Shown piece by piece: positions 1 to 55,314 of a DNA stretch of 55,314 bases (within the stretch, counting starts at the first letter, position 1; every line of letters begins with the position of its first letter). The stretch is from positions 1-55,314 of the forward strand of contig JAENZW010000003.1 of assembly GCA_016841065.1 (NCBI GenBank), read 5' to 3'. The notes beneath the pieces were generated by a model that ran no database searches, was not told the DNA's origin, and was given only the letters and a program-made list of their open reading frames with translations. A program made the position numbers and the translations under genes. The stretch is from Actinomycetota bacterium. GTDB taxonomy: Bacteria; Actinomycetota; Coriobacteriia; Anaerosomatales; JAENZW01.

Positions 1-72
1 GACCGACCCCAGGGCGACCGGGATCGGCCCAGCCGCGACGGCGACAGCCGCAAGCCCCGCCGTCGGCACTAG
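1..72 (+). CDS. C-terminal tail of an upstream gene, probably polynucleotide phosphorylase (partial)
   Basis: The first frame is open from base 1 to a TAG at 70-72 and encodes 23 residues made almost only of Arg, Asp, Ser, Pro and Gly, ending in RRRH. A tail of this kind after an S1 domain is common at the C-terminus of actinobacterial PNPase. pnp is also a frequent neighbour of an M16 protease gene and dapB. A hairpin follows 22 bases after the stop. The 5' part lies outside the window, so the identity rests on composition and context only; any protein with a basic disordered tail would fit. Confidence 0.4.
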   Translation, partial: DRPQGDRDRPSRDGDSRKPRRRH

Positions 73-94
73 CTCTCGCGACGCACACAAGACT

Positions 95-122
95 AGAGGG
101 CGGGCCAACCGGTCCGCCCTCT
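95..122 (+). terminator. Hairpin terminator after the upstream gene
   Basis: AGAGGGCGGGCC and GGTCCGCCCTCT form a 12-bp stem (one G-U pair) with an AACC loop. There is no clear T-tract, so it may be a weak or U-less terminator of the type common in high-GC bacteria. Confidence 0.6.
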
Positions 123-181
123 CGCGTTACCGGGGCAGGCGCCAGTACTTCAGATCGCGTGCTTGAACCGGAGATGCAGGC

Positions 182-187
182 TACAAT
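182..187 (+). promoter_or_regulatory. Possible -10 element for the M16 protease gene
   Basis: TACAAT lies 45 bases before the ATG of the protease gene. TTGAAC at 163-168 is only 13 bases upstream, too close for a normal -35, so only the -10 is suggestive. Confidence 0.3.
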
Positions 188-232
188 CGTCTGACCTGCC
201 GCAACCCGTCGTATCTGCGAAGTGGAGACACC

Positions 233-1483
233 ATGTTCTATCGGAAGACGATCCTCGAGAACGGTGTCACCGTCCTCACGGAACATATGGACACCGTCCG
301 CTCTGTTGCCCTCGGGATATGGTTCGCCGTGGGGAGCAGGGACGAGATTCCCTCTGAGGCCGGCATGTCTCACTTCATGGAGCACATGATGTTCAAAGGG
401 ACACCGACTCGAACTGCGGCCCAGATCTCAGAGACCTTCGACGGTCTCGGAGCAGAGCTCAACGCCTTCACGTCGAAGGAGTACACCTGCTACTACGCGC
501 GTCTCGTCGACGAACACGTGCCCACCGCACTCGAAGTTCTCTCCGATATGGTCGTAGGCTCGCTGCTTGATGACGAGGCCTGCCAAAGCGAGCGTGAGGT
601 GGTCATCGAGGAGATTGCCCGCATGGAGGACACCCCCGACGACCGGATCCACGAACTCTTCGGCCATACCCTTTGGCCCGAGCATCCCATCGGGTTGCCC
701 ATCCTCGGCAATCGGGGGACCGTGGGTGGATTCGATCACACGCAGTCGGTCGCGTTCCGCCAGCGCCACTACCTGACCGGCAACTGCGTCGTCGCTGCAG
801 CCGGCAACGTCGATCATGATGCTCTCGTGTCACTCGTTCGCGATCATCTTGCTCTCCCGGAAGGTCCCCGCAGCGAGCGTCCTCACGCCGAGTCGATCGC
901 CCGCTCGCGCCTGGCGGTTCTGACGAAGGAGACCGAGCAGGCGCACATCTGCTTCGGCGGATCCTGTCTGGACTCCGGTCACCCCGACCGCTTCGCGTTC
1001 TCGATCATCGATACCGTTCTCGGTGGCGGGATGTCTTCACGTCTCTTTCAGGAGATTCGTGAGAAGAAGGGCCTCGCCTACGCCGTGTATAGCTTCCATT
1101 CGCTGTACCAGGACACCGGGCAGTTCACCGTGTACGCGGGCACACGCCCGGGCAACGCCGAACAGGTCGTTCGGCTCATTCAGACCGAAGTCGAGAAGGT
1201 GCGCGAATCCGGTGTCACCGCAGAGGAGCTCCAGCGTGCCAAGGAGTCGATCAAGGGGCACATGGTCTTGGGTCTGGAGAGCACGCGGAATCGCATGACA
1301 AGGCTCGGCAAGAACGAAACGACCGGCGGGGAGCTGCTATCGGTCGATGAGATCGTGGAACGGATCGATTCGATCTCGCAGACCGACATCAAGCGCGTTG
1401 CGAACGAGGTATTCTCGTCCGAGAAGGTCCTCGCGCTCATCGGCCCCTTTGCTGCCGACGAGCTGTCGCACCTGGTCGGCTAG
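233..1483 (+). CDS. M16 family zinc metalloprotease (processing-peptidase type)
   Basis: This 416-residue protein has the inverted zinc motif HxxEH at His47-Glu50-His51 (sequence HFMEH) in an N-terminal M16 domain. A conserved downstream Glu in the stretch EREVVIEEI would be the third zinc ligand. The second half holds the inactive M16_C domain with the family's GGGMSSRLFQEIREKKGLAY signature. Length and layout match the single-chain bacterial homologues of mitochondrial processing peptidase (YmxG/PepR-like), which degrade peptides in the cytosol. The ATG at 233 is preceded by GTGGAG at a good distance. dapB follows 47 bases downstream, the same neighbourhood as in Bacillus. The exact substrate cannot be told from sequence. 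Confidence 0.9.
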   Translation: MFYRKTILENGVTVLTEHMDTVRSVALGIWFAVGSRDEIPSEAGMSHFMEHMMFKGTPTRTAAQISETFDGLGAELNAFTSKEYTCYYARLVDEHVPTALEVLSDMVVGSLLDDEACQSEREVVIEEIARMEDTPDDRIHELFGHTLWPEHPIGLPILGNRGTVGGFDHTQSVAFRQRHYLTGNCVVAAAGNVDHDALVSLVRDHLALPEGPRSERPHAESIARSRLAVLTKETEQAHICFGGSCLDSGHPDRFAFSIIDTVLGGGMSSRLFQEIREKKGLAYAVYSFHSLYQDTGQFTVYAGTRPGNAEQVVRLIQTEVEKVRESGVTAEELQRAKESIKGHMVLGLESTRNRMTRLGKNETTGGELLSVDEIVERIDSISQTDIKRVANEVFSSEKVLALIGPFAADELSHLVG

Positions 1484-1530
1484 ACGGCAATCCGGGACAT
1501 TCCGCCCGGTGCGCACTGAAGGAGGCTCAC

Positions 1531-2316
1531 GTGGTAGATGTACTCGTCACCGGCGCAGGTGGCCGGATGGGGCGTGAAGTAGTCAAGGCAGTCACCGAGT
1601 CGGACGGCATGCGCGTAGTCGCGGCCGTCGATCCGGGATGCCCTGACGTCTCCATAAGCGACGGCGCGTGCGGAGAGTACATCTGCCGGTCGGACCTCGC
1701 CGAGGCGATTCGAGAGACCTCGCCCGACGTCATGGTCGACTTCACACGTCCGGATGTTGTCGAGGACAACCTTCGTACGGCACTGGCCGCTGGAGTCGAT
1801 TGCGTCGTCGGTACCACGGGAATATCCACCGAGACCCTCTCTGAGATTGCCCAAACGGCTCCTTCCGGCACCTGTCTGTTTGTGGCCCCCAACTTCGCCA
1901 TTGGCGCCGTTCTCATGATGCAATTCGCCGCCCAGGCTGCGAGGTACTTGCCGCATGTCGAGATCATCGAGCTTCATCACGATCGAAAGCTCGATGCACC
2001 GAGCGGGACGGCGATCCGCACCGCCGGGCTGATTGCTGCCGCCAGGGAAGAGACACCTGTCTCACCCGGACGTGAGACCGAGGTGGCGGACGGTGCCCGC
2101 GGAGCCATCCTTGATGGCATCAGCGTCCACTCGGTGAGGCTACCGGGCCTTGTCGCACATCAGGAAGTGCTCTTCGGCGGACAAGGCCAGACGCTTTCGA
2201 TCCGTCACGATTCGATCGATCGCACGTCGTTCATGCCAGGGGTCGTCCTCGCCGCAAGGCGTGTTGGCGCACTCTCGGGTCTCGTGATCGGTCTTGAGTC
2301 CCTTCTGGAGGACTGA
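1531..2316 (+). CDS. dapB: 4-hydroxy-tetrahydrodipicolinate reductase
   Basis: This 261-residue enzyme reduces 4-hydroxy-tetrahydrodipicolinate to tetrahydrodipicolinate with NAD(P)H in the lysine/DAP pathway. Visible marks are the N-terminal nucleotide-binding loop GAGGRMGR and the family signature ELHHDRKLDAPSGTA, which holds the catalytic His pair and the Lys that contacts substrate. The start is GTG at 1531, with GGAGG at 1521-1525 giving ideal spacing. lysC begins 2 bases after the stop, so the two are translationally coupled, and dapA follows. The product tetrahydrodipicolinate is the substrate of DapL encoded at 25443. Confidence 0.97.
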   Translation: MVDVLVTGAGGRMGREVVKAVTESDGMRVVAAVDPGCPDVSISDGACGEYICRSDLAEAIRETSPDVMVDFTRPDVVEDNLRTALAAGVDCVVGTTGISTETLSEIAQTAPSGTCLFVAPNFAIGAVLMMQFAAQAARYLPHVEIIELHHDRKLDAPSGTAIRTAGLIAAAREETPVSPGRETEVADGARGAILDGISVHSVRLPGLVAHQEVLFGGQGQTLSIRHDSIDRTSFMPGVVLAARRVGALSGLVIGLESLLED

Positions 2317-2318
2317 GT

Positions 2319-3560
2319 ATGCCGAGTCCGGCACGAACCGTAGTCGTGATGAAATACGGCGGGACCTCGGTGGCCACGCCCGAGGGACGAAACGCAATCG
2401 CACGGCGGGTGATTGAAGCGCAGGAGCAGGAGATGTCTCCCGTCGTCGTCGTGTCCGCGATGGGCCGCGCCGGTGCTCCGTACGCCACGGATACCCTGCT
2501 CGGGCTCGTAGCCGGGCTTCCTTCCGACGACAGAGAAGCCGACCTGTTGGTCGGCTGCGGCGAGATTGTGTCGGCCGTCGTTGTCGCACACGAACTTCGA
2601 GCTGCCGGAGTCGACGCGCGGGCGTTCACGGGACCGGAAGCCGGCATAGCGACCGACGGAGTCCACAGGAACGCTGCCGTCACGGAGATTCACCCGGGAC
2701 CGCTCCTTTCGGCAATCGAAGCCGGCGTCTGTCCGGTCGTCGCTGGCTTCCAGGGCATAGGGGAGTCCGGACGCCTCACGACACTCGGACGCGGTGGCTC
2801 CGACACGACGGCGTGCGCCCTTGGCGTGGCTCTGGGAGCCCGAGCTGTCGAGATCTACACGGACGTCGACGGTGTGATGACTGCAGACCCGCAAACATGC
2901 GAAGGAAGCGCGGTGCTTGAGACGGTGGGTGCCGACGAGCTGTTCCAGATGGCGAGGCATGGCGCCCGCGTCGTGCACACGCCCGCGGCAGAGCTCGCTC
3001 TCGCGAGCGGACTTGCTGTTCGCGTAAGGAACACGTATTCCGACCACCCCGGCACGGCGGTCACCGACATCGCATCCTACCGCCCGGACCGAGTGGCAAC
3101 AGCAGTTGCGCATGCCGATGGCGTTGCACGAATCGTCGTAGCTCTGCCTGCCCCCGAAGGGACACCGAGTCATATGTCCGCCCAAGCACGCGTGTACAGG
3201 GCGATGGCAGACGCGGGAGTTTCGCTCGACATGTTCACGCCAGCCGGCGAGACGCTTCTGTTCACGGTTGGTGAGGAACTACTCGATCGGGCCTCCGAGG
3301 TGCTGGGCGCGCTGGGCTTCACGTATCGCGCGCAAACGCAGCTGGCGAAAGTCACCCTGGTGGGCGCTGGAATGCACGGCGTTCCGGGGGTCATGGCACG
3401 GGTTGCCGAGGCACTCGTTGACGCCGGGGTGACCGTTCTTCAGAGCGCTGACAGCCATACAACGATCTCGGTACTCGTCACGTCGGATCAAGCACATCAG
3501 GCTGTCCAGGCGCTCCACACCGGCTTCGAGCTGGATTCACCGTCGTCGACCGCTACGTGA
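2319..3560 (+). CDS. lysC: Aspartate kinase
   Basis: The 413-residue protein opens with the aspartokinase signature KYGGTSV at about residues 12-18 and carries the GRGGSDTTA loop of the amino-acid kinase fold. Its C-terminal third holds two ACT domains, the usual site of feedback inhibition by lysine or threonine. It phosphorylates aspartate, the entry step to lysine, DAP, threonine and methionine. GGAGGA at 2307-2312, inside the end of dapB, serves as its ribosome site. Actinobacterial aspartokinases often make a shorter beta subunit from an internal start; I cannot confirm one here. No asd gene is seen in the window. Confidence 0.95.
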   Translation: MPSPARTVVVMKYGGTSVATPEGRNAIARRVIEAQEQEMSPVVVVSAMGRAGAPYATDTLLGLVAGLPSDDREADLLVGCGEIVSAVVVAHELRAAGVDARAFTGPEAGIATDGVHRNAAVTEIHPGPLLSAIEAGVCPVVAGFQGIGESGRLTTLGRGGSDTTACALGVALGARAVEIYTDVDGVMTADPQTCEGSAVLETVGADELFQMARHGARVVHTPAAELALASGLAVRVRNTYSDHPGTAVTDIASYRPDRVATAVAHADGVARIVVALPAPEGTPSHMSAQARVYRAMADAGVSLDMFTPAGETLLFTVGEELLDRASEVLGALGFTYRAQTQLAKVTLVGAGMHGVPGVMARVAEALVDAGVTVLQSADSHTTISVLVTSDQAHQAVQALHTGFELDSPSSTAT

Positions 3561-3627
3561 CGGCTCGATGTCCGCTGGGCCGGACCGGCGCATGTGTCAG
3601 GGCGTTGTGTCACAATACTGCACGTGA

Positions 3628-3659
3628 AAGCGGGTTCCGCGGGCGGATCGTGCCCGCTT
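3628..3659 (+). promoter_or_regulatory. Leader hairpin before dapA
   Basis: AAGCGGG (3628-3634) pairs with CCCGCTT (3653-3659), and inside it GGGC (3641-3644) can pair with GCCC (3652-3655), so two alternative stems share bases. It lies 21 bases before the dapA start. It could be a leftover terminator of lysC or a small attenuator; nothing identifies it as a known riboswitch. Confidence 0.3.
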
Positions 3660-3680
3660 GGGTCAAAGGGGAGAACAGCG

Positions 3681-4577
3681 ATGGCTGAACCTCGTTTCGG
3701 CAGAATGCTCACAGCGATGGTGACGCCGTTTGGATCGGACGGCGGCCTTGACCTTGCGCGCGCGCAGGGGCTCGCTCACCGACTTCTGGACTCCGGCACA
3801 CAGGGCCTCGTCGTTTGCGGCACCACCGGCGAGTCGCCCACCGTATTCTACGATCAGAAGATGGATCTCTTCCGCGCCGTTGTCGAGGCCGTCGCCGGCC
3901 GGGCGCCGGTCATCGCCAACGCAGGCGACAACTGTACTGACGATTCGGTTGAGTTCGCCCAGAAAGTCGTTTCTCTCGGTGTGGACGCAATCATGGCTGT
4001 CGTGCCGTACTACAACAAGCCTCCGCAGGAGGGCCTGTACCGCCATTTCCGCTCGATAGCCGAGTCGGTCGACGTGCCGGTCATCCTGTACAACATCCCA
4101 GGCCGTTGTGTGATCAACATGACTGCCGAGACGACGCTTCGCCTTGCTCGAGATGTTGAGAACATCGTCGCCGTCAAAGAAGCCAGCGGTGATCTCACCC
4201 AGATCGCTCAGATCATCGACGGCGCACCCGACGGCTTCGAGGTGCTGTCTGGCGACGACGAGATGACCTTGCCGATGATGGGACTTGGCGGCACTGGCGT
4301 GATCTCCGTCATTTCCCATGTTGCGGGACCCCGGTTCAGGGAAATGATCGACGCACAGGCTGCCGGGGATCACACTCGAGCCCTGCGAATCCACCTTGAG
4401 CTCCTTCCTTTGATGAAGGCGCTCTTCATGACCGCAAACCCGATTATGGTCAAGAAAGCCCTGGATCTTCAGGGCTTCCCCGTTGGGGGTGTCCGACTGC
4501 CTCTGGTCGATGCCAACGACGAACAGACCGCTGAACTCGTTCGAATCATGCAAGGGGTAGGAGTCCTGCCCGCATAG
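3681..4577 (+). CDS. dapA: 4-hydroxy-tetrahydrodipicolinate synthase
   Basis: DapA condenses pyruvate with aspartate semialdehyde. The 298-residue (beta/alpha)8 aldolase shows the Schiff-base Lys at about residue 166 in VKEASGD, the GTTGE substrate loop near residue 50, the VPYYNKP segment with the active-site Tyr, and YNIPGR. I take ATG 3681 (MAEPRFGRM) as the start because AGGGGAG sits just upstream and it gives the family's normal length. An in-frame start at 3594 would add 29 residues unlike any DapA. It is the third gene of a dapB-lysC-dapA group, separated from lysC by about 120 bases that contain a hairpin. Confidence 0.96.
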   Translation: MAEPRFGRMLTAMVTPFGSDGGLDLARAQGLAHRLLDSGTQGLVVCGTTGESPTVFYDQKMDLFRAVVEAVAGRAPVIANAGDNCTDDSVEFAQKVVSLGVDAIMAVVPYYNKPPQEGLYRHFRSIAESVDVPVILYNIPGRCVINMTAETTLRLARDVENIVAVKEASGDLTQIAQIIDGAPDGFEVLSGDDEMTLPMMGLGGTGVISVISHVAGPRFREMIDAQAAGDHTRALRIHLELLPLMKALFMTANPIMVKKALDLQGFPVGGVRLPLVDANDEQTAELVRIMQGVGVLPA

Positions 4578-4619
4578 GTCAAACGAACGGCAGGCCGTCC
4601 CGCTGCTTGCCTTGCAGTA

Positions 4620-4642
4620 CGAACGCGATGCCCTCGCGTTCG
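4620..4642 (+). terminator. Perfect hairpin between dapA and RNase J gene
   Basis: CGAACGCG and CGCGTTCG form a perfect 8-bp stem around a 7-base loop. CATTTC follows, which is a poor T-tract. It may end the dap transcript or sit in the RNase J leader, 33 bases before the ATG. Confidence 0.45.
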
Positions 4643-4674
4643 CATCCATTTCAAGGAGGACTGAAGCACACCAT

Positions 4675-6345
4675 ATGACACAGAAGAAGAACCGTCTCAG
4701 GGTGATTCCGCTTGGCGGGCTCGATGAGATCGGTAAGAACATGACCGTCATCGAGTACGGCAACGACATGATCGTCATCGATGCCGGCATTATGTTCCCG
4801 GACGAGGATCACCCCGGAGTAGACCTCATCCTTCCCGACTACAGCTACATCGTGAAGCGCAAGGACAAACTCCGTGGAGTAGTCATCACGCACGGTCACG
4901 AAGATCACACCGGAGCCGTGCCCTACCTACTCAAGGAAGTGGGGGAGCGGACTCCCGTCCTCGGCACTAAACTCACACTCGGTCTGATACAGGTGAAACT
5001 CGACGAACACGGCCTCAAGAAGCCGAAGCTCCGTGAGATTCGCGCCGGCGGCCACGTGAGTCTGGGTGGATTCGGACTGGACTTCCTCGCCGTGAATCAC
5101 TCCATCCCCGACGGCGTGGCGGTACTCGTGCGCACGCCCGTCGGCAACCTTCTGCATACCGGCGATTTCAAGTTCGATCAGACCCCGGTGGACGGACGTC
5201 TCACCGACTACGATATGCTCGCAAAGGCGGGCAAACAGGGTGTCATGTTGCTGATGTCTGACTCGACAAACGCCGATTCTACCGGCGTCACGAGATCGGA
5301 GTCCGAGGTTGGCGTATCGCTTCGCGAACTGATGGCGAAGGCCAAGCAGCGCGTCATTGTGGCCTCCTTCGCCAGCCACATCCACCGCGTGCAGCAAGTC
5401 TGCGATGCAGCCGTGGCATGCGGACGAAAGGTCGTTGTGACCGGTCGGTCGATGGTCAACAACACACGCATCGCCCGCCAGCTCGGCTACCTTGTCATCG
5501 CGGAAGACAACATCCTCGACGCCTTCGAGATGAGTGGGCTCGCTCCGGAGGAAATCTGCGTGTTGTCCACCGGCAGCCAGGGCGAGCCGCTATCGGCACT
5601 TGCGCGCATGGCAAACGGTGACCACCGCACGGTAGAGATCGAGGAGGGCGATACCGTCATCATCTCCGCGTCGCCGGTTCCCGGCAACGAGAAGGCCGTT
5701 TGGCGGGTCATCAACCGTCTCGCCAAGTCAGGGGCTCACGTCAAGCATAGAGGCTCCCACGACGTCCACGTCTCCGGACATGCGGCCGCGGAAGAGCTGC
5801 GCCTCATGCTCAACCTGGTCAAGCCAAAGTACTTCGTACCGATTCACGGCGAAACCCGGCATTTGCACGCCCACGCCGACATCGCACGCTCCGTGGGTGT
5901 TGCGAATGAGGACATCTTCATTCTCGAGAACGGCGATTGTCTCGAGATCACCGAGGCAGGCGCACGTACCGCGCAGCAGGTAGAGTCCGGGGTCGTGTAC
6001 GTCGACGGGCTCTCGGTCGGCGACATCGGCGATCTCGTCCTGCGCGACAGGCAGCTTCTTGCACGTGACGGCATCGCTGCCGTGGTCATCGCACTCGACA
6101 CTCAGAACGCGAAGTACGTCGGCCAGCCCGAACTTGTCACACGTGGAGTCATCCTCAACGTCGGCGAAGAAGGCATCCTTGACGACGCTCGTGCCCGTCT
6201 TACCAAGACCCTCACGAAGCTCGCCAAAGAGGGTGTGACCGACCACGCAGTCATCAAGAATGCGGTGCGGGAGTCCCTTTCACAGTTCATGTGGGAACAA
6301 CTTCGGCGTAGACCCATGATCATTCCCGTGGTCATGGAGGTCTAG
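4675..6345 (+). CDS. rnj: Ribonuclease J
   Basis: This 556-residue metallo-beta-lactamase/beta-CASP nuclease has the HGHEDHTGA metal motif near residue 74. The beta-CASP part includes the SDSTNAD and SASPVPGNE segments, and the C-terminal domain is the RMMBL/RNase J type. It is a 5'-to-3' exonuclease and endonuclease in mRNA decay and rRNA maturation. ATG 4675 (MTQKKNRLR) is chosen over an in-frame ATG at 4612 because AGGAGG lies at 4654-4659 and the length fits the family. The ribosome site is 15 bases away, longer than usual. RNase Y is encoded at 16613, so both main Gram-positive-type decay nucleases are present. Confidence 0.95.
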   Translation: MTQKKNRLRVIPLGGLDEIGKNMTVIEYGNDMIVIDAGIMFPDEDHPGVDLILPDYSYIVKRKDKLRGVVITHGHEDHTGAVPYLLKEVGERTPVLGTKLTLGLIQVKLDEHGLKKPKLREIRAGGHVSLGGFGLDFLAVNHSIPDGVAVLVRTPVGNLLHTGDFKFDQTPVDGRLTDYDMLAKAGKQGVMLLMSDSTNADSTGVTRSESEVGVSLRELMAKAKQRVIVASFASHIHRVQQVCDAAVACGRKVVVTGRSMVNNTRIARQLGYLVIAEDNILDAFEMSGLAPEEICVLSTGSQGEPLSALARMANGDHRTVEIEEGDTVIISASPVPGNEKAVWRVINRLAKSGAHVKHRGSHDVHVSGHAAAEELRLMLNLVKPKYFVPIHGETRHLHAHADIARSVGVANEDIFILENGDCLEITEAGARTAQQVESGVVYVDGLSVGDIGDLVLRDRQLLARDGIAAVVIALDTQNAKYVGQPELVTRGVILNVGEEGILDDARARLTKTLTKLAKEGVTDHAVIKNAVRESLSQFMWEQLRRRPMIIPVVMEV

Positions 6346-6348
6346 CCC

Positions 6349-7149
6349 GTGGAGGTCTGGCGGGCAATCATCCTCGGCGTCGTTCAGGGCGTCGCGGAGT
6401 TCATACCGATTTCGTCGTCGGGACATCTGCGTCTCATCCAGGACGGACTAGGTTGGGGTGAGTTCGAGCTGGCTTTCGACGTCCTGCTTCACCTGGGAAC
6501 GCTTGTCGCCCTGGTGGTCTACTTCAGGGACGACCTGTGGCGGATGGCAACGTCCGCATTCTCCCGATCCCCAGGCAGAGCAACCGACCGACGTCTCGCG
6601 TGGCTCGTAGTCGCGGCCACTGTTCCGACCGGGGCCATAGGCCTGGCTGGGAACGCCTGGTTTGAGGCAGCGCCTCTCGTCTGGGTTGGTGTGGCGTTCA
6701 TGTTCACTGGTGCAGCCCTCTTCGCCGCCGAGCGCTTCTCGCGGCGACGTGTTCGGGAAGCGGCTGGACTCTCGTGGTCCTCGGCTCTGCTCGTTGGAGT
6801 GGCCCAGGGCGTGGCCATCATGCCCGGTGTCTCACGGTCGGGTGCCACAATGGCCACCGGGCTTGGCTTGGGCTTGAACCGGGAACAGGCGACACGGTTC
6901 TCGTTCCTGCTCTCCGGACCCATCATCTTGCTGGCGGGAGCCAAGAAGGCCCTCGAGCTCACTGCAGGTGGCACGACCCTGCCATCCGTGCAAGCCAGCA
7001 TCGCCGGGTTCGTCGCTGCTTCGTTGACCGGATACGTCGCCATCGCGGCACTAATGTCGTACATACGCACCCGGTCGTTCTACCCCTTCGCCGCGTACAC
7101 AACACTGCTGGGTTTGGCCGTGGTAGTCTGGCGAGTGTCGGCAGGCTAG
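6349..7149 (+). CDS. uppP: Undecaprenyl-diphosphatase
   Basis: UppP (BacA) removes a phosphate from undecaprenyl pyrophosphate so that the lipid carrier can be reused for peptidoglycan. The 266-residue membrane protein carries both family motifs: VAEFIPISSSGHL near residue 15 and MPGVSRSGATM near residue 160. About eight hydrophobic segments are visible. It starts at GTG 6349, with GGAGGT (6336-6341) inside the end of the RNase J gene, and is followed after 12 bases by ftsK. Its product can also confer bacitracin tolerance when abundant. Confidence 0.95.
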   Translation: MEVWRAIILGVVQGVAEFIPISSSGHLRLIQDGLGWGEFELAFDVLLHLGTLVALVVYFRDDLWRMATSAFSRSPGRATDRRLAWLVVAATVPTGAIGLAGNAWFEAAPLVWVGVAFMFTGAALFAAERFSRRRVREAAGLSWSSALLVGVAQGVAIMPGVSRSGATMATGLGLGLNREQATRFSFLLSGPIILLAGAKKALELTAGGTTLPSVQASIAGFVAASLTGYVAIAALMSYIRTRSFYPFAAYTTLLGLAVVVWRVSAG

Positions 7150-7161
7150 GACAGGAGCGAG

Positions 7162-9414
7162 ATGGCCGCTAGCAAGAAGACACAGGGTCGCAAATCGCGT
7201 GATGGCGGCCGACGTTCCGGCGAGACGCACAAGCCGAAGCGATCGAACTCGGTTCTGGACGACGACTCCCGAAGCGACATTCTTGGCGTTGTACTCACCG
7301 CGTCAGCCGCCGCGTTGGCGATTGCGGTCCTGAGTCAATCTACCGGCATCCTGGGCGGCACAGTGGCCCGTATCCTCCGTCTGGGTCTGGGAGTCGGGGC
7401 CTACGTCTTGCCCGTCATCCTTCTCCTCTGGGGCATCAGCTTCTTCGTGCGCGCCTTCGCCATCGCCGAGCGCAGAGTCGGCATCGGCCTTGGGATGATC
7501 CTGCTGTCGATCATATCTATGATGGCAGTTCAGGCACCCGCTTCAGAACAGTGGGAGTCCTCATCCCTTGAGTCGCACGGCGGGTACATCGGCGGGGTCG
7601 TGGCTTGGGCTCTTCGCTCGCTCCTCGGTGACTCCATCTCATACGTAGTCCTCGGCGCGCTCCTGCTTGTGGGCCTTGTGATCACCGGTCTCTCGTTGTC
7701 CGGAGTGGTCGCATGGACTCTGGATCGTCTTCGGCCAGCCGACGACGCGATGGAGGCGGCGCCGACAAAGCGAGATCGTACTCCCAAGACCCTGCCACTC
7801 GATGACTTCGCAGATGGCAGCGTGCCCGAGCTCGCAAAGTCGTTGCCGGTAGGCCGAAGACGCAAACGAGCTGACGACCCCGAAATGCGTCGCGAGACCG
7901 TGCCGTCAACGCAATCGGCTGCGCCAAGACGCACCGAGGGTTTCGTCTTGCCACCCGCCGACTTGCTCGAGCGTACGTCCGCTGCTGCCTCGAAACACCG
8001 CGCCACCGAGAAGGAGCTTCAGGCGACGGCTCACGTCATCGAGAGCACGCTGGCAACCTTCGACATCCCCGCACGGGTCCAACAGTGGATTCCTGGCCCC
8101 ACGGTAACCATGTTCGAGATCGAGCTGTCGCGCGGCGTGAAGGTACACCGGGTGACTGCTCTCGCCGACGACCTCGCGCTTGCGCTGGCGGCACCGACCG
8201 TCCGCATTCTTGCACCGATTCCCGGAAAGTCACTTGTCGGCATTGAGGTGCCCAACGAGCGCCGCTCGACGGTCACGCTCGGGGACGTTCTTCCGGAGCC
8301 TGCCGCACACGAAGGCGGTCCACTCATGCTCGCGATCGGCAAGGACGTGTCCGGCGACGCGATCGTCGCCGACCTGGCCGCGATGCCGCACCTACTGATC
8401 GCCGGATCTACGGGCACAGGGAAGTCAGTGTGCATCAATGCACTCCTCATGAGCATCCTCATGCGCGCCACGCCTGCCGAAACGAGGCTCATTCTCATCG
8501 ACCCGAAGAGAATCGAGCTCTCGCTGTACAACGGCGTACCTCATCTCTACGTCCCGGTCGTGACCGAGGCAAAGGAGGCGGCGTCAGCCCTTGCATGGGC
8601 CGTCTCCGAGATGGAATCACGCCTGAAGAGACTCCAGAAGGCTGGCGCGCGCAACATCGCCGGATACAACCTCATGGTCCATGACGGCACTGCTCCCGAG
8701 GGCGCGGAGGCAATGGCCTACGTAGTCATCGTCATTGATGAGCTCGCCGACTTGATGATGGTAGCCGCCAAGGAAGTAGAAGACTCGATCTGCCGTCTCG
8801 CCCAGCTCGCCCGTGCGGCAGGAATCCACCTCGTTGTGGCCACCCAACGTCCCTCAACCGATATCATCACCGGCCTCATCAAGACCAACGTGACCAACCG
8901 AATAGCCTTCGCCGTCTCCAGCAGCATCGACAGCCGGGTGATTCTCGATCAGGCCGGAGCCGAGCGGCTCGTCGGTCTCGGTGACATGCTCTTCTCGACT
9001 CCCGCACTCGCGAAGCCCAAACGTATCCAAGGGGCTTTCGTTTCGGAGAACGAGATAGCAGCAGTCGTCGAGCATCTGAAACAGCAAGGCGAACCCGAGT
9101 ATCACGAAGAGATCCTTCACCTCAAGGTGTCCTCCACGGGTGGAGGAGTAGACCATGGCGGCGAGGATGATGATCCCTTGATATGGGAGGCTGCCGACAT
9201 CGTCGTGGCGTCGGGGATGGGCTCCACATCGCTACTGCAACGACGCTTGAAGGTTGGATATGCGCGTGCGGGACGTATCATGGATATGCTTGAAGCCAAA
9301 GGGATCGTGGGACCGCCGGACGGAAGCCGACCCCGCGAAGTACTCGTCGATATCGAGGACCTCGAGTCCTTGAGGGCATTCGAGCGCAAGGAAGCGGAAG
9401 AGGAGGGGTACTAG
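7162..9414 (+). CDS. ftsK: DNA translocase FtsK/SpoIIIE
   Basis: The 750-residue protein has a basic N-terminus and four membrane segments between about residues 38 and 195. A short polar linker follows, then the ATPase motor with Walker A GSTGTGKS at about 415-422 and Walker B VIVIDELADL near 521-530. The end is a winged-helix gamma domain with the LQRRLKVGYARAGRIMDML signature that reads KOPS/SRS DNA sequences. It pumps chromosomal DNA through the closing septum. The linker is short, as in SpoIIIE. AGGAG at 7153-7157 serves the ATG, and the rodZ-like gene starts 2 bases after the stop. Confidence 0.97.
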   Translation: MAASKKTQGRKSRDGGRRSGETHKPKRSNSVLDDDSRSDILGVVLTASAAALAIAVLSQSTGILGGTVARILRLGLGVGAYVLPVILLLWGISFFVRAFAIAERRVGIGLGMILLSIISMMAVQAPASEQWESSSLESHGGYIGGVVAWALRSLLGDSISYVVLGALLLVGLVITGLSLSGVVAWTLDRLRPADDAMEAAPTKRDRTPKTLPLDDFADGSVPELAKSLPVGRRRKRADDPEMRRETVPSTQSAAPRRTEGFVLPPADLLERTSAAASKHRATEKELQATAHVIESTLATFDIPARVQQWIPGPTVTMFEIELSRGVKVHRVTALADDLALALAAPTVRILAPIPGKSLVGIEVPNERRSTVTLGDVLPEPAAHEGGPLMLAIGKDVSGDAIVADLAAMPHLLIAGSTGTGKSVCINALLMSILMRATPAETRLILIDPKRIELSLYNGVPHLYVPVVTEAKEAASALAWAVSEMESRLKRLQKAGARNIAGYNLMVHDGTAPEGAEAMAYVVIVIDELADLMMVAAKEVEDSICRLAQLARAAGIHLVVATQRPSTDIITGLIKTNVTNRIAFAVSSSIDSRVILDQAGAERLVGLGDMLFSTPALAKPKRIQGAFVSENEIAAVVEHLKQQGEPEYHEEILHLKVSSTGGGVDHGGEDDDPLIWEAADIVVASGMGSTSLLQRRLKVGYARAGRIMDMLEAKGIVGPPDGSRPREVLVDIEDLESLRAFERKEAEEEGY

Positions 9415-9415
9415 C

Positions 9416-10234
9416 GTGTCGCGCAGCATCGGAGAGACGCTGTCCGCACGACGTCGCGAGCTAGGCAAGTCACTCGCTGACGCCGAGGCGGCCACAAAGA
9501 TCCGTGCCAGACGCCTCGATGCCCTGGAGAAGGGCGAGTGGGCGGCGCTCCCTAGTTCCGCATACGTCAAAGGCTACATTATCAGCTACGCGCAGTACCT
9601 CGAGTTGGATCCGGAGCCGCTCATCGCGGCACTTCGCAACGAGATCGGCTCCGAGGGCGGCGCCGAGAGCGACATCGAAGGGGCACCGCGACGACGCGTC
9701 GTCGCTCCACGCGACACGGTTGTCACAGCTCGTGGTCAGTTGCACACGATTCCCTGGCGGGCTGCTGCCGCTCTCATCGCACTCATAGTCGTGGTCGCTC
9801 TGGCGATATGGTTCGTCGGGAACGGTTCCCGAGAGCAGGGCGAGCAGAGACCCCTGCCAAACGTCTCGGAGACGTCTTCCTCGGCGTCGATCGACGAGAC
9901 GCTCCCGGGAACGACGCCGACCAACACGACGCCCGTTCCACAGTCCGATGAGGTGGTTGTCCCGGATGAGACTACGGCACAGACTGCGGGAGCGTTCACC
10001 CTGACGATCCAGATCGACCCGGCCGCCGCATCCTGGCTACGCGTCACGGTCGATGGCTTGAAGGCATACGAGGGGACCCTCGCAGCCGGTGAGACCAAGG
10101 AATGGGAGGTCTCGCAAGAGGCCATTGTCCGCGTGGGTAAGGTGACGGCGGTGACCGTCAAGAAGAACGATGAGTCGGTGGAGGTGCCGGTAGGATCTGA
10201 CGGTATCGGACAGGTCACACTCACCGCAGACTGA
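9416..10234 (+). CDS. RodZ-like helix-turn-helix membrane protein
   Basis: The 272-residue protein has an N-terminal HTH_25 domain (about residues 4-70), a Ser/Arg-rich link, one membrane helix near 118-138 rich in Ala, Ile and Val, a Thr/Ser/Pro-rich outer linker, and a C-terminal DUF4115 beta domain ending near residue 272. This is the layout of RodZ, which ties MreB to the elongation machinery in rods, although many actinobacteria have the protein without MreB. The GTG start uses AGGAGGGG at 9401-9408 within ftsK. Placement between ftsK and yajQ is common in Gram-positive genomes. Confidence 0.8.
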   Translation: MSRSIGETLSARRRELGKSLADAEAATKIRARRLDALEKGEWAALPSSAYVKGYIISYAQYLELDPEPLIAALRNEIGSEGGAESDIEGAPRRRVVAPRDTVVTARGQLHTIPWRAAAALIALIVVVALAIWFVGNGSREQGEQRPLPNVSETSSSASIDETLPGTTPTNTTPVPQSDEVVVPDETTAQTAGAFTLTIQIDPAAASWLRVTVDGLKAYEGTLAAGETKEWEVSQEAIVRVGKVTAVTVKKNDESVEVPVGSDGIGQVTLTAD

Positions 10235-10249
10235 GAGCAGGGAGCACAC

Positions 10250-10747
10250 ATGGCCAAGGACCAGAGCTTCGATGTGGTGTCTCAGGTCGACATGCAAGAG
10301 GTCGACAACGCCGTGCAACAGGCGGTCAAGGAGATCACGCAACGATACGACCTCAAAGACACCGGCTCGACGATTAGTCTGGACAAGACAGCCGGGACTG
10401 TCACTGTGAGCGCACCCAGCGACTTCATCTCGAAACAGGTGGTCGATGTGCTCGCTGGCAAGCTCGTGCGTCGTAGCGTCGATCTAAAAGCGCTGAGTTG
10501 GGGCACAACCGAGGCCGCAGCAGGTGGGACTGTGCGCACCACAGCACAGATCGTCAACGGCATAGAGGCTGAACTCGCCCGAAAGATCAACAAGGACATC
10601 CGCGACGAGAAGCTGAAGATCAAGGTCCAAATAGAGGGAGACAAACTCCGGGTGTTCTCGCCCAAGAGAGATGACCTGCAGACCGTCATCGCCTTCCTCA
10701 AGGACAAGGACTACGGGATTCCCTTGCAGTTCACCAACTATCGCTAG
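10250..10747 (+). CDS. YajQ family nucleotide-binding protein
   Basis: This 165-residue protein matches the YajQ family over its whole length: it begins with FDVVSQVDMQEVDNA, has the ITQRYDLK segment, and ends with PLQFTNYR. The fold is two ferredoxin-like domains. A YajQ homologue in Xanthomonas binds cyclic di-GMP and a transcription factor, and E. coli YajQ binds RNA or nucleotides; the role here is unknown. A GGGAG site precedes the ATG. The possible link to c-di-GMP is of interest because a second candidate c-di-GMP receptor, an RsiG-like protein, is encoded at 52334. Confidence 0.9.
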   Translation: MAKDQSFDVVSQVDMQEVDNAVQQAVKEITQRYDLKDTGSTISLDKTAGTVTVSAPSDFISKQVVDVLAGKLVRRSVDLKALSWGTTEAAAGGTVRTTAQIVNGIEAELARKINKDIRDEKLKIKVQIEGDKLRVFSPKRDDLQTVIAFLKDKDYGIPLQFTNYR

Positions 10748-10760
10748 CGCACTGACGGGC

Positions 10761-12059
10761 ATGTCAACATCACCGCTCGTTCACTTCGTGACCCTCGGCT
10801 GCCCCAAGAACGAGGTCGATTCCGCGCGCATGCAGGCACGCGTGGAGTCTTCGGCATATGGCGTTACGGACGACATCGCCCAGGCCACCGTGGTCGTGCT
10901 CAATACCTGCTCATTCATACAACCCGCCGTCGAGGAGGCCATCGAGACCACCCTTCAGTTGGTTCAGTGGCGCGACGAAGCGGCCTCCAGGCGACTAGTC
11001 GTAGCCGGTTGCCTCCCTTCGCGATATGGCGCTGACCTCGAAGCCGAGCTGCCGGAACCGGACGCCTTCCTTCCAGTTTCCGATGAGGACACCCTCCTCG
11101 ATGTCCTCGAGCGGCTTACCGACACCACCGCGCGTGCGGAAACGACGGGCCCCATGCGCGCCGCAAGCGGCCACACTGCCTACCTCCAGATATCCGACGG
11201 CTGCTTCCGTCACTGCACGTACTGCACCATTCCGTCGATTCGTGGCCCGTACCGCTCACGCCCGCTTGCCGATATCCGCAGGGAAGCGGTAGAACTCATC
11301 GCCGCAGGAGCGCGAGAGATCATCCTCATTGGCCAAGACACCGGAGCGTATGGGCGTGATCTGGAGACCGACAAGACACTCGTCGACGTTCTTCGCGCTC
11401 TCGCGGCCCTAGAGGGTCTTGCCTGGTTGAGGGTGATGTACCTGCAGCCCGATGGCATCACCGACGAGCTGCTTGAGACCATGGCGCGCACGCCGGAGGT
11501 CTGCCGCTACATCGACATGCCTCTTCAGCACATCGCGCCCAGAATCCTCAAGGCAATGCATCGCTCGGGATCTGCCGAAGAGTATCTGGCGCTCATCCGG
11601 CGAATCCGCGAAGCAATGCCCGACGTGATTCTGCGGACATCTCTCATTGCAGGTTTCCCAGGCGAGACAGATGCGAACGTGGCTGACCTGGTCGCGTTCT
11701 TGCGTGAAGCTCAGATCGACTACGTCGGCGTCTTCCCCTTCTCACCGGAAGAGGGGACCCTTGCGGCGGAGCTGGACGATCAGCTCAGCGAGAGAACCCG
11801 TATGCGTCGCGCCCAGACACTGCGAGATGCCGCCGACGAGATCGGCTTAGAAGCTGCCGCTCAGCTCATCGGGAGACAGGTCGACGTGCTTTCCGACGGA
11901 CTGGACGATGACGGCGTTCCTGTGGGACGCTGGCGTGGGCAGGCGCCCGACGTGGACGGCATCGTCGTCCTGGATGCGCCCGTTCCCGCCGGTCGCATCG
12001 TGCGCGCACTCGTGACCGACACCGTCGGCTACGACCTGGAGGCAGAGACCCAGCAGTGA
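10761..12059 (+). CDS. rimO: Ribosomal protein uS12 methylthiotransferase
   Basis: RimO adds a methylthio group to an Asp of ribosomal protein S12. The 432-residue radical-SAM enzyme has the RimO-type opening LGCPKNEVDSARM, an auxiliary-cluster domain with Cys14, and the radical-SAM triad Cys148-x3-Cys152-x2-Cys155 (CFRHCTYC). A C-terminal TRAM domain follows. The NEVDS form of the opening separates it from MiaB, which is encoded at 20665. I choose ATG 10761, 13 bases after yajQ, because it gives the family N-terminus; the ribosome site there is weak (GACGGG). The stop overlaps the pgsA start by 4 bases. Confidence 0.93.
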   Translation: MSTSPLVHFVTLGCPKNEVDSARMQARVESSAYGVTDDIAQATVVVLNTCSFIQPAVEEAIETTLQLVQWRDEAASRRLVVAGCLPSRYGADLEAELPEPDAFLPVSDEDTLLDVLERLTDTTARAETTGPMRAASGHTAYLQISDGCFRHCTYCTIPSIRGPYRSRPLADIRREAVELIAAGAREIILIGQDTGAYGRDLETDKTLVDVLRALAALEGLAWLRVMYLQPDGITDELLETMARTPEVCRYIDMPLQHIAPRILKAMHRSGSAEEYLALIRRIREAMPDVILRTSLIAGFPGETDANVADLVAFLREAQIDYVGVFPFSPEEGTLAAELDDQLSERTRMRRAQTLRDAADEIGLEAAAQLIGRQVDVLSDGLDDDGVPVGRWRGQAPDVDGIVVLDAPVPAGRIVRALVTDTVGYDLEAETQQ

Positions 12060-12658
12060 TCCGCTCAATGAACTGGGCTAACCGCGTCACGATACTGCGG
12101 GTACTGCTGATTCCCGTTGTGGTTGTGGCACTTCTTGCGCGCTGGCCCAACTGGGGCCCATGGTGGGCCGCCGGGTTCTTCGCGCTCCTCGCATCCACGG
12201 ATGCAGTGGACGGATACCTCGCAAGATCGCGCAACGAGGTCACCAACTTCGGCAAACTCATCGACCCGCTCGCCGACAAGCTTCTCGTTACGGCCGCCCT
12301 TGTGGTTCTCGTCGAACTGGGCACGTTGCCTGCGTCGATCGCGCTGATAATCATCAGCAGAGAGTTCGTCGTCACGGGTCTTCGAATGGTCGCAGTCGCT
12401 GAAGGCAAGGTCATAGCAGCGGGGAGCTTCGGAAAAGCGAAGACCGTATTCCAGGTGATTGCGATCGTGGCCTTCATCATCAAGGACAGCGAGCCTGTCG
12501 AATCCCTGGGAGCACCGTGGGCAAGCGCCGCGGAATGGGTATCGTGGGGGGTGATGGCGGTTGCGTTGGTGCTCACTGTCTACTCCATGGTCGACTACTT
12601 CTATCACGCAAGAGACGTCATCACTACCGTGCCCCTTCGCCCGGACAGCAACTCCTAG
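12056..12658 (+). CDS. pgsA: CDP-diacylglycerol--glycerol-3-phosphate 3-phosphatidyltransferase
   Basis: PgsA makes phosphatidylglycerol phosphate at the membrane. The 200-residue protein carries the CDP-alcohol phosphotransferase signature DAVDGYLAR followed by GKLIDPLADKLL, which supplies the metal-binding aspartates, and five or more hydrophobic helices. The GTG at 12056 overlaps the rimO stop in a GTGA arrangement. The ATG at 12068 (MNWANRVTILR) is an equally good start and would fit the family's usual N-terminus. cinA follows closely, an order seen in many Gram-positive bacteria (pgsA-cinA-recA). Confidence 0.93.
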   Translation: MIRSMNWANRVTILRVLLIPVVVVALLARWPNWGPWWAAGFFALLASTDAVDGYLARSRNEVTNFGKLIDPLADKLLVTAALVVLVELGTLPASIALIIISREFVVTGLRMVAVAEGKVIAAGSFGKAKTVFQVIAIVAFIIKDSEPVESLGAPWASAAEWVSWGVMAVALVLTVYSMVDYFYHARDVITTVPLRPDSNS

Positions 12659-12672
12659 AGGAGGGCCGGACC

Positions 12673-13893
12673 GTGCCTGAACGCAAGCCCGCTGCGATCG
12701 TGACGGTGGGCTCCGAACTCGTCGAGGGCCTCCGCCTGGACACGAACACCCGGGAGATCGCCCTTGCTCTGTCTTCGGCAGGGTTCTGGGTGAAGGAGGC
12801 CGTGTCCGTTGGTGACGACATCGAGCTTCTTGCAGGCACTTTGTCACGACTCATCGGCCGCTACGAGCTTGTTGTGGGGACCGGAGGTCTCGGCCCGACG
12901 CACGACGATATCACCCGGGAAGCCGCCGCAATGGCGTTGGATCTTGAGCTTCTGCCGGATGAGGCAATCGCCGAAAGACTAGCGACCATCGCGTCGCGCC
13001 ACGTCCGCACTCGTGCCGCCGATCAAATCGGACTCCAAGCCCTCATCCTGGCGGGTGCGACCGTTCTTCACCCTGACTCTGGAACCGCACCCGGTCAGAT
13101 AGTGCAAACTCCGAGGGGTCGCCTGGTGCTGCTTCCCGGTCCTCCGCACGAGATGCGGCCGATGCTCGAAGAGTTCTTGGACTCGGGTAGCGACGGCGTC
13201 GCACCTCGTATACTCAGCTGCGTCGGTATGTCCGAATCCGACGCCCAGCTAGCCGCGCAAGAAGGCATCGGGGACGCCGCCGTATCACTCACAGTGCTCG
13301 CCACCCCCGCGCTCGTCGACGTCGTTCTGATCGACGACGGGGCAGGGGAGAGGATCCTCGCCGAAGTCGCCAGTCGTGTTCGTGCGGCGCTGGGCGACCG
13401 CTGCTTCGCTGAAGATGGTCGCAGCCTTCCGCAGGTCGTCCTGTCTCTCGCGCGCGATCGCGGCATCACGCTCGCTACCGCAGAGTCGTGTACCGGCGGG
13501 CTTGTCGCTGCCGCACTCACGGACATCTCGGGGGCTTCCGACACCTTCCTGGGCGGAGTGGTTGCGTACGCGAACACAATCAAGACGAGCCTCCTTGCCG
13601 TTCCTGACGCGCTGCTTAGGGAGTACGGCGCGGTGAGCGAGCCGATAGCCGCCGCGATGGCAACGGGAGTGCGGGACGTAACGGGAGCCGAGCTCGGCGT
13701 CTCCGTCACGGGCGTCGCGGGCCCCGCGGGAGGAACCGCGGACAGGCCTGTTGGGATGGTGTACTTCGGCGTCGCCGATAGCAGGGGCGTTCTATCCGAG
13801 CGCCGCGATCTTTTCGGAGACCGACCCGGCATCCGAACGAGGGCGTGCGTGACCGCGCTCGACATGGCACGTCGCCGGCTGTTGGAGCGATGA
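12673..13893 (+). CDS. cinA: CinA: nicotinamide-nucleotide amidohydrolase / ADP-ribose pyrophosphatase-like protein
   Basis: The 406-residue protein joins an N-terminal MoCF/COG1058 domain (opening TVGSELVEG, then GGLGPTHDD) to a C-terminal PncC domain with TAESCTGG and VTGVAGPAGG. The C-terminal domain removes the amide of nicotinamide mononucleotide to recycle NAD. The start is GTG 12673, with GAGGAGGG at 12658-12665. The longer open frame upstream, which overlaps pgsA, is not coding. In Streptococcus cinA is co-transcribed with recA in competence; here thpR lies between them and recA has its own promoter. Confidence 0.94.
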   Translation: MPERKPAAIVTVGSELVEGLRLDTNTREIALALSSAGFWVKEAVSVGDDIELLAGTLSRLIGRYELVVGTGGLGPTHDDITREAAAMALDLELLPDEAIAERLATIASRHVRTRAADQIGLQALILAGATVLHPDSGTAPGQIVQTPRGRLVLLPGPPHEMRPMLEEFLDSGSDGVAPRILSCVGMSESDAQLAAQEGIGDAAVSLTVLATPALVDVVLIDDGAGERILAEVASRVRAALGDRCFAEDGRSLPQVVLSLARDRGITLATAESCTGGLVAAALTDISGASDTFLGGVVAYANTIKTSLLAVPDALLREYGAVSEPIAAAMATGVRDVTGAELGVSVTGVAGPAGGTADRPVGMVYFGVADSRGVLSERRDLFGDRPGIRTRACVTALDMARRRLLER

Positions 13894-13896
13894 CCC

Positions 13897-14502
13897 GTGC
13901 GAGCCTTCCTCGGCATCGCACTGCCCGAACGCGCTCTTGATGCCCTGGATGAAGCCGGCGTGTTCTTGCGCGACAACGACCCTCGATGGACCGACGCGAA
14001 GTGGGTGCCTAGACAGAACCTCCACGTCACGGTCGCCTTCCTCGGCAACGTAGAGCCCACGGACGCAGACATTCTTGTCGGGCGACTCGCAGCAAGATTC
14101 GCCTCTATCGGGTCTCCGCGGCTTGCCTTCGAGGAGATTCAGGCGATTCCGTCACTCCGATCCGCTCGGATGGTGTGGGCGATCTTCAAGGACATCGACG
14201 GGGTGTGTGCTCGCCTAGCCGCAGAGTCGTTCGACGAAGCAGCGACGATCGGGGTTGCGCCTTCCGACAGGGAGTTCTCCGCACATGCGACGCTGGTACG
14301 CTCGCGCGGAAGGATGCCGCTCGATACGGACATCTGTCGTGAGGCGACTCGACGGGCCAAGGCCGCCTTCCTGTCTCCTGATCGTCCGATGTCAGACCCG
14401 TCAGGTATCTTCGATGTGAGGTCTGTGACCTTGTTCGCGAGCACCCTTGCCCGCACCGGACCTGTCTACTCGAAGGTCCACGAGCTAGCCGTCGGAAGTT
14501 GA
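13897..14502 (+). CDS. thpR: RNA 2',3'-cyclic phosphodiesterase (LigT/ThpR)
   Basis: A 2H phosphoesterase of 201 residues with the two catalytic tetrapeptides His43-V-Thr45 (NLHVTV) and His130-A-Thr132 (AHATLVRSR). ThpR opens 2',3'-cyclic phosphates at RNA ends and can act as a reversible 2'-5' RNA ligase. The GTG start lies 3 bases after the cinA stop, so the two are surely co-transcribed. The residues after the second motif are the conserved basic patch that binds phosphate. Physiological substrates remain unclear in bacteria. Confidence 0.9.
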   Translation: MRAFLGIALPERALDALDEAGVFLRDNDPRWTDAKWVPRQNLHVTVAFLGNVEPTDADILVGRLAARFASIGSPRLAFEEIQAIPSLRSARMVWAIFKDIDGVCARLAAESFDEAATIGVAPSDREFSAHATLVRSRGRMPLDTDICREATRRAKAAFLSPDRPMSDPSGIFDVRSVTLFASTLARTGPVYSKVHELAVGS

Positions 14503-14531
14503 TTGACACCGAACACACGTTCGTGTATGGT
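14503..14531 (+). promoter_or_regulatory. recA promoter with LexA (SOS) box
   Basis: TTGACA (14503-14508) and TATGGT (14526-14531) are 17 bases apart. The spacer contains CGAACACACGTTCG (14510-14523), which fits the Gram-positive/mycobacterial LexA operator CGAAC-N4-GTTCG exactly. LexA bound there would block RNA polymerase. AAGGAG for recA follows at 14566-14571. Confidence 0.88.
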
Positions 14532-14580
14532 CTGCCCAGCCCCCAGGGTCGACCTGCCTAGTGCGAAGGAGCGCTAAAGA

Positions 14581-15615
14581 ATGGAACCTGAGAAGGCAAA
14601 GGTCCTTGAAGTTACCCGAGAGCAGATTGAGCGCAAGTTCGGAAAGGGCTCGCTCATGCGACTCGGAGAGAGTGATGCAGTTGCTGTGGTGGCCTCCATT
14701 CCGACCGGATCCCTGGCCCTTGATGCTGCACTGGGCATTGGCGGCGTACCGCGCGGACGCATCGTCGAGATATACGGTCCCGAGTCGTCTGGCAAGACCA
14801 CGCTTGCCCTTCAAATCGTAGCGGAGGCTCAGGCGCTCGGAGGAATCGCCGCTTTCATCGACGCCGAACATGCGCTTGATCCCAGCTATGCCGCGCGCCT
14901 CGGAGTGGATATCGAGGAGATTCTCATCAGCCAGCCTGACACCGGCGAACAGGCGCTCGAAATCGCAGACATGCTCGTTCGTAGTGGGGCCATTGACGTC
15001 GTCGTCATTGACTCGGTGGCGGCCCTCGTGCCGCGTGCTGAGCTCGAGGGCGAGATGGGGGACGTCTCTGTGGGTCTTCAGGCACGCCTGATGAGTCAAG
15101 CTCTGCGGAAACTTGCTGGCTCTCTCAGCAAGTCGTGCACGACCTGCATCTTCATCAACCAGCTCCGCGAGAAGATCGGCGTCATGTTCGGAAGCCCGGA
15201 GACTACGAGTGGGGGCCGCGCTCTGAAGTTCTACTCCACCATTCGAATCGACGTTCGCCGCATTGACTCGATCAAGCAGGGAACCGACATCATCGGCAAC
15301 CGCGTTCGTGCCAAGGTGGTCAAGAACAAGGTCGCGGCGCCGTTCAGACAAGCCGAATTCGACCTGATGTACGGGACAGGCATCTCGAAAGAGGGAGGCG
15401 TTCTCGACCTCGGTGTCGAGGAGGGCATCGTCGCCAAGTCGGGCGCCTGGTACACGTACGGCGAAGAACGACTCGGTCAGGGCCGTGAGGCCGCCAAGGA
15501 GTTCCTGCGAGAGCATTCGGATCTCCGGAACGATATCGAGACGCGGGTCCGTGAGGCCCTCGGCCTGGCACCGCCTGCGGCGGCCAAGGGTGCGAAGCAA
15601 ACCGACGACGACTAG
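14581..15615 (+). CDS. recA: Recombinase RecA
   Basis: RecA forms filaments on single-stranded DNA, catalyses strand exchange and triggers LexA self-cleavage. The 344-residue protein has Walker A GPESSGKT at residues 66-73, the VVIDSVAAL Walker B strand, the L2 loop INQLREKIG and the GGRALKFY signature. The C-terminal tail is acidic and ends in DDD. It has its own LexA-controlled promoter and is followed 10 bases later by recX, the usual pairing. No intein is present. Confidence 0.98.
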
Positions 15616-15625
15616 CTGCCATCCA

Positions 15626-16261
15626 GTGAGCGCCAAGCCCGCCACCCTTACGATCACCAGAGCGTCACCGAGAGGCCGGACGGTAGAACTGTACCTTGAT
15701 GACGAGTTTGCACGCACGACATCCATGGGTGTCGTGCGTGACCTCTCTCTGACTGACGGAGATCAGTTCACGCTCGCCGGCCTCAACGGGGCAATCGACG
15801 AGTCCGAACTTCGGGCGGCGCTTGACCGCGCATTCCGCATTCTCGGATATCACGAGCGCTCAGTGTCCCAAATGCGCAAGGCTCTACGGGATGACGGATA
15901 CGCCCAGGGATCCATCGAGAGAACGATCGCCCGTTTGCTCGAACTCGAATTGCTCGATGACACGCGATTCGCGTCTGCGTATGTCCGGACCAAATCCTGC
16001 GCGGGATGGGGTAGAAGGCGAGTATCCCAAGGACTGTCCCACGCGGGCGTGTCGGACGAAATCGCCGACGCCGCTTTGGATGCAGAATCCCCGGCGGAAG
16101 GCCAGCGCGATCGAGCGCGCCTACTCGTCCGATCATTCGATAGCGCTGATCCCAAAGCCCGCGATCGAGCGATTCGCCGTCTGGTCACTCGTGGGTTCAC
16201 CTGGGATGATGCGAGAGCCGTCGTGCTCGAATCTGGCTCCACCGACGCGGACGATCAGTGA
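15626..16261 (+). CDS. recX: Regulatory protein RecX
   Basis: RecX binds RecA filaments and limits their activity. The predicted 211-residue protein shows the three-helix repeats of the family, with ALDRAFRILGYHERSVSQMR and GYAQGSIERTIARLLELELLDD typical of repeat one, followed by the DDTRFASAYV segment. The first 60 residues are an extra N-terminal beta region common in actinobacterial and Bacillus RecX. The GTG at 15626 is the best start near recA, but its ribosome site is weak. A hairpin follows directly after the stop. Confidence 0.88.
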   Translation: MSAKPATLTITRASPRGRTVELYLDDEFARTTSMGVVRDLSLTDGDQFTLAGLNGAIDESELRAALDRAFRILGYHERSVSQMRKALRDDGYAQGSIERTIARLLELELLDDTRFASAYVRTKSCAGWGRRRVSQGLSHAGVSDEIADAALDAESPAEGQRDRARLLVRSFDSADPKARDRAIRRLVTRGFTWDDARAVVLESGSTDADDQ

Positions 16262-16265
16262 GGCT

Positions 16266-16280
16266 GCGGTCGCCGACCGC
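16266..16280 (+). terminator. Hairpin after recX
   Basis: GCGGTC and GACCGC form a 6-bp stem with a GCC loop starting 5 bases after the recX stop. It lacks a T-run, so termination strength is uncertain. Confidence 0.45.
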
Positions 16281-16612
16281 CTTGACGCTTCTACCTGCGT
16301 AGACGTAACATAACCGTGGCAAATGTGATTCTCCGCCGCGAGTTCGTCGAAACGCGCGTTGCGGTTCTGTGTATTTCGGACACCTAGACTGTGACCGGGC
16401 TCATAGCCCGAAGTGTGCGTTCCTCGACGCAACACATATACGCACTGGTGATCACATCTGCCGGACGCCACTGTCCGGCCGTCGTCATTTACGGGGATTT
16501 CTGGGTATTCCACTCCCCGTCACGACCGCACCGTGTCGGCTGGAAACTGTCTCCCGCAGAACGCGGGCGTCTGTTGACATGAATCGCCTTCAAACGAAAG
16601 GAGGGGCGCTCG
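16281..16612 (+). other. Long untranslated stretch before RNase Y gene, with three hairpins
   Basis: No convincing gene was found in these 332 bases. Three inverted repeats lie in a row: CGGGCT/AGCCCG (16396-16410), GCCGGAC/GTCCGGC (16460-16479) and ACGGGGA/TCCCCGT (16491-16520). They could form a structured 5' leader on the rny mRNA. The strong ribosome site AAGGAGGGG (16598-16606) is at its end. No known riboswitch family was recognised. Confidence 0.4.
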
Positions 16613-18145
16613 ATGGATCCGACCATCATCGCGTTGCTTGCGGTCGTCATCGGTGTCGCCCTCGGCTTTGCACTCAATCGATTCCTCGTGCGAGACCGCA
16701 CTACGCGTGCGCGCGAGGACGCTCAGCGCATCGAACAGGATGCTGAGAAGCAGGCCGAGACGCTCAAGAAAGAGGCCTTGATCGAGGCCAAGGACCAGAT
16801 CTTCAAGATGAAGCAGGAGGCTGAGACCGAGGCCAAAGAGCGTCGCAAGGAGCTCACGTCCCTCGAGAATCGGCTCATGCAGCGCGAGGAGAATCTCGAC
16901 CGCAGGGTGGAGTCCGTCGACAAGCGCGAGCATCAGATAGCCAGTCAGGTCGGCCAGATTCAGAAACGTGAGCGCGACCTCGAGGAGCTTGTCGAGGAGG
17001 AGCGTCGGCGTCTCGAGTCCACCGCCGGCATGACGTCGGATGAGGCGAAGACCGTTCTCATGTCGCGTATCGAGGACGACGTCAAGAAAGAAGCCGCCGC
17101 GTTCATCCGTGAAACCGAGTCGCGTGCACGCGAGGAGGCCGACAAGAAGGCCCGCAACATAGTCGGCATCGCCATCCAGCGCGTGGCGGCGGACCACACA
17201 GCCGAATCCACCGTCTCCGTCGTGCACATTCCGAGTGACGACATGAAGGGCCGGATCATCGGGCGTGAAGGACGCAACATCCGCGCATTCGAGTCTCTAA
17301 CGGGAATCAACCTCATCATCGATGACACCCCTGAGGCGGTCATCCTCTCCAGCTTCGACCCGGTTCGTCGCGAAATCGGCCGCATCACGCTCGAATCGTT
17401 GATTGCGGACGGCCGCATTCATCCCGCCCGCATTGAGGAGATGTTCAACAAGGCCGAAGCCGCGGTCGCCCAGCAGGTTCAGGAAGCCGGAGAGCAAGCG
17501 GCTTTCGATGGTGACGTCCACGGACTTCACGCCGAACTCGTGCGCACGCTCGGCAGGCTCAAGTATCGAACCAGCTACGGCCAGAACGTCCTCAATCACT
17601 CGCTCGAGGTCGCTCATCTCGCGGGTGTCATGGCCTCGGAGCTCGGCGTCGATGTCAAGCTCTGCCGACGTGCCGGACTTCTGCACGATCTCGGCAAGGC
17701 CATTGACCACGAGGTCGAAGGTCCGCACGCAGTCATCGGTGCCGATCTGGCGCGCAGAATGAACGAGTCACAGCCGATACAACACTGCATCGAGGCTCAC
17801 CATGCCGATGTCGAGCCCGCGACGGTCGAGGCAGTGATCGTGCAGGCTGCCGACGCAATTTCTGCGGCGCGGCCCGGGGCCCGGCGAGAAACACTCGAGA
17901 GCTACATCAAGCGACTTGAGAAGCTCGAGGCTGTTGCTGAATCGCACGCCGGTGTCGAGAAGTGCTATGCCATGCAGGCGGGTCGCGAGATTCGTGTCAT
18001 GGTCAAGCCCGACGACATCGACGATTCCACCGCGGTCATTCTTGCTCGGGACATCGCGAAGCAGATTGAAGAAGAACTCGAGTACCCCGGCCAGATCAAG
18101 GTCATGGTCATCCGGGAAAGTCGCGCGGTCGACTACGCGAAGTAG
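16613..18145 (+). CDS. rny: Ribonuclease Y
   Basis: RNase Y is a membrane-anchored endoribonuclease that starts mRNA turnover. The 510-residue protein has a single N-terminal membrane helix (about residues 4-24), a long charged coiled coil to about residue 190, a KH RNA-binding domain with [15 protein letters not shown], and an HD domain with [12 protein letters not shown]. The end, [13 protein letters not shown], is typical of the family. A strong AAGGAGGGG site precedes ATG 16613, and a terminator follows. The order recA-(recX)-rny-X-spoVS-miaB matches Bacillus, except that Bacillus has ymdB at X. Confidence 0.97.
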
Positions 18146-18197
18146 TCCGTTCGCAAGATGCCGAGGCGTATACTCGTGATGGCTACCAGCCATGAAG

Positions 18198-18224
18198 GAA
18201 GGAGGCCGACTAGCGGCCTCCTTC
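18198..18224 (+). terminator. Terminator after rny
   Basis: GAAGGAGGCCG and CGGCCTCCTTC make a perfect 11-bp stem with an ACTAG loop, followed by TGTCGATTG. A smaller perfect hairpin, ATGGCT-ACC-AGCCAT (18179-18193), stands just before it, and TATACT (18169-18174) could be a -10 that starts transcription into both. Confidence 0.75.
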
Positions 18225-18291
18225 TGTCGATTGAACACGCGTCACGCATCAAGCCCGTAGCCACAGACCCGAGAGCCTCCGAGTTGAGCTG

Positions 18292-19374
18292 ATGACAACA
18301 CAGGATAGCGATTCCATGCTCGATTTTGTCTCCGCGGTTTCAGGTGAGACGTATCTGAAGGTCGAGGAGACTCTCGGTGACGGCTTCGTCCGACTACGTG
18401 TCTCGGAGGCAGAGCGTCGTCAGGCGAAGCACGACATACAGAACTTCGAAGATGTCGTGATTGAGCTTCTCAGAAACTCCCGCGACGCTCACGCCCAACG
18501 AATCTTCGTTGCGACCGGCCGTGAAGCCGACGATCGCATCCTCACGATGATCGATGACGGCGTGGGAATACCGCCCAACCTCCACGAGGCGGTGTTCGAG
18601 CCCCGCGTTACCTCCAAGCTTGAGACCATGGTCATGGACCGCTGGGGGGTCCATGGGCGCGGTATGGCCCTATTCTCGGTCAAGTCCAACGTCGGTGAGT
18701 GCATGGTGGCCGCCTCCGACGTGCATCGCGGAGCATCCGTTCTGGTACGCGTCGACACCTCGCTGCTGTCCGAGCGCGCAGACCAGTCGTCTTGGCCGGT
18801 CGTCGAGCGTGATGACACGGGGACCTTGTGCGTAATGCGTGGCCCGCACAATATCGTCAGGCGCGTCCTCGAGTTCGCTTGCGAACACCCAGAGCTGGAT
18901 ATCTATCTCGGATCGCCCGTTGAGATACTCGCAACCATGCATGCCTTGGCTCGAGACACGCTCGACACATCCGACCTGCTCTTCTGTGACGATTCAGGCC
19001 GCCTGCCTGTGTGGCAACGGCCGGCCGCGACATCAGATGCCTCTGACCTTGTTGCCATAGCCGAGTCCATCGCGCTATCGGTGTCCGAACGTTCTGCCCA
19101 CCGAATCTTCGCTGGCGAATTGGCACCATTGGACACGGTTCTTCACCAGGTTCTTGTCGAAGACGAGCCAATCCAACCCGCGCAGCCCGATATCTACCGC
19201 GATCGGCGGGGATTGAAGATCCACGCCGGAGATCTCACTTCCTTCAAGCGAGACCTCACAACAGCATTCGATCAACTCGCTGAGCGCTACTACCTTCACC
19301 TCAAGGGCGAGCCCAGGATCCATGTGGGACGCGATCAGATACGAGTTCGCTTCGACGTTGACAAGGAGGAGTAG
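18292..19374 (+). CDS. GHKL (HSP90-like fold) ATPase of unknown function
   Basis: The first half of this 360-residue soluble protein is a GHKL ATP-binding domain. The N-box has Glu58, Asn62 and Asp65 (ELLRNSRDAHA), the G1 box is DDGVGIP at residues 88-94, and the G2 box is GVHGRGMALFSV near 119-131. No dimerisation/phospho-acceptor domain, receiver or membrane segment is seen, so it is not a normal histidine kinase; the layout is closer to MutL, MORC or HSP90-type ATPases. The C-terminal half is not recognised. It lies between rny and spoVS, the place held by ymdB in Bacillus. The start may be ATG 18292 or ATG 18316; the ribosome site is weak. Confidence 0.75.
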   Translation: MTTQDSDSMLDFVSAVSGETYLKVEETLGDGFVRLRVSEAERRQAKHDIQNFEDVVIELLRNSRDAHAQRIFVATGREADDRILTMIDDGVGIPPNLHEAVFEPRVTSKLETMVMDRWGVHGRGMALFSVKSNVGECMVAASDVHRGASVLVRVDTSLLSERADQSSWPVVERDDTGTLCVMRGPHNIVRRVLEFACEHPELDIYLGSPVEILATMHALARDTLDTSDLLFCDDSGRLPVWQRPAATSDASDLVAIAESIALSVSERSAHRIFAGELAPLDTVLHQVLVEDEPIQPAQPDIYRDRRGLKIHAGDLTSFKRDLTTAFDQLAERYYLHLKGEPRIHVGRDQIRVRFDVDKEE

Positions 19375-19390
19375 GCGCGACGACGCGCCT
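19373..19390 (+). terminator. Hairpin at the end of the GHKL gene
   Basis: AGGCGCG and CGCGCCT form a 7-bp stem around ACGA, overlapping the last bases of the stop codon. TATACT at 19402-19407 and TTGACA at 19414-19419 follow and may belong to a promoter for spoVS, but no well-spaced pair of boxes is evident. Confidence 0.45.
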
Positions 19391-19499
19391 GCCTCTGCGG
19401 TATACTTTCTAATTGACAATCAATCCACACCAGCTATCGCAGCATAGACGTACCCGGTCGCGACGGCGGCCTTGAACCAGAGACCTCGAGGGAGCAGCA

Positions 19500-19772
19500 G
19501 TGGAAGTACTCAAAGTGTCGAGCAAGTCGAACCCCAACTCCGTCGCTGGCGCCCTTGCTGGCATCGTTCGCGAACAGGGTGCTGTAGAGATGCAGACGGT
19601 CGGCGCGGGAGCCCTCAACCAGGCGATCAAAGCGGTCGCGATCGCACGCGGCTTCATCGCCCCCTCAGGTCTCGAGCTCACGTGCGTTCCCGCCTTCGCT
19701 GACATACTCATCAACGGCGAGGAGCGAACAGCAATCCGCCTCCTCATCGAACCTCGCGACATGCATCGGTAG
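19500..19772 (+). CDS. spoVS: Stage V sporulation protein S homologue (Alba-fold)
   Basis: The 90-residue protein matches SpoVS along its full length: MEVLKVSSKSNPNSVAGALA, then GAGALNQAIKAVAIARGF and a final EERTAIRLLIEP. The fold is related to Alba nucleic-acid-binding proteins. In Bacillus it affects septum formation and spore coat assembly, yet the gene is widespread in bacteria that do not sporulate, so a general DNA or RNA role is likely. It starts at GTG 19500 with GAGGGAG at 19488-19494. A PHP-family gene begins 17 bases later. Confidence 0.95.
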   Translation: MEVLKVSSKSNPNSVAGALAGIVREQGAVEMQTVGAGALNQAIKAVAIARGFIAPSGLELTCVPAFADILINGEERTAIRLLIEPRDMHR

Positions 19773-19789
19773 CCCCACGAGGCGGCAAG

Positions 19790-20605
19790 ATGCATCTCGA
19801 CCTCCACGTGCACAGCACGGCTTCGGACGGCTCGCTGTCTGCCGAAGATATCGTGCACACTGCTGACAGCCTCGGACTTGCCGCCATCTCCATCACCGAT
19901 CACGACTCGGTTGCGAGCATCGAACCTGCGCTCGATGCGGCACGCGAATTGAGTGTTCTCGTTGTTCCCGGCGTTGAGCTATCCGCAGTTCATGACGGAC
20001 GTGATGTCCACATCCTCGGCTATTTCGTCAATCACACAGATCTTCACTTTCTCGATACGCTTTCCCGACTCAGAGACGCGCGTCTCGAGCGCGCGACGAT
20101 CATCGTCAACGGACTCGCGGACGCCGGCTACGACGTGTCTCTGCAAGATGTTCTGCTCTTGGCCGAGGGCGCGAGCGTCGGCCGATCACACGTCGCACGC
20201 GCGCTTGTCGACCGCGGTCACGCCGACTCTGTAGGAGACGCATTCGAGCGCTTCGTCGGACGAGGCAAGCCCTACTACGTCCCGAAGCCCGTTGCCGAGC
20301 CGGCCTCGGTTATCGAGACGATTGTCCGAGCGGGCGGGGTGCCGGTGTTGGCTCATCCTGGAATCACACGGATCGACGCCGCAATTGCCGATCTCGTGGG
20401 TTGGGGACTAGTGGGGCTGGAGGCGTACCACGCGGATCACGATCCCGCCGACCGCCAGCGCTACGCACGTCTCGCGGAAGAGCTCGGACTGATCGTCACA
20501 GGCGGCTCCGACTTCCACGGCCCGTTGGCCCCTGGAGCTGCCATCGGGGCGGTCGAAGTGCCTGACGACGTACTGGAGCGACTGCAGGCGGCGTCTCGGC
20601 GCTAG
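19790..20605 (+). CDS. PHP-domain phosphoesterase (RNase AM/TrpH type)
   Basis: This 271-residue protein is a polymerase and histidinol phosphatase (PHP) family hydrolase. Metal ligands are seen in DLHVHS (His6, His8), ITDHDS, PGVELSA, LAHPG and GGSDFHG. Length and motifs match COG0613, which includes E. coli RNase AM (YciV), an enzyme that trims 5' ends of short RNAs and hydrolyses 3',5'-bisphosphonucleotides. That activity would fit a neighbourhood rich in RNA enzymes (RNase Y, MiaB, MiaA). Substrate assignment is by family only. Confidence 0.88.
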   Translation: MHLDLHVHSTASDGSLSAEDIVHTADSLGLAAISITDHDSVASIEPALDAARELSVLVVPGVELSAVHDGRDVHILGYFVNHTDLHFLDTLSRLRDARLERATIIVNGLADAGYDVSLQDVLLLAEGASVGRSHVARALVDRGHADSVGDAFERFVGRGKPYYVPKPVAEPASVIETIVRAGGVPVLAHPGITRIDAAIADLVGWGLVGLEAYHADHDPADRQRYARLAEELGLIVTGGSDFHGPLAPGAAIGAVEVPDDVLERLQAASRR

Positions 20606-20607
20606 TT

Positions 20608-20635
20608 GGCACCCTGGCACCCGAGGAAGGCACCC
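20608..20635 (+). repeat. Three copies of GGCACCC
   Basis: GGCACCC occurs at 20608-20614, 20616-20622 and 20629-20635, just before the miaB promoter region. It could be an operator or chance. A -10-like TACACT follows at 20650-20655. Confidence 0.35.
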
Positions 20636-20664
20636 TCCGGGCGCCGTGCTACACTCGTTCGGCC

Positions 20665-22002
20665 ATGGTCACGACTCCCTTCACGTATCACGTCCGCACC
20701 TTCGGATGTCAGATGAACAAGCACGATTCCGAACGCGTTGCCGGACTTCTGGAATCGAGCGGCCTTTCGCACGGTCCGGATATTGCCTCTGCGGATGTCG
20801 TGGTCTTCATGACGTGCTGCGTTCGAGAGAATGCCGACGGACGCGCCATGGGGCAGGTAGCCTCATTCAAGGCTCTCAAGGACGTGCGTCCACACACCAT
20901 CATCGCCGTCGGCGGATGCGTCTCACAGCGAGATGGCAGCTCACTGCTGCGAGAGCTCCCACATGTGGACATCGTGTTCGGGACGCACAATGTAGGTCGA
21001 TTGCCCGAGCTTCTCTCACGCGCAATGGCAGGGGAGAGAGGCGTCGTCGAGGTGCTTGACGGCACCAACGACTTCGCTAGCGACCTTCCGGGGGTCAGAG
21101 AGCATCCCTGGCACGCATGGGTGCCCATCACTGTGGGTTGCGACAATCACTGCACGTACTGCATCGTGCCCCGAGTCCGCGGCCCCGAGCGCAGTAGAAC
21201 CGTCGAATCAGTCATCGACGAGGTTACTCGATTGGTTGCCGATGGCGTCCGCGAGGTCACCCTCCTCGGCCAGAACGTCAACTCGTACGGCCGAGACTTG
21301 TACGGGCAGCCACGCTTCGCTGAGATTCTCAGCCGTGTCGCGGCGACAGGCGTGCCACGGATTCGGTTCGCGACCAGCCACCCCAAGGATCTGTCGGACG
21401 AGACAATCGCCGTGATGGCAAGCTCGCCGAGCATCTGCAAAGCGCTCCACCTGCCCGTTCAGTCCGGTTCCGACCGCGTTCTGCGCGCGATGAACCGCCA
21501 CTACACGCAGTCGACGTACCTGTCGCTCGTCGGCAGACTGTACGACGCCATCCCGAACCTCGCCCTGTCCACGGATATCATCGTCGGATTTCCCACGGAG
21601 TCCGAAGATGACTTCCAGGACACGCTTCGCGTGGTGCGCGAGGCCCACTACGACCAGGCGTTCACGTTCATCTACTCACCACGCGAAGGCACTCCCGCAG
21701 CGGCGATGGAGGGTCACGTCGACCGAGAGGTCATTCAGGACCGTTTCGATCGTCTTGTCGCAGAGATCCACTCGGGTGCCACAGAGAACAACGCCAAACT
21801 CCTCGGCACGACGCAGCGTGTCCTCGTGGAAGGCGCATCGCGCAGAGACGAGAACGTCCTTGCCGGTCGCAACGAGGGCAACAAGGTCATCCACGCTCCC
21901 ATTCCCATTGGCCGCCGGGCCGAAGAGCTCGCCGGTACCTTCGTGGACGTCGAGATCACCGAGACACACACGTGGTTCCTCGCTGGCACGATCATCGGCT
22001 GA
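20665..22002 (+). CDS. miaB: tRNA-2-methylthio-N6-dimethylallyladenosine synthase
   Basis: MiaB adds the 2-methylthio group to N6-isopentenyladenosine at position 37 of tRNAs reading UNN codons. The 445-residue radical-SAM protein has the MiaB opening RTFGCQMNKHDSER with Cys15, the triad Cys159-x3-Cys163-x2-Cys166 (CDNHCTYC), the VRGPERSR segment and a C-terminal TRAM domain. Its partner MiaA is encoded two genes downstream. No ribosome site is visible, and TACACT at 20650-20655 would place transcription start within a few bases of the ATG, so the mRNA may be leaderless. Confidence 0.95.
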   Translation: MVTTPFTYHVRTFGCQMNKHDSERVAGLLESSGLSHGPDIASADVVVFMTCCVRENADGRAMGQVASFKALKDVRPHTIIAVGGCVSQRDGSSLLRELPHVDIVFGTHNVGRLPELLSRAMAGERGVVEVLDGTNDFASDLPGVREHPWHAWVPITVGCDNHCTYCIVPRVRGPERSRTVESVIDEVTRLVADGVREVTLLGQNVNSYGRDLYGQPRFAEILSRVAATGVPRIRFATSHPKDLSDETIAVMASSPSICKALHLPVQSGSDRVLRAMNRHYTQSTYLSLVGRLYDAIPNLALSTDIIVGFPTESEDDFQDTLRVVREAHYDQAFTFIYSPREGTPAAAMEGHVDREVIQDRFDRLVAEIHSGATENNAKLLGTTQRVLVEGASRRDENVLAGRNEGNKVIHAPIPIGRRAEELAGTFVDVEITETHTWFLAGTIIG

Positions 22003-22053
22003 GCCGTCTGCGGGGTATGTAGACTGGTGTGTGCCTGAATGGAGGGGAGTCCC

Positions 22054-23415
22054 GTGAAGGACGTATTCGGAATCATCGCACCCCACCCACCCATCATGGT
22101 CCCAGGCGTCGGAGGTCCTGACGCGGAGGTGACGGCGGCATCGACGCGCGCGATGGCCGAGGCGGCCGGGCTGCTGCGTCAATGGAATCCCGACACGATC
22201 GTCATCATGTCGCCGCACAGTCCTGCGCTTTCGGACGCTTTCGTGGTCGAAACCGCTCCCCACCTTGGGGGCTCTTTGTCGCACTTTCGCGACCCCGATA
22301 CCCGCCTGGACTGTGACGGTGATCCCGAGCTGGCCGAGCGTCTACTCCAACGGCTTGACGAGCGCGGTATCCCGGCGGTTGACCGTGTCGCGATGCCCGC
22401 ACTCTCGAGCGGCTCCCTTGACCACGGAGTTCTCGTCCCAATGAGCTTCCTGGACCCCGAGTGTAGATGGCGACTTCTCGTGCTCTCACTGTCCTTTCTG
22501 CCGTACGCTGACCATCGCGCCCTCGGCGAGGAGGTTGCAGCAGCCGCAGCGGATCTCGGACGCAAGATAGCCTTCGTCGCCAGCGGCGACTGCAGTCATC
22601 GCCTCAAGCACGAGGCACCAGGCGGCTACTCGCCTCGCGGCGAGGAGCTGGACTCCGAACTTGTCAGGTTGATCGGTTCTTCGGACTTCGACGGCCTATC
22701 CAACCTCGATCCGGATCTCATCGAGAAAGGCGGAGAGTGTGGACTGCGCTCCTTCATCACCCTTGGTGCCGTCGCCCAGCCGGCGCACGCGCGTCTTCTC
22801 TCCTACGAGGGACCATGGGGAGTCGGATACCTCACCGCCGTCGTCAACGAAGCCCTTGTCGGGTCGACGACACCGGCATCAGGTGACAAAGGGGGCGTTC
22901 CCGGCGCTCCGGAGCCCCCGATCGTCGCGCTCGCGCGCGAGGCCATTCAGCGCTACATCACACGCCACGAGACATTCGAACCCGAACCCTTTGCCGAAGA
23001 GGGACTTCCGGCACGTGCTGGTGCCTTCGTGAGCCTCCACCGCGGTCGCGAACTGCGCGGCTGCATAGGCACCATCGCTCCGACCCGCGACACGCTTGCC
23101 GACGAGATCGTCCACAACGCGATAGACGCCGCGATCCACGATCCACGCTTTCCAGAGCTCACCGCGGTCGAACTTGGCGATCTCGACATCAAAGTGGACG
23201 TGCTCCACGCCCCAGAGGAGTGCATCCTCGACGACCTCGATCCCGCGGTCTTCGGCGTAATCGTGTCATCAGGTTGGCGACGCGGACTCCTTCTGCCGGA
23301 TCTCGAGGGTGTTGACACGGCGCAACAGCAAGTGTCCATCGCACGTCGGAAGGCGGGAATCAGCCCGGAAGAGGGCGTCTCGCTCGAGAGATTCCGTGTG
23401 GACCGGTATGCCTGA
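22054..23415 (+). CDS. LigB-type dioxygenase-fold / AMMECR1 fusion (AmmeMemoRadiSam system protein A type)
   Basis: Residues 1 to about 270 of this 453-residue protein resemble class III extradiol dioxygenase B subunits, with IIAPHPPIMVPG at the start and GDCSHRLKHEAPGGY in the middle. Residues from about 285 to the end are an AMMECR1 domain with the hallmark LRGCIG. Fusions of these two domains are known and are filed with the AmmeMemoRadiSam system, whose reaction is not established. The usual separate Memo-like and radical-SAM members are not in the window. I choose GTG 22054 because GGAGGGGAG stands just upstream; ATG 22039 would add five residues. The stop overlaps miaA by 8 bases. Confidence 0.88.
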   Translation: MKDVFGIIAPHPPIMVPGVGGPDAEVTAASTRAMAEAAGLLRQWNPDTIVIMSPHSPALSDAFVVETAPHLGGSLSHFRDPDTRLDCDGDPELAERLLQRLDERGIPAVDRVAMPALSSGSLDHGVLVPMSFLDPECRWRLLVLSLSFLPYADHRALGEEVAAAAADLGRKIAFVASGDCSHRLKHEAPGGYSPRGEELDSELVRLIGSSDFDGLSNLDPDLIEKGGECGLRSFITLGAVAQPAHARLLSYEGPWGVGYLTAVVNEALVGSTTPASGDKGGVPGAPEPPIVALAREAIQRYITRHETFEPEPFAEEGLPARAGAFVSLHRGRELRGCIGTIAPTRDTLADEIVHNAIDAAIHDPRFPELTAVELGDLDIKVDVLHAPEECILDDLDPAVFGVIVSSGWRRGLLLPDLEGVDTAQQQVSIARRKAGISPEEGVSLERFRVDRYA

Positions 23416-24400
23416 GCCCGGCTCGTCCAAGCATCAGGTGGTCGCGGTGGTCGGACCGACGGCAACCGGAAAGACCCTTCTTGCCGAAAGCCTCGCTCTC
23501 GACCTAGGCGGCGAAGTCGTCACTGCAGACTCCGCGCAAGTGTATCGGGGCATGGATATCGGCACCTCCAAGCCTCCCGAGGCCGAGCGACGCGTCGTCC
23601 ATCACTGCATCGATCTCGTTGAGCCGGGAACGCCATACTCGGCTGCACTGTTCCAGCGCCACTCGCGTGAGGTGATTGACCGACTTCTCGGCAAGGGCAT
23701 TCTTCCGGTTGTCGCAGGGGGCACCGGCTTGTACGTGCGCGCTGCGCTCGATGAGATGGAGTTTCCCTCCGGGGAAGTGTCTGGCGAGATTAGGGTTCGC
23801 CTCGAAGAGACCGCCAAACGCCTCGGGGCTGAAGCGATGCACGATCGTCTAGCGGAAATCGATCCTGAGGCCGCAGTCCTGATCCATCCCCGGAACGTCC
23901 GACGCACCATCCGGGCCCTCGAGATGGCCGAGAAAGGGGCTAGCTACGCGGGGCAGGCCGCCCGCTTCGCCGAGCGGAGAGCGGTGTATGACGCCGCCCA
24001 TATCGGACTCGCAATGCAGCGCGCTGTCCTATACGCGCGCATCGACGCACGGGTCGACGCCATGCTGGAGGCGGGACTGCTTGAGGAGGTCGAATCGCTC
24101 CTCGAATTGGGATTCCACGACGCACTCACTGCGTCGCAAGCCATCGGCTACAAGGAGTTCGTTCCGGTGATCACCTCTGGCACCGACCTCACCGAAGCCA
24201 TCGACGCCGTGAAGCGCGCAACGAGACGCTACGCGAAACGCCAGCTGTCGTGGTTCAAGGCGGACCCACGCATACGCTGGATCGATGTAACCGACCTGTC
24301 ACCGGCACGGGCCCTGGAAAGAGCTCGCGAGCTGCTATCATCGGACCAACCTAGCCCGTATCCATGCGACGGAGTCGCCGAAGCGGAGGTCTCGCCCTGA
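23408..24400 (+). CDS. miaA: tRNA dimethylallyltransferase
   Basis: MiaA moves the dimethylallyl group onto A37 of tRNAs, giving the substrate of MiaB. The 330-residue protein has P-loop GPTATGKT at residues 16-23, then DSAQVYRGMDIGTSKP, AGGTGLY and the C-terminal TRRYAKRQLSWF segment. ATG 23408 lies within the last 8 bases of the previous gene, so translation is coupled. The frame is open farther upstream, but that stretch encodes the AMMECR1 domain in another frame. Confidence 0.96.
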   Translation: MPEPGSSKHQVVAVVGPTATGKTLLAESLALDLGGEVVTADSAQVYRGMDIGTSKPPEAERRVVHHCIDLVEPGTPYSAALFQRHSREVIDRLLGKGILPVVAGGTGLYVRAALDEMEFPSGEVSGEIRVRLEETAKRLGAEAMHDRLAEIDPEAAVLIHPRNVRRTIRALEMAEKGASYAGQAARFAERRAVYDAAHIGLAMQRAVLYARIDARVDAMLEAGLLEEVESLLELGFHDALTASQAIGYKEFVPVITSGTDLTEAIDAVKRATRRYAKRQLSWFKADPRIRWIDVTDLSPARALERARELLSSDQPSPYPCDGVAEAEVSP

Positions 24401-24436
24401 CGCACGGGTGAGCCGGAGATTGAACCGGAGAGTGCC

Positions 24437-25309
24437 ATGGACGTCGCGTTCGCCAAGATGCACGGGCTCGGCAACGATTTCGTCGTCATCGACGACCCAG
24501 CCGAGCAGCTCGATCTCACCGAGGACGCCGTTCGCTGGATCTGCGACCGTCGCTTCGGCATCGGTGGCGATGGGCTCATCCTCGTGCGACCCGCGACGAC
24601 TGATGCGGCCGACTACTACATGCTCTTCTTCAACGCCGATGGCTCGAAGGCCGAGATGTGTGGCAACGGCATCCGTTGCATGACGAAGTACCTCGTCGAC
24701 GCCAGGATCCTCTCCGAAGACGCCGATTCTGTCCGCATCCAGACCCTCGGCGGCATCAAGCCGATCACTTTCACCCGTGACGACCAGGCGCTCATGCATA
24801 TGGCCACGGTGGATATGGGCGAGCCGATCCTCGACCCTCCGGCGATTCCGACGACCTTTCCGGGCTCTCAGGTGTTCGAGTGTCCGCTCGAAACACCCCT
24901 CGGGACGTATCACGTCACGGCCCTTTCGATGGGGAACCCGCACGCGGTCATCTTCGTCGAGAACGTGGGCGAAGCTCCCGTGGACACCGTAGGACCCGCG
25001 ATCGAAACCCACGAAGCGTTTCCAAACAAGACGAACGTCGAGTTCGCCGAGTACGTCGGAGACGAGCTCATCCGTCTGCGCGTCTGGGAGCGGGGAGTGG
25101 GGGAGACGCTCGCCTGCGGGACCGGCGCGTGTGCGACCCTCGTCGCAGCCTCACTCGCGTGTCTTGTCGGCAGGACCGCCACTCTCGAGCTTCCCGGAGG
25201 CGAGCTGCATGTTCGCTGGGACGAAGACGGTCACGTCTACATGACCGGACCCGCTACGACCGTGTTCCAAGGCACACTCGTGATTCCTGATGACGGAGAC
25301 CTGTCGTAG
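24437..25309 (+). CDS. dapF: Diaminopimelate epimerase
   Basis: DapF turns LL-diaminopimelate into the meso form used in peptidoglycan and lysine synthesis. The 290-residue protein has the opening KMHGLGNDFVVID and both catalytic cysteines, in AEMCGNGIRC and in LACGTGACAT. The ATG follows CGGAGAG at a good distance. dapL, which makes its substrate, comes next, so the last DAP steps are paired here while dapB and dapA lie near the window start. Confidence 0.97.
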   Translation: MDVAFAKMHGLGNDFVVIDDPAEQLDLTEDAVRWICDRRFGIGGDGLILVRPATTDAADYYMLFFNADGSKAEMCGNGIRCMTKYLVDARILSEDADSVRIQTLGGIKPITFTRDDQALMHMATVDMGEPILDPPAIPTTFPGSQVFECPLETPLGTYHVTALSMGNPHAVIFVENVGEAPVDTVGPAIETHEAFPNKTNVEFAEYVGDELIRLRVWERGVGETLACGTGACATLVAASLACLVGRTATLELPGGELHVRWDEDGHVYMTGPATTVFQGTLVIPDDGDLS

Positions 25310-25442
25310 CTACACACATGCACAATCGTGTGTGCGCTCCTGCAACGCGTCTTCGACCGTCTGCTACCATGTTCCGAACGAACTGCACACTCGTGCGTCT
25401 TGACCGCCTGCCCGAAGGCCTGAAGAAGGGGATGTTCGCACC

Positions 25443-26600
25443 GTGAGAACCGCGAATCGCATGGCCAATCTGCCGCCGTACCTGTTCGCCGAGATCGACC
25501 GCAAGAAGGAGGCGAAGGTCGCGCAGGGCATCGACGTGATCTCTCTTGGAATCGGCGATCCCGACATGCCCACGCCGAACAACGTCATCGACGCCATGGC
25601 ACAGGCCATCCGCAACCCCGCGAATCACCGGTATCCGAGCTACTCGGGCGCGAAGCGCTACCGCGATGCATGCGCACAGTGGATGCGGAACCGATTTGAC
25701 GTCGATCTCGATGCGAACACCGAGGTTCTGGCGCTCATCGGCAGCAAGGAGGGCATCGCGCACCTCTTCCCGGCCTTCGTTGACCAGGGAGAGTACACTC
25801 TCGTGCCGGGCTGTGGCTATCCGGTGTACCACACCGGCGGCATCCTCGTCGGAGGGCTATCACACTTCATGCCGATGACGGAGGAGAACGACTTTCTCGC
25901 GGACTTCGAATCCACCCCCGCAGATGTCCTCGCCAAGGCCAAGATGATGTTCATCTCGTATCCGAACAACCCGACATCAGCTATCGCCACGGACGAGTAC
26001 TTCGATCGGGCAATCGCCTTTGCCCGCGAGCATGACCTTCTGCTCATCCACGACAACGCGTACTCCGAGATCGGCTTCGACGGATATCGCCCGCCCAGCA
26101 TCATGCAGCGGCCCGGCGCGCGTGACGTCGCGATCGAACTGTTCTCGTGCTCCAAGGCATACAACATGACCGGCTGGCGTGTCGCATTCGCCTGCGGCAA
26201 CTCGGAGGCCATTAAGGCGCTCGGCACCGTCAAGTCCAACATCGACTCGGGCATCTTCACCGCCGTGCAGGACGCCGCCATCGAGGCAATGCTCGGTCCG
26301 CAGGACATCGTTAACACGATGTCCGACCTCTACCAGCGACGTCGCGATCTAGTCGTCGACGCCCTCGCGGGTATCGGCATCATCGCACGCAAGCCCAAGG
26401 GGACCATCTACGTCTGGGCGCGGGTGCCGGAGGGCTACGACTCCGCCGGTTTCGCGACCAAGCTCCTCGATGAGGCCAACGTGATCGTGGCGGCGGGCAC
26501 CGCATACGGCCCGAGTGGCGAGGGCTACATCCGCATCTCACTTGCAACGCCCGATGACCGCATCTCCGAGGCAATCGAGCGCATCAAGAACACCCTCTAG
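25443..26600 (+). CDS. dapL: LL-diaminopimelate aminotransferase
   Basis: DapL makes LL-diaminopimelate from tetrahydrodipicolinate in one PLP-dependent step, bypassing the succinylase or acetylase branch. The 385-residue fold-type I aminotransferase has SLGIGDPDMPTP near the start, SYPNNPT, DNAYSEIGFDG and the PLP Lys238 in SCSKAYNMTGWR. It is placed with dapF, supporting DapL over another aspartate-type aminotransferase. The start may be GTG 25443 or ATG 25461 (MANLPPYLF). A small inverted repeat of CACACA/TGTGTG lies in the 133-base gap before it. Confidence 0.88.
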   Translation: MRTANRMANLPPYLFAEIDRKKEAKVAQGIDVISLGIGDPDMPTPNNVIDAMAQAIRNPANHRYPSYSGAKRYRDACAQWMRNRFDVDLDANTEVLALIGSKEGIAHLFPAFVDQGEYTLVPGCGYPVYHTGGILVGGLSHFMPMTEENDFLADFESTPADVLAKAKMMFISYPNNPTSAIATDEYFDRAIAFAREHDLLLIHDNAYSEIGFDGYRPPSIMQRPGARDVAIELFSCSKAYNMTGWRVAFACGNSEAIKALGTVKSNIDSGIFTAVQDAAIEAMLGPQDIVNTMSDLYQRRRDLVVDALAGIGIIARKPKGTIYVWARVPEGYDSAGFATKLLDEANVIVAAGTAYGPSGEGYIRISLATPDDRISEAIERIKNTL

Positions 26601-26616
26601 GGGAGGCGCACAGTAC

Positions 26617-27921
26617 TTGTCGGCGCGCAAACGCCAGTATCCCGAGACAGCCGATGACATCGACCAGCATCGCGAGCGCGCGGTGCTGGTGGGCATCGAC
26701 AACACTGACGCCGAATGGCCGATCGAAGAGTCGCTGGCCGAGCTCGAGCGCTTGGCGGACACTGCCGGCGCGACAGTGACAGGCAGCGTCACTCAGAAGA
26801 TGGACCGGCCGAATCCCCGGACCTTCATCGGCAAGGGCAAGGCAGAAGAGATCGCAACCCTCGCGCAAGCGACCAAGGCTACCGAGGTCATCTTCGATGA
26901 CGAGCTTACTCCCAGTCAGCAGGTCAATCTCGAGGGTCTGATGCCCGACGTGAGCGTACTCGACCGTACGCAGCTCATTCTCGACATCTTCGGCATGCAC
27001 GCGACAAGCCGTGAGGGCAAGCTCCAGGTCGAGCTTGCGCAACTCGAGTACCTGCTGCCTCGGCTGCGGGGCATGTGGGGACACCTCGAGCGCGAGCGAC
27101 TCGGCGGCGGTAGGGGAACGCGGTTCGGCGCAGGAGAGTCCCAGCTCGAAACCGACCGCCGAATGGCGCGCAAACGCGTCAGCGAGGTGAAACGCGAGCT
27201 CAAGCAGGTTTCCAGTGAGCGGCAACTCCAGCGCAAGGGGAGAGCCCGCTCTGGCGTCCTGCGAGTCTCGCTCGTCGGATACACCAACGCGGGTAAGTCG
27301 ACGCTGCTCAACGCGCTCACCGGCGCCGATGTCCTCGCGTACGACATGCTGTTCGCGACTCTCGACTCCACGACCCGGAAGCTCGAGCTCCCAGAGGGAC
27401 GGGAGATCACACTCACGGATACGGTGGGCTTCATCCACAAGCTACCTCACGGTCTAGTCGAGGCTTTCAAGTCAACCCTCGATGAGGTCGGTGAGGCTGA
27501 CCTGCTGCTTCACGTCACGGACGCTTCTGCACCACAGCGCGAGGCCCAGATGCAGGCCGTGCGGGAGGTGCTCGAGGAGATCGGCGCCCACAAGACACCG
27601 GGTGTCGTGGTCTTCAACAAGATCGACTCTGTTTCCGCCGACGACCGGGCCGTGCTCCTTCGGCGCTATCCAGGAGCGGTCTGTGTCTCGGCGTTGACCG
27701 GTGAGGGCATCAACACACTCTTGACCCGGATTGCCGAGGAAGGATCTCGCGACAGCATGACTCTTACGCTCCTCGTGCCATACACTCGCGGCGACATCGT
27801 GAGGCTCGCTCACGAGCGCGCCCGCATCATCACCGAGAGCCACTCCGCTGAGGGCACTGAGCTCGTCATTCTTGTGCCGGAGGCGCTCGAGTCGATCTTC
27901 GCCGAATACCGACGGGGCTAA
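26617..27921 (+). CDS. hflX: GTPase HflX
   Basis: HflX binds 50S subunits and rescues or splits stalled 70S ribosomes under stress. The 434-residue protein has a glycine-rich N-terminal domain with NPRTFIGKGKAEEI, a coiled-coil linker with RLGGGRGTRFGAGESQLETD, and the G domain with G1 GYTNAGKS (residues 221-228), DTVGFIHKLP and NKID. TTG 26617 is selected because GGGGAGG (26600-26606) is well placed and the extra upstream codons belong to dapL in another frame. It runs toward the convergent lexA gene, 14 bases away. Confidence 0.95.
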   Translation: MSARKRQYPETADDIDQHRERAVLVGIDNTDAEWPIEESLAELERLADTAGATVTGSVTQKMDRPNPRTFIGKGKAEEIATLAQATKATEVIFDDELTPSQQVNLEGLMPDVSVLDRTQLILDIFGMHATSREGKLQVELAQLEYLLPRLRGMWGHLERERLGGGRGTRFGAGESQLETDRRMARKRVSEVKRELKQVSSERQLQRKGRARSGVLRVSLVGYTNAGKSTLLNALTGADVLAYDMLFATLDSTTRKLELPEGREITLTDTVGFIHKLPHGLVEAFKSTLDEVGEADLLLHVTDASAPQREAQMQAVREVLEEIGAHKTPGVVVFNKIDSVSADDRAVLLRRYPGAVCVSALTGEGINTLLTRIAEEGSRDSMTLTLLVPYTRGDIVRLAHERARIITESHSAEGTELVILVPEALESIFAEYRRG

Positions 27922-27935
27922 GGGATCAGCTCGGC

Positions 27936-28559
27936 CTAGATGCGACGAAAGAGCGCAACAACCTTCCCAAGAATGGACACGTCGCGAGCGTAGATCGGCT
28001 CCATGGTGCTGTTCTCCGGTTGCAGGCGCACCCTATCAGCCTCCCGGAAGAACCGCTTCACTGTCGCGTCCTCTTCAAGGAGAGCGACCACTATGTCGCC
28101 ATCAGTTGCGGTGTTCTGTTGGCGAACGACAACGAAATCGCCGTCCAGAATGCCGGCTTCGATCATCGAGTCACCACGCACTCGCAGTATGAAGGTCGAT
28201 TCGTCCGCCATCTCAACAGGTAGAGACATCGTCGATTCGATGTTTTCGGCGGCGAGCAGCGGCTGCCCGGCAGCAACCTGACCGACGAGCGGCACAGCCC
28301 GCACCTGTCCATAGTCGATAGCGCGTTCGGTGTCCCGGAAGTCAAGAACCTCGAGCGCACGTGGCTTCGATGGATCTCGACGGACGAAACCCTTGGTCTC
28401 CAGCGCAGCAAGGTGGGCGTGCACGGTCGAAGATGAAGACAGACCGACCGCCTCACCGATCTCTCGAACGGAGGGTGGGAAGCCCCGCCTATGGATTTCG
28501 GCGCGGATGAACTCTAGGATCTGACGCTGCCGGTCGGTGAGCTCGCGTTCGTAAGCCAT
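27936..28559 (-). CDS. lexA: SOS repressor LexA
   Basis: The 207-residue repressor has a winged-helix DNA-binding domain with the recognition helix [21 protein letters not shown]. Next comes the self-cleavage site Ala97-Gly98, then the peptidase dyad Ser131 (RGDSM) and Lys168 (TVKRF). RecA filaments trigger its cleavage. The start is ATG at 28559, after AGGGGGTC; a longer open frame upstream runs through the promoter and is not coding. Its operators are visible in its own promoter, in the divergent LysM gene promoter and before recA. Confidence 0.97.
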
Positions 28560-28594
28560 CAAGACCCCCTGAACCCGAAAGTATGTTCGTGGCA

Positions 28595-28634
28595 AGTGTA
28601 CGGTAGCAGCGCCACGCATGCAAACAGGCGTTCG
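28595..28634 (-). promoter_or_regulatory. lexA promoter with SOS box
   Basis: Reading the minus strand, TTGCAT (28618-28623) and TACACT (28595-28600) are 17 bases apart. CGAACGCCTGTTTG (28621-28634) overlaps the -35 and differs from CGAAC-N4-GTTCG at one base. This predicts autoregulation of lexA. Confidence 0.8.
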
Positions 28635-28664
28635 CCTACTGACCGCCTGTAGTGCAGGAAAAGG

Positions 28665-28713
28665 TTGCATACGAACACCTGTTCGCTATACAATGTGTGC
28701 GAACACGTGTTCG
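28665..28713 (+). promoter_or_regulatory. Promoter of the LysM gene with two LexA boxes
   Basis: TTGCAT (28665-28670) and TACAAT (28689-28694) form a promoter with an 18-base spacer that holds CGAACACCTGTTCG (28672-28685). A second perfect box, CGAACACGTGTTCG (28700-28713), lies near the expected start of transcription. The box centres are 28 bases apart. Confidence 0.88.
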
Positions 28714-28770
28714 TGTCAGACCCACGAAGTAGGGTGTGCGGGCAGCACCGATCTCTGGCAGGAGGGAACC

Positions 28771-29130
28771 ATGCACACCGAAAGCTCACTTCACGACAAC
28801 AGACGTACACGCTCCGCAGTGCAGACGAGAGGGCTCACCGCCACTGAAGCCGTCCTCATCGCGATCCTGATGGTCGCTCTCGCAGTCACACTTGCCGCGG
28901 CGCTCAGGACTCCGACAGCAAACCTCGACACCCCGACCATCACGATTCGAGTAGAGAACGCCGACACCCTCTGGAACATCGCGAGCCGTCACTCTATCCC
29001 TGGACGTGGCACCGCCGAGACCGTTGACCTCATCACGGACCTGAATGGGCTTTCGTCCTCGTCGCTGAGCGCCGGGCAGACGCTACTCGTACCAGCCGTT
29101 CGTCCCGTGGGAGAGGTTGCGCAGCGCTAG
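28771..29130 (+). CDS. SOS-induced LysM membrane protein (YneA / Rv2719c / DivS position)
   Basis: This 119-residue protein has a charged cytoplasmic start, one membrane helix (about 24-45) and an outer LysM domain (about 57-108) with ENADTLWNIASRH and LSAGQTLLVPA. The start is ATG 28771 with GGAGGG at 28761-28766. It is divergent from lexA and next to nrdR, exactly where Bacillus has yneA and mycobacteria have Rv2719c, small LysM proteins that delay cell division during DNA damage. Two LexA boxes in its promoter support the same role. Sequence alone does not prove division inhibition. Confidence 0.82.
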   Translation: MHTESSLHDNRRTRSAVQTRGLTATEAVLIAILMVALAVTLAAALRTPTANLDTPTITIRVENADTLWNIASRHSIPGRGTAETVDLITDLNGLSSSSLSAGQTLLVPAVRPVGEVAQR

Positions 29131-29192
29131 CCTCGAATCGCCTTCCTGAGGCGGTTCCCAAGGGACGGTGATTTGGGGCAAAATCCGCGTTT

Positions 29193-29245
29193 ACACCCTA
29201 TATCTTGTGTGCTAGGCTGCGAAAAGGCCAACATATAGGGGTGGG
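29193..29245 (+). promoter_or_regulatory. Probable pair of NrdR boxes
   Basis: ACACCCTATATCTTGTGT (29193-29210) has the ACAC...ATAT...GTGT form of NrdR operators. A second, weaker copy in opposite orientation, CCAACATATAGGGGTG (29228-29243), has its ATAT core 33 bases away, about three helix turns. NrdR boxes normally come in such pairs. They precede nrdR itself and so the whole nrd operon. Confidence 0.6.
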
Positions 29246-29252
29246 GAGTGCC

Positions 29253-29699
29253 ATGCGCTGTCCGTTTTGCGGCAACGCCGAGACCAAAGTGGTTGACTCA
29301 CGAGTTACCGAGGGTCAGGACGCCATCAGAAGGCGTCGCGAGTGTCTCGCGTGTCAGCAGCGTTTCACCACCTACGAACGGCGCGAAGAGATGCCTCTCA
29401 TGATTCTCAAACGAGACGGCTCCACGGAACCGTTCGATCGCGGCAAACTGCTACGCGGCCTCGTCGTGGCCACCGCGAAGCGCAACGTGCCGATTGAGCG
29501 CCTCGAGACGCTCATCGGCGAGATCGAGTCTGAACTCCACAATTCATTCAACTACGAGATCGAGTCCAAGCAACTCGGTGACGTGGTTCTTCGGCGATTG
29601 AAGGACCTCGACAAGGTCGCCTACATCCGTTTCGCATCCGTCTACAAGTCCTTCCAGGATCTCGACGAGTTCACATCCGAGCTCAAAGACCTGCAATAG
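29253..29699 (+). CDS. nrdR: Transcriptional repressor NrdR
   Basis: NrdR senses dATP/ATP and represses ribonucleotide reductase genes. The 148-residue protein starts with the zinc ribbon CPFCGN ... CLACQQRF, followed by the family's FTTYERRE link and an ATP-cone domain. ATG 29253 follows GTGGGGAG; the upstream in-frame ATG at 29205 lies inside a predicted NrdR box and is rejected. nrdD follows after about 60 bases, so self- and operon control are likely. Confidence 0.96.
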   Translation: MRCPFCGNAETKVVDSRVTEGQDAIRRRRECLACQQRFTTYERREEMPLMILKRDGSTEPFDRGKLLRGLVVATAKRNVPIERLETLIGEIESELHNSFNYEIESKQLGDVVLRRLKDLDKVAYIRFASVYKSFQDLDEFTSELKDLQ

Positions 29700-29760
29700 A
29701 GGATCGCCGGTGGGCGGAGTTTGCTCTGTCCACCATGAGTGTTGGGAGCAGGAGATGGTG

Positions 29761-31923
29761 ATGGAGCGCGTCGTCAGTGTCATTCGGCCAGCCGCCGCCC
29801 CGCACGTGGCGGATTCCACGGACATAGCTCTCCTTGTGTCCACGAACTCCCGTCAGGAAATCGACACGTGGGATAGGTCAAAGATTGCGGATTCCCTCAT
29901 CAAGGAGGCGGGAGTCGCGTCCGACGTCGCGCACGAAATCGCCGAAGCAGTTGAGGACCGGATCGACCGGACGAATCTCCTCACCGTCACGACCGCTATC
30001 ATCCGCGAGATTGTCGACCTCGAACTTCTTGAGCGAGGTCTCACAATCGCGCACAAGAAGCATAGCCACCTCGGACTTCCAATGTGGGATGTCGAGCAGA
30101 TCATCTCGAACGCCAACAAGGAGAACTCGAACACCACGCACAACCCGGAGTCGATCAATCTCACGCTCGCGGAGACGATTCTGAAGGAGTTCGCTCTTCG
30201 GCGCGTGTTCACGGAGGACGTGGCGGAAGCCCACTATGTGGGCGACATTCACCTCCACGACCTCGGCTTTATCGTCCGACCGTACTGCGGCGGACACTCT
30301 CTCGAGTACATCAAGAAGTTCGGGCTCAACCTTCCCAACATCACCAGCGTTTCGAAGCCCGCGAAGCATGCCGAAGTGCTGATCGGTCACATGGTGAAGA
30401 TGGCCAGCGCCCTTCAGGCGCACTACGCCGGCGCCGTCGGATGGGAAGCAGTCAACGTATTCCTCGCTCCCTACCTGGTCGGCAAAACCGCCGAGCAACT
30501 AGACCAGCTCGCCCAGATGTTGATATTCGAGTTCAACCAGCTCGCGGGGGCGCGCGGGTCGCAGGTCGTCTTCACTGACTTCAACCTCTACTACAACGTA
30601 CCCAGGCACTTCGCAGACACCCCGGCTATCGGTCCCGGCGGCGAGTACACGGGCAAGACGTACCGGGACTACGAGCACGAGGCACAGGCCTTCCTTCGCG
30701 CGATGTTCGACGTGTATATGCGAGGGGACGCACACGGCAAGACGTTCGTCTTCCCGAAGCCCCTGCTGCATATCAGCGAGGACTTCTTCCGCACCCCCGG
30801 TCACGAGGAGTTCCTCGATCTCGCCTGCACTGTGGCGGCGAAGCAGGGGATCACATACTTCGTCTTCGACCGGGGCGACGAGGTCACGGTCTCGCAGTGC
30901 TGCCGTCTCAAGCTCAAGCTGAGCGAGGAGCAGCTCATCGAGACATCGACGCCCGAACGCATGCGCTTCTCCGCGCTTCAGAACGTCACGATCAATCTGC
31001 CCCGAATCGCATACAAGGCGCGGGGCAATGACACGGCGCTGTTCATGGAGGTCAACCGCGCGCTCGAACTGGTGGCCAAGGCGCACGTTCAGAAGCGTGA
31101 GTTCGTGCAAAGCCTTGTTGACCTGGGCGAAGAGGGACCGTTGGGCCTCCTGTGTCAGAAGCTCGACGGAGAGCCGTACCTCAAGATGGATCGATTGACC
31201 TATCTCGCGGGACTCATCGGTCTCAATGAGATGGTGCAGGTGCATATTGGCCAGCAACTCCATGAATCGGACGAAGCCCTAAGGTTCGGGTTGAAGGTCA
31301 TATCTGCCATGAGCCTGAAGTGCAGGGAGCTCTCGAAGCGCTACGGTGTCAACCTCGTTCTCGAGGAGAGCCCGGCAGAGTCCGCGGGCTACCGGCTAGC
31401 CAAACTCGACATGAAGTACTGGCCTGACCAGACTTCGGGCGTCGTCAAGGGCGATTTGACCAGCGAGAACTACTACTACACGAACTCCGTGCACATCGCG
31501 GTCGATGCACCGGTCGATTACATCGACCGCGTCGAGAAGCAGTCGCGATTCCACCCGCTCATCGAAGCTGGAGCGATCGTCCACGTGTGGTTGGGAGAGC
31601 ACGAGCCCGATTGCGGCGCGATTCGTTCGTTCGTCGAGAAGACGTTCCGGAACACCCAGTGCGCCCAAATCGCCTTCAGCCCCGAGTTCACGGTGTGCGA
31701 GTCCTGTCAGAGGACCTCTAGGGGACTTCGGACTCAGTGTCCGAACTGCGGCTCGCTGGATGTCTACGGCGTTACTCGCATCGTCGGCTACTTCTCGAAG
31801 GTACAGACGTGGAATCGCAGCAAGGTGGGTGAGCTGTACGACAGGGTGAGGACATCACTTGGCGACCCCAACGCCTCCAGAAATTCGGTCGCTCAGAACG
31901 AGAGAAATGCCCCTGCCGCCTAG
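29761..31923 (+). CDS. nrdD: Anaerobic ribonucleoside-triphosphate reductase, class III
   Basis: NrdD makes deoxynucleotides from NTPs using a glycyl radical, without oxygen. With ATG 29761 it has 720 residues: an ATP-cone near 20-100, active-site Cys176 (YCGGHS), a Cys380-Cys381 pair (SQCCRLK), a zinc site Cys646/649/660/663, and the radical site Gly676 in RIVGYF. The radical motif is Ile-Val-Gly-Tyr-Phe rather than the E. coli-like VCGYL, a tolerable variation. AGGAG directly before ATG 29755 favours the second ATG at 29761; GTG 29710 is also in frame. A redoxin gene and the activase follow. Confidence 0.93.
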   Translation: MERVVSVIRPAAAPHVADSTDIALLVSTNSRQEIDTWDRSKIADSLIKEAGVASDVAHEIAEAVEDRIDRTNLLTVTTAIIREIVDLELLERGLTIAHKKHSHLGLPMWDVEQIISNANKENSNTTHNPESINLTLAETILKEFALRRVFTEDVAEAHYVGDIHLHDLGFIVRPYCGGHSLEYIKKFGLNLPNITSVSKPAKHAEVLIGHMVKMASALQAHYAGAVGWEAVNVFLAPYLVGKTAEQLDQLAQMLIFEFNQLAGARGSQVVFTDFNLYYNVPRHFADTPAIGPGGEYTGKTYRDYEHEAQAFLRAMFDVYMRGDAHGKTFVFPKPLLHISEDFFRTPGHEEFLDLACTVAAKQGITYFVFDRGDEVTVSQCCRLKLKLSEEQLIETSTPERMRFSALQNVTINLPRIAYKARGNDTALFMEVNRALELVAKAHVQKREFVQSLVDLGEEGPLGLLCQKLDGEPYLKMDRLTYLAGLIGLNEMVQVHIGQQLHESDEALRFGLKVISAMSLKCRELSKRYGVNLVLEESPAESAGYRLAKLDMKYWPDQTSGVVKGDLTSENYYYTNSVHIAVDAPVDYIDRVEKQSRFHPLIEAGAIVHVWLGEHEPDCGAIRSFVEKTFRNTQCAQIAFSPEFTVCESCQRTSRGLRTQCPNCGSLDVYGVTRIVGYFSKVQTWNRSKVGELYDRVRTSLGDPNASRNSVAQNERNAPAA

Positions 31924-31969
31924 GTCTCGCTTGGTTGGATCCTGAAAGTCACGAAGATACGGAGGAACG

Positions 31970-32215
31970 GTGAGAATCAAGCTCTTCATCCAGGATGACT
32001 GTCCACGATGCCCTGCCGCGAAGCATGCCGTGAGCGAGTTCGACGCGGTCGAGGTCTACGACGTCGGGGAGATGGACGGGCTTGCCGAAGCGTCCTTCCA
32101 CAGCATCCTGTCGACTCCGACGATCCTGGTCGTCGACTCGGCGGGCAACGAGGTTGGCGGCTGGCGGGGCGTCATCCCCGAGCCCTCCGAGTTGCGCCAT
32201 CTCCTGGCGCAGTAG
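31970..32215 (+). CDS. Glutaredoxin/thioredoxin-like small redox protein
   Basis: The 81-residue protein has a thioredoxin fold with the CPRC active site (Cys11, Cys14) at the end of the first strand, a cis-Pro in STPTILVV, and no signal peptide. The start is GTG 31970 behind GGAGG. It lies between nrdD and the activase gene, so it probably supplies electrons to NrdD, as NrdH-type redoxins do for some class III reductases that do not use formate. Its own reductase is not in the window. Confidence 0.82.
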   Translation: MRIKLFIQDDCPRCPAAKHAVSEFDAVEVYDVGEMDGLAEASFHSILSTPTILVVDSAGNEVGGWRGVIPEPSELRHLLAQ

Positions 32216-32223
32216 CCTCCTCC

Positions 32224-32985
32224 ATGGCCCTTGCATCCACAGCGAAGTCACGAATGCAGCTCTGCGTCGAAGCGGCCCCTTCATCGTCCTCTTCGGCACG
32301 CATCGCGGGGTGGAATGGGGCCGGCATGTTGGATTGGCCTGGCCGAATGGCCACCACCGTCTTCATTGGAGGCTGCAATCTCGCGTGCGCATTCTGCCAC
32401 AACCCGGATCTCATCTGTCCGACACCGCCCGAGATGTCCCGGCTTGATGACCTCATGGAGCACTGCCACGCGCGACGTTCGTGGATAGACGGAGTCGTCA
32501 TCACAGGCGGAGAGCCGACGTGCGACCCTGCGCTGTTCTCCCTCCTCGACGAGTTCGCCGCGATGTGCGTCCCGGTCAAACTCGACACCAACGGCACGAA
32601 CCCGGAGGCTCTCGCTTCGATTCTCGACTCGGGGCTTGTAGCATACGTGGCCATCGACATCAAAGCGCTCCCGGAACGCTATGCCCAGGTCACAGGGATG
32701 TCCAGAGCTTGGGATCGGGTGGGGAAGAGCGTGGACATCCTGCTGCACTCCACGATTCCGCATGAGTTCCGCACGACCGCGTTTCCCGAGGCTGTGGACC
32801 TCGACGATCTGGAGAAGATCGCGGAGTTGATAGGCGGCGGGGATCACTACGCTCTTCAGCAGTTCAGGCCAGACCATACCCTCGATCCGCAGGCGCGCGA
32901 TGTACGGCCGTACGACGGAGACGATCTCCGCCGAGCTGCCGAGGCGTGCGCGAAGTGGATCCCGACGACGATTCGTGGAGCGTGA
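32224..32985 (+). CDS. nrdG: Anaerobic ribonucleotide reductase activating protein (radical SAM)
   Basis: A radical-SAM enzyme of about 253 residues with the triad Cys51-x3-Cys55-x2-Cys58 (CNLACAFC), preceded by [15 protein letters not shown] and followed by VVITGGEPT. This is the TIGR02495-type activase that installs the glycyl radical in NrdD. The first 35 residues after ATG 32224 are not typical of the family and no good ribosome site stands there, so the real start could lie slightly downstream. The gene sits 8 bases after the redoxin gene and 4 bases before dut. Confidence 0.88.
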
Positions 32986-32989
32986 ACCC

Positions 32990-33421
32990 GTGAGACTCGC
33001 CATCAAGCAGCTCGACTCCGGCCTTCCGGTTCCCCGATACGCCCATGACGGCGACGCCGGCCTCGATCTCATGGCTGCCGAAGAGGTGCGCCTCGAACCG
33101 TTCGAACGCGCATTGATTCCCACCGGCATCGCGGTGGCGATTCCGGAAGGGTACGCGGGCTTCGTCCAGCCGCGCAGTGGTCTCGCCATCAAACAGGGGC
33201 TTTCCATCGTCAACACACCGGGCCTCATCGACAGCCACTACCGCGGCGAGGTCAAGGTCATCGCCATCAACCTCGATCCCCACGAACCCATCACCCTCGC
33301 CCGGGGCGACAAGCTCGCCCAACTCGTCATCCAGGCAGTCGCGCGCGTTGAGATCGAGACTGTGGACGAACTCGACGAGACGGTGAGAGGGGAGGGGGGG
33401 TTTGGAAGCACCGGCGTCTGA
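32990..33421 (+). CDS. dut: dUTP diphosphatase
   Basis: The trimeric-type dUTPase of 143 residues splits dUTP to dUMP and PPi, preventing uracil in DNA and giving the dTMP precursor. The five motifs are visible: [37 protein letters not shown] and the C-terminal [12 protein letters not shown] 32990 follows GGAGCGTGAACCC. It belongs to the nrd operon and overlaps the next gene by 20 bases. Confidence 0.95.
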
Positions 33422-33881
33422 TAGACCCCGCATCCGCGTCGCGGCGCTCATCCTACGCGAAGGTCGCGTCGTCCTGGCCCGTCATCGTGCAGGTGATCGC
33501 ACATACCATCTGCTACCAGGCGGCGGAGTGGATTGGGGCGAGTCCCTGGAGCAGGCGCTCATTCGCGAAGTCGCCGAAGAGACCGGCCTGCAGTGCTCTG
33601 TCGGTCGTCCGATCATTCTCTCCGACACCATCGCGCCCGATAACACGCGTCATGTCGTGAACATCGTGTTTCGCTGCGAAGCTATCTCCGGGGTCATCAC
33701 GCAGAATCCGGCGGATACCCGGGTCGAGACCGTGGACCTGGTGGCACCCGAACAGCTCGCGTCGCTCGACATGAGACCGCCTATTGCGGAGCCCATCCGG
33801 GCGTTCATCGACGATCCGAACATCCCGACGGTCTATCTCGGCATGCTGTACCGACCAGAATCGGAGCATGACTTGACATAA
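33402..33881 (+). CDS. Nudix hydrolase
   Basis: This 159-residue protein has the complete Nudix box: Gly, five residues, Glu, seven residues, then REVAEETGL. It starts at TTG 33402, just behind a very purine-rich GGGGAGGGGGGG inside the end of dut, so it is translationally coupled. Position in a dNTP operon suggests clean-up of damaged or non-canonical nucleotides (MutT-like), but Nudix substrates cannot be read from the motif. It is the last clear plus-strand gene before a structured gene-poor stretch. Confidence 0.9.
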
Positions 33882-33991
33882 GTATAGGTTCGGGCGACGC
33901 GTCGTCGACATTCGAGAGGAGGTAGCTCACGAATACATGTGTCGCCTGGCAATGATGAATGTTCCACCCGCAATGGAAGGACGATTTGACT

Positions 33992-34039
33992 ATGGAGCGG
34001 TTCTTCGGATTCCGAGAGCGTGGGACCTTGTTCGGCTAG
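33992..34039 (+). pseudogene. Possible N-terminal remnant of an NCS2 purine/pyrimidine permease
   Basis: ATG at 33992 follows AAGGACG at normal spacing and reads MERFFGFRERGTLFG before a TAG. The first 12 residues resemble the conserved start of NCS2 permeases, and the likeness stops at once afterwards. Such a cut-off suggests a deletion scar, but 12 residues are few and chance is possible. Confidence 0.3.
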
Positions 34040-34149
34040 GATTCTCCGACAACAGACAGGACCCACGCGGCCGAAGCAGCCGCAGAGTAGACGAATACCG
34101 CTCGCGCGATCTGAACTGCAAGATCAGTCGCAAGACGGTTTCGATAGCC

Positions 34150-34183
34150 GGCCCCGGGCTGTGCATGCGCACGGTCCGGGGCC
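34150..34183 (+). repeat. Long inverted repeat (15-pair hairpin)
   Basis: GGCCCCGG and CCGGGGCC pair perfectly. Between them GCT/GGT (wobble pairs in RNA) and GTGC/GCAC continue the stem to an ATGC loop. It is followed by GCAGCTCTTGC, not a T-tract. It is the strongest structure in the gap and may belong to an RNA gene. Confidence 0.6.
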
Positions 34184-34215
34184 GCAGCTCTTGCAGGGTA
34201 TTGGCAGATATGGTT

Positions 34216-34236
34216 GAGGGACCCTGGCCCCTCTTT
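34216..34236 (+). terminator. Probable plus-strand terminator
   Basis: GAGGGACC-CT-GGCCCCTC forms a stem with one mismatch, followed by TTTCGTCGTTT. This is the most terminator-like site after the nrd operon. Confidence 0.55.
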
Positions 34237-34360
34237 CGTCGTTTACGCCGTATGGCGGATAATACATCTTATGTTAACTCGCGCAAAGCAGCCTTGCTCC
34301 CCTCGTCCGCGTGACATCGAATCGACGTGAAAGGGGGGTGCTGTCCCCATCAGAAGGGGT

Positions 34361-34660
34361 CTACCCCTCGAGGTAGCGCCCTTCGAACTGAGACTTCGTG
34401 AGGGACTCCATCTCTTCCTGGATCGCCTCTAGAGCCGCATGAGCTTCATCTGACGACTCGTACGCCGCAATCGGCAGCGCCTCTTCGTCATCGACCCTCA
34501 CTGCTTCGAGCGTCCAACTCTCGCGCTCGTCAGGGCTGTCCTTGGGCGGATCGCGCCACAGGATGTCTTCGCGCCATTCGAGATCCGGCTCCGCGGAGTC
34601 ATCGAGCCGTGCAACACGAAGTCGGTAGAAGTCATCCGCTGCACCTATGACGCGCGCCAT
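34361..34660 (-). CDS. Small acidic protein of unknown function
   Basis: The 99-residue product is very acidic (many Asp and Glu), soluble, with Trp-rich segments WREDILWRDPP and SWTLEAVRV and a helical end EAIQEEMESLTKSQFEGRYL. I do not recognise the family. It starts with ATG at 34660 right behind GGGGGAG and lies 15 bases after the SH3 gene, so the three genes 35637-34361 are probably one transcript. The coding frame is supported by composition and tight packing. Confidence 0.6.
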   Translation of the reverse strand: MARVIGAADDFYRLRVARLDDSAEPDLEWREDILWRDPPKDSPDERESWTLEAVRVDDEEALPIAAYESSDEAHAALEAIQEEMESLTKSQFEGRYLEG

Positions 34661-34675
34661 CTCCCCCGCCCTACC

Positions 34676-35077
34676 CTACTTCTCGAGTTTCGAGTACTGG
34701 TCGTTGGTTGAGACGAATCCCTCTGTGCCGTCTTGGGCACGCACCTTGTACCAGCCATCCTCGGTGCCGAGGTAATCCAGGCGATCACCCTCGTTGAGCT
34801 GACCGATCATCTTGGCATCCCGCGAGGCCTTCTCGCGAAACTTCAACCCGTCGGTGAGCACGAGGACCGTCCTCGCTTCTGCCGCATCGCCGCCGGTTTC
34901 CCCGCTGCCGTCGTCGGCCGTTCCGGTCGCCTCGGCCGAGCTCGTCGTCTCTTGAGAGTCGCCATTGCCGCGCTTTGTCGACCTGTAGTCGCCCCAGTAG
35001 TTCATAACCAGCATCAGTACGACGAACAGGAAGATCACCGCTGCGACGCCGCGTATGGCCTTGCCAGAAGGACTCAT
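34676..35077 (-). CDS. Membrane-anchored bacterial SH3 domain protein
   Basis: The 133-residue protein has one N-terminal membrane helix (about residues 8-27), a low-complexity Ser/Gly/Thr/Asp linker and a C-terminal SH3b domain (about 68-130) with GLKFREKASRDAKMIGQL and DGWYKVRAQDGTEGFV. Such domains bind peptidoglycan or peptides outside the membrane. Its start codon overlaps the previous gene's stop in an ATGA arrangement, which ties it to that membrane protein. No enzyme domain is present, so it may target or sense the wall. Confidence 0.8.
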   Translation of the reverse strand: MSPSGKAIRGVAAVIFLFVVLMLVMNYWGDYRSTKRGNGDSQETTSSAEATGTADDGSGETGGDAAEARTVLVLTDGLKFREKASRDAKMIGQLNEGDRLDYLGTEDGWYKVRAQDGTEGFVSTNDQYSKLEK

Positions 35078-35637
35078 ATGTACAGACCTCCGCCGTAGAC
35101 GGCCGTATCATCAATATCGTAGTACTCGCGTGCCTCTGTCATGAGCTTCACGGCTTCTTCGAACGCCCTCGTCACTCGCTCGACGTTCACGCTAGCCAGC
35201 GCCGTGAGCACCCCGTCAGCATCCATATCCTCTGAAACGCTGCCGGCTTCCATCGCCAGAGTCGCTGCGGCGTCACCAAGAGCCTGCCCGAGCGGCCAGA
35301 GCCTCTTCGGCAAGGGAGTGGTCCAGGCTTCGTCTGCGAGAAGCTGCATCCTGTGCGCGACATCGAAGAAGGCTTGTCGATCGGGCGACCCGGGATCCTG
35401 GGCGAACTCCAGCAAGCTCTCCTCGGGCTCGTCGGCCAGATGCCTGATAACAGCCTCGAGCGTCCGCTGTGATGCGATGAAGTTCTCTCGTCTCCCGATC
35501 AGTTGGACGAGATACCGACGGGAGAACCGATGCCACAGCCAACCGCCTACGAGCCAGCCAACAGACACCACGACCACGAGGGATGCGACCGTGATGAGAA
35601 TCCATACCCATTGCGGGGCTGATGATGCCTCGGACAC
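35074..35637 (-). CDS. Membrane protein of unknown function with helical cytoplasmic domain
   Basis: The 187-residue protein has one membrane segment (about residues 11-34), a basic stop-transfer stretch (HRFSRRYLVQLIGRRE), then an all-helical domain with many Leu, Ala and Glu. It ends in YYDIDDTAVYGGGLYI. I do not recognise a family. It is coupled by a 4-base overlap to the SH3 protein, suggesting the two work together in the envelope. It begins 34 bases after the paaK stop, and may be read through from that operon. Confidence 0.65.
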   Translation of the reverse strand: MSEASSAPQWVWILITVASLVVVVSVGWLVGGWLWHRFSRRYLVQLIGRRENFIASQRTLEAVIRHLADEPEESLLEFAQDPGSPDRQAFFDVAHRMQLLADEAWTTPLPKRLWPLGQALGDAAATLAMEAGSVSEDMDADGVLTALASVNVERVTRAFEEAVKLMTEAREYYDIDDTAVYGGGLYI

Positions 35638-35670
35638 CGAACCTGCCTCTCCAAAATGGTGCGCAAGAGC

Positions 35671-36978
35671 CTAGCAGCCGTCCTCGCGCTGATCGAGAAC
35701 ACGCTTCGCCTTGCCCGCAGTTCTCTCGATGGAACCCGGCTCGACGAGAGTCACCTTCACGTGCAGTCCAATTACGCTGTGCAAGCGGTCGCTGACGTGC
35801 TTCGTGAAAGCGACCATGTCAGCCATGATATCGGAAAACACCTCTTCGGCGACCTCGATGCGTACTTCCATGTCGTCGAGGCCATGCTTGCGATCGACCA
35901 CGATGAGGTAGTGCGGACGGATGCCCTCTATCTTGAAGAGCACGTCCTCAATCTGACTCGGGAATATGTTGACCCCCCGGATGATGAGCATATCGTCGGT
36001 GCGCTGTCGTACCTTCGCCATGCGGGCCATCGTTCGTCCACACTCGCAGGTCTCGGTGGTCATCCGCGTGATGTCGTGCGTGCGGTACCGCAGCACCGGG
36101 AAGGCTTCCTTCGTGAGTGGTGTGATCACCAACTCGCCCTCCTCGCCGTCGGGAAGCGGCTCCCCGGTCGCCGGGTCTACGATCTCCCAAAGGAAGTGAT
36201 CCTCCGCGATATGCAGTCCACACGCACATTCACACTCACCGGCCACGCCGGGGCCCATGACTTCGGAGAGCCCGTAGTTGTCCGTCGCAACGATGTGCAG
36301 CTTCTTCTCAATCTCTTTGCGCGCTGCCTCAGAGCACGGCTCCGCGCCGAAGAGTCCTAGCCGCAACGGCAGTGTCGAGAAGTCCACGCCGGTGGACTCG
36401 GCGACCTCGGCCATATAGAGCGCATACGACGGTGTCGACACCAGAACCGTCGTCCCGAAGTCCTGCATCATCATGATGTGTCGCTCCGTGTTGCCCGCGC
36501 TGGCCGGAATGACCGTCGCCCCGACGCGCTCTAGACCGTAGTGCATGCCAAAGCCGCCCGTAAACATCCCATAGCCGAACGCCATCTGCGCGAGGTCTGT
36601 GCGGACGACGCCTGCCGCAGACGCCACGCGAGCAGTCAATTCAGTCCACGTCGCGATGTCTCCGCGCGTGTAGCCAACGACGATTGGCTTGCCCGTCGTA
36701 CCTGATGACGAGTGAACCCGCACGACATCGTCGAGAGGAACCGCGAAGAGCCCGAAGGGATATGTGTCCCTCAGCGCCGTCTTGTCGGTGAACGGCAGCC
36801 TCCCAACGTCCTCGAGCACCTTGATGTCCTTCGGCCGGATACCGCGCTCGTCCATGGCCCTTGTGTAGAACGGAACGCGCTCGTAGATCCAGCCGACAGT
36901 CGCCTGGAGGCGCCTGAGCTGCAATTCCTTCAGCTTCGGCCTCGTCATCGACTCGTATTCGGCGTTCCAGATGGGCAT
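35671..36978 (-). CDS. paaK: Phenylacetate--CoA ligase family protein
   Basis: This 435-residue AMP-forming ligase has the opening IWNAEYESM, the P-loop SSSGTTGKPIVVGYT, the DNYGLSEVMGPG motif and the C-terminal RGVNIFPSQIEDVL hinge typical of PaaK. It also has the cysteine cluster ECECACGLH that marks this family. It activates phenylacetate or other aryl acids with CoA. I use ATG 36978, which has AGGAGCAGGAAG upstream; GTG 37011, right after the livF stop, would add 11 residues. In anaerobes paaK is often found with iorAB, as here, where it would act on aryl acids formed from aromatic amino acids. Confidence 0.92.
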   Translation of the reverse strand: MPIWNAEYESMTRPKLKELQLRRLQATVGWIYERVPFYTRAMDERGIRPKDIKVLEDVGRLPFTDKTALRDTYPFGLFAVPLDDVVRVHSSSGTTGKPIVVGYTRGDIATWTELTARVASAAGVVRTDLAQMAFGYGMFTGGFGMHYGLERVGATVIPASAGNTERHIMMMQDFGTTVLVSTPSYALYMAEVAESTGVDFSTLPLRLGLFGAEPCSEAARKEIEKKLHIVATDNYGLSEVMGPGVAGECECACGLHIAEDHFLWEIVDPATGEPLPDGEEGELVITPLTKEAFPVLRYRTHDITRMTTETCECGRTMARMAKVRQRTDDMLIIRGVNIFPSQIEDVLFKIEGIRPHYLIVVDRKHGLDDMEVRIEVAEEVFSDIMADMVAFTKHVSDRLHSVIGLHVKVTLVEPGSIERTAGKAKRVLDQREDGC

Positions 36979-37011
36979 CTTCCTGCTCCTGTTCGACTCG
37001 CTTTGGGACAC

Positions 37012-37770
37012 CTAGGTCCCGGAAACACTCTTCTTCCATGAACCGAGGTAGATCATGCGCACGTCATCGTTGGCCAGAAGCTCGGACGCCGTACCTTCGA
37101 GCTCGACCCTTCCGGTCCGCAGTACATACCCCCGGTCCGCGTGGCGAAGCGCCACGGACGCATCCTGTTCCACGAGCAGTATCGTCACGCCGCGCGACCG
37201 CAAACGATCGAGAATCGCGAATATCTCCGAAATCACCTTCGGTGCGAGACCCAGGGACGGCTCATCGAGCAGTAGCAGCCGTGGCCGGCTCATCAACGCG
37301 CGCGCTATCGCCAGCATCTGCTGTTCTCCGCCCGACAACGTCGCGGCGGATTGGTCCACACGCTCTCCGAGCACAGGGAACAGCTCGTGGACGATCTCGA
37401 GGTCTTCGGCGAACTCGCTCGAAAACGAACGTGAACGTCTGCGCGCGTACGCGCCAAGCTCGAGATTCTCGCCCACACTCATCGATCCGAAGAGCCTTCT
37501 GCCCTCCGGAACGAGCGCCAGTCCGGCTTCCACAGCCTTCTCAGGCGTGATACCCGAGATATCACGACCGTCGAACACCACCGAGCCGCCCGTCGGAGAC
37601 AGGACGCCCGCGACGGTCTTGAGCAGGGTGGACTTCCCCGCGCCATTCGACCCGATGAGCGTCACTACCTCGCCATGCATGACGTGGATCGAGACGCCCT
37701 CAAGGACTCCGACGTGTCCATAGCCGGAGCTGACCTTCTCGACGCGCAGCATCTCCCTGGCCTCAGTCAT
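37012..37770 (-). CDS. livF: Branched-chain amino acid ABC transporter ATP-binding protein
   Basis: LivF-type ATPase of 252 residues with Walker A GSNGAGKST, ABC signature LSGGEQQML and Walker B LLLLDEPSLGLAP. The C-terminal part is short, as in LivF. It overlaps the end of livG by 8 bases. It powers import with LivG, LivH and LivM. Substrate preference in this family ranges from Leu/Ile/Val to aromatic acids and urea; the neighbouring iorAB and paaK genes suggest aromatic or branched amino acids here. Confidence 0.95.
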   Translation of the reverse strand: MTEAREMLRVEKVSSGYGHVGVLEGVSIHVMHGEVVTLIGSNGAGKSTLLKTVAGVLSPTGGSVVFDGRDISGITPEKAVEAGLALVPEGRRLFGSMSVGENLELGAYARRRSRSFSSEFAEDLEIVHELFPVLGERVDQSAATLSGGEQQMLAIARALMSRPRLLLLDEPSLGLAPKVISEIFAILDRLRSRGVTILLVEQDASVALRHADRGYVLRTGRVELEGTASELLANDDVRMIYLGSWKKSVSGT

Positions 37771-38530
37771 CGACGGGCTCCCCCAGGTAGGCCTCGATGA
37801 CCGCTGGGTCCTTCTGGATGAGCCGAGGCGGCCCTTCGGCTATCTTGCGGCCCTCGTTGAGGACGACGATCTCGTCGCTGACCTCCATGACCAGTCCCAT
37901 GTCATGTTCGACGACGACGAGCGTCACACCGTTGTCGCGAACGCGGAAGAGCGCGTTGGCGAGCGCCTGCGTCTCGGTCGTGTTCAGACCCGCAGCCGGC
38001 TCATCAAGCAGCATCAGACGCGGTCCCGTCGCCAGCGCTCGGGCTATCTCCAGGAGCCGCCTAAGACCGTGCGGCAAGTCCGCTGCGGGGGTCTCGGCGT
38101 GATCCTCGAGTCCAAGTAGACGAAGGAGCCTCATCGCCTCCTCGCGCAGACGCTTCTCCTCGATCAGGGTCCATGGCAGGTAGAGCGCGGCCGACAACAG
38201 CCCCGCACGCGAGCGAGTGTGCAGACCGACGAGCACGTTCTCGAGCGCCGTCATGGCTTCGAACAACTGCGTGTTCTGGAACGTGCGGGCGACGCCAAGC
38301 GCCACGATGCGATGCGGCTTCATTCCAACGAGGGACTTCCCGTCGAACTCGACTCGTCCCTCGTCGGGGCGCTCGTACGCGGTGAGCACGTTGAACAGCG
38401 TGCTCTTCCCCGCTCCGTTTGGGCCGATCAGAGCCTTGATCTCGCCTTCGTGCACATCGAACGACACGGAATCCACGGCGGTGAGCCCGCCGAACCGCTT
38501 CGTGACCTCGTGGACAGCAAGCAAGCTCAT
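37763..38530 (-). CDS. livG: Branched-chain amino acid ABC transporter ATP-binding protein
   Basis: LivG-type ATPase of 255 residues with GPNGAGKST, MLLDEPAAGLN and the LivG-specific insertion after Walker A. Its signature motif reads LPHGLRRLLEIARAL, a departure from the more common L(S/P)YG(Q)QRRLEIARAL. The start is ATG 38530, overlapping the livM stop by 4 bases. A much longer open frame runs upstream through livM but is a shadow. Confidence 0.95.
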   Translation of the reverse strand: MSLLAVHEVTKRFGGLTAVDSVSFDVHEGEIKALIGPNGAGKSTLFNVLTAYERPDEGRVEFDGKSLVGMKPHRIVALGVARTFQNTQLFEAMTALENVLVGLHTRSRAGLLSAALYLPWTLIEEKRLREEAMRLLRLLGLEDHAETPAADLPHGLRRLLEIARALATGPRLMLLDEPAAGLNTTETQALANALFRVRDNGVTLVVVEHDMGLVMEVSDEIVVLNEGRKIAEGPPRLIQKDPAVIEAYLGEPVDD

Positions 38531-39552
38531 GCGGCGCTCACCCCCTCCCCCTCCGGGTCGGGAGCCGCTTTCTTTCGGAATCTCTGCCGAAGACTGCGAA
38601 ACGCTCCACCTATGCCACCGGGCGCGAACAGCATCACGACGATGATGGTCAAGCCGTAGATGTCGAGCTCCCAATCCTGCAGAAACGTTGACGCTGCGTC
38701 GGGCATACCCGGCACGAAGGAGTCGACGTACTTCAGGATGGAGAGTCCGACCGCAGCAACGATGGGACCGGCAAGTGAGCTCGTCCCGCCGAGGACGGCC
38801 ATCGACAAGAGAATCACCGAGCGATGGAGTGTGAATATCTCCGGCGAGATGAATCGCGCGACGTGCGCGTAGAGAGAACCGGCGATGCCCGCGAGAGCTG
38901 CCGACACAACGAATACCTGGACCTTCACTCGCACGGTGTCGACGCCGCACGCCTGAGACCCGAGTTCTGAACCATGCAGCGCGCGCATCGCTCGCCCGGG
39001 ACGCAGCGCCACGACGTTGTAGGCGAGCAGTAGCGCAACCAAGACTATGCCCCAAACCAGCCAGTAGATGGACTCAGGGCTCTTGAACACGAACCCGCCG
39101 ATGGCAACCGACGGAATGCCCCGCAAGCCGTCAAAACCACCGGTCAACGGGGTCGCTTCCCTGAAGACGATATGCATGATCTCGCCGAAGCCAAGGGTCG
39201 CCATCGCGAGGTAGTGCCCGCGTAGTCTCAGGCTCGGCAGGGCGAGGAGCGCACCACCTGCAGCGGAGACGAGCGCTGCTGCTGCCACGCCGGCAAGCCA
39301 CGGCAACTCGAACCGCATAGTCACGAGAGCCGACGTGTAGGCCCCGATTCCGATGAATGCCGCGTGTCCGAGGGACACCTGTCCCCCGTAGCCGAACAGC
39401 AGAGCGAGTCCCAGAACAACCAGCGCGTTCGTCCCGACGTCCTTCGCGAGAATCTTCAGCATGAAACCGTTGTCGGTCAGGAACGGCACGCACATCACGG
39501 CGACGGAAGCCACGAGCCACCAGACGAACCGCTTGTAGCCGCTGGACCTCAC
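38527..39552 (-). CDS. livM: Branched-chain amino acid ABC transporter permease
   Basis: LivM-type permease of 341 residues with about nine hydrophobic segments. Family motifs are GQVSLGHAAFIGIGAY, the LATLGFGEIM-type segment, and the EAA-like loop RPGRAMRALHGSELGSQACGVD facing the ATPases. The C-terminus GGIGGAFRSLRQRFRK is basic. It starts at GTG 39552 with GAGGGAGAAA before it, and overlaps livH by 4 bases. Confidence 0.94.
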   Translation of the reverse strand: MRSSGYKRFVWWLVASVAVMCVPFLTDNGFMLKILAKDVGTNALVVLGLALLFGYGGQVSLGHAAFIGIGAYTSALVTMRFELPWLAGVAAAALVSAAGGALLALPSLRLRGHYLAMATLGFGEIMHIVFREATPLTGGFDGLRGIPSVAIGGFVFKSPESIYWLVWGIVLVALLLAYNVVALRPGRAMRALHGSELGSQACGVDTVRVKVQVFVVSAALAGIAGSLYAHVARFISPEIFTLHRSVILLSMAVLGGTSSLAGPIVAAVGLSILKYVDSFVPGMPDAASTFLQDWELDIYGLTIIVVMLFAPGGIGGAFRSLRQRFRKKAAPDPEGEGVSAA

Positions 39553-40433
39553 ACTTTCTCCCTCGAACGACCACCGAAGAGACCCTGTGGACGCACGAAC
39601 AGCACACCGAGAAGAACCACGAGCGCTATGCCGTCCTTGAAGGTTGACGAGATGAAGCCGCTGGCGATGTTCTCAAGCAGCCCGAGGGTCAATCCCCCCG
39701 CAACCGCCGCAACCGGATTGCCGAGTCCCCCAAGAATCGCGGCAGCGAAACCCTTAAGCCCTATGCTCGCGCCCGAGTAGAACACGGGAGGCACTGTCGG
39801 TGAGATGACGACGCCGGCAATCGCGCCGAGCGCCGCCGCGAGCGCGAACGAGGCCGTCACCACGCGGGCCGTGTCGATTCCGACGAGTCGAGCGCCGTCC
39901 CTATCGATCGAACACGCACGCATGGCTTTGCCGAATCGTGTTCGACGATACAGTAGCGTCAGCCCGACCACGGCAACCGCGGTTATGCCCCAGATCCACA
40001 GGGACTGCCTGACAATGGTCACTCCGGCGATTCCGATGGACGGACCCGGCGAGAAGCTCGGCAGTGTTGCCAGCTCTTCCCCTCCCACGGCATGCCGCGT
40101 CAGCGACTGGATCAGGATCGAGCCGCCCACGGTGATGATGATCAGCGCAAGTGGGTCGCCGTCCTTGCGCGGGCGAATCGCCAGAAGCTCAAAGAGGACG
40201 CCTACTGCCGTCGTCGCCAGAATGGCGAGCAGCGCTGCGAACACGAGCGGGATACCGAGGGAATCGAACGCGAGAACCCCGAGCATCCCGCCGAGCATGT
40301 AGAACTCACCTTGTGCGAAGTTGATCACGCCGGTCGATGCGTAGACGATGGTGAAGCCGAGCGCGAGCAGAGCGTACAGAGCCCCACTGCTCAGTCCCGC
40401 GACTATGAACTGCAGCAGATCTTTGCCGGTCAT
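39549..40433 (-). CDS. livH: Branched-chain amino acid ABC transporter permease
   Basis: LivH-type permease of 294 residues with eight or so membrane helices. It shows the family's opening GLSSGALYALLALGFTIVY, then VINFAQGEFYMLGG and the coupling loop TRFGKAMRACSIDRDGARLVGID. Near the end are GSIGLKGFAAAILGGLGNP-like residues. It follows livK by 27 bases, which include a small inverted repeat (ATAGC/GCTAT). Confidence 0.95.
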   Translation of the reverse strand: MTGKDLLQFIVAGLSSGALYALLALGFTIVYASTGVINFAQGEFYMLGGMLGVLAFDSLGIPLVFAALLAILATTAVGVLFELLAIRPRKDGDPLALIIITVGGSILIQSLTRHAVGGEELATLPSFSPGPSIGIAGVTIVRQSLWIWGITAVAVVGLTLLYRRTRFGKAMRACSIDRDGARLVGIDTARVVTASFALAAALGAIAGVVISPTVPPVFYSGASIGLKGFAAAILGGLGNPVAAVAGGLTLGLLENIASGFISSTFKDGIALVVLLGVLFVRPQGLFGGRSREKV

Positions 40434-40460
40434 GTGCCTCGCGTCCCGATAGCCACGCCG

Positions 40461-41627
40461 CTATTCGGCCAGTTTCCACTCGCCGTTGACGATCTCGTAC
40501 ATCACGAGATCCTGCGCGGCAATACCGTTGTGATCTGTCTCAGAGAACGTGAACGTCCCTCCGACACCGACGAAACCGCTCGTCTTCTCGATCTCGTCGC
40601 GCAGGTCTGCTGGACTGAACTCCTCGGGAAGTCGCTTCATCGCCTCTACAATCAGATTGAATGCATCGTACGCGTGCCCGGCGAAGATGTCGGGAGACTG
40701 ACCGTAGCTCTCTTCGTAGCGGGAGACGAAGTCCGTCGCGATTCCGAACGCGTCCGTGCCTTCGCCGTATGCAGACGGAACGAGAATCTTGCCGGCGGCG
40801 AAACGCACTCCGTCGGCAGACGCTCCCGCACCCTCGATGAACTCCTTCCGAGCGATGCCAGGGCCACCGTATACCGGGATATCCATCCCAAGCTGGTCGA
40901 GGCTCTTCACAACAGTCGAAGCTTCGCGTCCTGCTGTCCACATCAACAGAACCTCCGCGCCAGACGACCTGATCTTGGTCAGCTGGGTCGTCATGTCGGT
41001 ATCGCCCGGGTTGAAGACCTCATCGGCAACGATGGCCACGCCAGCCGCAGGTGCGGAGTTGAGAATCACTCCCCTGCCGTCCTTACCATAGCCACCGCCG
41101 TCGGTCATGAGTCCGACCTTCTCGAAACCTGCATCTCTGATGCTCTTGAGGACATACGGCACGACGAGCGTATTCGACCACGGGGTCTGGAAGACGAGCG
41201 GGTCGAACTCCTGCGTGATGACTGTGCCACCGGCCATCGATACCTGAGGGACGTCGTACTCCTGGGCGACCGTACGCATCGCCATCGACTGGCCCGTGCC
41301 ACTGGCACCGATCAAAGAGAGTACTTCGTCCTCCAGAACGAGCTGCTCGGCCGCACCCTGGGCCTGCGCCTCATCGGTGGCATCATCCAGGAAGATGACC
41401 TCGATATCGCGCCCGTTCACTCCACCGTCGGCGTTGACTCGGGCAACCTCCATCTCGATGGCCTTCTTCTCGGGATCGCCGAGGCCTGCGTACGTGCCGG
41501 AGAGCGACACGACCGCACCAATCTTGTAGGCGTCCTTCTGCGAATCACCAGTTGCCGAGCAGCCGCCAACAGTCGCGGCAAGCACAGATGCGGCCACAAA
41601 TGCGGCCACCCCCACTCGCACTCTCAT
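40461..41627 (-). CDS. livK: Branched-chain amino acid ABC transporter substrate-binding lipoprotein (copy 1)
   Basis: The 388-residue product has a lipoprotein signal with lipobox VGGC near residue 23, then a type I periplasmic-binding fold opening YKIGAVVSLSGTYAGLG. It ends in FTFSETDHNGIAAQDLVMYE. It is clearly a paralogue of the next gene (copy 2), with long identical runs, from a tandem duplication. Differences in the segments that line the cleft would set different substrates. A perfect 13-bp hairpin lies between the two copies. Confidence 0.95.
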   Translation of the reverse strand: MRVRVGVAAFVAASVLAATVGGCSATGDSQKDAYKIGAVVSLSGTYAGLGDPEKKAIEMEVARVNADGGVNGRDIEVIFLDDATDEAQAQGAAEQLVLEDEVLSLIGASGTGQSMAMRTVAQEYDVPQVSMAGGTVITQEFDPLVFQTPWSNTLVVPYVLKSIRDAGFEKVGLMTDGGGYGKDGRGVILNSAPAAGVAIVADEVFNPGDTDMTTQLTKIRSSGAEVLLMWTAGREASTVVKSLDQLGMDIPVYGGPGIARKEFIEGAGASADGVRFAAGKILVPSAYGEGTDAFGIATDFVSRYEESYGQSPDIFAGHAYDAFNLIVEAMKRLPEEFSPADLRDEIEKTSGFVGVGGTFTFSETDHNGIAAQDLVMYEIVNGEWKLAE

Positions 41628-41687
41628 ACTTGTCCCTTCCCGTCTATGACTGTTCGGTCAAACGAGTCTCTCATCCGCAGAGAACTC

Positions 41688-41716
41688 GGAAGGGGCGTGC
41701 GTCGCACGCCCCTTCC
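41688..41716 (-). terminator. Perfect 13-bp hairpin between the two livK copies
   Basis: GGAAGGGGCGTGC and GCACGCCCCTTCC flank a three-base loop, starting 15 bases after the stop of livK copy 2. There is no T-tract, so it probably slows transcription and protects the 3' end of the upstream message, giving unequal output of the two halves of the operon. Confidence 0.75.
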
Positions 41717-41731
41717 GTCAACATCTTCAAG

Positions 41732-42928
41732 CTACTGCATGACCGTCCAGGTGCCGTTCTCGACCTTGTAGAGCACGAGGTCGCTCGAGGACATCCCGTT
41801 GTGGTCAGTGGTTGAGAAGGTGAACGTACCGCCGATGCCGACGAAACCGCTCGTCTTCTCGATCTCGGCACGAAGGTCCTCCGACGTGAAGTCTTCAGGA
41901 AGGCGCTTCATGGCCTCGACGACTAGATACAGCGCGTCGTACGCGTGACCAGCGAACGTGCTGGGTGCGGCGTCGTACTTCTCCGTGTAGCGGTCGATGA
42001 AGCTCGTCGCGACTTCATAGCCCGGCGTGCCTTCACCGTAGGATGCAGGAACCAGGACCTTGCCTGCAGGGAAGATGAATCCTTCGGCAGCAGCGCCCGC
42101 ACCATCGATGAGCTCCTGGCGCGCGTTGCCGTGGCTGCCATAGATCGGCATACCAAGATCCAGCGCGGCAGCGTTGTTGAGCACAATGGCGGCTTCCTTG
42201 CCGGCCGACCATACGACCAGCGCGTCAGCGCCGCTGCCCTTGATCTTGGTCAGCTGCGTTGTCATGTCCGTGTCGCCAGGATTGAAGACCTCGCTGGCCA
42301 CAACCTCGACACCATAGTCGGCGACCATCGATTCCATGACCGCCACGCCATCCTTGGCGAAGCCGCCAGTATCGCTGATAAGCGCGATCTTGGTCTGGCC
42401 CTGTGCATTCAGATAGTCGAGAAGGTAAGGAACGACCAGCGTGTTCGACCAGGGGGTCTGGAACACGAGCGGATCGAACTCCGACGTGATAACGGTGCCC
42501 CCCGCCATGGAGATCTGCGGCACGCCCGCGTCCTGCGCTGCGGTCCGCATGGCCATGGACTGACCTGTGCCGCTTGCGCCGATGAGTGCCAGAACCTTGT
42601 CCTGCTGGACGAGCTTCTCGGCTGCTGACTGTGCCTGTGCCTCGTCAGTCGCGTCATCCTCGAAGACGACCTCGATATCCCGGTCGTGCACGCCGCCGTC
42701 GGCGTTAATGCGCTCGACCTCCATCTCGATTGCCTTCTTCTCAGCGTCGCCCAGACCCGAGTACGTGCCTGTCAGCGAAACCACAACACCGATCTTGTAA
42801 GGATCCCCACCCTTGTCGCCGCCGTCACTGCTGCTCCCACTGTCCGACGTGCATCCCACGATCGGAACAGCGAGAAGCGCAACGACGAGAGCTCCAGCGA
42901 GCAGCGCCTTTCGGCTTATTGCTCCCAT
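41732..42928 (-). CDS. livK: Branched-chain amino acid ABC transporter substrate-binding lipoprotein (copy 2)
   Basis: This 398-residue protein has lipobox IVGC, a Ser/Gly/Asp linker, and the same binding fold as copy 1 (YKIGVVVSLTGTYSGLG at the start, FTFSTTDHNGMSSSDLVLYK at the end). ATG 42928 is chosen because AGGAGGTAGGGAGC stands directly before it; 18 more upstream codons are open but lack a signal function. It is the first livK in the direction of transcription and lies just after the ACT-domain gene. Confidence 0.94.
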   Translation of the reverse strand: MGAISRKALLAGALVVALLAVPIVGCTSDSGSSSDGGDKGGDPYKIGVVVSLTGTYSGLGDAEKKAIEMEVERINADGGVHDRDIEVVFEDDATDEAQAQSAAEKLVQQDKVLALIGASGTGQSMAMRTAAQDAGVPQISMAGGTVITSEFDPLVFQTPWSNTLVVPYLLDYLNAQGQTKIALISDTGGFAKDGVAVMESMVADYGVEVVASEVFNPGDTDMTTQLTKIKGSGADALVVWSAGKEAAIVLNNAAALDLGMPIYGSHGNARQELIDGAGAAAEGFIFPAGKVLVPASYGEGTPGYEVATSFIDRYTEKYDAAPSTFAGHAYDALYLVVEAMKRLPEDFTSEDLRAEIEKTSGFVGIGGTFTFSTTDHNGMSSSDLVLYKVENGTWTVMQ

Positions 42929-42951
42929 GCTCCCTACCTCCTGAGTCTCCG

Positions 42952-42968
42952 GGCCGACTTCCTCGGCC
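42952..42968 (-). terminator. Small hairpin between ACT gene and livK copy 2
   Basis: GGCCGA and TCGGCC form a perfect 6-bp stem with a 5-base loop in the 79-base gap. It could be a weak attenuator before the transporter genes. Confidence 0.35.
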
Positions 42969-43007
42969 ACAATACCTGCCATCGACCTTGCGGCCGATCG
43001 TCCCCTG

Positions 43008-43424
43008 TCATATGGCGGTGATGTCCTCCTGCGAAACCAGCGTGATCGGCTGATCGCTCAGGAGTCTCACCGCCCGGTCGACGTCCGCGACGTTGATGAC
43101 CACGTACGTGGATACGAGCGAGTACACGTACTCCATATTCACACCCGCGTCGGATACGACGCTCAGGGCACGCGCAAGCGCACCGGGAGTATCCTCCAAC
43201 TTGACGCAGATGACCTCGCTCTCCTTGATTGTGAACCCTGCCGTCCTGAGGATGGCGAGCCCTTCCTCGGGATGGTCCACCACAAGGCGCAGGATCCCGT
43301 ATTCGGCCGTGTCCGACACAGAGAAGCCCCTGATGTTGACTCCGGCCTTGCCGAGGGTCTCTGTGACCTCACTCACCCGACCAGCTTTGTTCTCGATGAA
43401 TACCGATAGCTGACGCACCTTCAT
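43008..43424 (-). CDS. Tandem ACT-domain protein, probable amino-acid sensor
   Basis: The 138-residue protein consists of two ACT domains: VRQLSVFIENKAGRVSEVTE at the start and CVKLEDTPGALARALSVVSD in the second half. It has no catalytic domain. Stand-alone ACT pairs of this type commonly lie beside iorAB and paaK and are thought to sense amino acids or adjust enzyme activity. ATG 43424 overlaps the iorB stop in an ATGA arrangement. Its target, whether IorAB, PaaK or transcription, is not shown by the sequence. Confidence 0.88.
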   Translation of the reverse strand: MKVRQLSVFIENKAGRVSEVTETLGKAGVNIRGFSVSDTAEYGILRLVVDHPEEGLAILRTAGFTIKESEVICVKLEDTPGALARALSVVSDAGVNMEYVYSLVSTYVVINVADVDRAVRLLSDQPITLVSQEDITAI

Positions 43425-44014
43425 CCGTAGCACTCCCCCTCGACGCACGCCGCACGCCCAAGTTCGAAAGCACGCAGGTTCACGTCAACGGTCTTCGGCG
43501 GAACCCGGCTGCTGATTATCTCTCGCCATGCCTCTTCGGTGAAGTCGAGGCCTGTGGACAGAGCCCCGAGGAGAACGACGTTCGCAGACTTGGGGCTGCC
43601 AGCCTCACACGCAAGCGCTTCAGCGTCCACGAAGATCGCTCCTTCGGAGTCGAGTCGCGCCTCAAGTTCCTCCGGCATCTCCGCCACACCGATGAGCACT
43701 GGAAGCGGTTGAATGACCCGCGAGTTAACGAGGAGACGTCCTCCGGGCCGCAAGTACTGGAGTCTTCTTGCCGCCTCGATGGTCTCGAATGCGACCAGGT
43801 GGTCGGCACGGCCAGGATCGGTCAGCGGCGAGTAGACCTTCTCGCCGAACCTCACGACCGTGTCGACGGCACCTCCCCGCTGTGCCATCCCGTGGACCTC
43901 GGAGAGCTTCACGTCCAGACCTTGGGCGACTGCGACCTTGGCGAGTACATCGGCAGCCAGAATCGTCCCCTGGCCACCAACACCGGCGAGCATGACGGTA
44001 ACGACATCCATCAT
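43421..44014 (-). CDS. iorB: Indolepyruvate ferredoxin oxidoreductase, beta subunit
   Basis: The gamma-type domain of 2-oxoacid:ferredoxin oxidoreductases, 197 residues, with MLAGVGGQGTILAADVLA at the N-terminus and SEVHGMAQRGGAVDTVVRFG. With IorA it decarboxylates aryl pyruvates (from Trp, Tyr, Phe) to aryl-acetyl-CoA and reduces ferredoxin. The start ATG at 44014 overlaps the iorA stop by 4 bases, so both subunits are made together. Confidence 0.95.
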   Translation of the reverse strand: MMDVVTVMLAGVGGQGTILAADVLAKVAVAQGLDVKLSEVHGMAQRGGAVDTVVRFGEKVYSPLTDPGRADHLVAFETIEAARRLQYLRPGGRLLVNSRVIQPLPVLIGVAEMPEELEARLDSEGAIFVDAEALACEAGSPKSANVVLLGALSTGLDFTEEAWREIISSRVPPKTVDVNLRAFELGRAACVEGECYG

Positions 44015-45762
44015 GCACCCCCGATGTCGCATGCGAGACCGGTCGTTTCTATCGCATCGAAGCGGCAAACCTGAACACAATCGGCACAGCCGACGCACAG
44101 CGTTACGTCGATGCTCGCCTTCCCACTGTCTTCGAGACCTATCGCGGGGCACCCGATCTTCGAACACGCTCCACAGGCCGTGCACGCCTCATCGTCGACC
44201 GAGTAGGCATCGTTTCGCTCCTTCAGGAGCAATGCGCAGGGACTCTGGGCAACGACAACGCTCAACGCATCGGCCGCAATCTCCTCGCGAATCGCCGCCT
44301 CGGTAGCCGCAAGGTCATGGGGATCGACGACCCGCACACGCGTCACGCCGAGCGCCTCACAGAGCTTCTCGACGTCGATCTCGACCGTCTGCTCACCCAT
44401 GAGAGTCCGGCCCATCATCGGGTTGCCTTGATGACCAGTCATTGCCGTTATCCGATTGTCGAGCACGAGCACGGTGCCCGTTCCGGCGTTGTATGCAATG
44501 TGCGCAAGGCCCGTGATCCCGCTGTGCGCGAAGGTCGAGTCGCCGATGACGGCCACGATGGGCCGGCCTTCCGCCCCGCCCGCGAGATGCATGCCGTGAG
44601 TCATCCCAATGCTGGCGCCCATGCATACGCAGCTGTCCATGGCGCTCAGTGGAGGCATTGCGCCCAGGGTGTAGCATCCTATGTCGCCGGTCACGACTGC
44701 CCTGATCTTCCTGAGCGCGTGGAAGACGCCCCTGTGTGGGCAGCCGGGACACATCAGCGGCGGTCGGGGCGGCAGACCGGAGATGGCCTCTCGAAGGAGT
44801 GGAGTATCCAAGCCGAAGGCCTGCGCAACAAGCCCCGGCGTGAGTTCGCCCTCGGTCGGAATGGCAATGCCCTCTACCTCGAGTCCGATGGACCTCAGCC
44901 TCGTCTTGAGGTAGGGGTCAGCCTCCTCGACGACCACCAGACGGTCGACGCTCTCCGCGAACCGGGCGAGCTTGCTCGCGGGTAGCGGGAACGACATCCC
45001 GACCTTGAATACCGATGCCGAAGGCAGAACCTCCCGAACGTAGTTGTATGAAACACCTGAGGTGACGACCCCGAGCGACGTGTCTCCGCCCTCGATTCGA
45101 TTGAGCGTCGTCTCTTCGGCGAACTCCGCGAGAGCGCGCATCCGCTTGTCCAACTCCGAGCGGCGCTTGCGTGCGTTCGAGGGCAGCATCAGCCACTTCG
45201 CAGGATCGCTGACGTAAGGAATCACGTCGCGCCCGACACGCTCGCCGCTGGAGACGAGCCCCTTCGAGTGCGAGATTCGCGTCGTCGAGCGCACGATGAC
45301 CGGTACGTCGAACCGCTCCGATATGTCGAAGGCCGCCTTCGTCATCTCTCGCGCTTCCGAGCTGTCCGAAGGCTCGAGAACCGGCACGTGCGCAAACGGT
45401 CCCCAGTTGCGGGAGTCCTGTTCGTTCTGCGAGGAGTGCATCCCCGGATCGTCGGCAGCAAGTATCACAATGCCACCGCCTACCCCGGTGTAGGCCAGTG
45501 TGAACAGCGGGTCGGCAGCCACATTGACCCCGACATGCTTCATCGTCACGAGGACGCGAGCGCCCCCCATGCTCACGCCGGCGGCAACCTCGAGGGCAAC
45601 CTTCTCGTTGGGAGCCCATTCGGCACGAATGCCGGGCAGCTTCGCGAACGCCTCAAGGGTCTCGGTCGACGGCGTGCCGGGATAGCCCACGCCAACGACG
45701 GCACCAGCTTCCCATGCGCCGTGCGCGACAGCCTCGTTGCCTGACATAAGCGTGTCAGACAC
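44011..45762 (-). CDS. iorA: Indolepyruvate ferredoxin oxidoreductase, alpha subunit
   Basis: The 583-residue subunit has the pyrimidine-binding domain (GYPGTPSTETLEAF near the start), a TPP-binding domain with GDSTFAHSGITGL, and at the C-terminus two ferredoxin-type 4Fe-4S motifs, CTACGACSKIGCPAI and CVGCADCVQVCRFDAI. The first motif has one spacing change, as is usual in IorA. GTG 45762 is selected for its GGAGGG site; ATG 45747 is an alternative. ATGATA at 45824-45829 (TATCAT on the minus strand) may be a -10 for the whole iorAB-ACT-liv-paaK cluster, though no good -35 is seen. Confidence 0.95.
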   Translation of the reverse strand: MSDTLMSGNEAVAHGAWEAGAVVGVGYPGTPSTETLEAFAKLPGIRAEWAPNEKVALEVAAGVSMGGARVLVTMKHVGVNVAADPLFTLAYTGVGGGIVILAADDPGMHSSQNEQDSRNWGPFAHVPVLEPSDSSEAREMTKAAFDISERFDVPVIVRSTTRISHSKGLVSSGERVGRDVIPYVSDPAKWLMLPSNARKRRSELDKRMRALAEFAEETTLNRIEGGDTSLGVVTSGVSYNYVREVLPSASVFKVGMSFPLPASKLARFAESVDRLVVVEEADPYLKTRLRSIGLEVEGIAIPTEGELTPGLVAQAFGLDTPLLREAISGLPPRPPLMCPGCPHRGVFHALRKIRAVVTGDIGCYTLGAMPPLSAMDSCVCMGASIGMTHGMHLAGGAEGRPIVAVIGDSTFAHSGITGLAHIAYNAGTGTVLVLDNRITAMTGHQGNPMMGRTLMGEQTVEIDVEKLCEALGVTRVRVVDPHDLAATEAAIREEIAADALSVVVAQSPCALLLKERNDAYSVDDEACTACGACSKIGCPAIGLEDSGKASIDVTLCVGCADCVQVCRFDAIETTGLACDIGGA

Positions 45763-45918
45763 CCGTTCCCTCCTCGTCTGCAAGTCCGCGTCCCACGAGG
45801 ACGTATTGCGCGGAATTGGGCGAATGATACCACAGGAAGAGGGCCAAATCGGGGCTCCCGACCGGTCAGCGGTATCCATGACGGCGCATACGGTCTGGGC
45901 GCACAACCGAAGTCGATT

Positions 45919-47076
45919 CTAGAACCTGGACGCTCCCACGTAGTCTCCGCTGGAGTCGATCCTGCCGAACAGGGAATCGACGCGGACGTTCTGTCCCGTC
46001 TGCGGGGCGTGCAGATAGTCCCCGTTGCCCACATAGATTCCGACGTGATGCACCTGACCGGGGTCACCGCCGTAGCCGAAGAACACCAGATCGCCGGGGA
46101 CGAGGAGGTCCGTCCGATCCGAGGGCACATGTGAGCCGGAATTGTACTGCGACCTGCTCGTTCGAGGGAGGGAGATGCCGATTCTGGCGTATACGTACTG
46201 CGTGAGACCGGAACAGTCGAATCCGTCCGGCGAAGCCCCTCCCCATACGTACGGCACGCCGATGTACTCGAGACCGATATCAACAGCTTCCGGATGTCCG
46301 GATCCAAGACTCCCGCCGTCGTAGCTCCGTTCCGGCCCTCCGGAGCCGCCCGCTTCGACCTTCTTGCGAGCAGCCTCAGCAGCCTTGCGTGCCTCCTCTG
46401 CAGCCCGCGCAGCGCGCTCGGCGGCCAGGCGCTCCTGTCGTGCCTGCTCCTCGCGGACCAGCTTCGCGACCTGCGCGTTCAGCCCGTCAAGATAGGCTGC
46501 CTGGTCGGAAACCGCCGCCTCCATCTCGCGCTTGGCTGCCTTGGCCTGATCGCGAAGGATGACCTGCTCCTCCTTGCGCCGCTCTAGCGCCTCTTTCGAG
46601 ACTCTGACCTGCTCACGAGCCCCCTTCACGTCCGCAACGAGGTCCGCGTCGCTACGGTTGACCCGCCTGAGCCAATCGATGCGGGTGAGGAAGTCGCCAA
46701 AGGACGTCGTGCCGAGGAGGACGGCAAGCATGTCCACTCCCCCACCCCGGTAGATTCCTGCAGCACGGTCGCCGAGTCTGCTCTGCGCGTCTTCGAGCTC
46801 CCTGTCGGCACGTGCGAGATCATCCTGGGCCCGGGCGATGGCCTCGTATGTCTTGTCGAGATCCTCGAGCGTCGCTGCGTAGTCTTCGGTCCGAAGCTCC
46901 AGTTGCACCGCCAGCTCATCCAGCTGCGCTTGGGCGACGCTCGCTTCGTCCTTCTTCGCCTCGATTGCAGGCGTCGTAGGAGTAGCTGCCAGCTCAAGTG
47001 GGAACGTGAGTAGCACTGATATCGCGACGAGCGTCGCAACGATTTGCCGAGCACGTGTGCTCACGAAGAGCCTCAC
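45919..47076 (-). CDS. Secreted NlpC/P60 peptidoglycan endopeptidase with coiled coil
   Basis: The 385-residue protein has a signal peptide (about 1-30), a long coiled coil (about 38-240) of the PcsB/CwlO type, an Ala/Glu/Arg-rich hinge, and a C-terminal NlpC/P60 domain with the catalytic Cys in DGFDCSGLTQ and His in VHHVGIYVG and YLHAP. It would cut stem peptides in the wall, probably under FtsEX control like its relatives. GTG 47076 follows AGGAGG at 5 bases; ATG 47115 would add 13 residues without a good site. The coiled coil is homologous to that of the divergent neighbour at 47231. Confidence 0.9.
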   Translation of the reverse strand: MRLFVSTRARQIVATLVAISVLLTFPLELAATPTTPAIEAKKDEASVAQAQLDELAVQLELRTEDYAATLEDLDKTYEAIARAQDDLARADRELEDAQSRLGDRAAGIYRGGGVDMLAVLLGTTSFGDFLTRIDWLRRVNRSDADLVADVKGAREQVRVSKEALERRKEEQVILRDQAKAAKREMEAAVSDQAAYLDGLNAQVAKLVREEQARQERLAAERAARAAEEARKAAEAARKKVEAGGSGGPERSYDGGSLGSGHPEAVDIGLEYIGVPYVWGGASPDGFDCSGLTQYVYARIGISLPRTSRSQYNSGSHVPSDRTDLLVPGDLVFFGYGGDPGQVHHVGIYVGNGDYLHAPQTGQNVRVDSLFGRIDSSGDYVGASRF

Positions 47077-47150
47077 GATTCCTCCTGCTACGTCGTCTAC
47101 TGCGGTTGAGGGCATCCGAAGCGACTTGCGCCGCCTCCCGGCTGGTCCTC

Positions 47151-47160
47151 ATGATATCAT
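47151..47160. promoter_or_regulatory. Palindrome ATGATATCAT in divergent promoter region
   Basis: This perfect 10-base palindrome contains -10-like hexamers on both strands in an otherwise GC-rich gap between the two murein genes. It may be a shared promoter core or operator; no good -35 boxes were found. Confidence 0.3.
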
Positions 47161-47230
47161 ATCGAACCGACATCTTCCCTGCTTGAGACCCTTGTGCCGA
47201 CCGGTATGACCATGAAAGGCCGCCGAAGGG

Positions 47231-48274
47231 ATGCAGCGCAAGATTCTCACCGCAATAGTCGTGGCAGTTCTGGCCACTTGCCTGACTGCACCCGCCATTG
47301 CGCAGCCCTCTACCGAGTCGACGGCCGCCATCACTGTCGATGACGCGGCGCAGCAGGCAATTGCCCTTGAGACGCAGATCGAAGATCTTCAGGCCGAGCA
47401 AATCGCCATTGAAGAGCGAATCTCCGTCACCAACATCCGCATCTTCCGCCAGCAAGAGGTCTTGACTGCGAGCCGGCAACGACTCGAGGATGCCCAGGCA
47501 GCGTACGAGGAACGCCTCGTACGCCTCTACAAGTCCGGAAGCACTGACCCGATCACCATCCTGCTCGGCGCAGAGTCGTTCTCCGACTTCTACACCCGAC
47601 TCTTCATGCTCACCAGAATCGCAAGACATGACCGCGAGGCGTATCTCGATGCCACGGTGGCCAAAGCCGCCGCGGAGTACGAGGCTGCACTACTCGACGA
47701 CCTGAAGGTACAGGATGTCGAGCTTCGCCAGATCAAGGAACAGCGCCTCACGGAACTCGAGCGCGCGTTTCAGGAACAGAAGCTCATCGTCGCCCGCCTC
47801 TCCAAGCAAGAGCGCGACCTGCTCGCACAACAACGCGCACAAAACGCCCTCACTCGCCGACAGTGGGAAGACAGCTCGATACCTCCGGATCAGGTCGTCC
47901 CTCTGCTCCCGGCCATCGTCGAACCGTACACGGACGTGACCTTTCTCGTCGCCGACTATCAGCCGAAGAAGTACCGTACCACCGGCAAGGAGATGAACGC
48001 CGTCTGCTCCTGGTACGGCAATGAGTTCCATGGGCGACGCACCGCGTCCGGACAGATCTTCAACCAGAACGATCTTACTTGCGCGTCTCGCACGCTGTCC
48101 TTCGGAACGCGGCTCGCCCTCACTCGAGGCGACAGGAGGATAGTCGTGGTAGTGAACGATCGCGGCCCCTTCATCTCGGGCCGCGATCTTGATCTCTCTC
48201 GTGAAGCCGCACGTCAGCTGGGCTTCTCTGGTGTTGAGACGGTCCGGGCGGAGTACGTCGAGACCGTCGATTAG
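47231..48274 (+). CDS. Secreted coiled-coil protein with RlpA-like double-psi beta-barrel
   Basis: The 347-residue protein has a signal peptide (about 1-25, ending AIAQP), a coiled coil (about 35-220) with the PcsB/CwlO-type segment ILLGAESFSDFYTRL, and a C-terminal RlpA-like DPBB domain (about 255-345) with CSWYGNEFHGRRTASG and VNDRGPFISGRDLDLS. RlpA proteins cleave denuded glycan strands in some species; actinobacterial relatives include resuscitation-type enzymes. The active Asp is conserved in NDRGPF. The coiled coil matches that of the divergent NlpC/P60 gene. A palindrome ATGATATCAT (47151-47160) lies between them. Confidence 0.85.
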   Translation: MQRKILTAIVVAVLATCLTAPAIAQPSTESTAAITVDDAAQQAIALETQIEDLQAEQIAIEERISVTNIRIFRQQEVLTASRQRLEDAQAAYEERLVRLYKSGSTDPITILLGAESFSDFYTRLFMLTRIARHDREAYLDATVAKAAAEYEAALLDDLKVQDVELRQIKEQRLTELERAFQEQKLIVARLSKQERDLLAQQRAQNALTRRQWEDSSIPPDQVVPLLPAIVEPYTDVTFLVADYQPKKYRTTGKEMNAVCSWYGNEFHGRRTASGQIFNQNDLTCASRTLSFGTRLALTRGDRRIVVVVNDRGPFISGRDLDLSREAARQLGFSGVETVRAEYVETVD

Positions 48275-48289
48275 GCGGGGCAGAACACG

Positions 48290-48805
48290 CTAGTCTACAT
48301 GGATGAGCGAGACGATCTTCGGCTCTCCGAGCTTGTCGCGACCATTTAGGAAGTCAAGCTCGATCAAGAACGCGAAGCCGGCGACTTGCGCCCCCATGCC
48401 AGCCACGAGTGATGCTTTCGCCGCAGCGGTACCACCAGTCGCGAGCACGTCGTCGATAATCAGCACGATGTCGTCAGGCGTGATTGCATCGGTATGCACT
48501 TCCAGCGAATCCGTGCCGTACTCCAGCTCGTACTCGTGGCTCGTGGTTGTCCAGGGCAGTTTGCCGGGCTTGCGCGCGGGAACGAAGCCTGCGCCGAGCT
48601 TGTACGCCAGCGCCCCACCGAAGATGAATCCACGTGCCTCGGCGCCGAGAACCTTCGTGACGTTCGAGTCTGCGTAGGCATCCGCGATCGTGTCGATTGC
48701 CCCTCGGAATCCCTCAGGACTCGCCAACAGTGGCGTGATGTCCTTGAAGACGACGCCTTCCTTTGGGAAGTCAGGGATGTCGCGAATGTAGCTACCTAGA
48801 TCCAA
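48290..48805 (-). CDS. apt: Adenine phosphoribosyltransferase
   Basis: Apt makes AMP from adenine and PRPP. The 171-residue protein has the opening IRDIPDFPKEGVVFKDITPL, the GAEARGFIFGGALA segment and the PRPP-binding motif VLIIDDVLATGGTA. The start codon is TTG 48805, with AGGAGG 7 bases before it. The gene ends 15 bases from the convergent RlpA-like gene. A second salvage enzyme, hpt, lies two genes upstream in the same direction. Confidence 0.96.
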   Translation of the reverse strand: MDLGSYIRDIPDFPKEGVVFKDITPLLASPEGFRGAIDTIADAYADSNVTKVLGAEARGFIFGGALAYKLGAGFVPARKPGKLPWTTTSHEYELEYGTDSLEVHTDAITPDDIVLIIDDVLATGGTAAAKASLVAGMGAQVAGFAFLIELDFLNGRDKLGEPKIVSLIHVD

Positions 48806-48850
48806 GAGATGCCTCCTTCTTCGGCCAACATTGGTGCCTTCGTGTGAACC

Positions 48851-49837
48851 TCAACACACCTGCGTCAGGGAACGCAACTGGCTCGACGTGCCGAGGACCA
48901 CCAGTCTGTCACCGACCTCAAGCATGGTATCGGACGACGGGTTCGTGTTCACTGTACCGCTGGGAGACTGGATTGCGAGAATATACGCCCCTGTCTTGTC
49001 TCGAACGCTCGCCTCACTGATTGTCTTGCCAACCAGGGGCGAGCCTCCATTGAGCTCTACTTCCTGAAGCCGGAACTCGACCTTGTCGCCGTGCGTTACG
49101 AGATCGAGGAAGTCAGACACGACCGGGTGAAGGACCATCGTAGCCATGCGTCGTCCACCGATGATGTTCGGAGTGAGCACACGATTGGCTCCCGCTTTGC
49201 GGAGCTTGCCCTCCGAGGATTCGTGTGAGGAGCGGGCCACGATGAAGATGTCCGAGCTGAGGGAGCGTGCCGTGAATGTCACGAAGAGGTTGTCTGCATC
49301 CGTATCCAGGGTAGTAACCAGGCTCCGAGCTCGCTCGACGCCCGCCTGATACAGGGTCTCCTCTGCAGTCGCATCCCCTTCGACAACGAGCCATCCCTGC
49401 TCGCGGGCATATTCGACGCGCTCCTCATCGGCGTCGATGACGACGAAAGCACCGTCTTCTTCCTCTAGCATCGCAGCCACGACAGAACCAACACGTCCGA
49501 GGCCAGCAACGATGTGATGACCCGTCAGCGATTCGATTCGCTTCTCCATGCGTCTACCCTCCACATAGCCTCTCAGGTGCCCCTCGACAACGAAGTCGAT
49601 CACGGTGCCGAGGAAGAATATCATCGCCCCGAATCCGCCGAATATGAGTGCCATTGTGAACACGCGTCCGCCGGAGGTGAGTTCGTGCACCTCGGAGTAG
49701 CCGACTGTCCCGACGGTGATCACGGTCATGTAGAGCGCGTCGAGAACCGACCAACCTTCGATCAGAACGTAGCCGGCGATGCCCGCCACGATCACCGCAC
49801 CCAGAACGCCAAGCGCGATAGCCAGACGTCTCATCAT
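48851..49837 (-). CDS. Potassium channel with RCK (TrkA-N/TrkA-C) domains
   Basis: The 328-residue protein has two membrane helices with a pore loop, a TrkA-N Rossmann domain (HHIVAGLGRVGSVVA) and a TrkA-C domain, the MthK layout. The selectivity filter reads TVGYSE (residues 44-49 or so), with Ser in place of the last Gly of TVGYGD. RCK domains gate such channels through Ca2+ or nucleotides. The start may be ATG 49837, ATG 49834 or TTG 49840; the first overlaps the hpt stop by one base. Confidence 0.9.
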   Translation of the reverse strand: MMRRLAIALGVLGAVIVAGIAGYVLIEGWSVLDALYMTVITVGTVGYSEVHELTSGGRVFTMALIFGGFGAMIFFLGTVIDFVVEGHLRGYVEGRRMEKRIESLTGHHIVAGLGRVGSVVAAMLEEEDGAFVVIDADEERVEYAREQGWLVVEGDATAEETLYQAGVERARSLVTTLDTDADNLFVTFTARSLSSDIFIVARSSHESSEGKLRKAGANRVLTPNIIGGRRMATMVLHPVVSDFLDLVTHGDKVEFRLQEVELNGGSPLVGKTISEASVRDKTGAYILAIQSPSGTVNTNPSSDTMLEVGDRLVVLGTSSQLRSLTQVC

Positions 49838-50394
49838 CAACCCGCTCCCGCCAACGCCTCATCACGAACAGTGGCGACGAAGGGTAGGTTCCGATACAGG
49901 CCGTTGACGTCCAGCCCGTAGCCGACCACGAATCTATCGGGTATCGAGAACCCCCTGTACGTGATGGGCAGGTCCACGATTCGACGGACATCCTTGTCGA
50001 GCAGGGTGCAGACCTCGAGCGTCGCGGGCTGACGTTCCTTGAGCATTCGCAGAATGTAGTTGAGCGTGAGTCCTGTGTCGACGATGTCCTCGACGACGAT
50101 TACCGACGCTCCCTCGATCGAGTCGTCGAGATCCTTGGTCACTCGCACCACGCCGGGGCGTCCGCCCACATACGACGAAACCGCCATGAAGTCCACTTGG
50201 AGCGGCAGGTCTATCGCCCTACATAGATCGGCCAGGAAGATCAGACCGCCGCGCAAGATCGTAATGAGCCGAACGTCCCGTCCTTGATGATCGTGCGCGA
50301 TCGACGCTCCGAGTTCGGCTACGCGCGCCGTGATCTGCTCCTCGGTGACGAGAACGCGCTCGACAAGCGACTCGGGTGCCTTCGGCGATGCCAT
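49837..50394 (-). CDS. hpt: Hypoxanthine phosphoribosyltransferase
   Basis: The 185-residue enzyme makes IMP (and GMP) from hypoxanthine (or guanine) and PRPP. It has the LITILRGGLIFLADL segment, the PRPP motif VIVVEDIVDTGLTL and the C-terminal PDRFVVGYGLD motif. hpt is often paired with tilS and ftsH; here it is instead in a minus-strand cluster with a nuclease-like gene, MerR and FHA genes. Its ATG shares one base with the stop codon of the preceding gene. Confidence 0.96.
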   Translation of the reverse strand: MASPKAPESLVERVLVTEEQITARVAELGASIAHDHQGRDVRLITILRGGLIFLADLCRAIDLPLQVDFMAVSSYVGGRPGVVRVTKDLDDSIEGASVIVVEDIVDTGLTLNYILRMLKERQPATLEVCTLLDKDVRRIVDLPITYRGFSIPDRFVVGYGLDVNGLYRNLPFVATVRDEALAGAG

Positions 50395-50828
50395 CAGCCT
50401 CTGCCGTCTTCCGGCGGGACTGCAGTCAGCCCGCCGCCCTCTCCGTGAGTCTGCTCCTCGACGGGAATCCCGAACTTCAGTAGCAGGTTCCGGAAGTCGC
50501 GCTGGTAGAAGATCTTGATGTGCACCTCGGGATAGAGCTCCCTCAAGCGCCGCACCTTCTTGTTCTTCTTTGTGACGAGCTTCTGGCTCATCGTTGTGAG
50601 TTCGATGTAGAGGTCAAGCTCCGGAAGGTAGAAGTCCGGGGAGAACGATGCCACGACGTTGCCTTTTCCGTCCCACTCAAGCGGAAACGTCGTAGGCTCG
50701 TACTCCCACTGGATGCGATAGAAGTCGAGAATCTCGGCTGCGACCCTCTCGCTCGGGTGCGCAAACTGGATCTCATCGATCCGTCTCGATCCCGCGGTCT
50801 CCCGCTCGTGTGCGTCAGCCTCGACCAT
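50394..50828 (-). CDS. Unknown protein with PD-(D/E)XK nuclease-like core
   Basis: In the 144-residue protein the middle part SPDFYLPELDLYIELT has the order Asp, about ten residues, Glu-x-Thr that resembles a PD-(D/E)xK catalytic core. The usual Lys is replaced by Thr, but a run of lysines (KLVTKKNKKVRRL) follows on the next helix, as in some members with a shifted Lys. A Glu in the first helix (ERVAAEILDFY) would complete the site. The function is unknown; DNA or RNA cleavage is possible. It is packed between hpt and the MerR gene with a 1-base overlap. Confidence 0.6.
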   Translation of the reverse strand: MVEADAHERETAGSRRIDEIQFAHPSERVAAEILDFYRIQWEYEPTTFPLEWDGKGNVVASFSPDFYLPELDLYIELTTMSQKLVTKKNKKVRRLRELYPEVHIKIFYQRDFRNLLLKFGIPVEEQTHGEGGGLTAVPPEDGRG

Positions 50829-50833
50829 CGCTC

Positions 50834-51541
50834 CTACATCAGGTCTTCGAACGTGGTTCCGAGTGCCCGCCGGAGAAGCTGTGTCTTGAGGTCACCCGTC
50901 AGCATCATGAGCTCCTGGAGCGTGTCCTTCAGCTTCTGACGCGTCTCCGGTGTGCGGTGCCTGAACGCAGGCATGAGAATCTGCGAGAAGAATGCCGCCT
51001 CTCGTTCGGCCAGCGTCTCATACATGCGAAGATGACGCGGCTCGATACCGAAACGTCGCAGATCCCAACAGGCGTGGGCGACCTGCACATCCGACTTCGA
51101 GAGCTCCTCGCCTTCCGTTCCCTGGACGACCGTGACGAGTCCGAACTCCGTCAGCTCGTCGATGAAGGACTTCGGAAGACCCAGAACGGACGGAACATCC
51201 TCCAGCTTCACGCTTTCGGTATCCTCGAAAGGCAAAGCAACAGCCTCAGATGAACCCGAGACAGCTGGACGCAACTCAACCGGTACCTTGCCTCGATCGT
51301 AGTCCTTGAGCTTCTCGCGGATGACGGCGAGTGGAAGAAAGTGCTCCTTCTGTAGCCGAAGGACGAGATCAACGCGAGCAACATCGGCTTGGGTGAACTT
51401 GCGATAGCCTCCCGCCGTGCGTTCTGGCGATACCAGACCCTCTTCTTCGAGGAATCGGACCTTTGAGATCGACAGGTCCGTGTAGGTTGCGGACAACTTG
51501 TCGACAACTTCGCCGATGGTCAGGTAGTCCCGTCGGGCCAC
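50834..51541 (-). CDS. MerR-family regulator of the FtsR type
   Basis: The 235-residue protein begins with a MerR winged helix (TIGEVVDKLSATYTDLSISK, then VRFLEEEGLVSPERTAGGYR), has a coiled helix, and a long C-terminal domain that is not a known effector domain. Placement right behind an FHA gene is the garA-merR arrangement of actinobacteria (Rv1827-Rv1828), where the MerR protein, called FtsR in corynebacteria, activates ftsZ. The GTG start at 51541 lies 4 bases after the FHA stop. An ftsZ regulatory role is inferred from family and position only. Confidence 0.85.
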   Translation of the reverse strand: MARRDYLTIGEVVDKLSATYTDLSISKVRFLEEEGLVSPERTAGGYRKFTQADVARVDLVLRLQKEHFLPLAVIREKLKDYDRGKVPVELRPAVSGSSEAVALPFEDTESVKLEDVPSVLGLPKSFIDELTEFGLVTVVQGTEGEELSKSDVQVAHACWDLRRFGIEPRHLRMYETLAEREAAFFSQILMPAFRHRTPETRQKLKDTLQELMMLTGDLKTQLLRRALGTTFEDLM

Positions 51542-51545
51542 TACC

Positions 51546-51992
51546 TCACGCGCCCTTTCCGGCGAGGAAGACCATCTGGAACATGCCGATCTGCACAACG
51601 TCTCCACTTGCCAACAGAGCCTTGTCAACACATACCCCGTTGACATACGTGCCGTTCAACGAACCGGCATCCTCTATCTCGACCTCGCCGGCCACGTTTC
51701 CGAGCACCGCGTGGTGCCGAGACACCGTCACGTCGTTCAGGAAGATATCGCTACGTGGATCGCGCCCGACCGTCAGGCGCTCGCGATCCACGTAGAATCG
51801 CTCGCCAACCTCCGCGCCCTTGCGAACCACAAGTACCGGACCCTCGTCGATCTCCACATCCATAGGTGTCGGACTCGCGGAGGCAACGACGGGTTCGAAC
51901 GACTGGGTAGCGCCCTCGACACGCGCACCGCAGTCGGGGCACGTCGTGGCTCCGGACGGAGTCTGTGTGCCGCATCTCGGACAGTCGGTCAT
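51546..51992 (-). CDS. Zinc-ribbon FHA-domain protein (GarA position)
   Basis: The 148-residue protein has an N-terminal zinc ribbon with Cys4, Cys7, Cys18 and Cys21, a linker with Thr29 and Ser residues, and a C-terminal FHA domain with GRDPRSDI, SRHHAVL and SLNGTYVNG, the phosphothreonine-binding residues. GarA and OdhI are short FHA proteins that control 2-oxoglutarate metabolism when not phosphorylated; they have a phospho-Thr tail rather than a zinc ribbon. Here the ribbon replaces the tail, so the partner could differ. It precedes the MerR gene. Confidence 0.88.
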   Translation of the reverse strand: MTDCPRCGTQTPSGATTCPDCGARVEGATQSFEPVVASASPTPMDVEIDEGPVLVVRKGAEVGERFYVDRERLTVGRDPRSDIFLNDVTVSRHHAVLGNVAGEVEIEDAGSLNGTYVNGVCVDKALLASGDVVQIGMFQMVFLAGKGA

Positions 51993-52029
51993 CAGTTTGA
52001 CCCTCGTCTCGGACCGATCCCGGAAGGAA

Positions 52030-52290
52030 TCAGTCGGTGAAACCGAATTCGCGGCGCTGAAACGACGCCGATATCTCTTCCTCCAGCGCGGAAACGACCT
52101 CTGGGTTCTCGAGCACGTGTGCGAGCTTCTCGTCGCTCAACCGGTTCTTGACGTACGGATCCTTGAGCGTCTCGGTCAGCTTGCGACCGTTCCGGACCTC
52201 GCGAATCACATACTCGATCACGCGTTCTTCAACGGCATCGTGAGCGAGGTCGTCCATGAAGCTCTGCAGCTTGTCGGAAATCGTCGACAC
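52030..52290 (-). CDS. Small helical protein of unknown function
   Basis: The 86-residue soluble protein is almost fully helical and charged, with ERVIEYVIREVRNGRKL and LAHVLENPEVVSALEEEI. GTG 52290 follows AAGGAGG at ideal spacing, which argues strongly for a real gene; the longer frame upstream is rejected. I do not recognise the family. It lies between the RsiG-like and FHA genes, all in one direction with short gaps. Confidence 0.75.
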   Translation of the reverse strand: MSTISDKLQSFMDDLAHDAVEERVIEYVIREVRNGRKLTETLKDPYVKNRLSDEKLAHVLENPEVVSALEEEISASFQRREFGFTD

Positions 52291-52333
52291 GTGTCCTCCT
52301 TGCGGATACTGTCTTGCGGGGCGTGCGGGGTTC

Positions 52334-52654
52334 CTACTCGTCGTCCTCGTTGTCCTCGAAGTCGTCTTCGGCGACGTCGACGTTCGATACCCCGCGCAAG
52401 TCATTTGCGAGAATACCGATCAGTCTGTCGACATCCGTCGCTGAGATGACGTCATCTCCAGACTCACGCTGAGACTTCAGCCTGCGGACGAGCTCTGCGC
52501 GCAAGATGTCGATCTTTCCGTGCAGAACCCTTCTGCGATACGAGATGCGCTGCTCCTCTTCGTGCAGGTCATTGAGCAGCCCCCTGATGTCCTCGTTCGA
52601 CTTGTCCTCGAGGTTCAGAAGCGCCTTATCGATTCGTTCATCCCGGTCGGACAT
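52334..52654 (-). CDS. RsiG-like coiled-coil protein with a c-di-GMP-type motif
   Basis: The 106-residue protein is a long helix-turn-helix hairpin with an acidic tail (EDDFEDNEDDE). Residues 34-49 give Glu34-x3-Ser38-x2-Arg41-x3-His45-x3-Asp49. The c-di-GMP motif of RsiG, the anti-sigma factor of WhiG in Streptomyces, is E(x3)S(x2)R(x3)Q(x3)D, so only Gln-to-His differs. One motif is present, as in simpler RsiG proteins that work as homodimers. The surrounding SYRRR and RAELV residues also fit this family. No sigma factor gene is in the window. GGAGGGG precedes the ATG, and ATTGTA at 52690-52695 may be the -10. Confidence 0.72.
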   Translation of the reverse strand: MSDRDERIDKALLNLEDKSNEDIRGLLNDLHEEEQRISYRRRVLHGKIDILRAELVRRLKSQRESGDDVISATDVDRLIGILANDLRGVSNVDVAEDDFEDNEDDE

Positions 52655-52708
52655 TTCCCCTCCACTCCGGATATGCTCTCAACAGTCAGATTGTAGCGCA
52701 TACCCTTA

Positions 52709-52729
52709 GCCTGCACTGTACCTGCAGGC
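52709..52729 (-). terminator. Hairpin after lplA
   Basis: GCCTGCA and TGCAGGC form a perfect 7-bp stem with a 7-base loop, 8 bases after the lplA stop. No T-run follows on the minus strand. It separates lplA from the RsiG-like gene. Confidence 0.55.
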
Positions 52730-52737
52730 TCTGACAT

Positions 52738-53523
52738 TCACACTTCTCCGACAGGTTCGACTATCGTCTGCCCGGCGAGTGCCTCGGCAAGACAGATCTC
52801 GTGATCTGTGAGCTCGCCTGCCACGAGTTCGATTCCCAGGGCATCTGCCCACCCTTCGGCTATGAGTGCGCACAGCTCATCCCAATGACGCGAGTCGGAC
52901 GTCAGGTCCGAAAGCGTCAGCGATCCGGCCGCCAATTCGTCTCGTGCCCGGGGAGAGAGGCCGAATACTCGCGCCTCCCTGTCGATGTCCCGGGAGACTA
53001 TGAACGAACCGTGCTGCAAGACGGTGTCGTGAAGCCACACCTGTGCGCTGCCGGAGAGTTTGGCCTCGCCGCACGATACATCGGCCGAAGTGGCGTGAAG
53101 ATAGCATGCCGCGCTGCCGCGTCTCCCGCGAGCCCTGTCGGTCAGCTGCGCCGACACACCAAGCCGCCCGTATGCAGCCACGATACCGGAGCACAGATGC
53201 GCGTAGCTCGCGCTCGTCCCGCGCGGCACATCATCAGCCAGCGACGCGACGCAGGAGTAGGTCACCTCGTCGTCGTGCAGCACACCCCTGCCCCCGGTGT
53301 AGCGCCGCACCACATCCACACCCAGGACATCGCACGCAGCGAAGTCGACGTCGGTCGACTTCTGGAAACGGCCGATCGTCACAGTCGGTCGAAGCCAGCC
53401 GTAAAGCCGCAGGGTCGGCGGCACGCGATTCTCGCGGCGGGCGATCTGGATGGCTCGATCGATAGCCATGTTCCGGTTTCCCGCATCTCGCCCATGCGAG
53501 ATGAGACGCCACTTGGGAGCCAT
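52738..53523 (-). CDS. lplA: Lipoate--protein ligase A family protein
   Basis: A BPL/LplA-fold enzyme of 261 residues that attaches lipoate or octanoate to carrier proteins such as GcvH. It has RRYTGGRGVLHDDEVTYS (canonical RR(x)TGGG(x)VxHD, with the third Gly as Arg) and the catalytic Lys in AKLSGSAQ. ATG 53523 starts 8 bases after the gcvPB stop, and the context points to lipoylation of the glycine cleavage H protein. Whether it acts as ligase or as octanoyl transfer enzyme (LipM-like) cannot be told by eye. Confidence 0.9.
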   Translation of the reverse strand: MAPKWRLISHGRDAGNRNMAIDRAIQIARRENRVPPTLRLYGWLRPTVTIGRFQKSTDVDFAACDVLGVDVVRRYTGGRGVLHDDEVTYSCVASLADDVPRGTSASYAHLCSGIVAAYGRLGVSAQLTDRARGRRGSAACYLHATSADVSCGEAKLSGSAQVWLHDTVLQHGSFIVSRDIDREARVFGLSPRARDELAAGSLTLSDLTSDSRHWDELCALIAEGWADALGIELVAGELTDHEICLAEALAGQTIVEPVGEV

Positions 53524-53533
53524 CAGCTCTCGC

Positions 53534-55027
53534 TCACCGGGCCTGCCAGCGCAACTCGGGCTCTCGCGCGGCCCGAACCTCATCGACCCGACGGACCGGT
53601 GTCGTGTATGGAGCGCTATTCACCACTGCGGCATCAGTCGCGGCCTCTTCGGCAATCGCGAGCATCGCGTTCGCGAAGGCATCGAGGGCATCGAGCGGCT
53701 CGGTCTCGGTCGGCTCGATCATGAGCGCTTCCTCGACGATTAGCGGGAAGTACACCGTTGGCGGATGGAAACCGTGGTCGAGAAGTCGCTTGGCCACGTC
53801 CAGGGTTCGCACGCCGTAGTCCCTCTTGAGCTTCGCGCCCGATAGTACGAACTCGTGCATGCACGTTCGATCGTACGGCAGTTCGTAGGCGCCTTTCAGC
53901 AGCTCCTTGAGGTAGTTCGCCGAAAGAACGGCCTGCTCAGCGACCTCGCGCAGCCCCTCTCCCCCGACAGCCCGCACGTACGCGTAGGCCCGCACCATGA
54001 CACCGAAGTTGCCGAAGAACGACCTGACTCGGCCGATGGAGTGTCCGGGGCGCAAGACGCCGTACGTGCCGTCGTCCATCCGCACCGGGAGCGGGCCCGG
54101 CAGGAAGTCCGTGAGACCCTCAATGACACATACGGGACCGGCGCCAGGACCGCCGCCGCCATGAGGTGTGGCGAACGTCTTGTGCAGGTTGATGTGCAGG
54201 GCATCGAAGCCCATGTCTCCCGGCCGGGCAACACCGAGGATCGCGTTCATGTTGGCGCCGTCGCAGTACGCGTAGGCACCGACCGCATGGACCGCCTCGG
54301 TGATCTCGAGAATCCGTTTCTCGAACAGTCCAAGGGTGTTCGGGTTCGTGAGCATGAGCGCGGCGACGTCGGTGTCGAGGACGGCCTTCAGCGCCTCCAC
54401 GTCCACGAGTCCGTCCTCGCCGCTCGGGATCGTGACCGCCTCGTACCCGCACATCGACACGCTAGCGGGATTCGTCCCGTTCGCGGCATCCGGGATGACG
54501 ACCTTCCGTCGCGCGTCGCCCCGCGCTACGTGTGCCGCCCGGAACATCATGAGCGCGGTGAGTTCGCCGTGTGCACCCGCGGCCGGTTGCAGCGTGACCG
54601 CAGGCAGTCCCGATATCTCGCCGAGCGCCGCCTGCAGATCGACCATGAGCGCCAGTGCGCCCTGCGCAGTCTCCAGCGGTTGATACGGGTGCATGCCGGC
54701 GAAGCCCTCTAGCCGGCACGCGTCTTCGGCAATTCGGGGGTTGTATTTCATGGTGCAGGACCCGAGTGGATACGACGCCGTATCCACGCCGAAGTTCATC
54801 TCGGCAAGGTGCGCGTAGTGCCGCATGATCTCGATCTCGGTCACGTGCGGCAGACAGGGCGGTTCGAGGCGGCTCATGCCGCCGAGTGCGACACCGATGT
54901 CGATCCCGGGCACGTCGATCTCGGCAACGCCCACACAGCCGGACTCCGGAGCTCCGATCTCGAATATCGGGATCCTCGGCCCGCGCGCCAGCGCGCCAGG
55001 AGGAGTGTGTTCGACGTTCTTGCTCAC
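53534..55027 (-). CDS. gcvPB: Glycine dehydrogenase (decarboxylating) subunit 2
   Basis: The 497-residue subunit carries the PLP lysine of P-protein in NLHKTFATPHGGGGPGAG. Other marks are SYPLGSCTMKYNPRI near the start, PAAGAHGELT and the CDGANMNAILG segment. With GcvPA it decarboxylates glycine and passes the aminomethyl group to lipoyl-GcvH. GTG 55027 overlaps the gcvPA stop by 4 bases. The two-subunit form is usual in anaerobes and thermophiles. gcvT and gcvH, if in the operon, would lie outside the window. Confidence 0.97.
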   Translation of the reverse strand: MSKNVEHTPPGALARGPRIPIFEIGAPESGCVGVAEIDVPGIDIGVALGGMSRLEPPCLPHVTEIEIMRHYAHLAEMNFGVDTASYPLGSCTMKYNPRIAEDACRLEGFAGMHPYQPLETAQGALALMVDLQAALGEISGLPAVTLQPAAGAHGELTALMMFRAAHVARGDARRKVVIPDAANGTNPASVSMCGYEAVTIPSGEDGLVDVEALKAVLDTDVAALMLTNPNTLGLFEKRILEITEAVHAVGAYAYCDGANMNAILGVARPGDMGFDALHINLHKTFATPHGGGGPGAGPVCVIEGLTDFLPGPLPVRMDDGTYGVLRPGHSIGRVRSFFGNFGVMVRAYAYVRAVGGEGLREVAEQAVLSANYLKELLKGAYELPYDRTCMHEFVLSGAKLKRDYGVRTLDVAKRLLDHGFHPPTVYFPLIVEEALMIEPTETEPLDALDAFANAMLAIAEEAATDAAVVNSAPYTTPVRRVDEVRAAREPELRWQAR

Positions 55028-55314
55028 AGCGACATCACTTCCGCCACGAACGCATCCATCTGGGCGCGAGTGCGCATCTCGGTAACGGCGAAGAGCACCA
55101 GATCCGGATCTCCGCAGTCCAGCGACTCACAGAGGACGCCCGCGATGTAGCCGCGCTCCAGCATCGCCGCGTGCATCTGCCTCGCGTCGCCGAGGTAGCG
55201 CAGCGCGAACTCGTATCCGAATGCGTGGTCCCATGGCGCCGCGAACGTGCAGGCGTCCAGCAGCCGCTCGCGCAGGTAGTGCGCCTTCGTGACGCATGCG
55301 CGTGCGATGCCCGC
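55024..55314 (-). CDS. gcvPA: Glycine dehydrogenase (decarboxylating) subunit 1, C-terminal part
   Basis: The last 96 codons of a gene cut by the window edge read in the frame that ends at TGA 55024-55026. They include KAHYLRERLLDACTF, FGYEFALRYLGDA, and end with AVTEMRTRAQMDAFVAEVMSL, as expected for GcvPA, whose end is a pyridoxal-fold small domain. Its place directly before gcvPB with a 4-base overlap supports this. Confidence 0.93.
   Translation of the reverse strand, partial: AGIARACVTKAHYLRERLLDACTFAAPWDHAFGYEFALRYLGDARQMHAAMLERGYIAGVLCESLDCGDPDLVLFAVTEMRTRAQMDAFVAEVMSL

Follow-up and report, generated by a model that had tools for sequence, protein, structure and literature searches.

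What does a small ATPase gene do beside the gene for ribonuclease Y (rny), and which of its neighbors does the protein work with? In many bacteria mRNA decay begins with RNase Y, whose known partners are mostly those of Bacillus. In B. subtilis, ymdB, which we take to precede spoVS there, encodes a phosphodiesterase that is unrelated to the ATPase considered here. According to the passages of PMC8266666, ymdB lies in the rny operon and follows rny, and the ATPase gene holds the same position in the window, that is, the whole stretch of 55,314 nucleotides from a Coriobacteriia (Anaerosomatales) contig that was analyzed. An earlier note on this DNA had claimed that the order recA, rny, ATPase gene, spoVS, miaB is kept between the window and Bacillus. 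The named neighbors are present as claimed, but the order is incomplete as given, with recX between recA and rny and a PHP-domain gene between spoVS and miaB. The genes of the locus are as follows.

14581-15615, forward strand: recA, assigned by Pfam.
Within the ORF at 15413-16261, forward strand: recX, assigned by position and by likeness to loci with an annotated Collinsella counterpart.
16613-18145, forward strand: rny (ribonuclease Y), NCBIfam TIGR03319 at 740.6 bits versus a cut-off of 454.35.
18292-19374, forward strand: GHL-type ATPase gene, 360 aa with an ATG start, assigned from the ORF, Pfam HATPase_c/HATPase_c_3, and an AlphaFold model with pLDDT 85.
19500-19772, forward strand: spoVS, Pfam PF04232 at 8.2e-37, a frequent but not constant neighbor of the ATPase gene.
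19790-20605, forward strand: PHP-domain phosphoesterase gene, assigned by Pfam and NCBIfam.
20665-22002, forward strand: miaB, TIGR01574 at 478.1 bits versus a cut-off of 355.3.

In the window, miaA lies downstream of miaB. The top NCBIfam models for the PHP protein were a nucleoside bisphosphate phosphatase and RNase RNM, both under their cut-offs. The Collinsella homologue of the ATPase has the NCBI product name "ATP-binding protein" and nothing more specific.

The ATPase is near-universal in its class and is also present in other Actinomycetota. All but one of the 61 near relatives had a match, as did 293 of the 296 class genomes (267/268 of those of good quality), and the gene is kept in genomes as small as about 1.0-1.1 Mb. 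Among the 396 sampled Actinomycetota genomes, 161 had a match; for one of these carriers (G413) the match was weak, and no ATPase match was found beside rny. A contig search confirmed 513 relatives, far more than chance would give, and the best 80 of these were examined as named loci. The titles of these 80 include Coriobacteriia (the majority), Anaerosomatales, Collinsella, Enorma, and Eggerthellales, together with broad or doubtful labels on metagenome bins (Actinomycetes, Aeromicrobium). The single match in a plasmid collection was to a Collinsella replicon. Outside the class, the divergent family f36 consists of proteins of about 300-400 aa with 31-37% identity. One class genome of 1.4 Mb, G162 (L264, G162:C1), is 99% complete and lacks the ATPase, and it thus constitutes a natural experiment.

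The constant partner of the ATPase is rny, not spoVS, and the genomic link is strong. In all 40 class loci (40/40), rny was the next recognized gene upstream, as it was in 77 of the 80 named loci (the best 80 of 513); the remaining three have 415 bp or less of upstream DNA, ending at a contig end. The locus sets L066-L105 and L106-L185 overlap, with seven contigs apparently common to both. Among the out-of-class genomes for which both positions were listed, rny lay upstream on the same strand in 77 of 79, with spacings that ranged from an 8 bp overlap to a 648 bp gap. The other two are contig breaks, in G535 with an rny end adjoining the ATPase and in G644 with both genes at contig ends. The pair was also present in 4/4 loci read for family f36. 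Hence homologues adjoin rny wherever the assembly permits, and they are not found mostly away from rny and spoVS. Across the 396 phylum genomes, rny was present in 263; 158 had both genes, 105 had rny only, and 130 had neither (these and the gene-order counts are raw genome counts, uncorrected for phylogeny). The three ATPase carriers without rny are genomes that are 67-79% complete. Because 105 of the 263 rny-positive genomes are without the ATPase, RNase Y in general does not need it.

Two irregular arrangements were also observed. A GNAT acetyltransferase gene is located between rny and the ATPase in seven loci (L143, L144, L145, L149, L150, L098, and L102), identified by PF00583 at 1.9e-10 in L143 and by sequence likeness in the other six. 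At G622:C121:62739-64139, rny is broken into several fragments, one of which contains three TAA stops, and a partial ATPase match adjoins it; this reflects either an assembly error or a pseudogene.

Part of the rny-ATPase adjacency is plain synteny, since the whole cluster is conserved. The protein could therefore be an independent housekeeping ATPase that happens to lie inside a stable recA-rny-miaB block, in which recA, recX, miaB, miaA, and dapF are likewise kept over long distances. As a full account we consider this rather unlikely, because spoVS, php, and recA vary around the ATPase while rny does not. spoVS did not adjoin the ATPase in 6/40 class loci and in 7/22 assessable out-of-class loci (L242 and L247, where the loci are cut, were left out of this count). 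In L074, L075, and L076 no recA match was detected within about 6.3-6.5 kb upstream of rny, yet rny and the ATPase are still together. Moreover, other classes retain the pair down to about 31% identity.

The distance between the two genes differs among lineages. In Collinsella and Enorma loci rny and the ATPase nearly touch, with gaps of -20 to +13 bp (1 bp in the annotated Collinsella record), in contrast to the order of the window, where the following element lies between them.

18197-18225, forward strand: covarying RNA hairpin of 12 pairs, intergenic, in loci of the window's order.

Hairpins of at least 10 pairs were found in the rny-ATPase gap of 22 of 23 loci of this order (L106-L139). 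Among dinucleotide shuffles such hairpins arose in 26 of 920, and among coding controls in 1 of 22. Compensatory changes were observed in 6 of 9 consensus pairs (20 loci aligned, three left out). The hairpin of the window has no T tract, and an Rfam search near it returned no family match. Such a hairpin might act on the rny message as a terminator, a processing site, or an attenuator, so that co-transcription of rny and the ATPase in the window's order is not assured.

What kind of protein, then, is linked to rny? Sequence and model together indicate a GHL-type ATPase fold with an intact predicted ATP site. The earlier note's description of a GHKL ATPase with intact N, G1, and G2 boxes was confirmed by the ORF, by Pfam, and by the invariant residues of the following features.

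18433-18915, forward strand: GHL-type Bergerat ATPase domain, residues 48-208, from Pfam and the model, with an approximate downstream limit.
18463-18489, forward strand: N box, E58-LLRN62-SRD65-A66, from the 37-sequence alignment A1, aligning with MutL ELVENSLDA.
18553-18573, forward strand: G1 box, D88-D-G-V-G92-I-P94, from alignment A1.
18646-18672, forward strand: G2 box, G119-V-H-G122-R-G124-M-A-L127, from alignment A1.

Residues E58, N62, D65, D88, G92, G122, and G124 are invariant in the class alignment A1 (37 sequences). E58 is aligned with the first glutamate of the MutL motif, presumably the position of the catalytic base of GHL ATPases. Pfam detected HATPase_c at 3.9e-8 (residues 48-154) and HATPase_c_3 at 3.8e-7, with no further families in the 360-aa protein at E <= 1; PF02518 and PF13589 were above their cut-offs in the window protein and were matched by 37/37 members. 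The best solved-structure match to a profile of the 37 class members was to MutL ATPase domains (2.3e-8). The AlphaFold2 model (71 sequences, pLDDT 85, pTM 0.70) aligned at Z 11.6-13.6 over 117-168 residues (rmsd 2.3-4.9) with ATPase domains from MutL, TopoVI-B, and GyrB, and a viral library comparison returned chiefly kinases and topoisomerases. The structural alignments to GHL ATPase domains begin at residue 47 or before it and extend as far as residues 282-289 of the model; based on the order of strands and helices, we interpret the ATPase fold as ending near residue 208, with later residues perhaps contributing.

With the predicted fold reaching about residue 208, the part without assignment amounts to about 150 residues rather than about 205. 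The earlier note's unassigned C-terminal half is thus shorter than claimed, and otherwise stands, since the stretch had no Pfam or PDB-sequence match and could be assigned neither to MutL nor to a histidine kinase. Outside the ATPase fold, three features were distinguished.

18292-18435, forward strand: N-terminal segment, residues 1-48, candidate dimer strap, from conservation versus low model confidence.
19009-19116, forward strand: HTH-like helical element, residues 240-275, with S265-x-R267-x3-R271, from conservation, model helices, and weak HTH fold matches.
19225-19365, forward strand: C-terminal long helix and beta hairpin, residues 312-358, without an assigned fold, from predicted structures.

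The N-terminal segment ends in a conserved GDGFVRLR..EAERRQAKHD, in which G31, V33, L35, E39, R43, Q44, A45, and D48 are invariant (37-sequence alignment). Residues 25-48 are among the most conserved stretches, although the monomer model gives residues 25-32 a pLDDT < 50. GyrB and MutL have straps, segments that become ordered in the dimer, and a strap ordered only in the dimer would account for residues that are conserved and poorly modeled at once. By analogy with GyrB and MutL, we infer that the segment is a candidate dimer strap.

In the C-terminal part, S265, R267, and R271 are identical in 61/61 sequences across the phylum. The last 155 residues predicted alone gave pLDDT 85.5 and pTM 0.53, and this model matched no known fold at E <= 0.001 or at Z >= 5; the weak structural rows for residues 206-290 included DNA-binding parts of sigma-54, ArgR, and Fur (Z 2.0-3.8). 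A sigma-54-like HTH was examined because the motif G-L-x-I-S-x-R-T resembles what we take to be the RpoN box and because one weak row covers SigN residues 404-465. Comparison with the RpoN domain by hhalign scored 20.6, above 30/30 column shuffles (best 17.4), and paired the same residues as the SigN row. The probability, over 21 columns, was just 2.7%, and it was 1.5% with a deeper C-terminal alignment. Given the low profile probability, we restrict the description of this element to "HTH-like", as suggested by these weak matches (Z up to 3.8). Nif11 was matched by one full-length member (of 37) and by three C-terminal pieces (of 71). A sigma-54 DNA-binding domain was observed in the genome of the window (G000:C41:42701-43177, L278) and in three members of the order, and such domains were found in only 6 of 246 sampled phylum genomes. 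Known dimerizing GHL enzymes have an S5 transducer, and none was recognized in structural comparisons with the full model or the C-terminal model. The C-terminal model likewise had no match to the C-terminal dimerization domain of MutL, although such a negative does not prove absence. On these models, it is chiefly the lack of a recognized S5 transducer that sets the structure apart from known GHL enzymes.

The N-terminal ATPase domain of MutL (Aquifex, E. coli, and B. subtilis) has the N box, G1, a TSK stretch, and the GHL fold in common with this protein. Unlike MutL, the ATPase has only 360 aa and no sequence match past the ATPase part, and its gene adjoins an RNase gene. A stripped-down MutL-like ATPase that works in DNA repair with recA/recX, substituting for a MutL absent from most genomes, would agree with MutL N-terminal domains being the closest relatives in sequence and fold, and with just 3 of the 48 panel genomes having a MutL above the curated threshold. 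We nevertheless find this improbable, because the MutL model TIGR00585 reached 34.2 bits versus a cut-off of 180 and covered residues 50-132 only, the three genomes with a true MutL also carry the ATPase, non-carriers are without MutL too, and recA is unlinked in L074-L076. Within the panel, the f36 genomes G306, G346, and G475 stood out in having more than one MutL-type match each above that threshold.

Could SpoVS, a member of the Alba superfamily (PMC11621453), be the functional partner, and RNase Y a bystander? spoVS is usually the next gene after the ATPase, and SpoVS was present in 20/27 ATPase carriers versus 3/20 non-carriers in panels that were hand-picked and uncorrected for relatedness. 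This is nonetheless very unlikely. G300, G496, G298, G348, and three f36 genomes are carriers without spoVS, G162 has retained the order rny-spoVS-miaB after loss of the ATPase, and spoVS adjoins rny without the ATPase in L225, L265, and L266. The earlier note had tied the function to RNase Y or SpoVS; constant linkage argues for the former, and the loci without spoVS argue against the latter. In the same panels, a PSP1 (RicT-type) protein was detected in 27/27 carriers, in G162, and in 8/20 non-carriers. In B. subtilis, RicT and RNase Y associate in a stable complex (PMC10470536), and RicT is thus an RNase Y partner, as proposed for the ATPase, although the proteins are unrelated. This complex and the Alba membership of SpoVS give the neighborhood an RNA flavor, which is context and not proof.

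The suggestion that the ATPase replaces ymdB in a fixed slot has to be rejected, since most non-carriers have nothing in the slot and ymdB, where present, is unlinked to rny. In 12 of 20 non-carrier rny loci, the gene immediately downstream of rny, in the same orientation, was miaB, php, or spoVS (the remaining eight loci are L220-L222, L227, L230, L231, L265, with spoVS on the other strand, and L267). YmdB was found in 3/27 carriers and 5/20 non-carriers, never adjoining rny, and can coexist with the ATPase in one genome; PF13277 (YmdB) had no match in the ATPase protein or anywhere in the window's genome, G000. ORFs that resemble one another, 306-323 aa long and hydrophobic at the N-terminus, lie upstream of miaB and downstream of rny or of the ATPase gene in L220 (3628-4599), L221 (3817-4746), L222 (4238-5158), and L246 (4177-5097). 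Those of L220-L222 were considered as alternative occupants of the slot, and are not replacements, since the 306-aa ORF of L246 follows the ATPase. The non-carrier locus L227 has, by eye, an ammonium-transporter-like ORF (3381-5041) and a PII-like ORF between rny and miaB. In the passages of PMC3814617, co-evolution with polC is listed for spoVS and ymdAB, and this ATPase gene is not mentioned. Taken on gene order, the ATPase gene occurs in one part of the phylum, where it follows rny and keeps rny as its constant partner.

A protein kinase or anti-sigma-type regulator built on the HATPase fold is scarcely credible, for although HATPase_c is common to both, the stretch FEPRVTSK resembles what we take to be the F box of histidine kinases, and Foldseek placed histidine kinases intermixed with GHL proteins after MutL at the top, the 37 members matched no phosphoacceptor (HisKA/DHp) Pfam family, as the earlier note had claimed, and no anti-sigma HATPase model (E <= 0.01), and the rows shown in a second structural comparison were GHL ATPases, with no kinases. 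SspH of Streptomyces is likewise an HATPase regulator without kinase domains, but it has a single domain, and its abstract gives no link to rny (PMC9137472).

That the protein is a GHL-type ATPase dedicated to RNase Y and acting as a dimerizing ATP switch is, in our estimate, an evenly balanced proposition. The earlier reading of an "ATP-driven switch" fits the predicted anatomy of the protein. ATP binding would, as it does in GyrB and MutL, close two subunits via the N-terminal segment, and closure would shift the C-terminal parts into contact with RNA, RNase Y, or both. Hydrolysis would then reset the clamp, and access of substrates to RNase Y, or their choice, would thereby be gated by ATP. 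The ATPase would work beside a RicT-type partner, not in its stead. Dimerization, binding of nucleic acid or RNase Y, and gating are suggested by analogy: according to the passages of PMC2292703, topoisomerases, MutL, and MORC systems each combine the action of a GHKL ATPase with that of a nuclease, whether both are in one protein or in two, and the ATPase may act in this way with the neighboring RNase Y. In MORC/paraMORC systems with restriction nucleases, as described there (PMC2292703), the GHKL ATPase is encoded beside the nuclease, as here. These systems differ in that their distribution is sporadic, their nucleases act on DNA, and they have an S5 domain, whereas the present ATPase is near-universal in its class and stands beside a ribonuclease. 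Among openly licensed PMC papers, we found none on a GHKL protein with RNase Y.

Going further, this could be the first GHL ATPase for RNA decay, an RNA counterpart of MutL-MutH or of MORC with its nuclease, in which an ATP-gated dimer loads or positions RNA on RNase Y via a new HTH-like C-terminal module; we offer this tentatively, as possible but somewhat unlikely. GHL ATPases are known from DNA transactions and protein folding, and if the pairing with RNase Y is true, they extend to ribonucleases as well. If the ATP-gated dimer is true, mRNA turnover would be coupled to cellular ATP across the whole class, common gut bacteria included. An unnamed, near-universal ATPase locked to rny in the class of Collinsella would provide a concrete and testable route to the control of RNA turnover there.

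What the first reader, a model, noticed from the sequence alone, without database searches (positions are those of the whole stretch)
52334..52654. RsiG-like protein with near-canonical c-di-GMP motif beside FHA and MerR genes
Residues 34-49 fit E(x3)S(x2)R(x3)[Q/H](x3)D, the c-di-GMP signature of RsiG, with His for Gln. It is a single-motif, short version, as proposed for ancestral homodimeric RsiG. No WhiG-type sigma factor is nearby; instead it sits with a small helical protein, a zinc-ribbon FHA protein and an FtsR-like MerR regulator. This suggests a c-di-GMP input to growth or division control in a lineage not known for aerial development.
Basis: partly seen in the sequence, partly recalled or inferred. 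Interest (0 to 1): 0.68.

Follow-up and report, generated by a model that had tools for sequence, protein, structure and literature searches.

The report
Ancestral-type RsiG switch for pili
This small gene encodes a genuine RsiG, a protein that uses the messenger c-di-GMP to hold back a sigma factor; in this group of non-swimming subsurface bacteria the sigma factor most likely switches on type IV pili, and a second inhibitor resembling the flagellar protein FlgM appears to belong to the same circuit.

Summary
The 106-aa ORF at 52334-52654 (-) matches Pfam RsiG at 66.3 bits (cut-off 27). Its best solved relatives are the R. radiotolerans single-motif RsiG structures. Motif residues E34, S38, R41, H45 and D49 are invariant in 23 diverse relatives.

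A WhiG sigma factor is absent nearby but present in the genome (282 bits, cut-off 189.6), beside xerC and rpsB and with the c-di-GMP-contacting K...GR residues. Sixteen GGDEF domains exist. In a 300-genome class sample, RsiG and WhiG pass cut-off in 65 and 66 of 69 genomes of this order and in none outside it.

The likely output is type IV pili. A WhiG-type promoter precedes pilA (25 of 27 within one mismatch) and a FlgM-like gene followed by pilB (29 of 30). FlhA is absent from all 69 genomes.

The gene order rsiG-FHA-ftsR accompanies single-motif RsiG in 10 of 10 families tested and twin-motif RsiG in none of 10 loci, so the FtsR link is real synteny, but division control is unproven.

The parts
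52334..52654 (-). rsiG: single-motif RsiG, 106 aa, predicted c-di-GMP-dependent anti-sigma factor for WhiG
   Evidence: Pfam PF22802 66.3 bits, cut-off 27; PDB 7lq2-7lq4 E 1e-10; AlphaFold model has one long helix 20-64 flanked by helices 3-13 and 72-87
52508..52555 (-). c-di-GMP signature E34-x3-S38-x2-R41-x3-H45-x3-D49
   Evidence: read from the translation; all five positions invariant in 23 aligned single-motif RsiGs and pattern present in 96 of 97 loci
52030..52290 (-). 86-aa helical protein of unknown function, between rsiG and the FHA gene; found in Anaerosomatales, Aquicultor and a few other single-motif lineages, not in all
   Evidence: GTG start; no Pfam/NCBIfam family above cut-off; conserved position; AlphaFold pLDDT 82.8, all helical, no significant PDB fold match
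51546..51992 (-). zinc-ribbon plus FHA protein, GarA/OdhI-like FHA domain
   Evidence: PF00498 66.7 bits, PF13240 26.7 bits; OdhI model 112 bits, below its cut-off of 200
50834..51541 (-). ftsR: MerR-family transcriptional regulator FtsR
   Evidence: NCBIfam NF050798 212.4 bits, cut-off 150
50394..50828 (-). 144-aa conserved protein after ftsR, unknown family; same-strand neighbour, not claimed as part of the switch
   Evidence: no family; same position in nearly all order loci
52738..53523 (-). lipoate-protein ligase-like gene upstream, same strand, 83 bp gap to rsiG; neighbour, not claimed as part of the switch
   Evidence: PF21948 97.9 bits; conserved upstream of rsiG in this order

Best explanation
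The gene encodes a single-motif RsiG. By homology it forms an antiparallel homodimer whose two E-S-R-H-D motifs hold a c-di-GMP dimer, and in that state it sequesters the genome's WhiG sigma factor. When c-di-GMP falls, WhiG is freed and transcribes from T-N-AAG-N14/15-GCCGATA promoters: the major type IV pilin gene pilA, and a flgM-like gene followed by a second pilB. The FlgM-like protein would feed back as a second inhibitor of WhiG. Shown here by sequence: the family, the motif, the WhiG partner with its c-di-GMP-contacting residues, the c-di-GMP enzymes, the conserved promoters and the conserved operon. Inferred: dimerisation, c-di-GMP binding, WhiG binding, promoter use, and the action of the FlgM-like protein.
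For: RsiG profile and PDB matches. Motif invariant. WhiG at G000:C94, 282 bits, closest solved relative S. venezuelae WhiG at 326 bits, with the K57/G61/R62-equivalent residues in every order WhiG that the pattern located (29 of 31 including the own one), whereas the FliA aligned lacks the G and R there. RsiG and WhiG are confined to the same order within the class. GGDEF x16 and GGDEF/HD-GYP-type fusions. Flagellar-type promoter 260 hits against 110 for the reversed control in 69 genomes; its exact matches are mostly upstream of pilA. pilA loci chosen by protein similarity alone: exact element in 17 of 27, at most one mismatch in 25 of 27, against 4 exact hits in 1.8 Mb of background. flgM-like loci: element in 29 of 30 with an unconserved spacer, next to pilB in most. 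No FlhA in 69 genomes. Precedent: the R. radiotolerans RsiG-WhiG switch controls type IV pili (PMC8325347).
Against: No binding, structure of the complex or transcript was measured. RsiG and WhiG are not linked on the chromosome, and their co-occurrence may reflect one gain in the order's ancestor. WhiG could be controlled mainly by the FlgM-like protein. The window RsiG has no glycine on the N-terminal side of its long helix, whereas glycine-rich linkers on both sides are described for the five known single-motif RsiGs. Pili control in this strain itself rests on promoter matches.
Confidence: 0.82

Rival explanations
1. RsiG here works mainly with its operon partners: it, the zinc-ribbon FHA protein and FtsR form a c-di-GMP-responsive growth or division module, with WhiG as a side target or none.
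For: rsiG-FHA-ftsR on one strand in all single-motif loci examined with intact flanks, from Rubrobacter to Thermoleophilia, Aquicultor and Anaerosomatales; such deep conservation suggests more than accident.
Against: A canonical WhiG with the RsiG/c-di-GMP contact residues is present and co-occurs with RsiG across the order. For R. radiotolerans RsiG, whose closest relative here has the same operon (L171), the target is shown to be WhiG (PMC8325347). FHA-FtsR pairs exist without RsiG in other actinobacteria (general knowledge).
Confidence: 0.1
2. RsiG is a relic or weak regulator: WhiG in this order is controlled by the FlgM-like protein, and RsiG no longer binds c-di-GMP productively.
For: FlgM-like gene in 56 of 69 genomes, with a near-invariant WhiG-type promoter; RsiG lies on another contig than whiG.
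Against: All five c-di-GMP-contacting positions are invariant over large divergence, and rsiG is retained in 65 of 69 genomes, which argues for selection.
Confidence: 0.05
3. The GCCGATA elements upstream of pilA and flgM-like are read by another sigma factor or regulator, and the WhiG regulon lies elsewhere.
For: Two further sigma-70-type factors match the FliA/WhiG profile below cut-off (137 and 110 bits).
Against: The element is the flagellar/WhiG consensus used for Rubrobacter (-35 TAAA, -10 GCCGATAA; PMC8325347), and in the own genome only one sigma factor passes the FliA/WhiG cut-off.
Confidence: 0.03

Closest known systems
RsiG-WhiG switch of Rubrobacter radiotolerans (PDB 7lq2-7lq4; PMC8325347)
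   Same: Single-motif RsiG (45 residues alignable at E 1e-10), a WhiG partner, WhiG-type promoters at type IV pilus genes, unicellular non-sporulating host; its closest relative in the sample (96% identical over 45 aa) also has rsiG-FHA-ftsR
   Different: His instead of Gln in the motif; another class (Coriobacteriia, order Anaerosomatales) for which PMC8325347 reports no RsiG; an extra FlgM-like gene under a WhiG-type promoter; a small helical protein inserted in the operon
RsiG-WhiG of Streptomyces (PDB 6pfj, 6pfv)
   Same: c-di-GMP motif, WhiG partner (326 bits), contact residues K...GR
   Different: Streptomyces RsiG is a twin-motif monomer controlling sporulation, and twin-motif rsiG genes are not next to FHA/ftsR (0 of 10)
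FliA-FlgM flagellar checkpoint
   Same: Sigma of the same clade (WhiG/FliA) and a FlgM-like protein encoded by a gene with that sigma's promoter
   Different: No flagellum expected (no FlhA in 69 genomes); the FlgM-like protein is below the Pfam FlgM cut-off in most genomes and sits beside pilB
GarA/OdhI-FtsR gene pair of Corynebacterium and Mycobacterium
   Same: FHA protein gene followed by ftsR (general knowledge)
   Different: Here the FHA protein carries an N-terminal zinc ribbon and the pair is preceded by rsiG

Membership tests
RsiG (PF22802) | Profile match above curated cut-off | tested here: met
   66.3 bits against 27
RsiG (PF22802) | E(x3)S(x2)R(x3)[Q/H](x3)D motif | tested here: met
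   E34 S38 R41 H45 D49, invariant in relatives
RsiG (PF22802) | Single motif, no second motif helix (single-motif subclass) | tested here: met
   106 aa, one motif; one long helix in the model
RsiG (PF22802) | Cognate WhiG sigma factor in the genome | tested here: met
   C94:25423-26097, 282 bits, cut-off 189.6
RsiG (PF22802) | WhiG residues that contact c-di-GMP (Sv K57, G61, R62) | tested here: met
   VKYVAGR in own WhiG and VK(Y/F)VAGR in 28 of 30 other order WhiGs; the other two were not located by the pattern
RsiG (PF22802) | Glycine-rich linkers on both sides of the coiled-coil helix, as noted for single-motif RsiGs | tested here: inconclusive
   C-terminal G66 is invariant; no glycine on the N-terminal side of the helix in P0001
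RsiG (PF22802) | Homodimer; c-di-GMP binding; WhiG binding | not testable with these tools
   needs purified protein; only a monomer could be modelled
WhiG/FliA (TIGR02479) | Profile match above cut-off | tested here: met
   own genome 282.3 bits; 66 of 69 order genomes
FlgM (PF04316), for the second inhibitor P0007 | Profile match above curated cut-off | tested here: not met
   P0007 itself has no hit; 9 of 15 relatives hit at E<=1, best 1.3e-5; 2 of 69 genomes over cut-off. Called FlgM-like only
FlgM (PF04316), for the second inhibitor P0007 | Gene under a FliA/WhiG-type promoter | tested here: met
   T-N-AAG-N15-GCCGATA, 29 of 30 loci
FtsR (NF050798) | Equivalog model above cut-off | tested here: met
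   212.4 bits against 150
GarA/OdhI (NF041660) | Equivalog model above cut-off | tested here: not met
   112 bits against 200; FHA domain only, with an added zinc ribbon

The most novel reading that the evidence does not exclude
In an order of flagellum-less bacteria, one WhiG sigma factor is held by two unrelated inhibitors: RsiG, armed by c-di-GMP, and a FlgM-like protein made from a WhiG-dependent gene next to pilB. This would be a flagellar-style checkpoint rewired to type IV pili. In addition, ancestral rsiG belonged to an rsiG-FHA-ftsR operon that was left when the gene duplicated internally.
Probability: 0.5. Interest if true: 0.8.

Novelty: new member of a known kind. Interest (0 to 1): 0.6.

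Why it matters
It extends the single-motif, proposed ancestral form of the RsiG-WhiG switch (described in PMC8325347 as the only known sigma/anti-sigma pair targeted by c-di-GMP) from Rubrobacteria and Thermoleophilia to a further class with cultivable, pilus-bearing members (Anaerosoma, Parvivirga; non-motile, with pili that in one strain appear only with ferrihydrite, PMC9686372). It gives a concrete pilA promoter to test. The operon result ties the single-motif state to one gene order in every lineage examined and the twin-motif state to its absence, an independent line of evidence on how RsiG evolved. A FlgM-like protein in bacteria without flagella raises the question of what, if anything, relieves it.

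Tried and rejected
(1) 'No WhiG, so another target': rejected, WhiG is in the genome. (2) Chance motif: rejected by profile scores. (3) His as a deviation: rejected, already described (PMC8325347). (4) Fold searches of the RsiG and 86-aa models gave no significant hit; a lone long helix is uninformative and the RsiG model had pTM 0.50. (5) The first promoter scan of the own genome allowing two mismatches gave 44 sites against 22 in the reversed control, mostly chance; only the pilA and flgM-like sites were taken further, by conservation. (6) An EAL domain search was not run; HD-GYP-type domains fused to GGDEF serve as the phosphodiesterase evidence. (9) Paper searches for RsiG with FtsR, and for FlgM with WhiG and type IV pili, found nothing relevant; the library lacks most subscription papers.

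Full report
Observation. The ORF at 52334-52654 on the minus strand encodes 106 aa. Residues 34-49 are EQRISYRRRVLHGKID, which fits E(x3)S(x2)R(x3)[Q/H](x3)D. Pfam's RsiG-like family matches at 66.3 bits against a cut-off of 27. The best solved relatives are the three R. radiotolerans RsiG sequences 7lq2, 7lq3 and 7lq4, then S. venezuelae RsiG in 6pfj. The protein has one motif. The histidine is not unusual: PMC8325347 reports that the first-motif glutamine is often histidine and that histidine can make the same stacking contact.

Where it comes from. The closest named relatives are metagenome-assembled Coriobacteriia and Anaerosomatales (best 91% identity), so the window most likely belongs to the order Anaerosomatales (formerly OPB41). 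The genome held for the window has 2.34 Mb in 292 contigs, 95.6% complete. It has one RsiG, 16 GGDEF domains, some fused to an HD-GYP-type HD domain, and one sigma factor above the FliA/WhiG cut-off at C94:25423-26097, 282 bits against 189.6. PMC8325347 reported single-motif RsiGs only from Rubrobacteria and Thermoleophilia.

The partner. The own WhiG lies between xerC and, after a response-regulator gene, rpsB. Its nearest solved relative is S. venezuelae WhiG at 326 bits. The WhiG residues that contact c-di-GMP in both solved complexes (K57, G61, R62 in S. venezuelae) are conserved as VKYVAGR in the own protein and as VK(Y/F)VAGR in 28 of 30 other WhiGs of the order; the search pattern did not locate the remaining two. 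The FliA aligned reads VKRIAYH there. In a 300-genome sample of the class, RsiG passes its cut-off in 65 of 69 genomes of this order and in none of the other 231; two of those show sub-threshold matches only. WhiG passes in 66 of the same 69 and in none of the others. No genome of the order lacks both. Because both are order-wide traits, this is agreement, not many independent events.

Output. PMC8325347 used the flagellar consensus (-35 TAAA, -10 GCCGATAA) to find WhiG promoters at pilus genes in Rubrobacter. The same pattern with at most one mismatch gives 260 sites in the 69 order genomes against 110 for the reversed control (summed). Most of its exact matches lie just upstream of a type IV pilin gene with the N-terminus GFTLVELMVVVLIIGILVAIAIPVFN. 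In the own genome the site at C211:3792-3818 lies 76 bp before pilA, in a pilB-pilC-pilA-pilD-...-pilM cluster. I then chose pilA genes by protein similarity only: 17 of 27 have the exact element T-N-AAG-N14/15-GCCGATA within 200 bp of the start and 25 of 27 have at most one mismatch, at 47 to 87 bp (three further loci could not be parsed). The same exact element occurs 4 times in 1.8 Mb of background from these lineages, both strands.

A second gene with this promoter. At C79:51715 the element precedes an 87-aa gene (P0007) followed by a second pilB. Relatives occur in 56 of 69 genomes. In 29 of 30 loci the element is present a few bases before the start codon, with an unconserved 15-bp spacer between two nearly invariant blocks, so the transcript may be almost leaderless. 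The order nuoN, promoter, this gene, pilB holds in most loci. P0007 itself has no Pfam match, but 9 of 15 aligned members match FlgM, the best at 1.3e-5, two genomes pass FlgM's cut-off, and the top PDB match of the profile is FlgM, E 0.022. I call it FlgM-like, not FlgM. FlhA is absent from all 69 genomes, and the two cultured isolates are non-motile with pili-like appendages, in one strain only with ferrihydrite (PMC9686372).

The neighbourhood. In every single-motif locus with intact flanks examined, rsiG is followed on the same strand by a zinc-ribbon FHA gene and ftsR: Anaerosomatales, Aquicultor, Solincola and related lineages, Solirubrobacterales, and genomes whose RsiG is up to 96% identical to that of R. 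radiotolerans over 45 residues. In 20 further loci from many families, 10 of 10 single-motif genes have this order and 0 of 10 twin-motif or longer genes do, within about 4 kb either side. The search behind the named loci used patterns from the query including the motif helix, so motif conservation there is biased; the profile-based class sample (loci L015-L044) is not. An 86-aa helical protein lies between rsiG and the FHA gene in this order and some others; its model is all-helical with no fold match.

Mechanism. Best-supported reading: RsiG dimer plus c-di-GMP holds WhiG; low c-di-GMP frees it; WhiG transcribes pilA and the flgM-like/pilB unit; the FlgM-like protein may damp WhiG. The identity of RsiG, WhiG, the c-di-GMP enzymes, the promoters and the operon are shown by sequence. 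Dimerisation, ligand binding, sigma binding and promoter use are inferred from the Rubrobacter and Streptomyces complexes. In Streptomyces a phosphodiesterase, RmdB, displaces RsiG from WhiG (PMC13232838); whether a GGDEF/HD-GYP protein does so here is untested.

Verdict. RsiG: new member of a known kind, confident. The pilus output parallels Rubrobacter. New here, to the extent the paper library shows: the occurrence in this class, the rsiG-FHA-ftsR operon as a mark of single-motif RsiG, and the FlgM-like gene under a WhiG-type promoter in bacteria without FlhA.

Noticed in passing
50394-50828 (-): 144-aa protein after ftsR, in no Pfam or NCBIfam family, kept at the same place in nearly all order loci; the sequence SPDFYLPELDLYIELT...KNKKVRRLRELYP resembles a PD-(D/E)XK nuclease fold by eye (untested).
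   Followed up: partly
52030-52290 (-): 86-aa all-helical protein with an invariant EER...Y...E...GR.L...DP core, inserted between rsiG and the FHA gene in some single-motif lineages only; no family and no fold match.
   Followed up: partly
L232:6753-7016 (genome contig C79): FlgM-like 87-aa gene with a near-invariant WhiG-type promoter placed about 7-11 bp before the start codon, in an order without FlhA.
   Followed up: yes
L208 (G005:C1:311483-311509): An exact WhiG-type promoter match 32 bp upstream of a 478-aa membrane sensor histidine kinase-like ORF in one relative, suggesting further regulon members.
   Followed up: no
L305, L306: Twin-length RsiG homologues in which only one helix keeps the c-di-GMP motif pattern; possible partial loss.
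   Followed up: no
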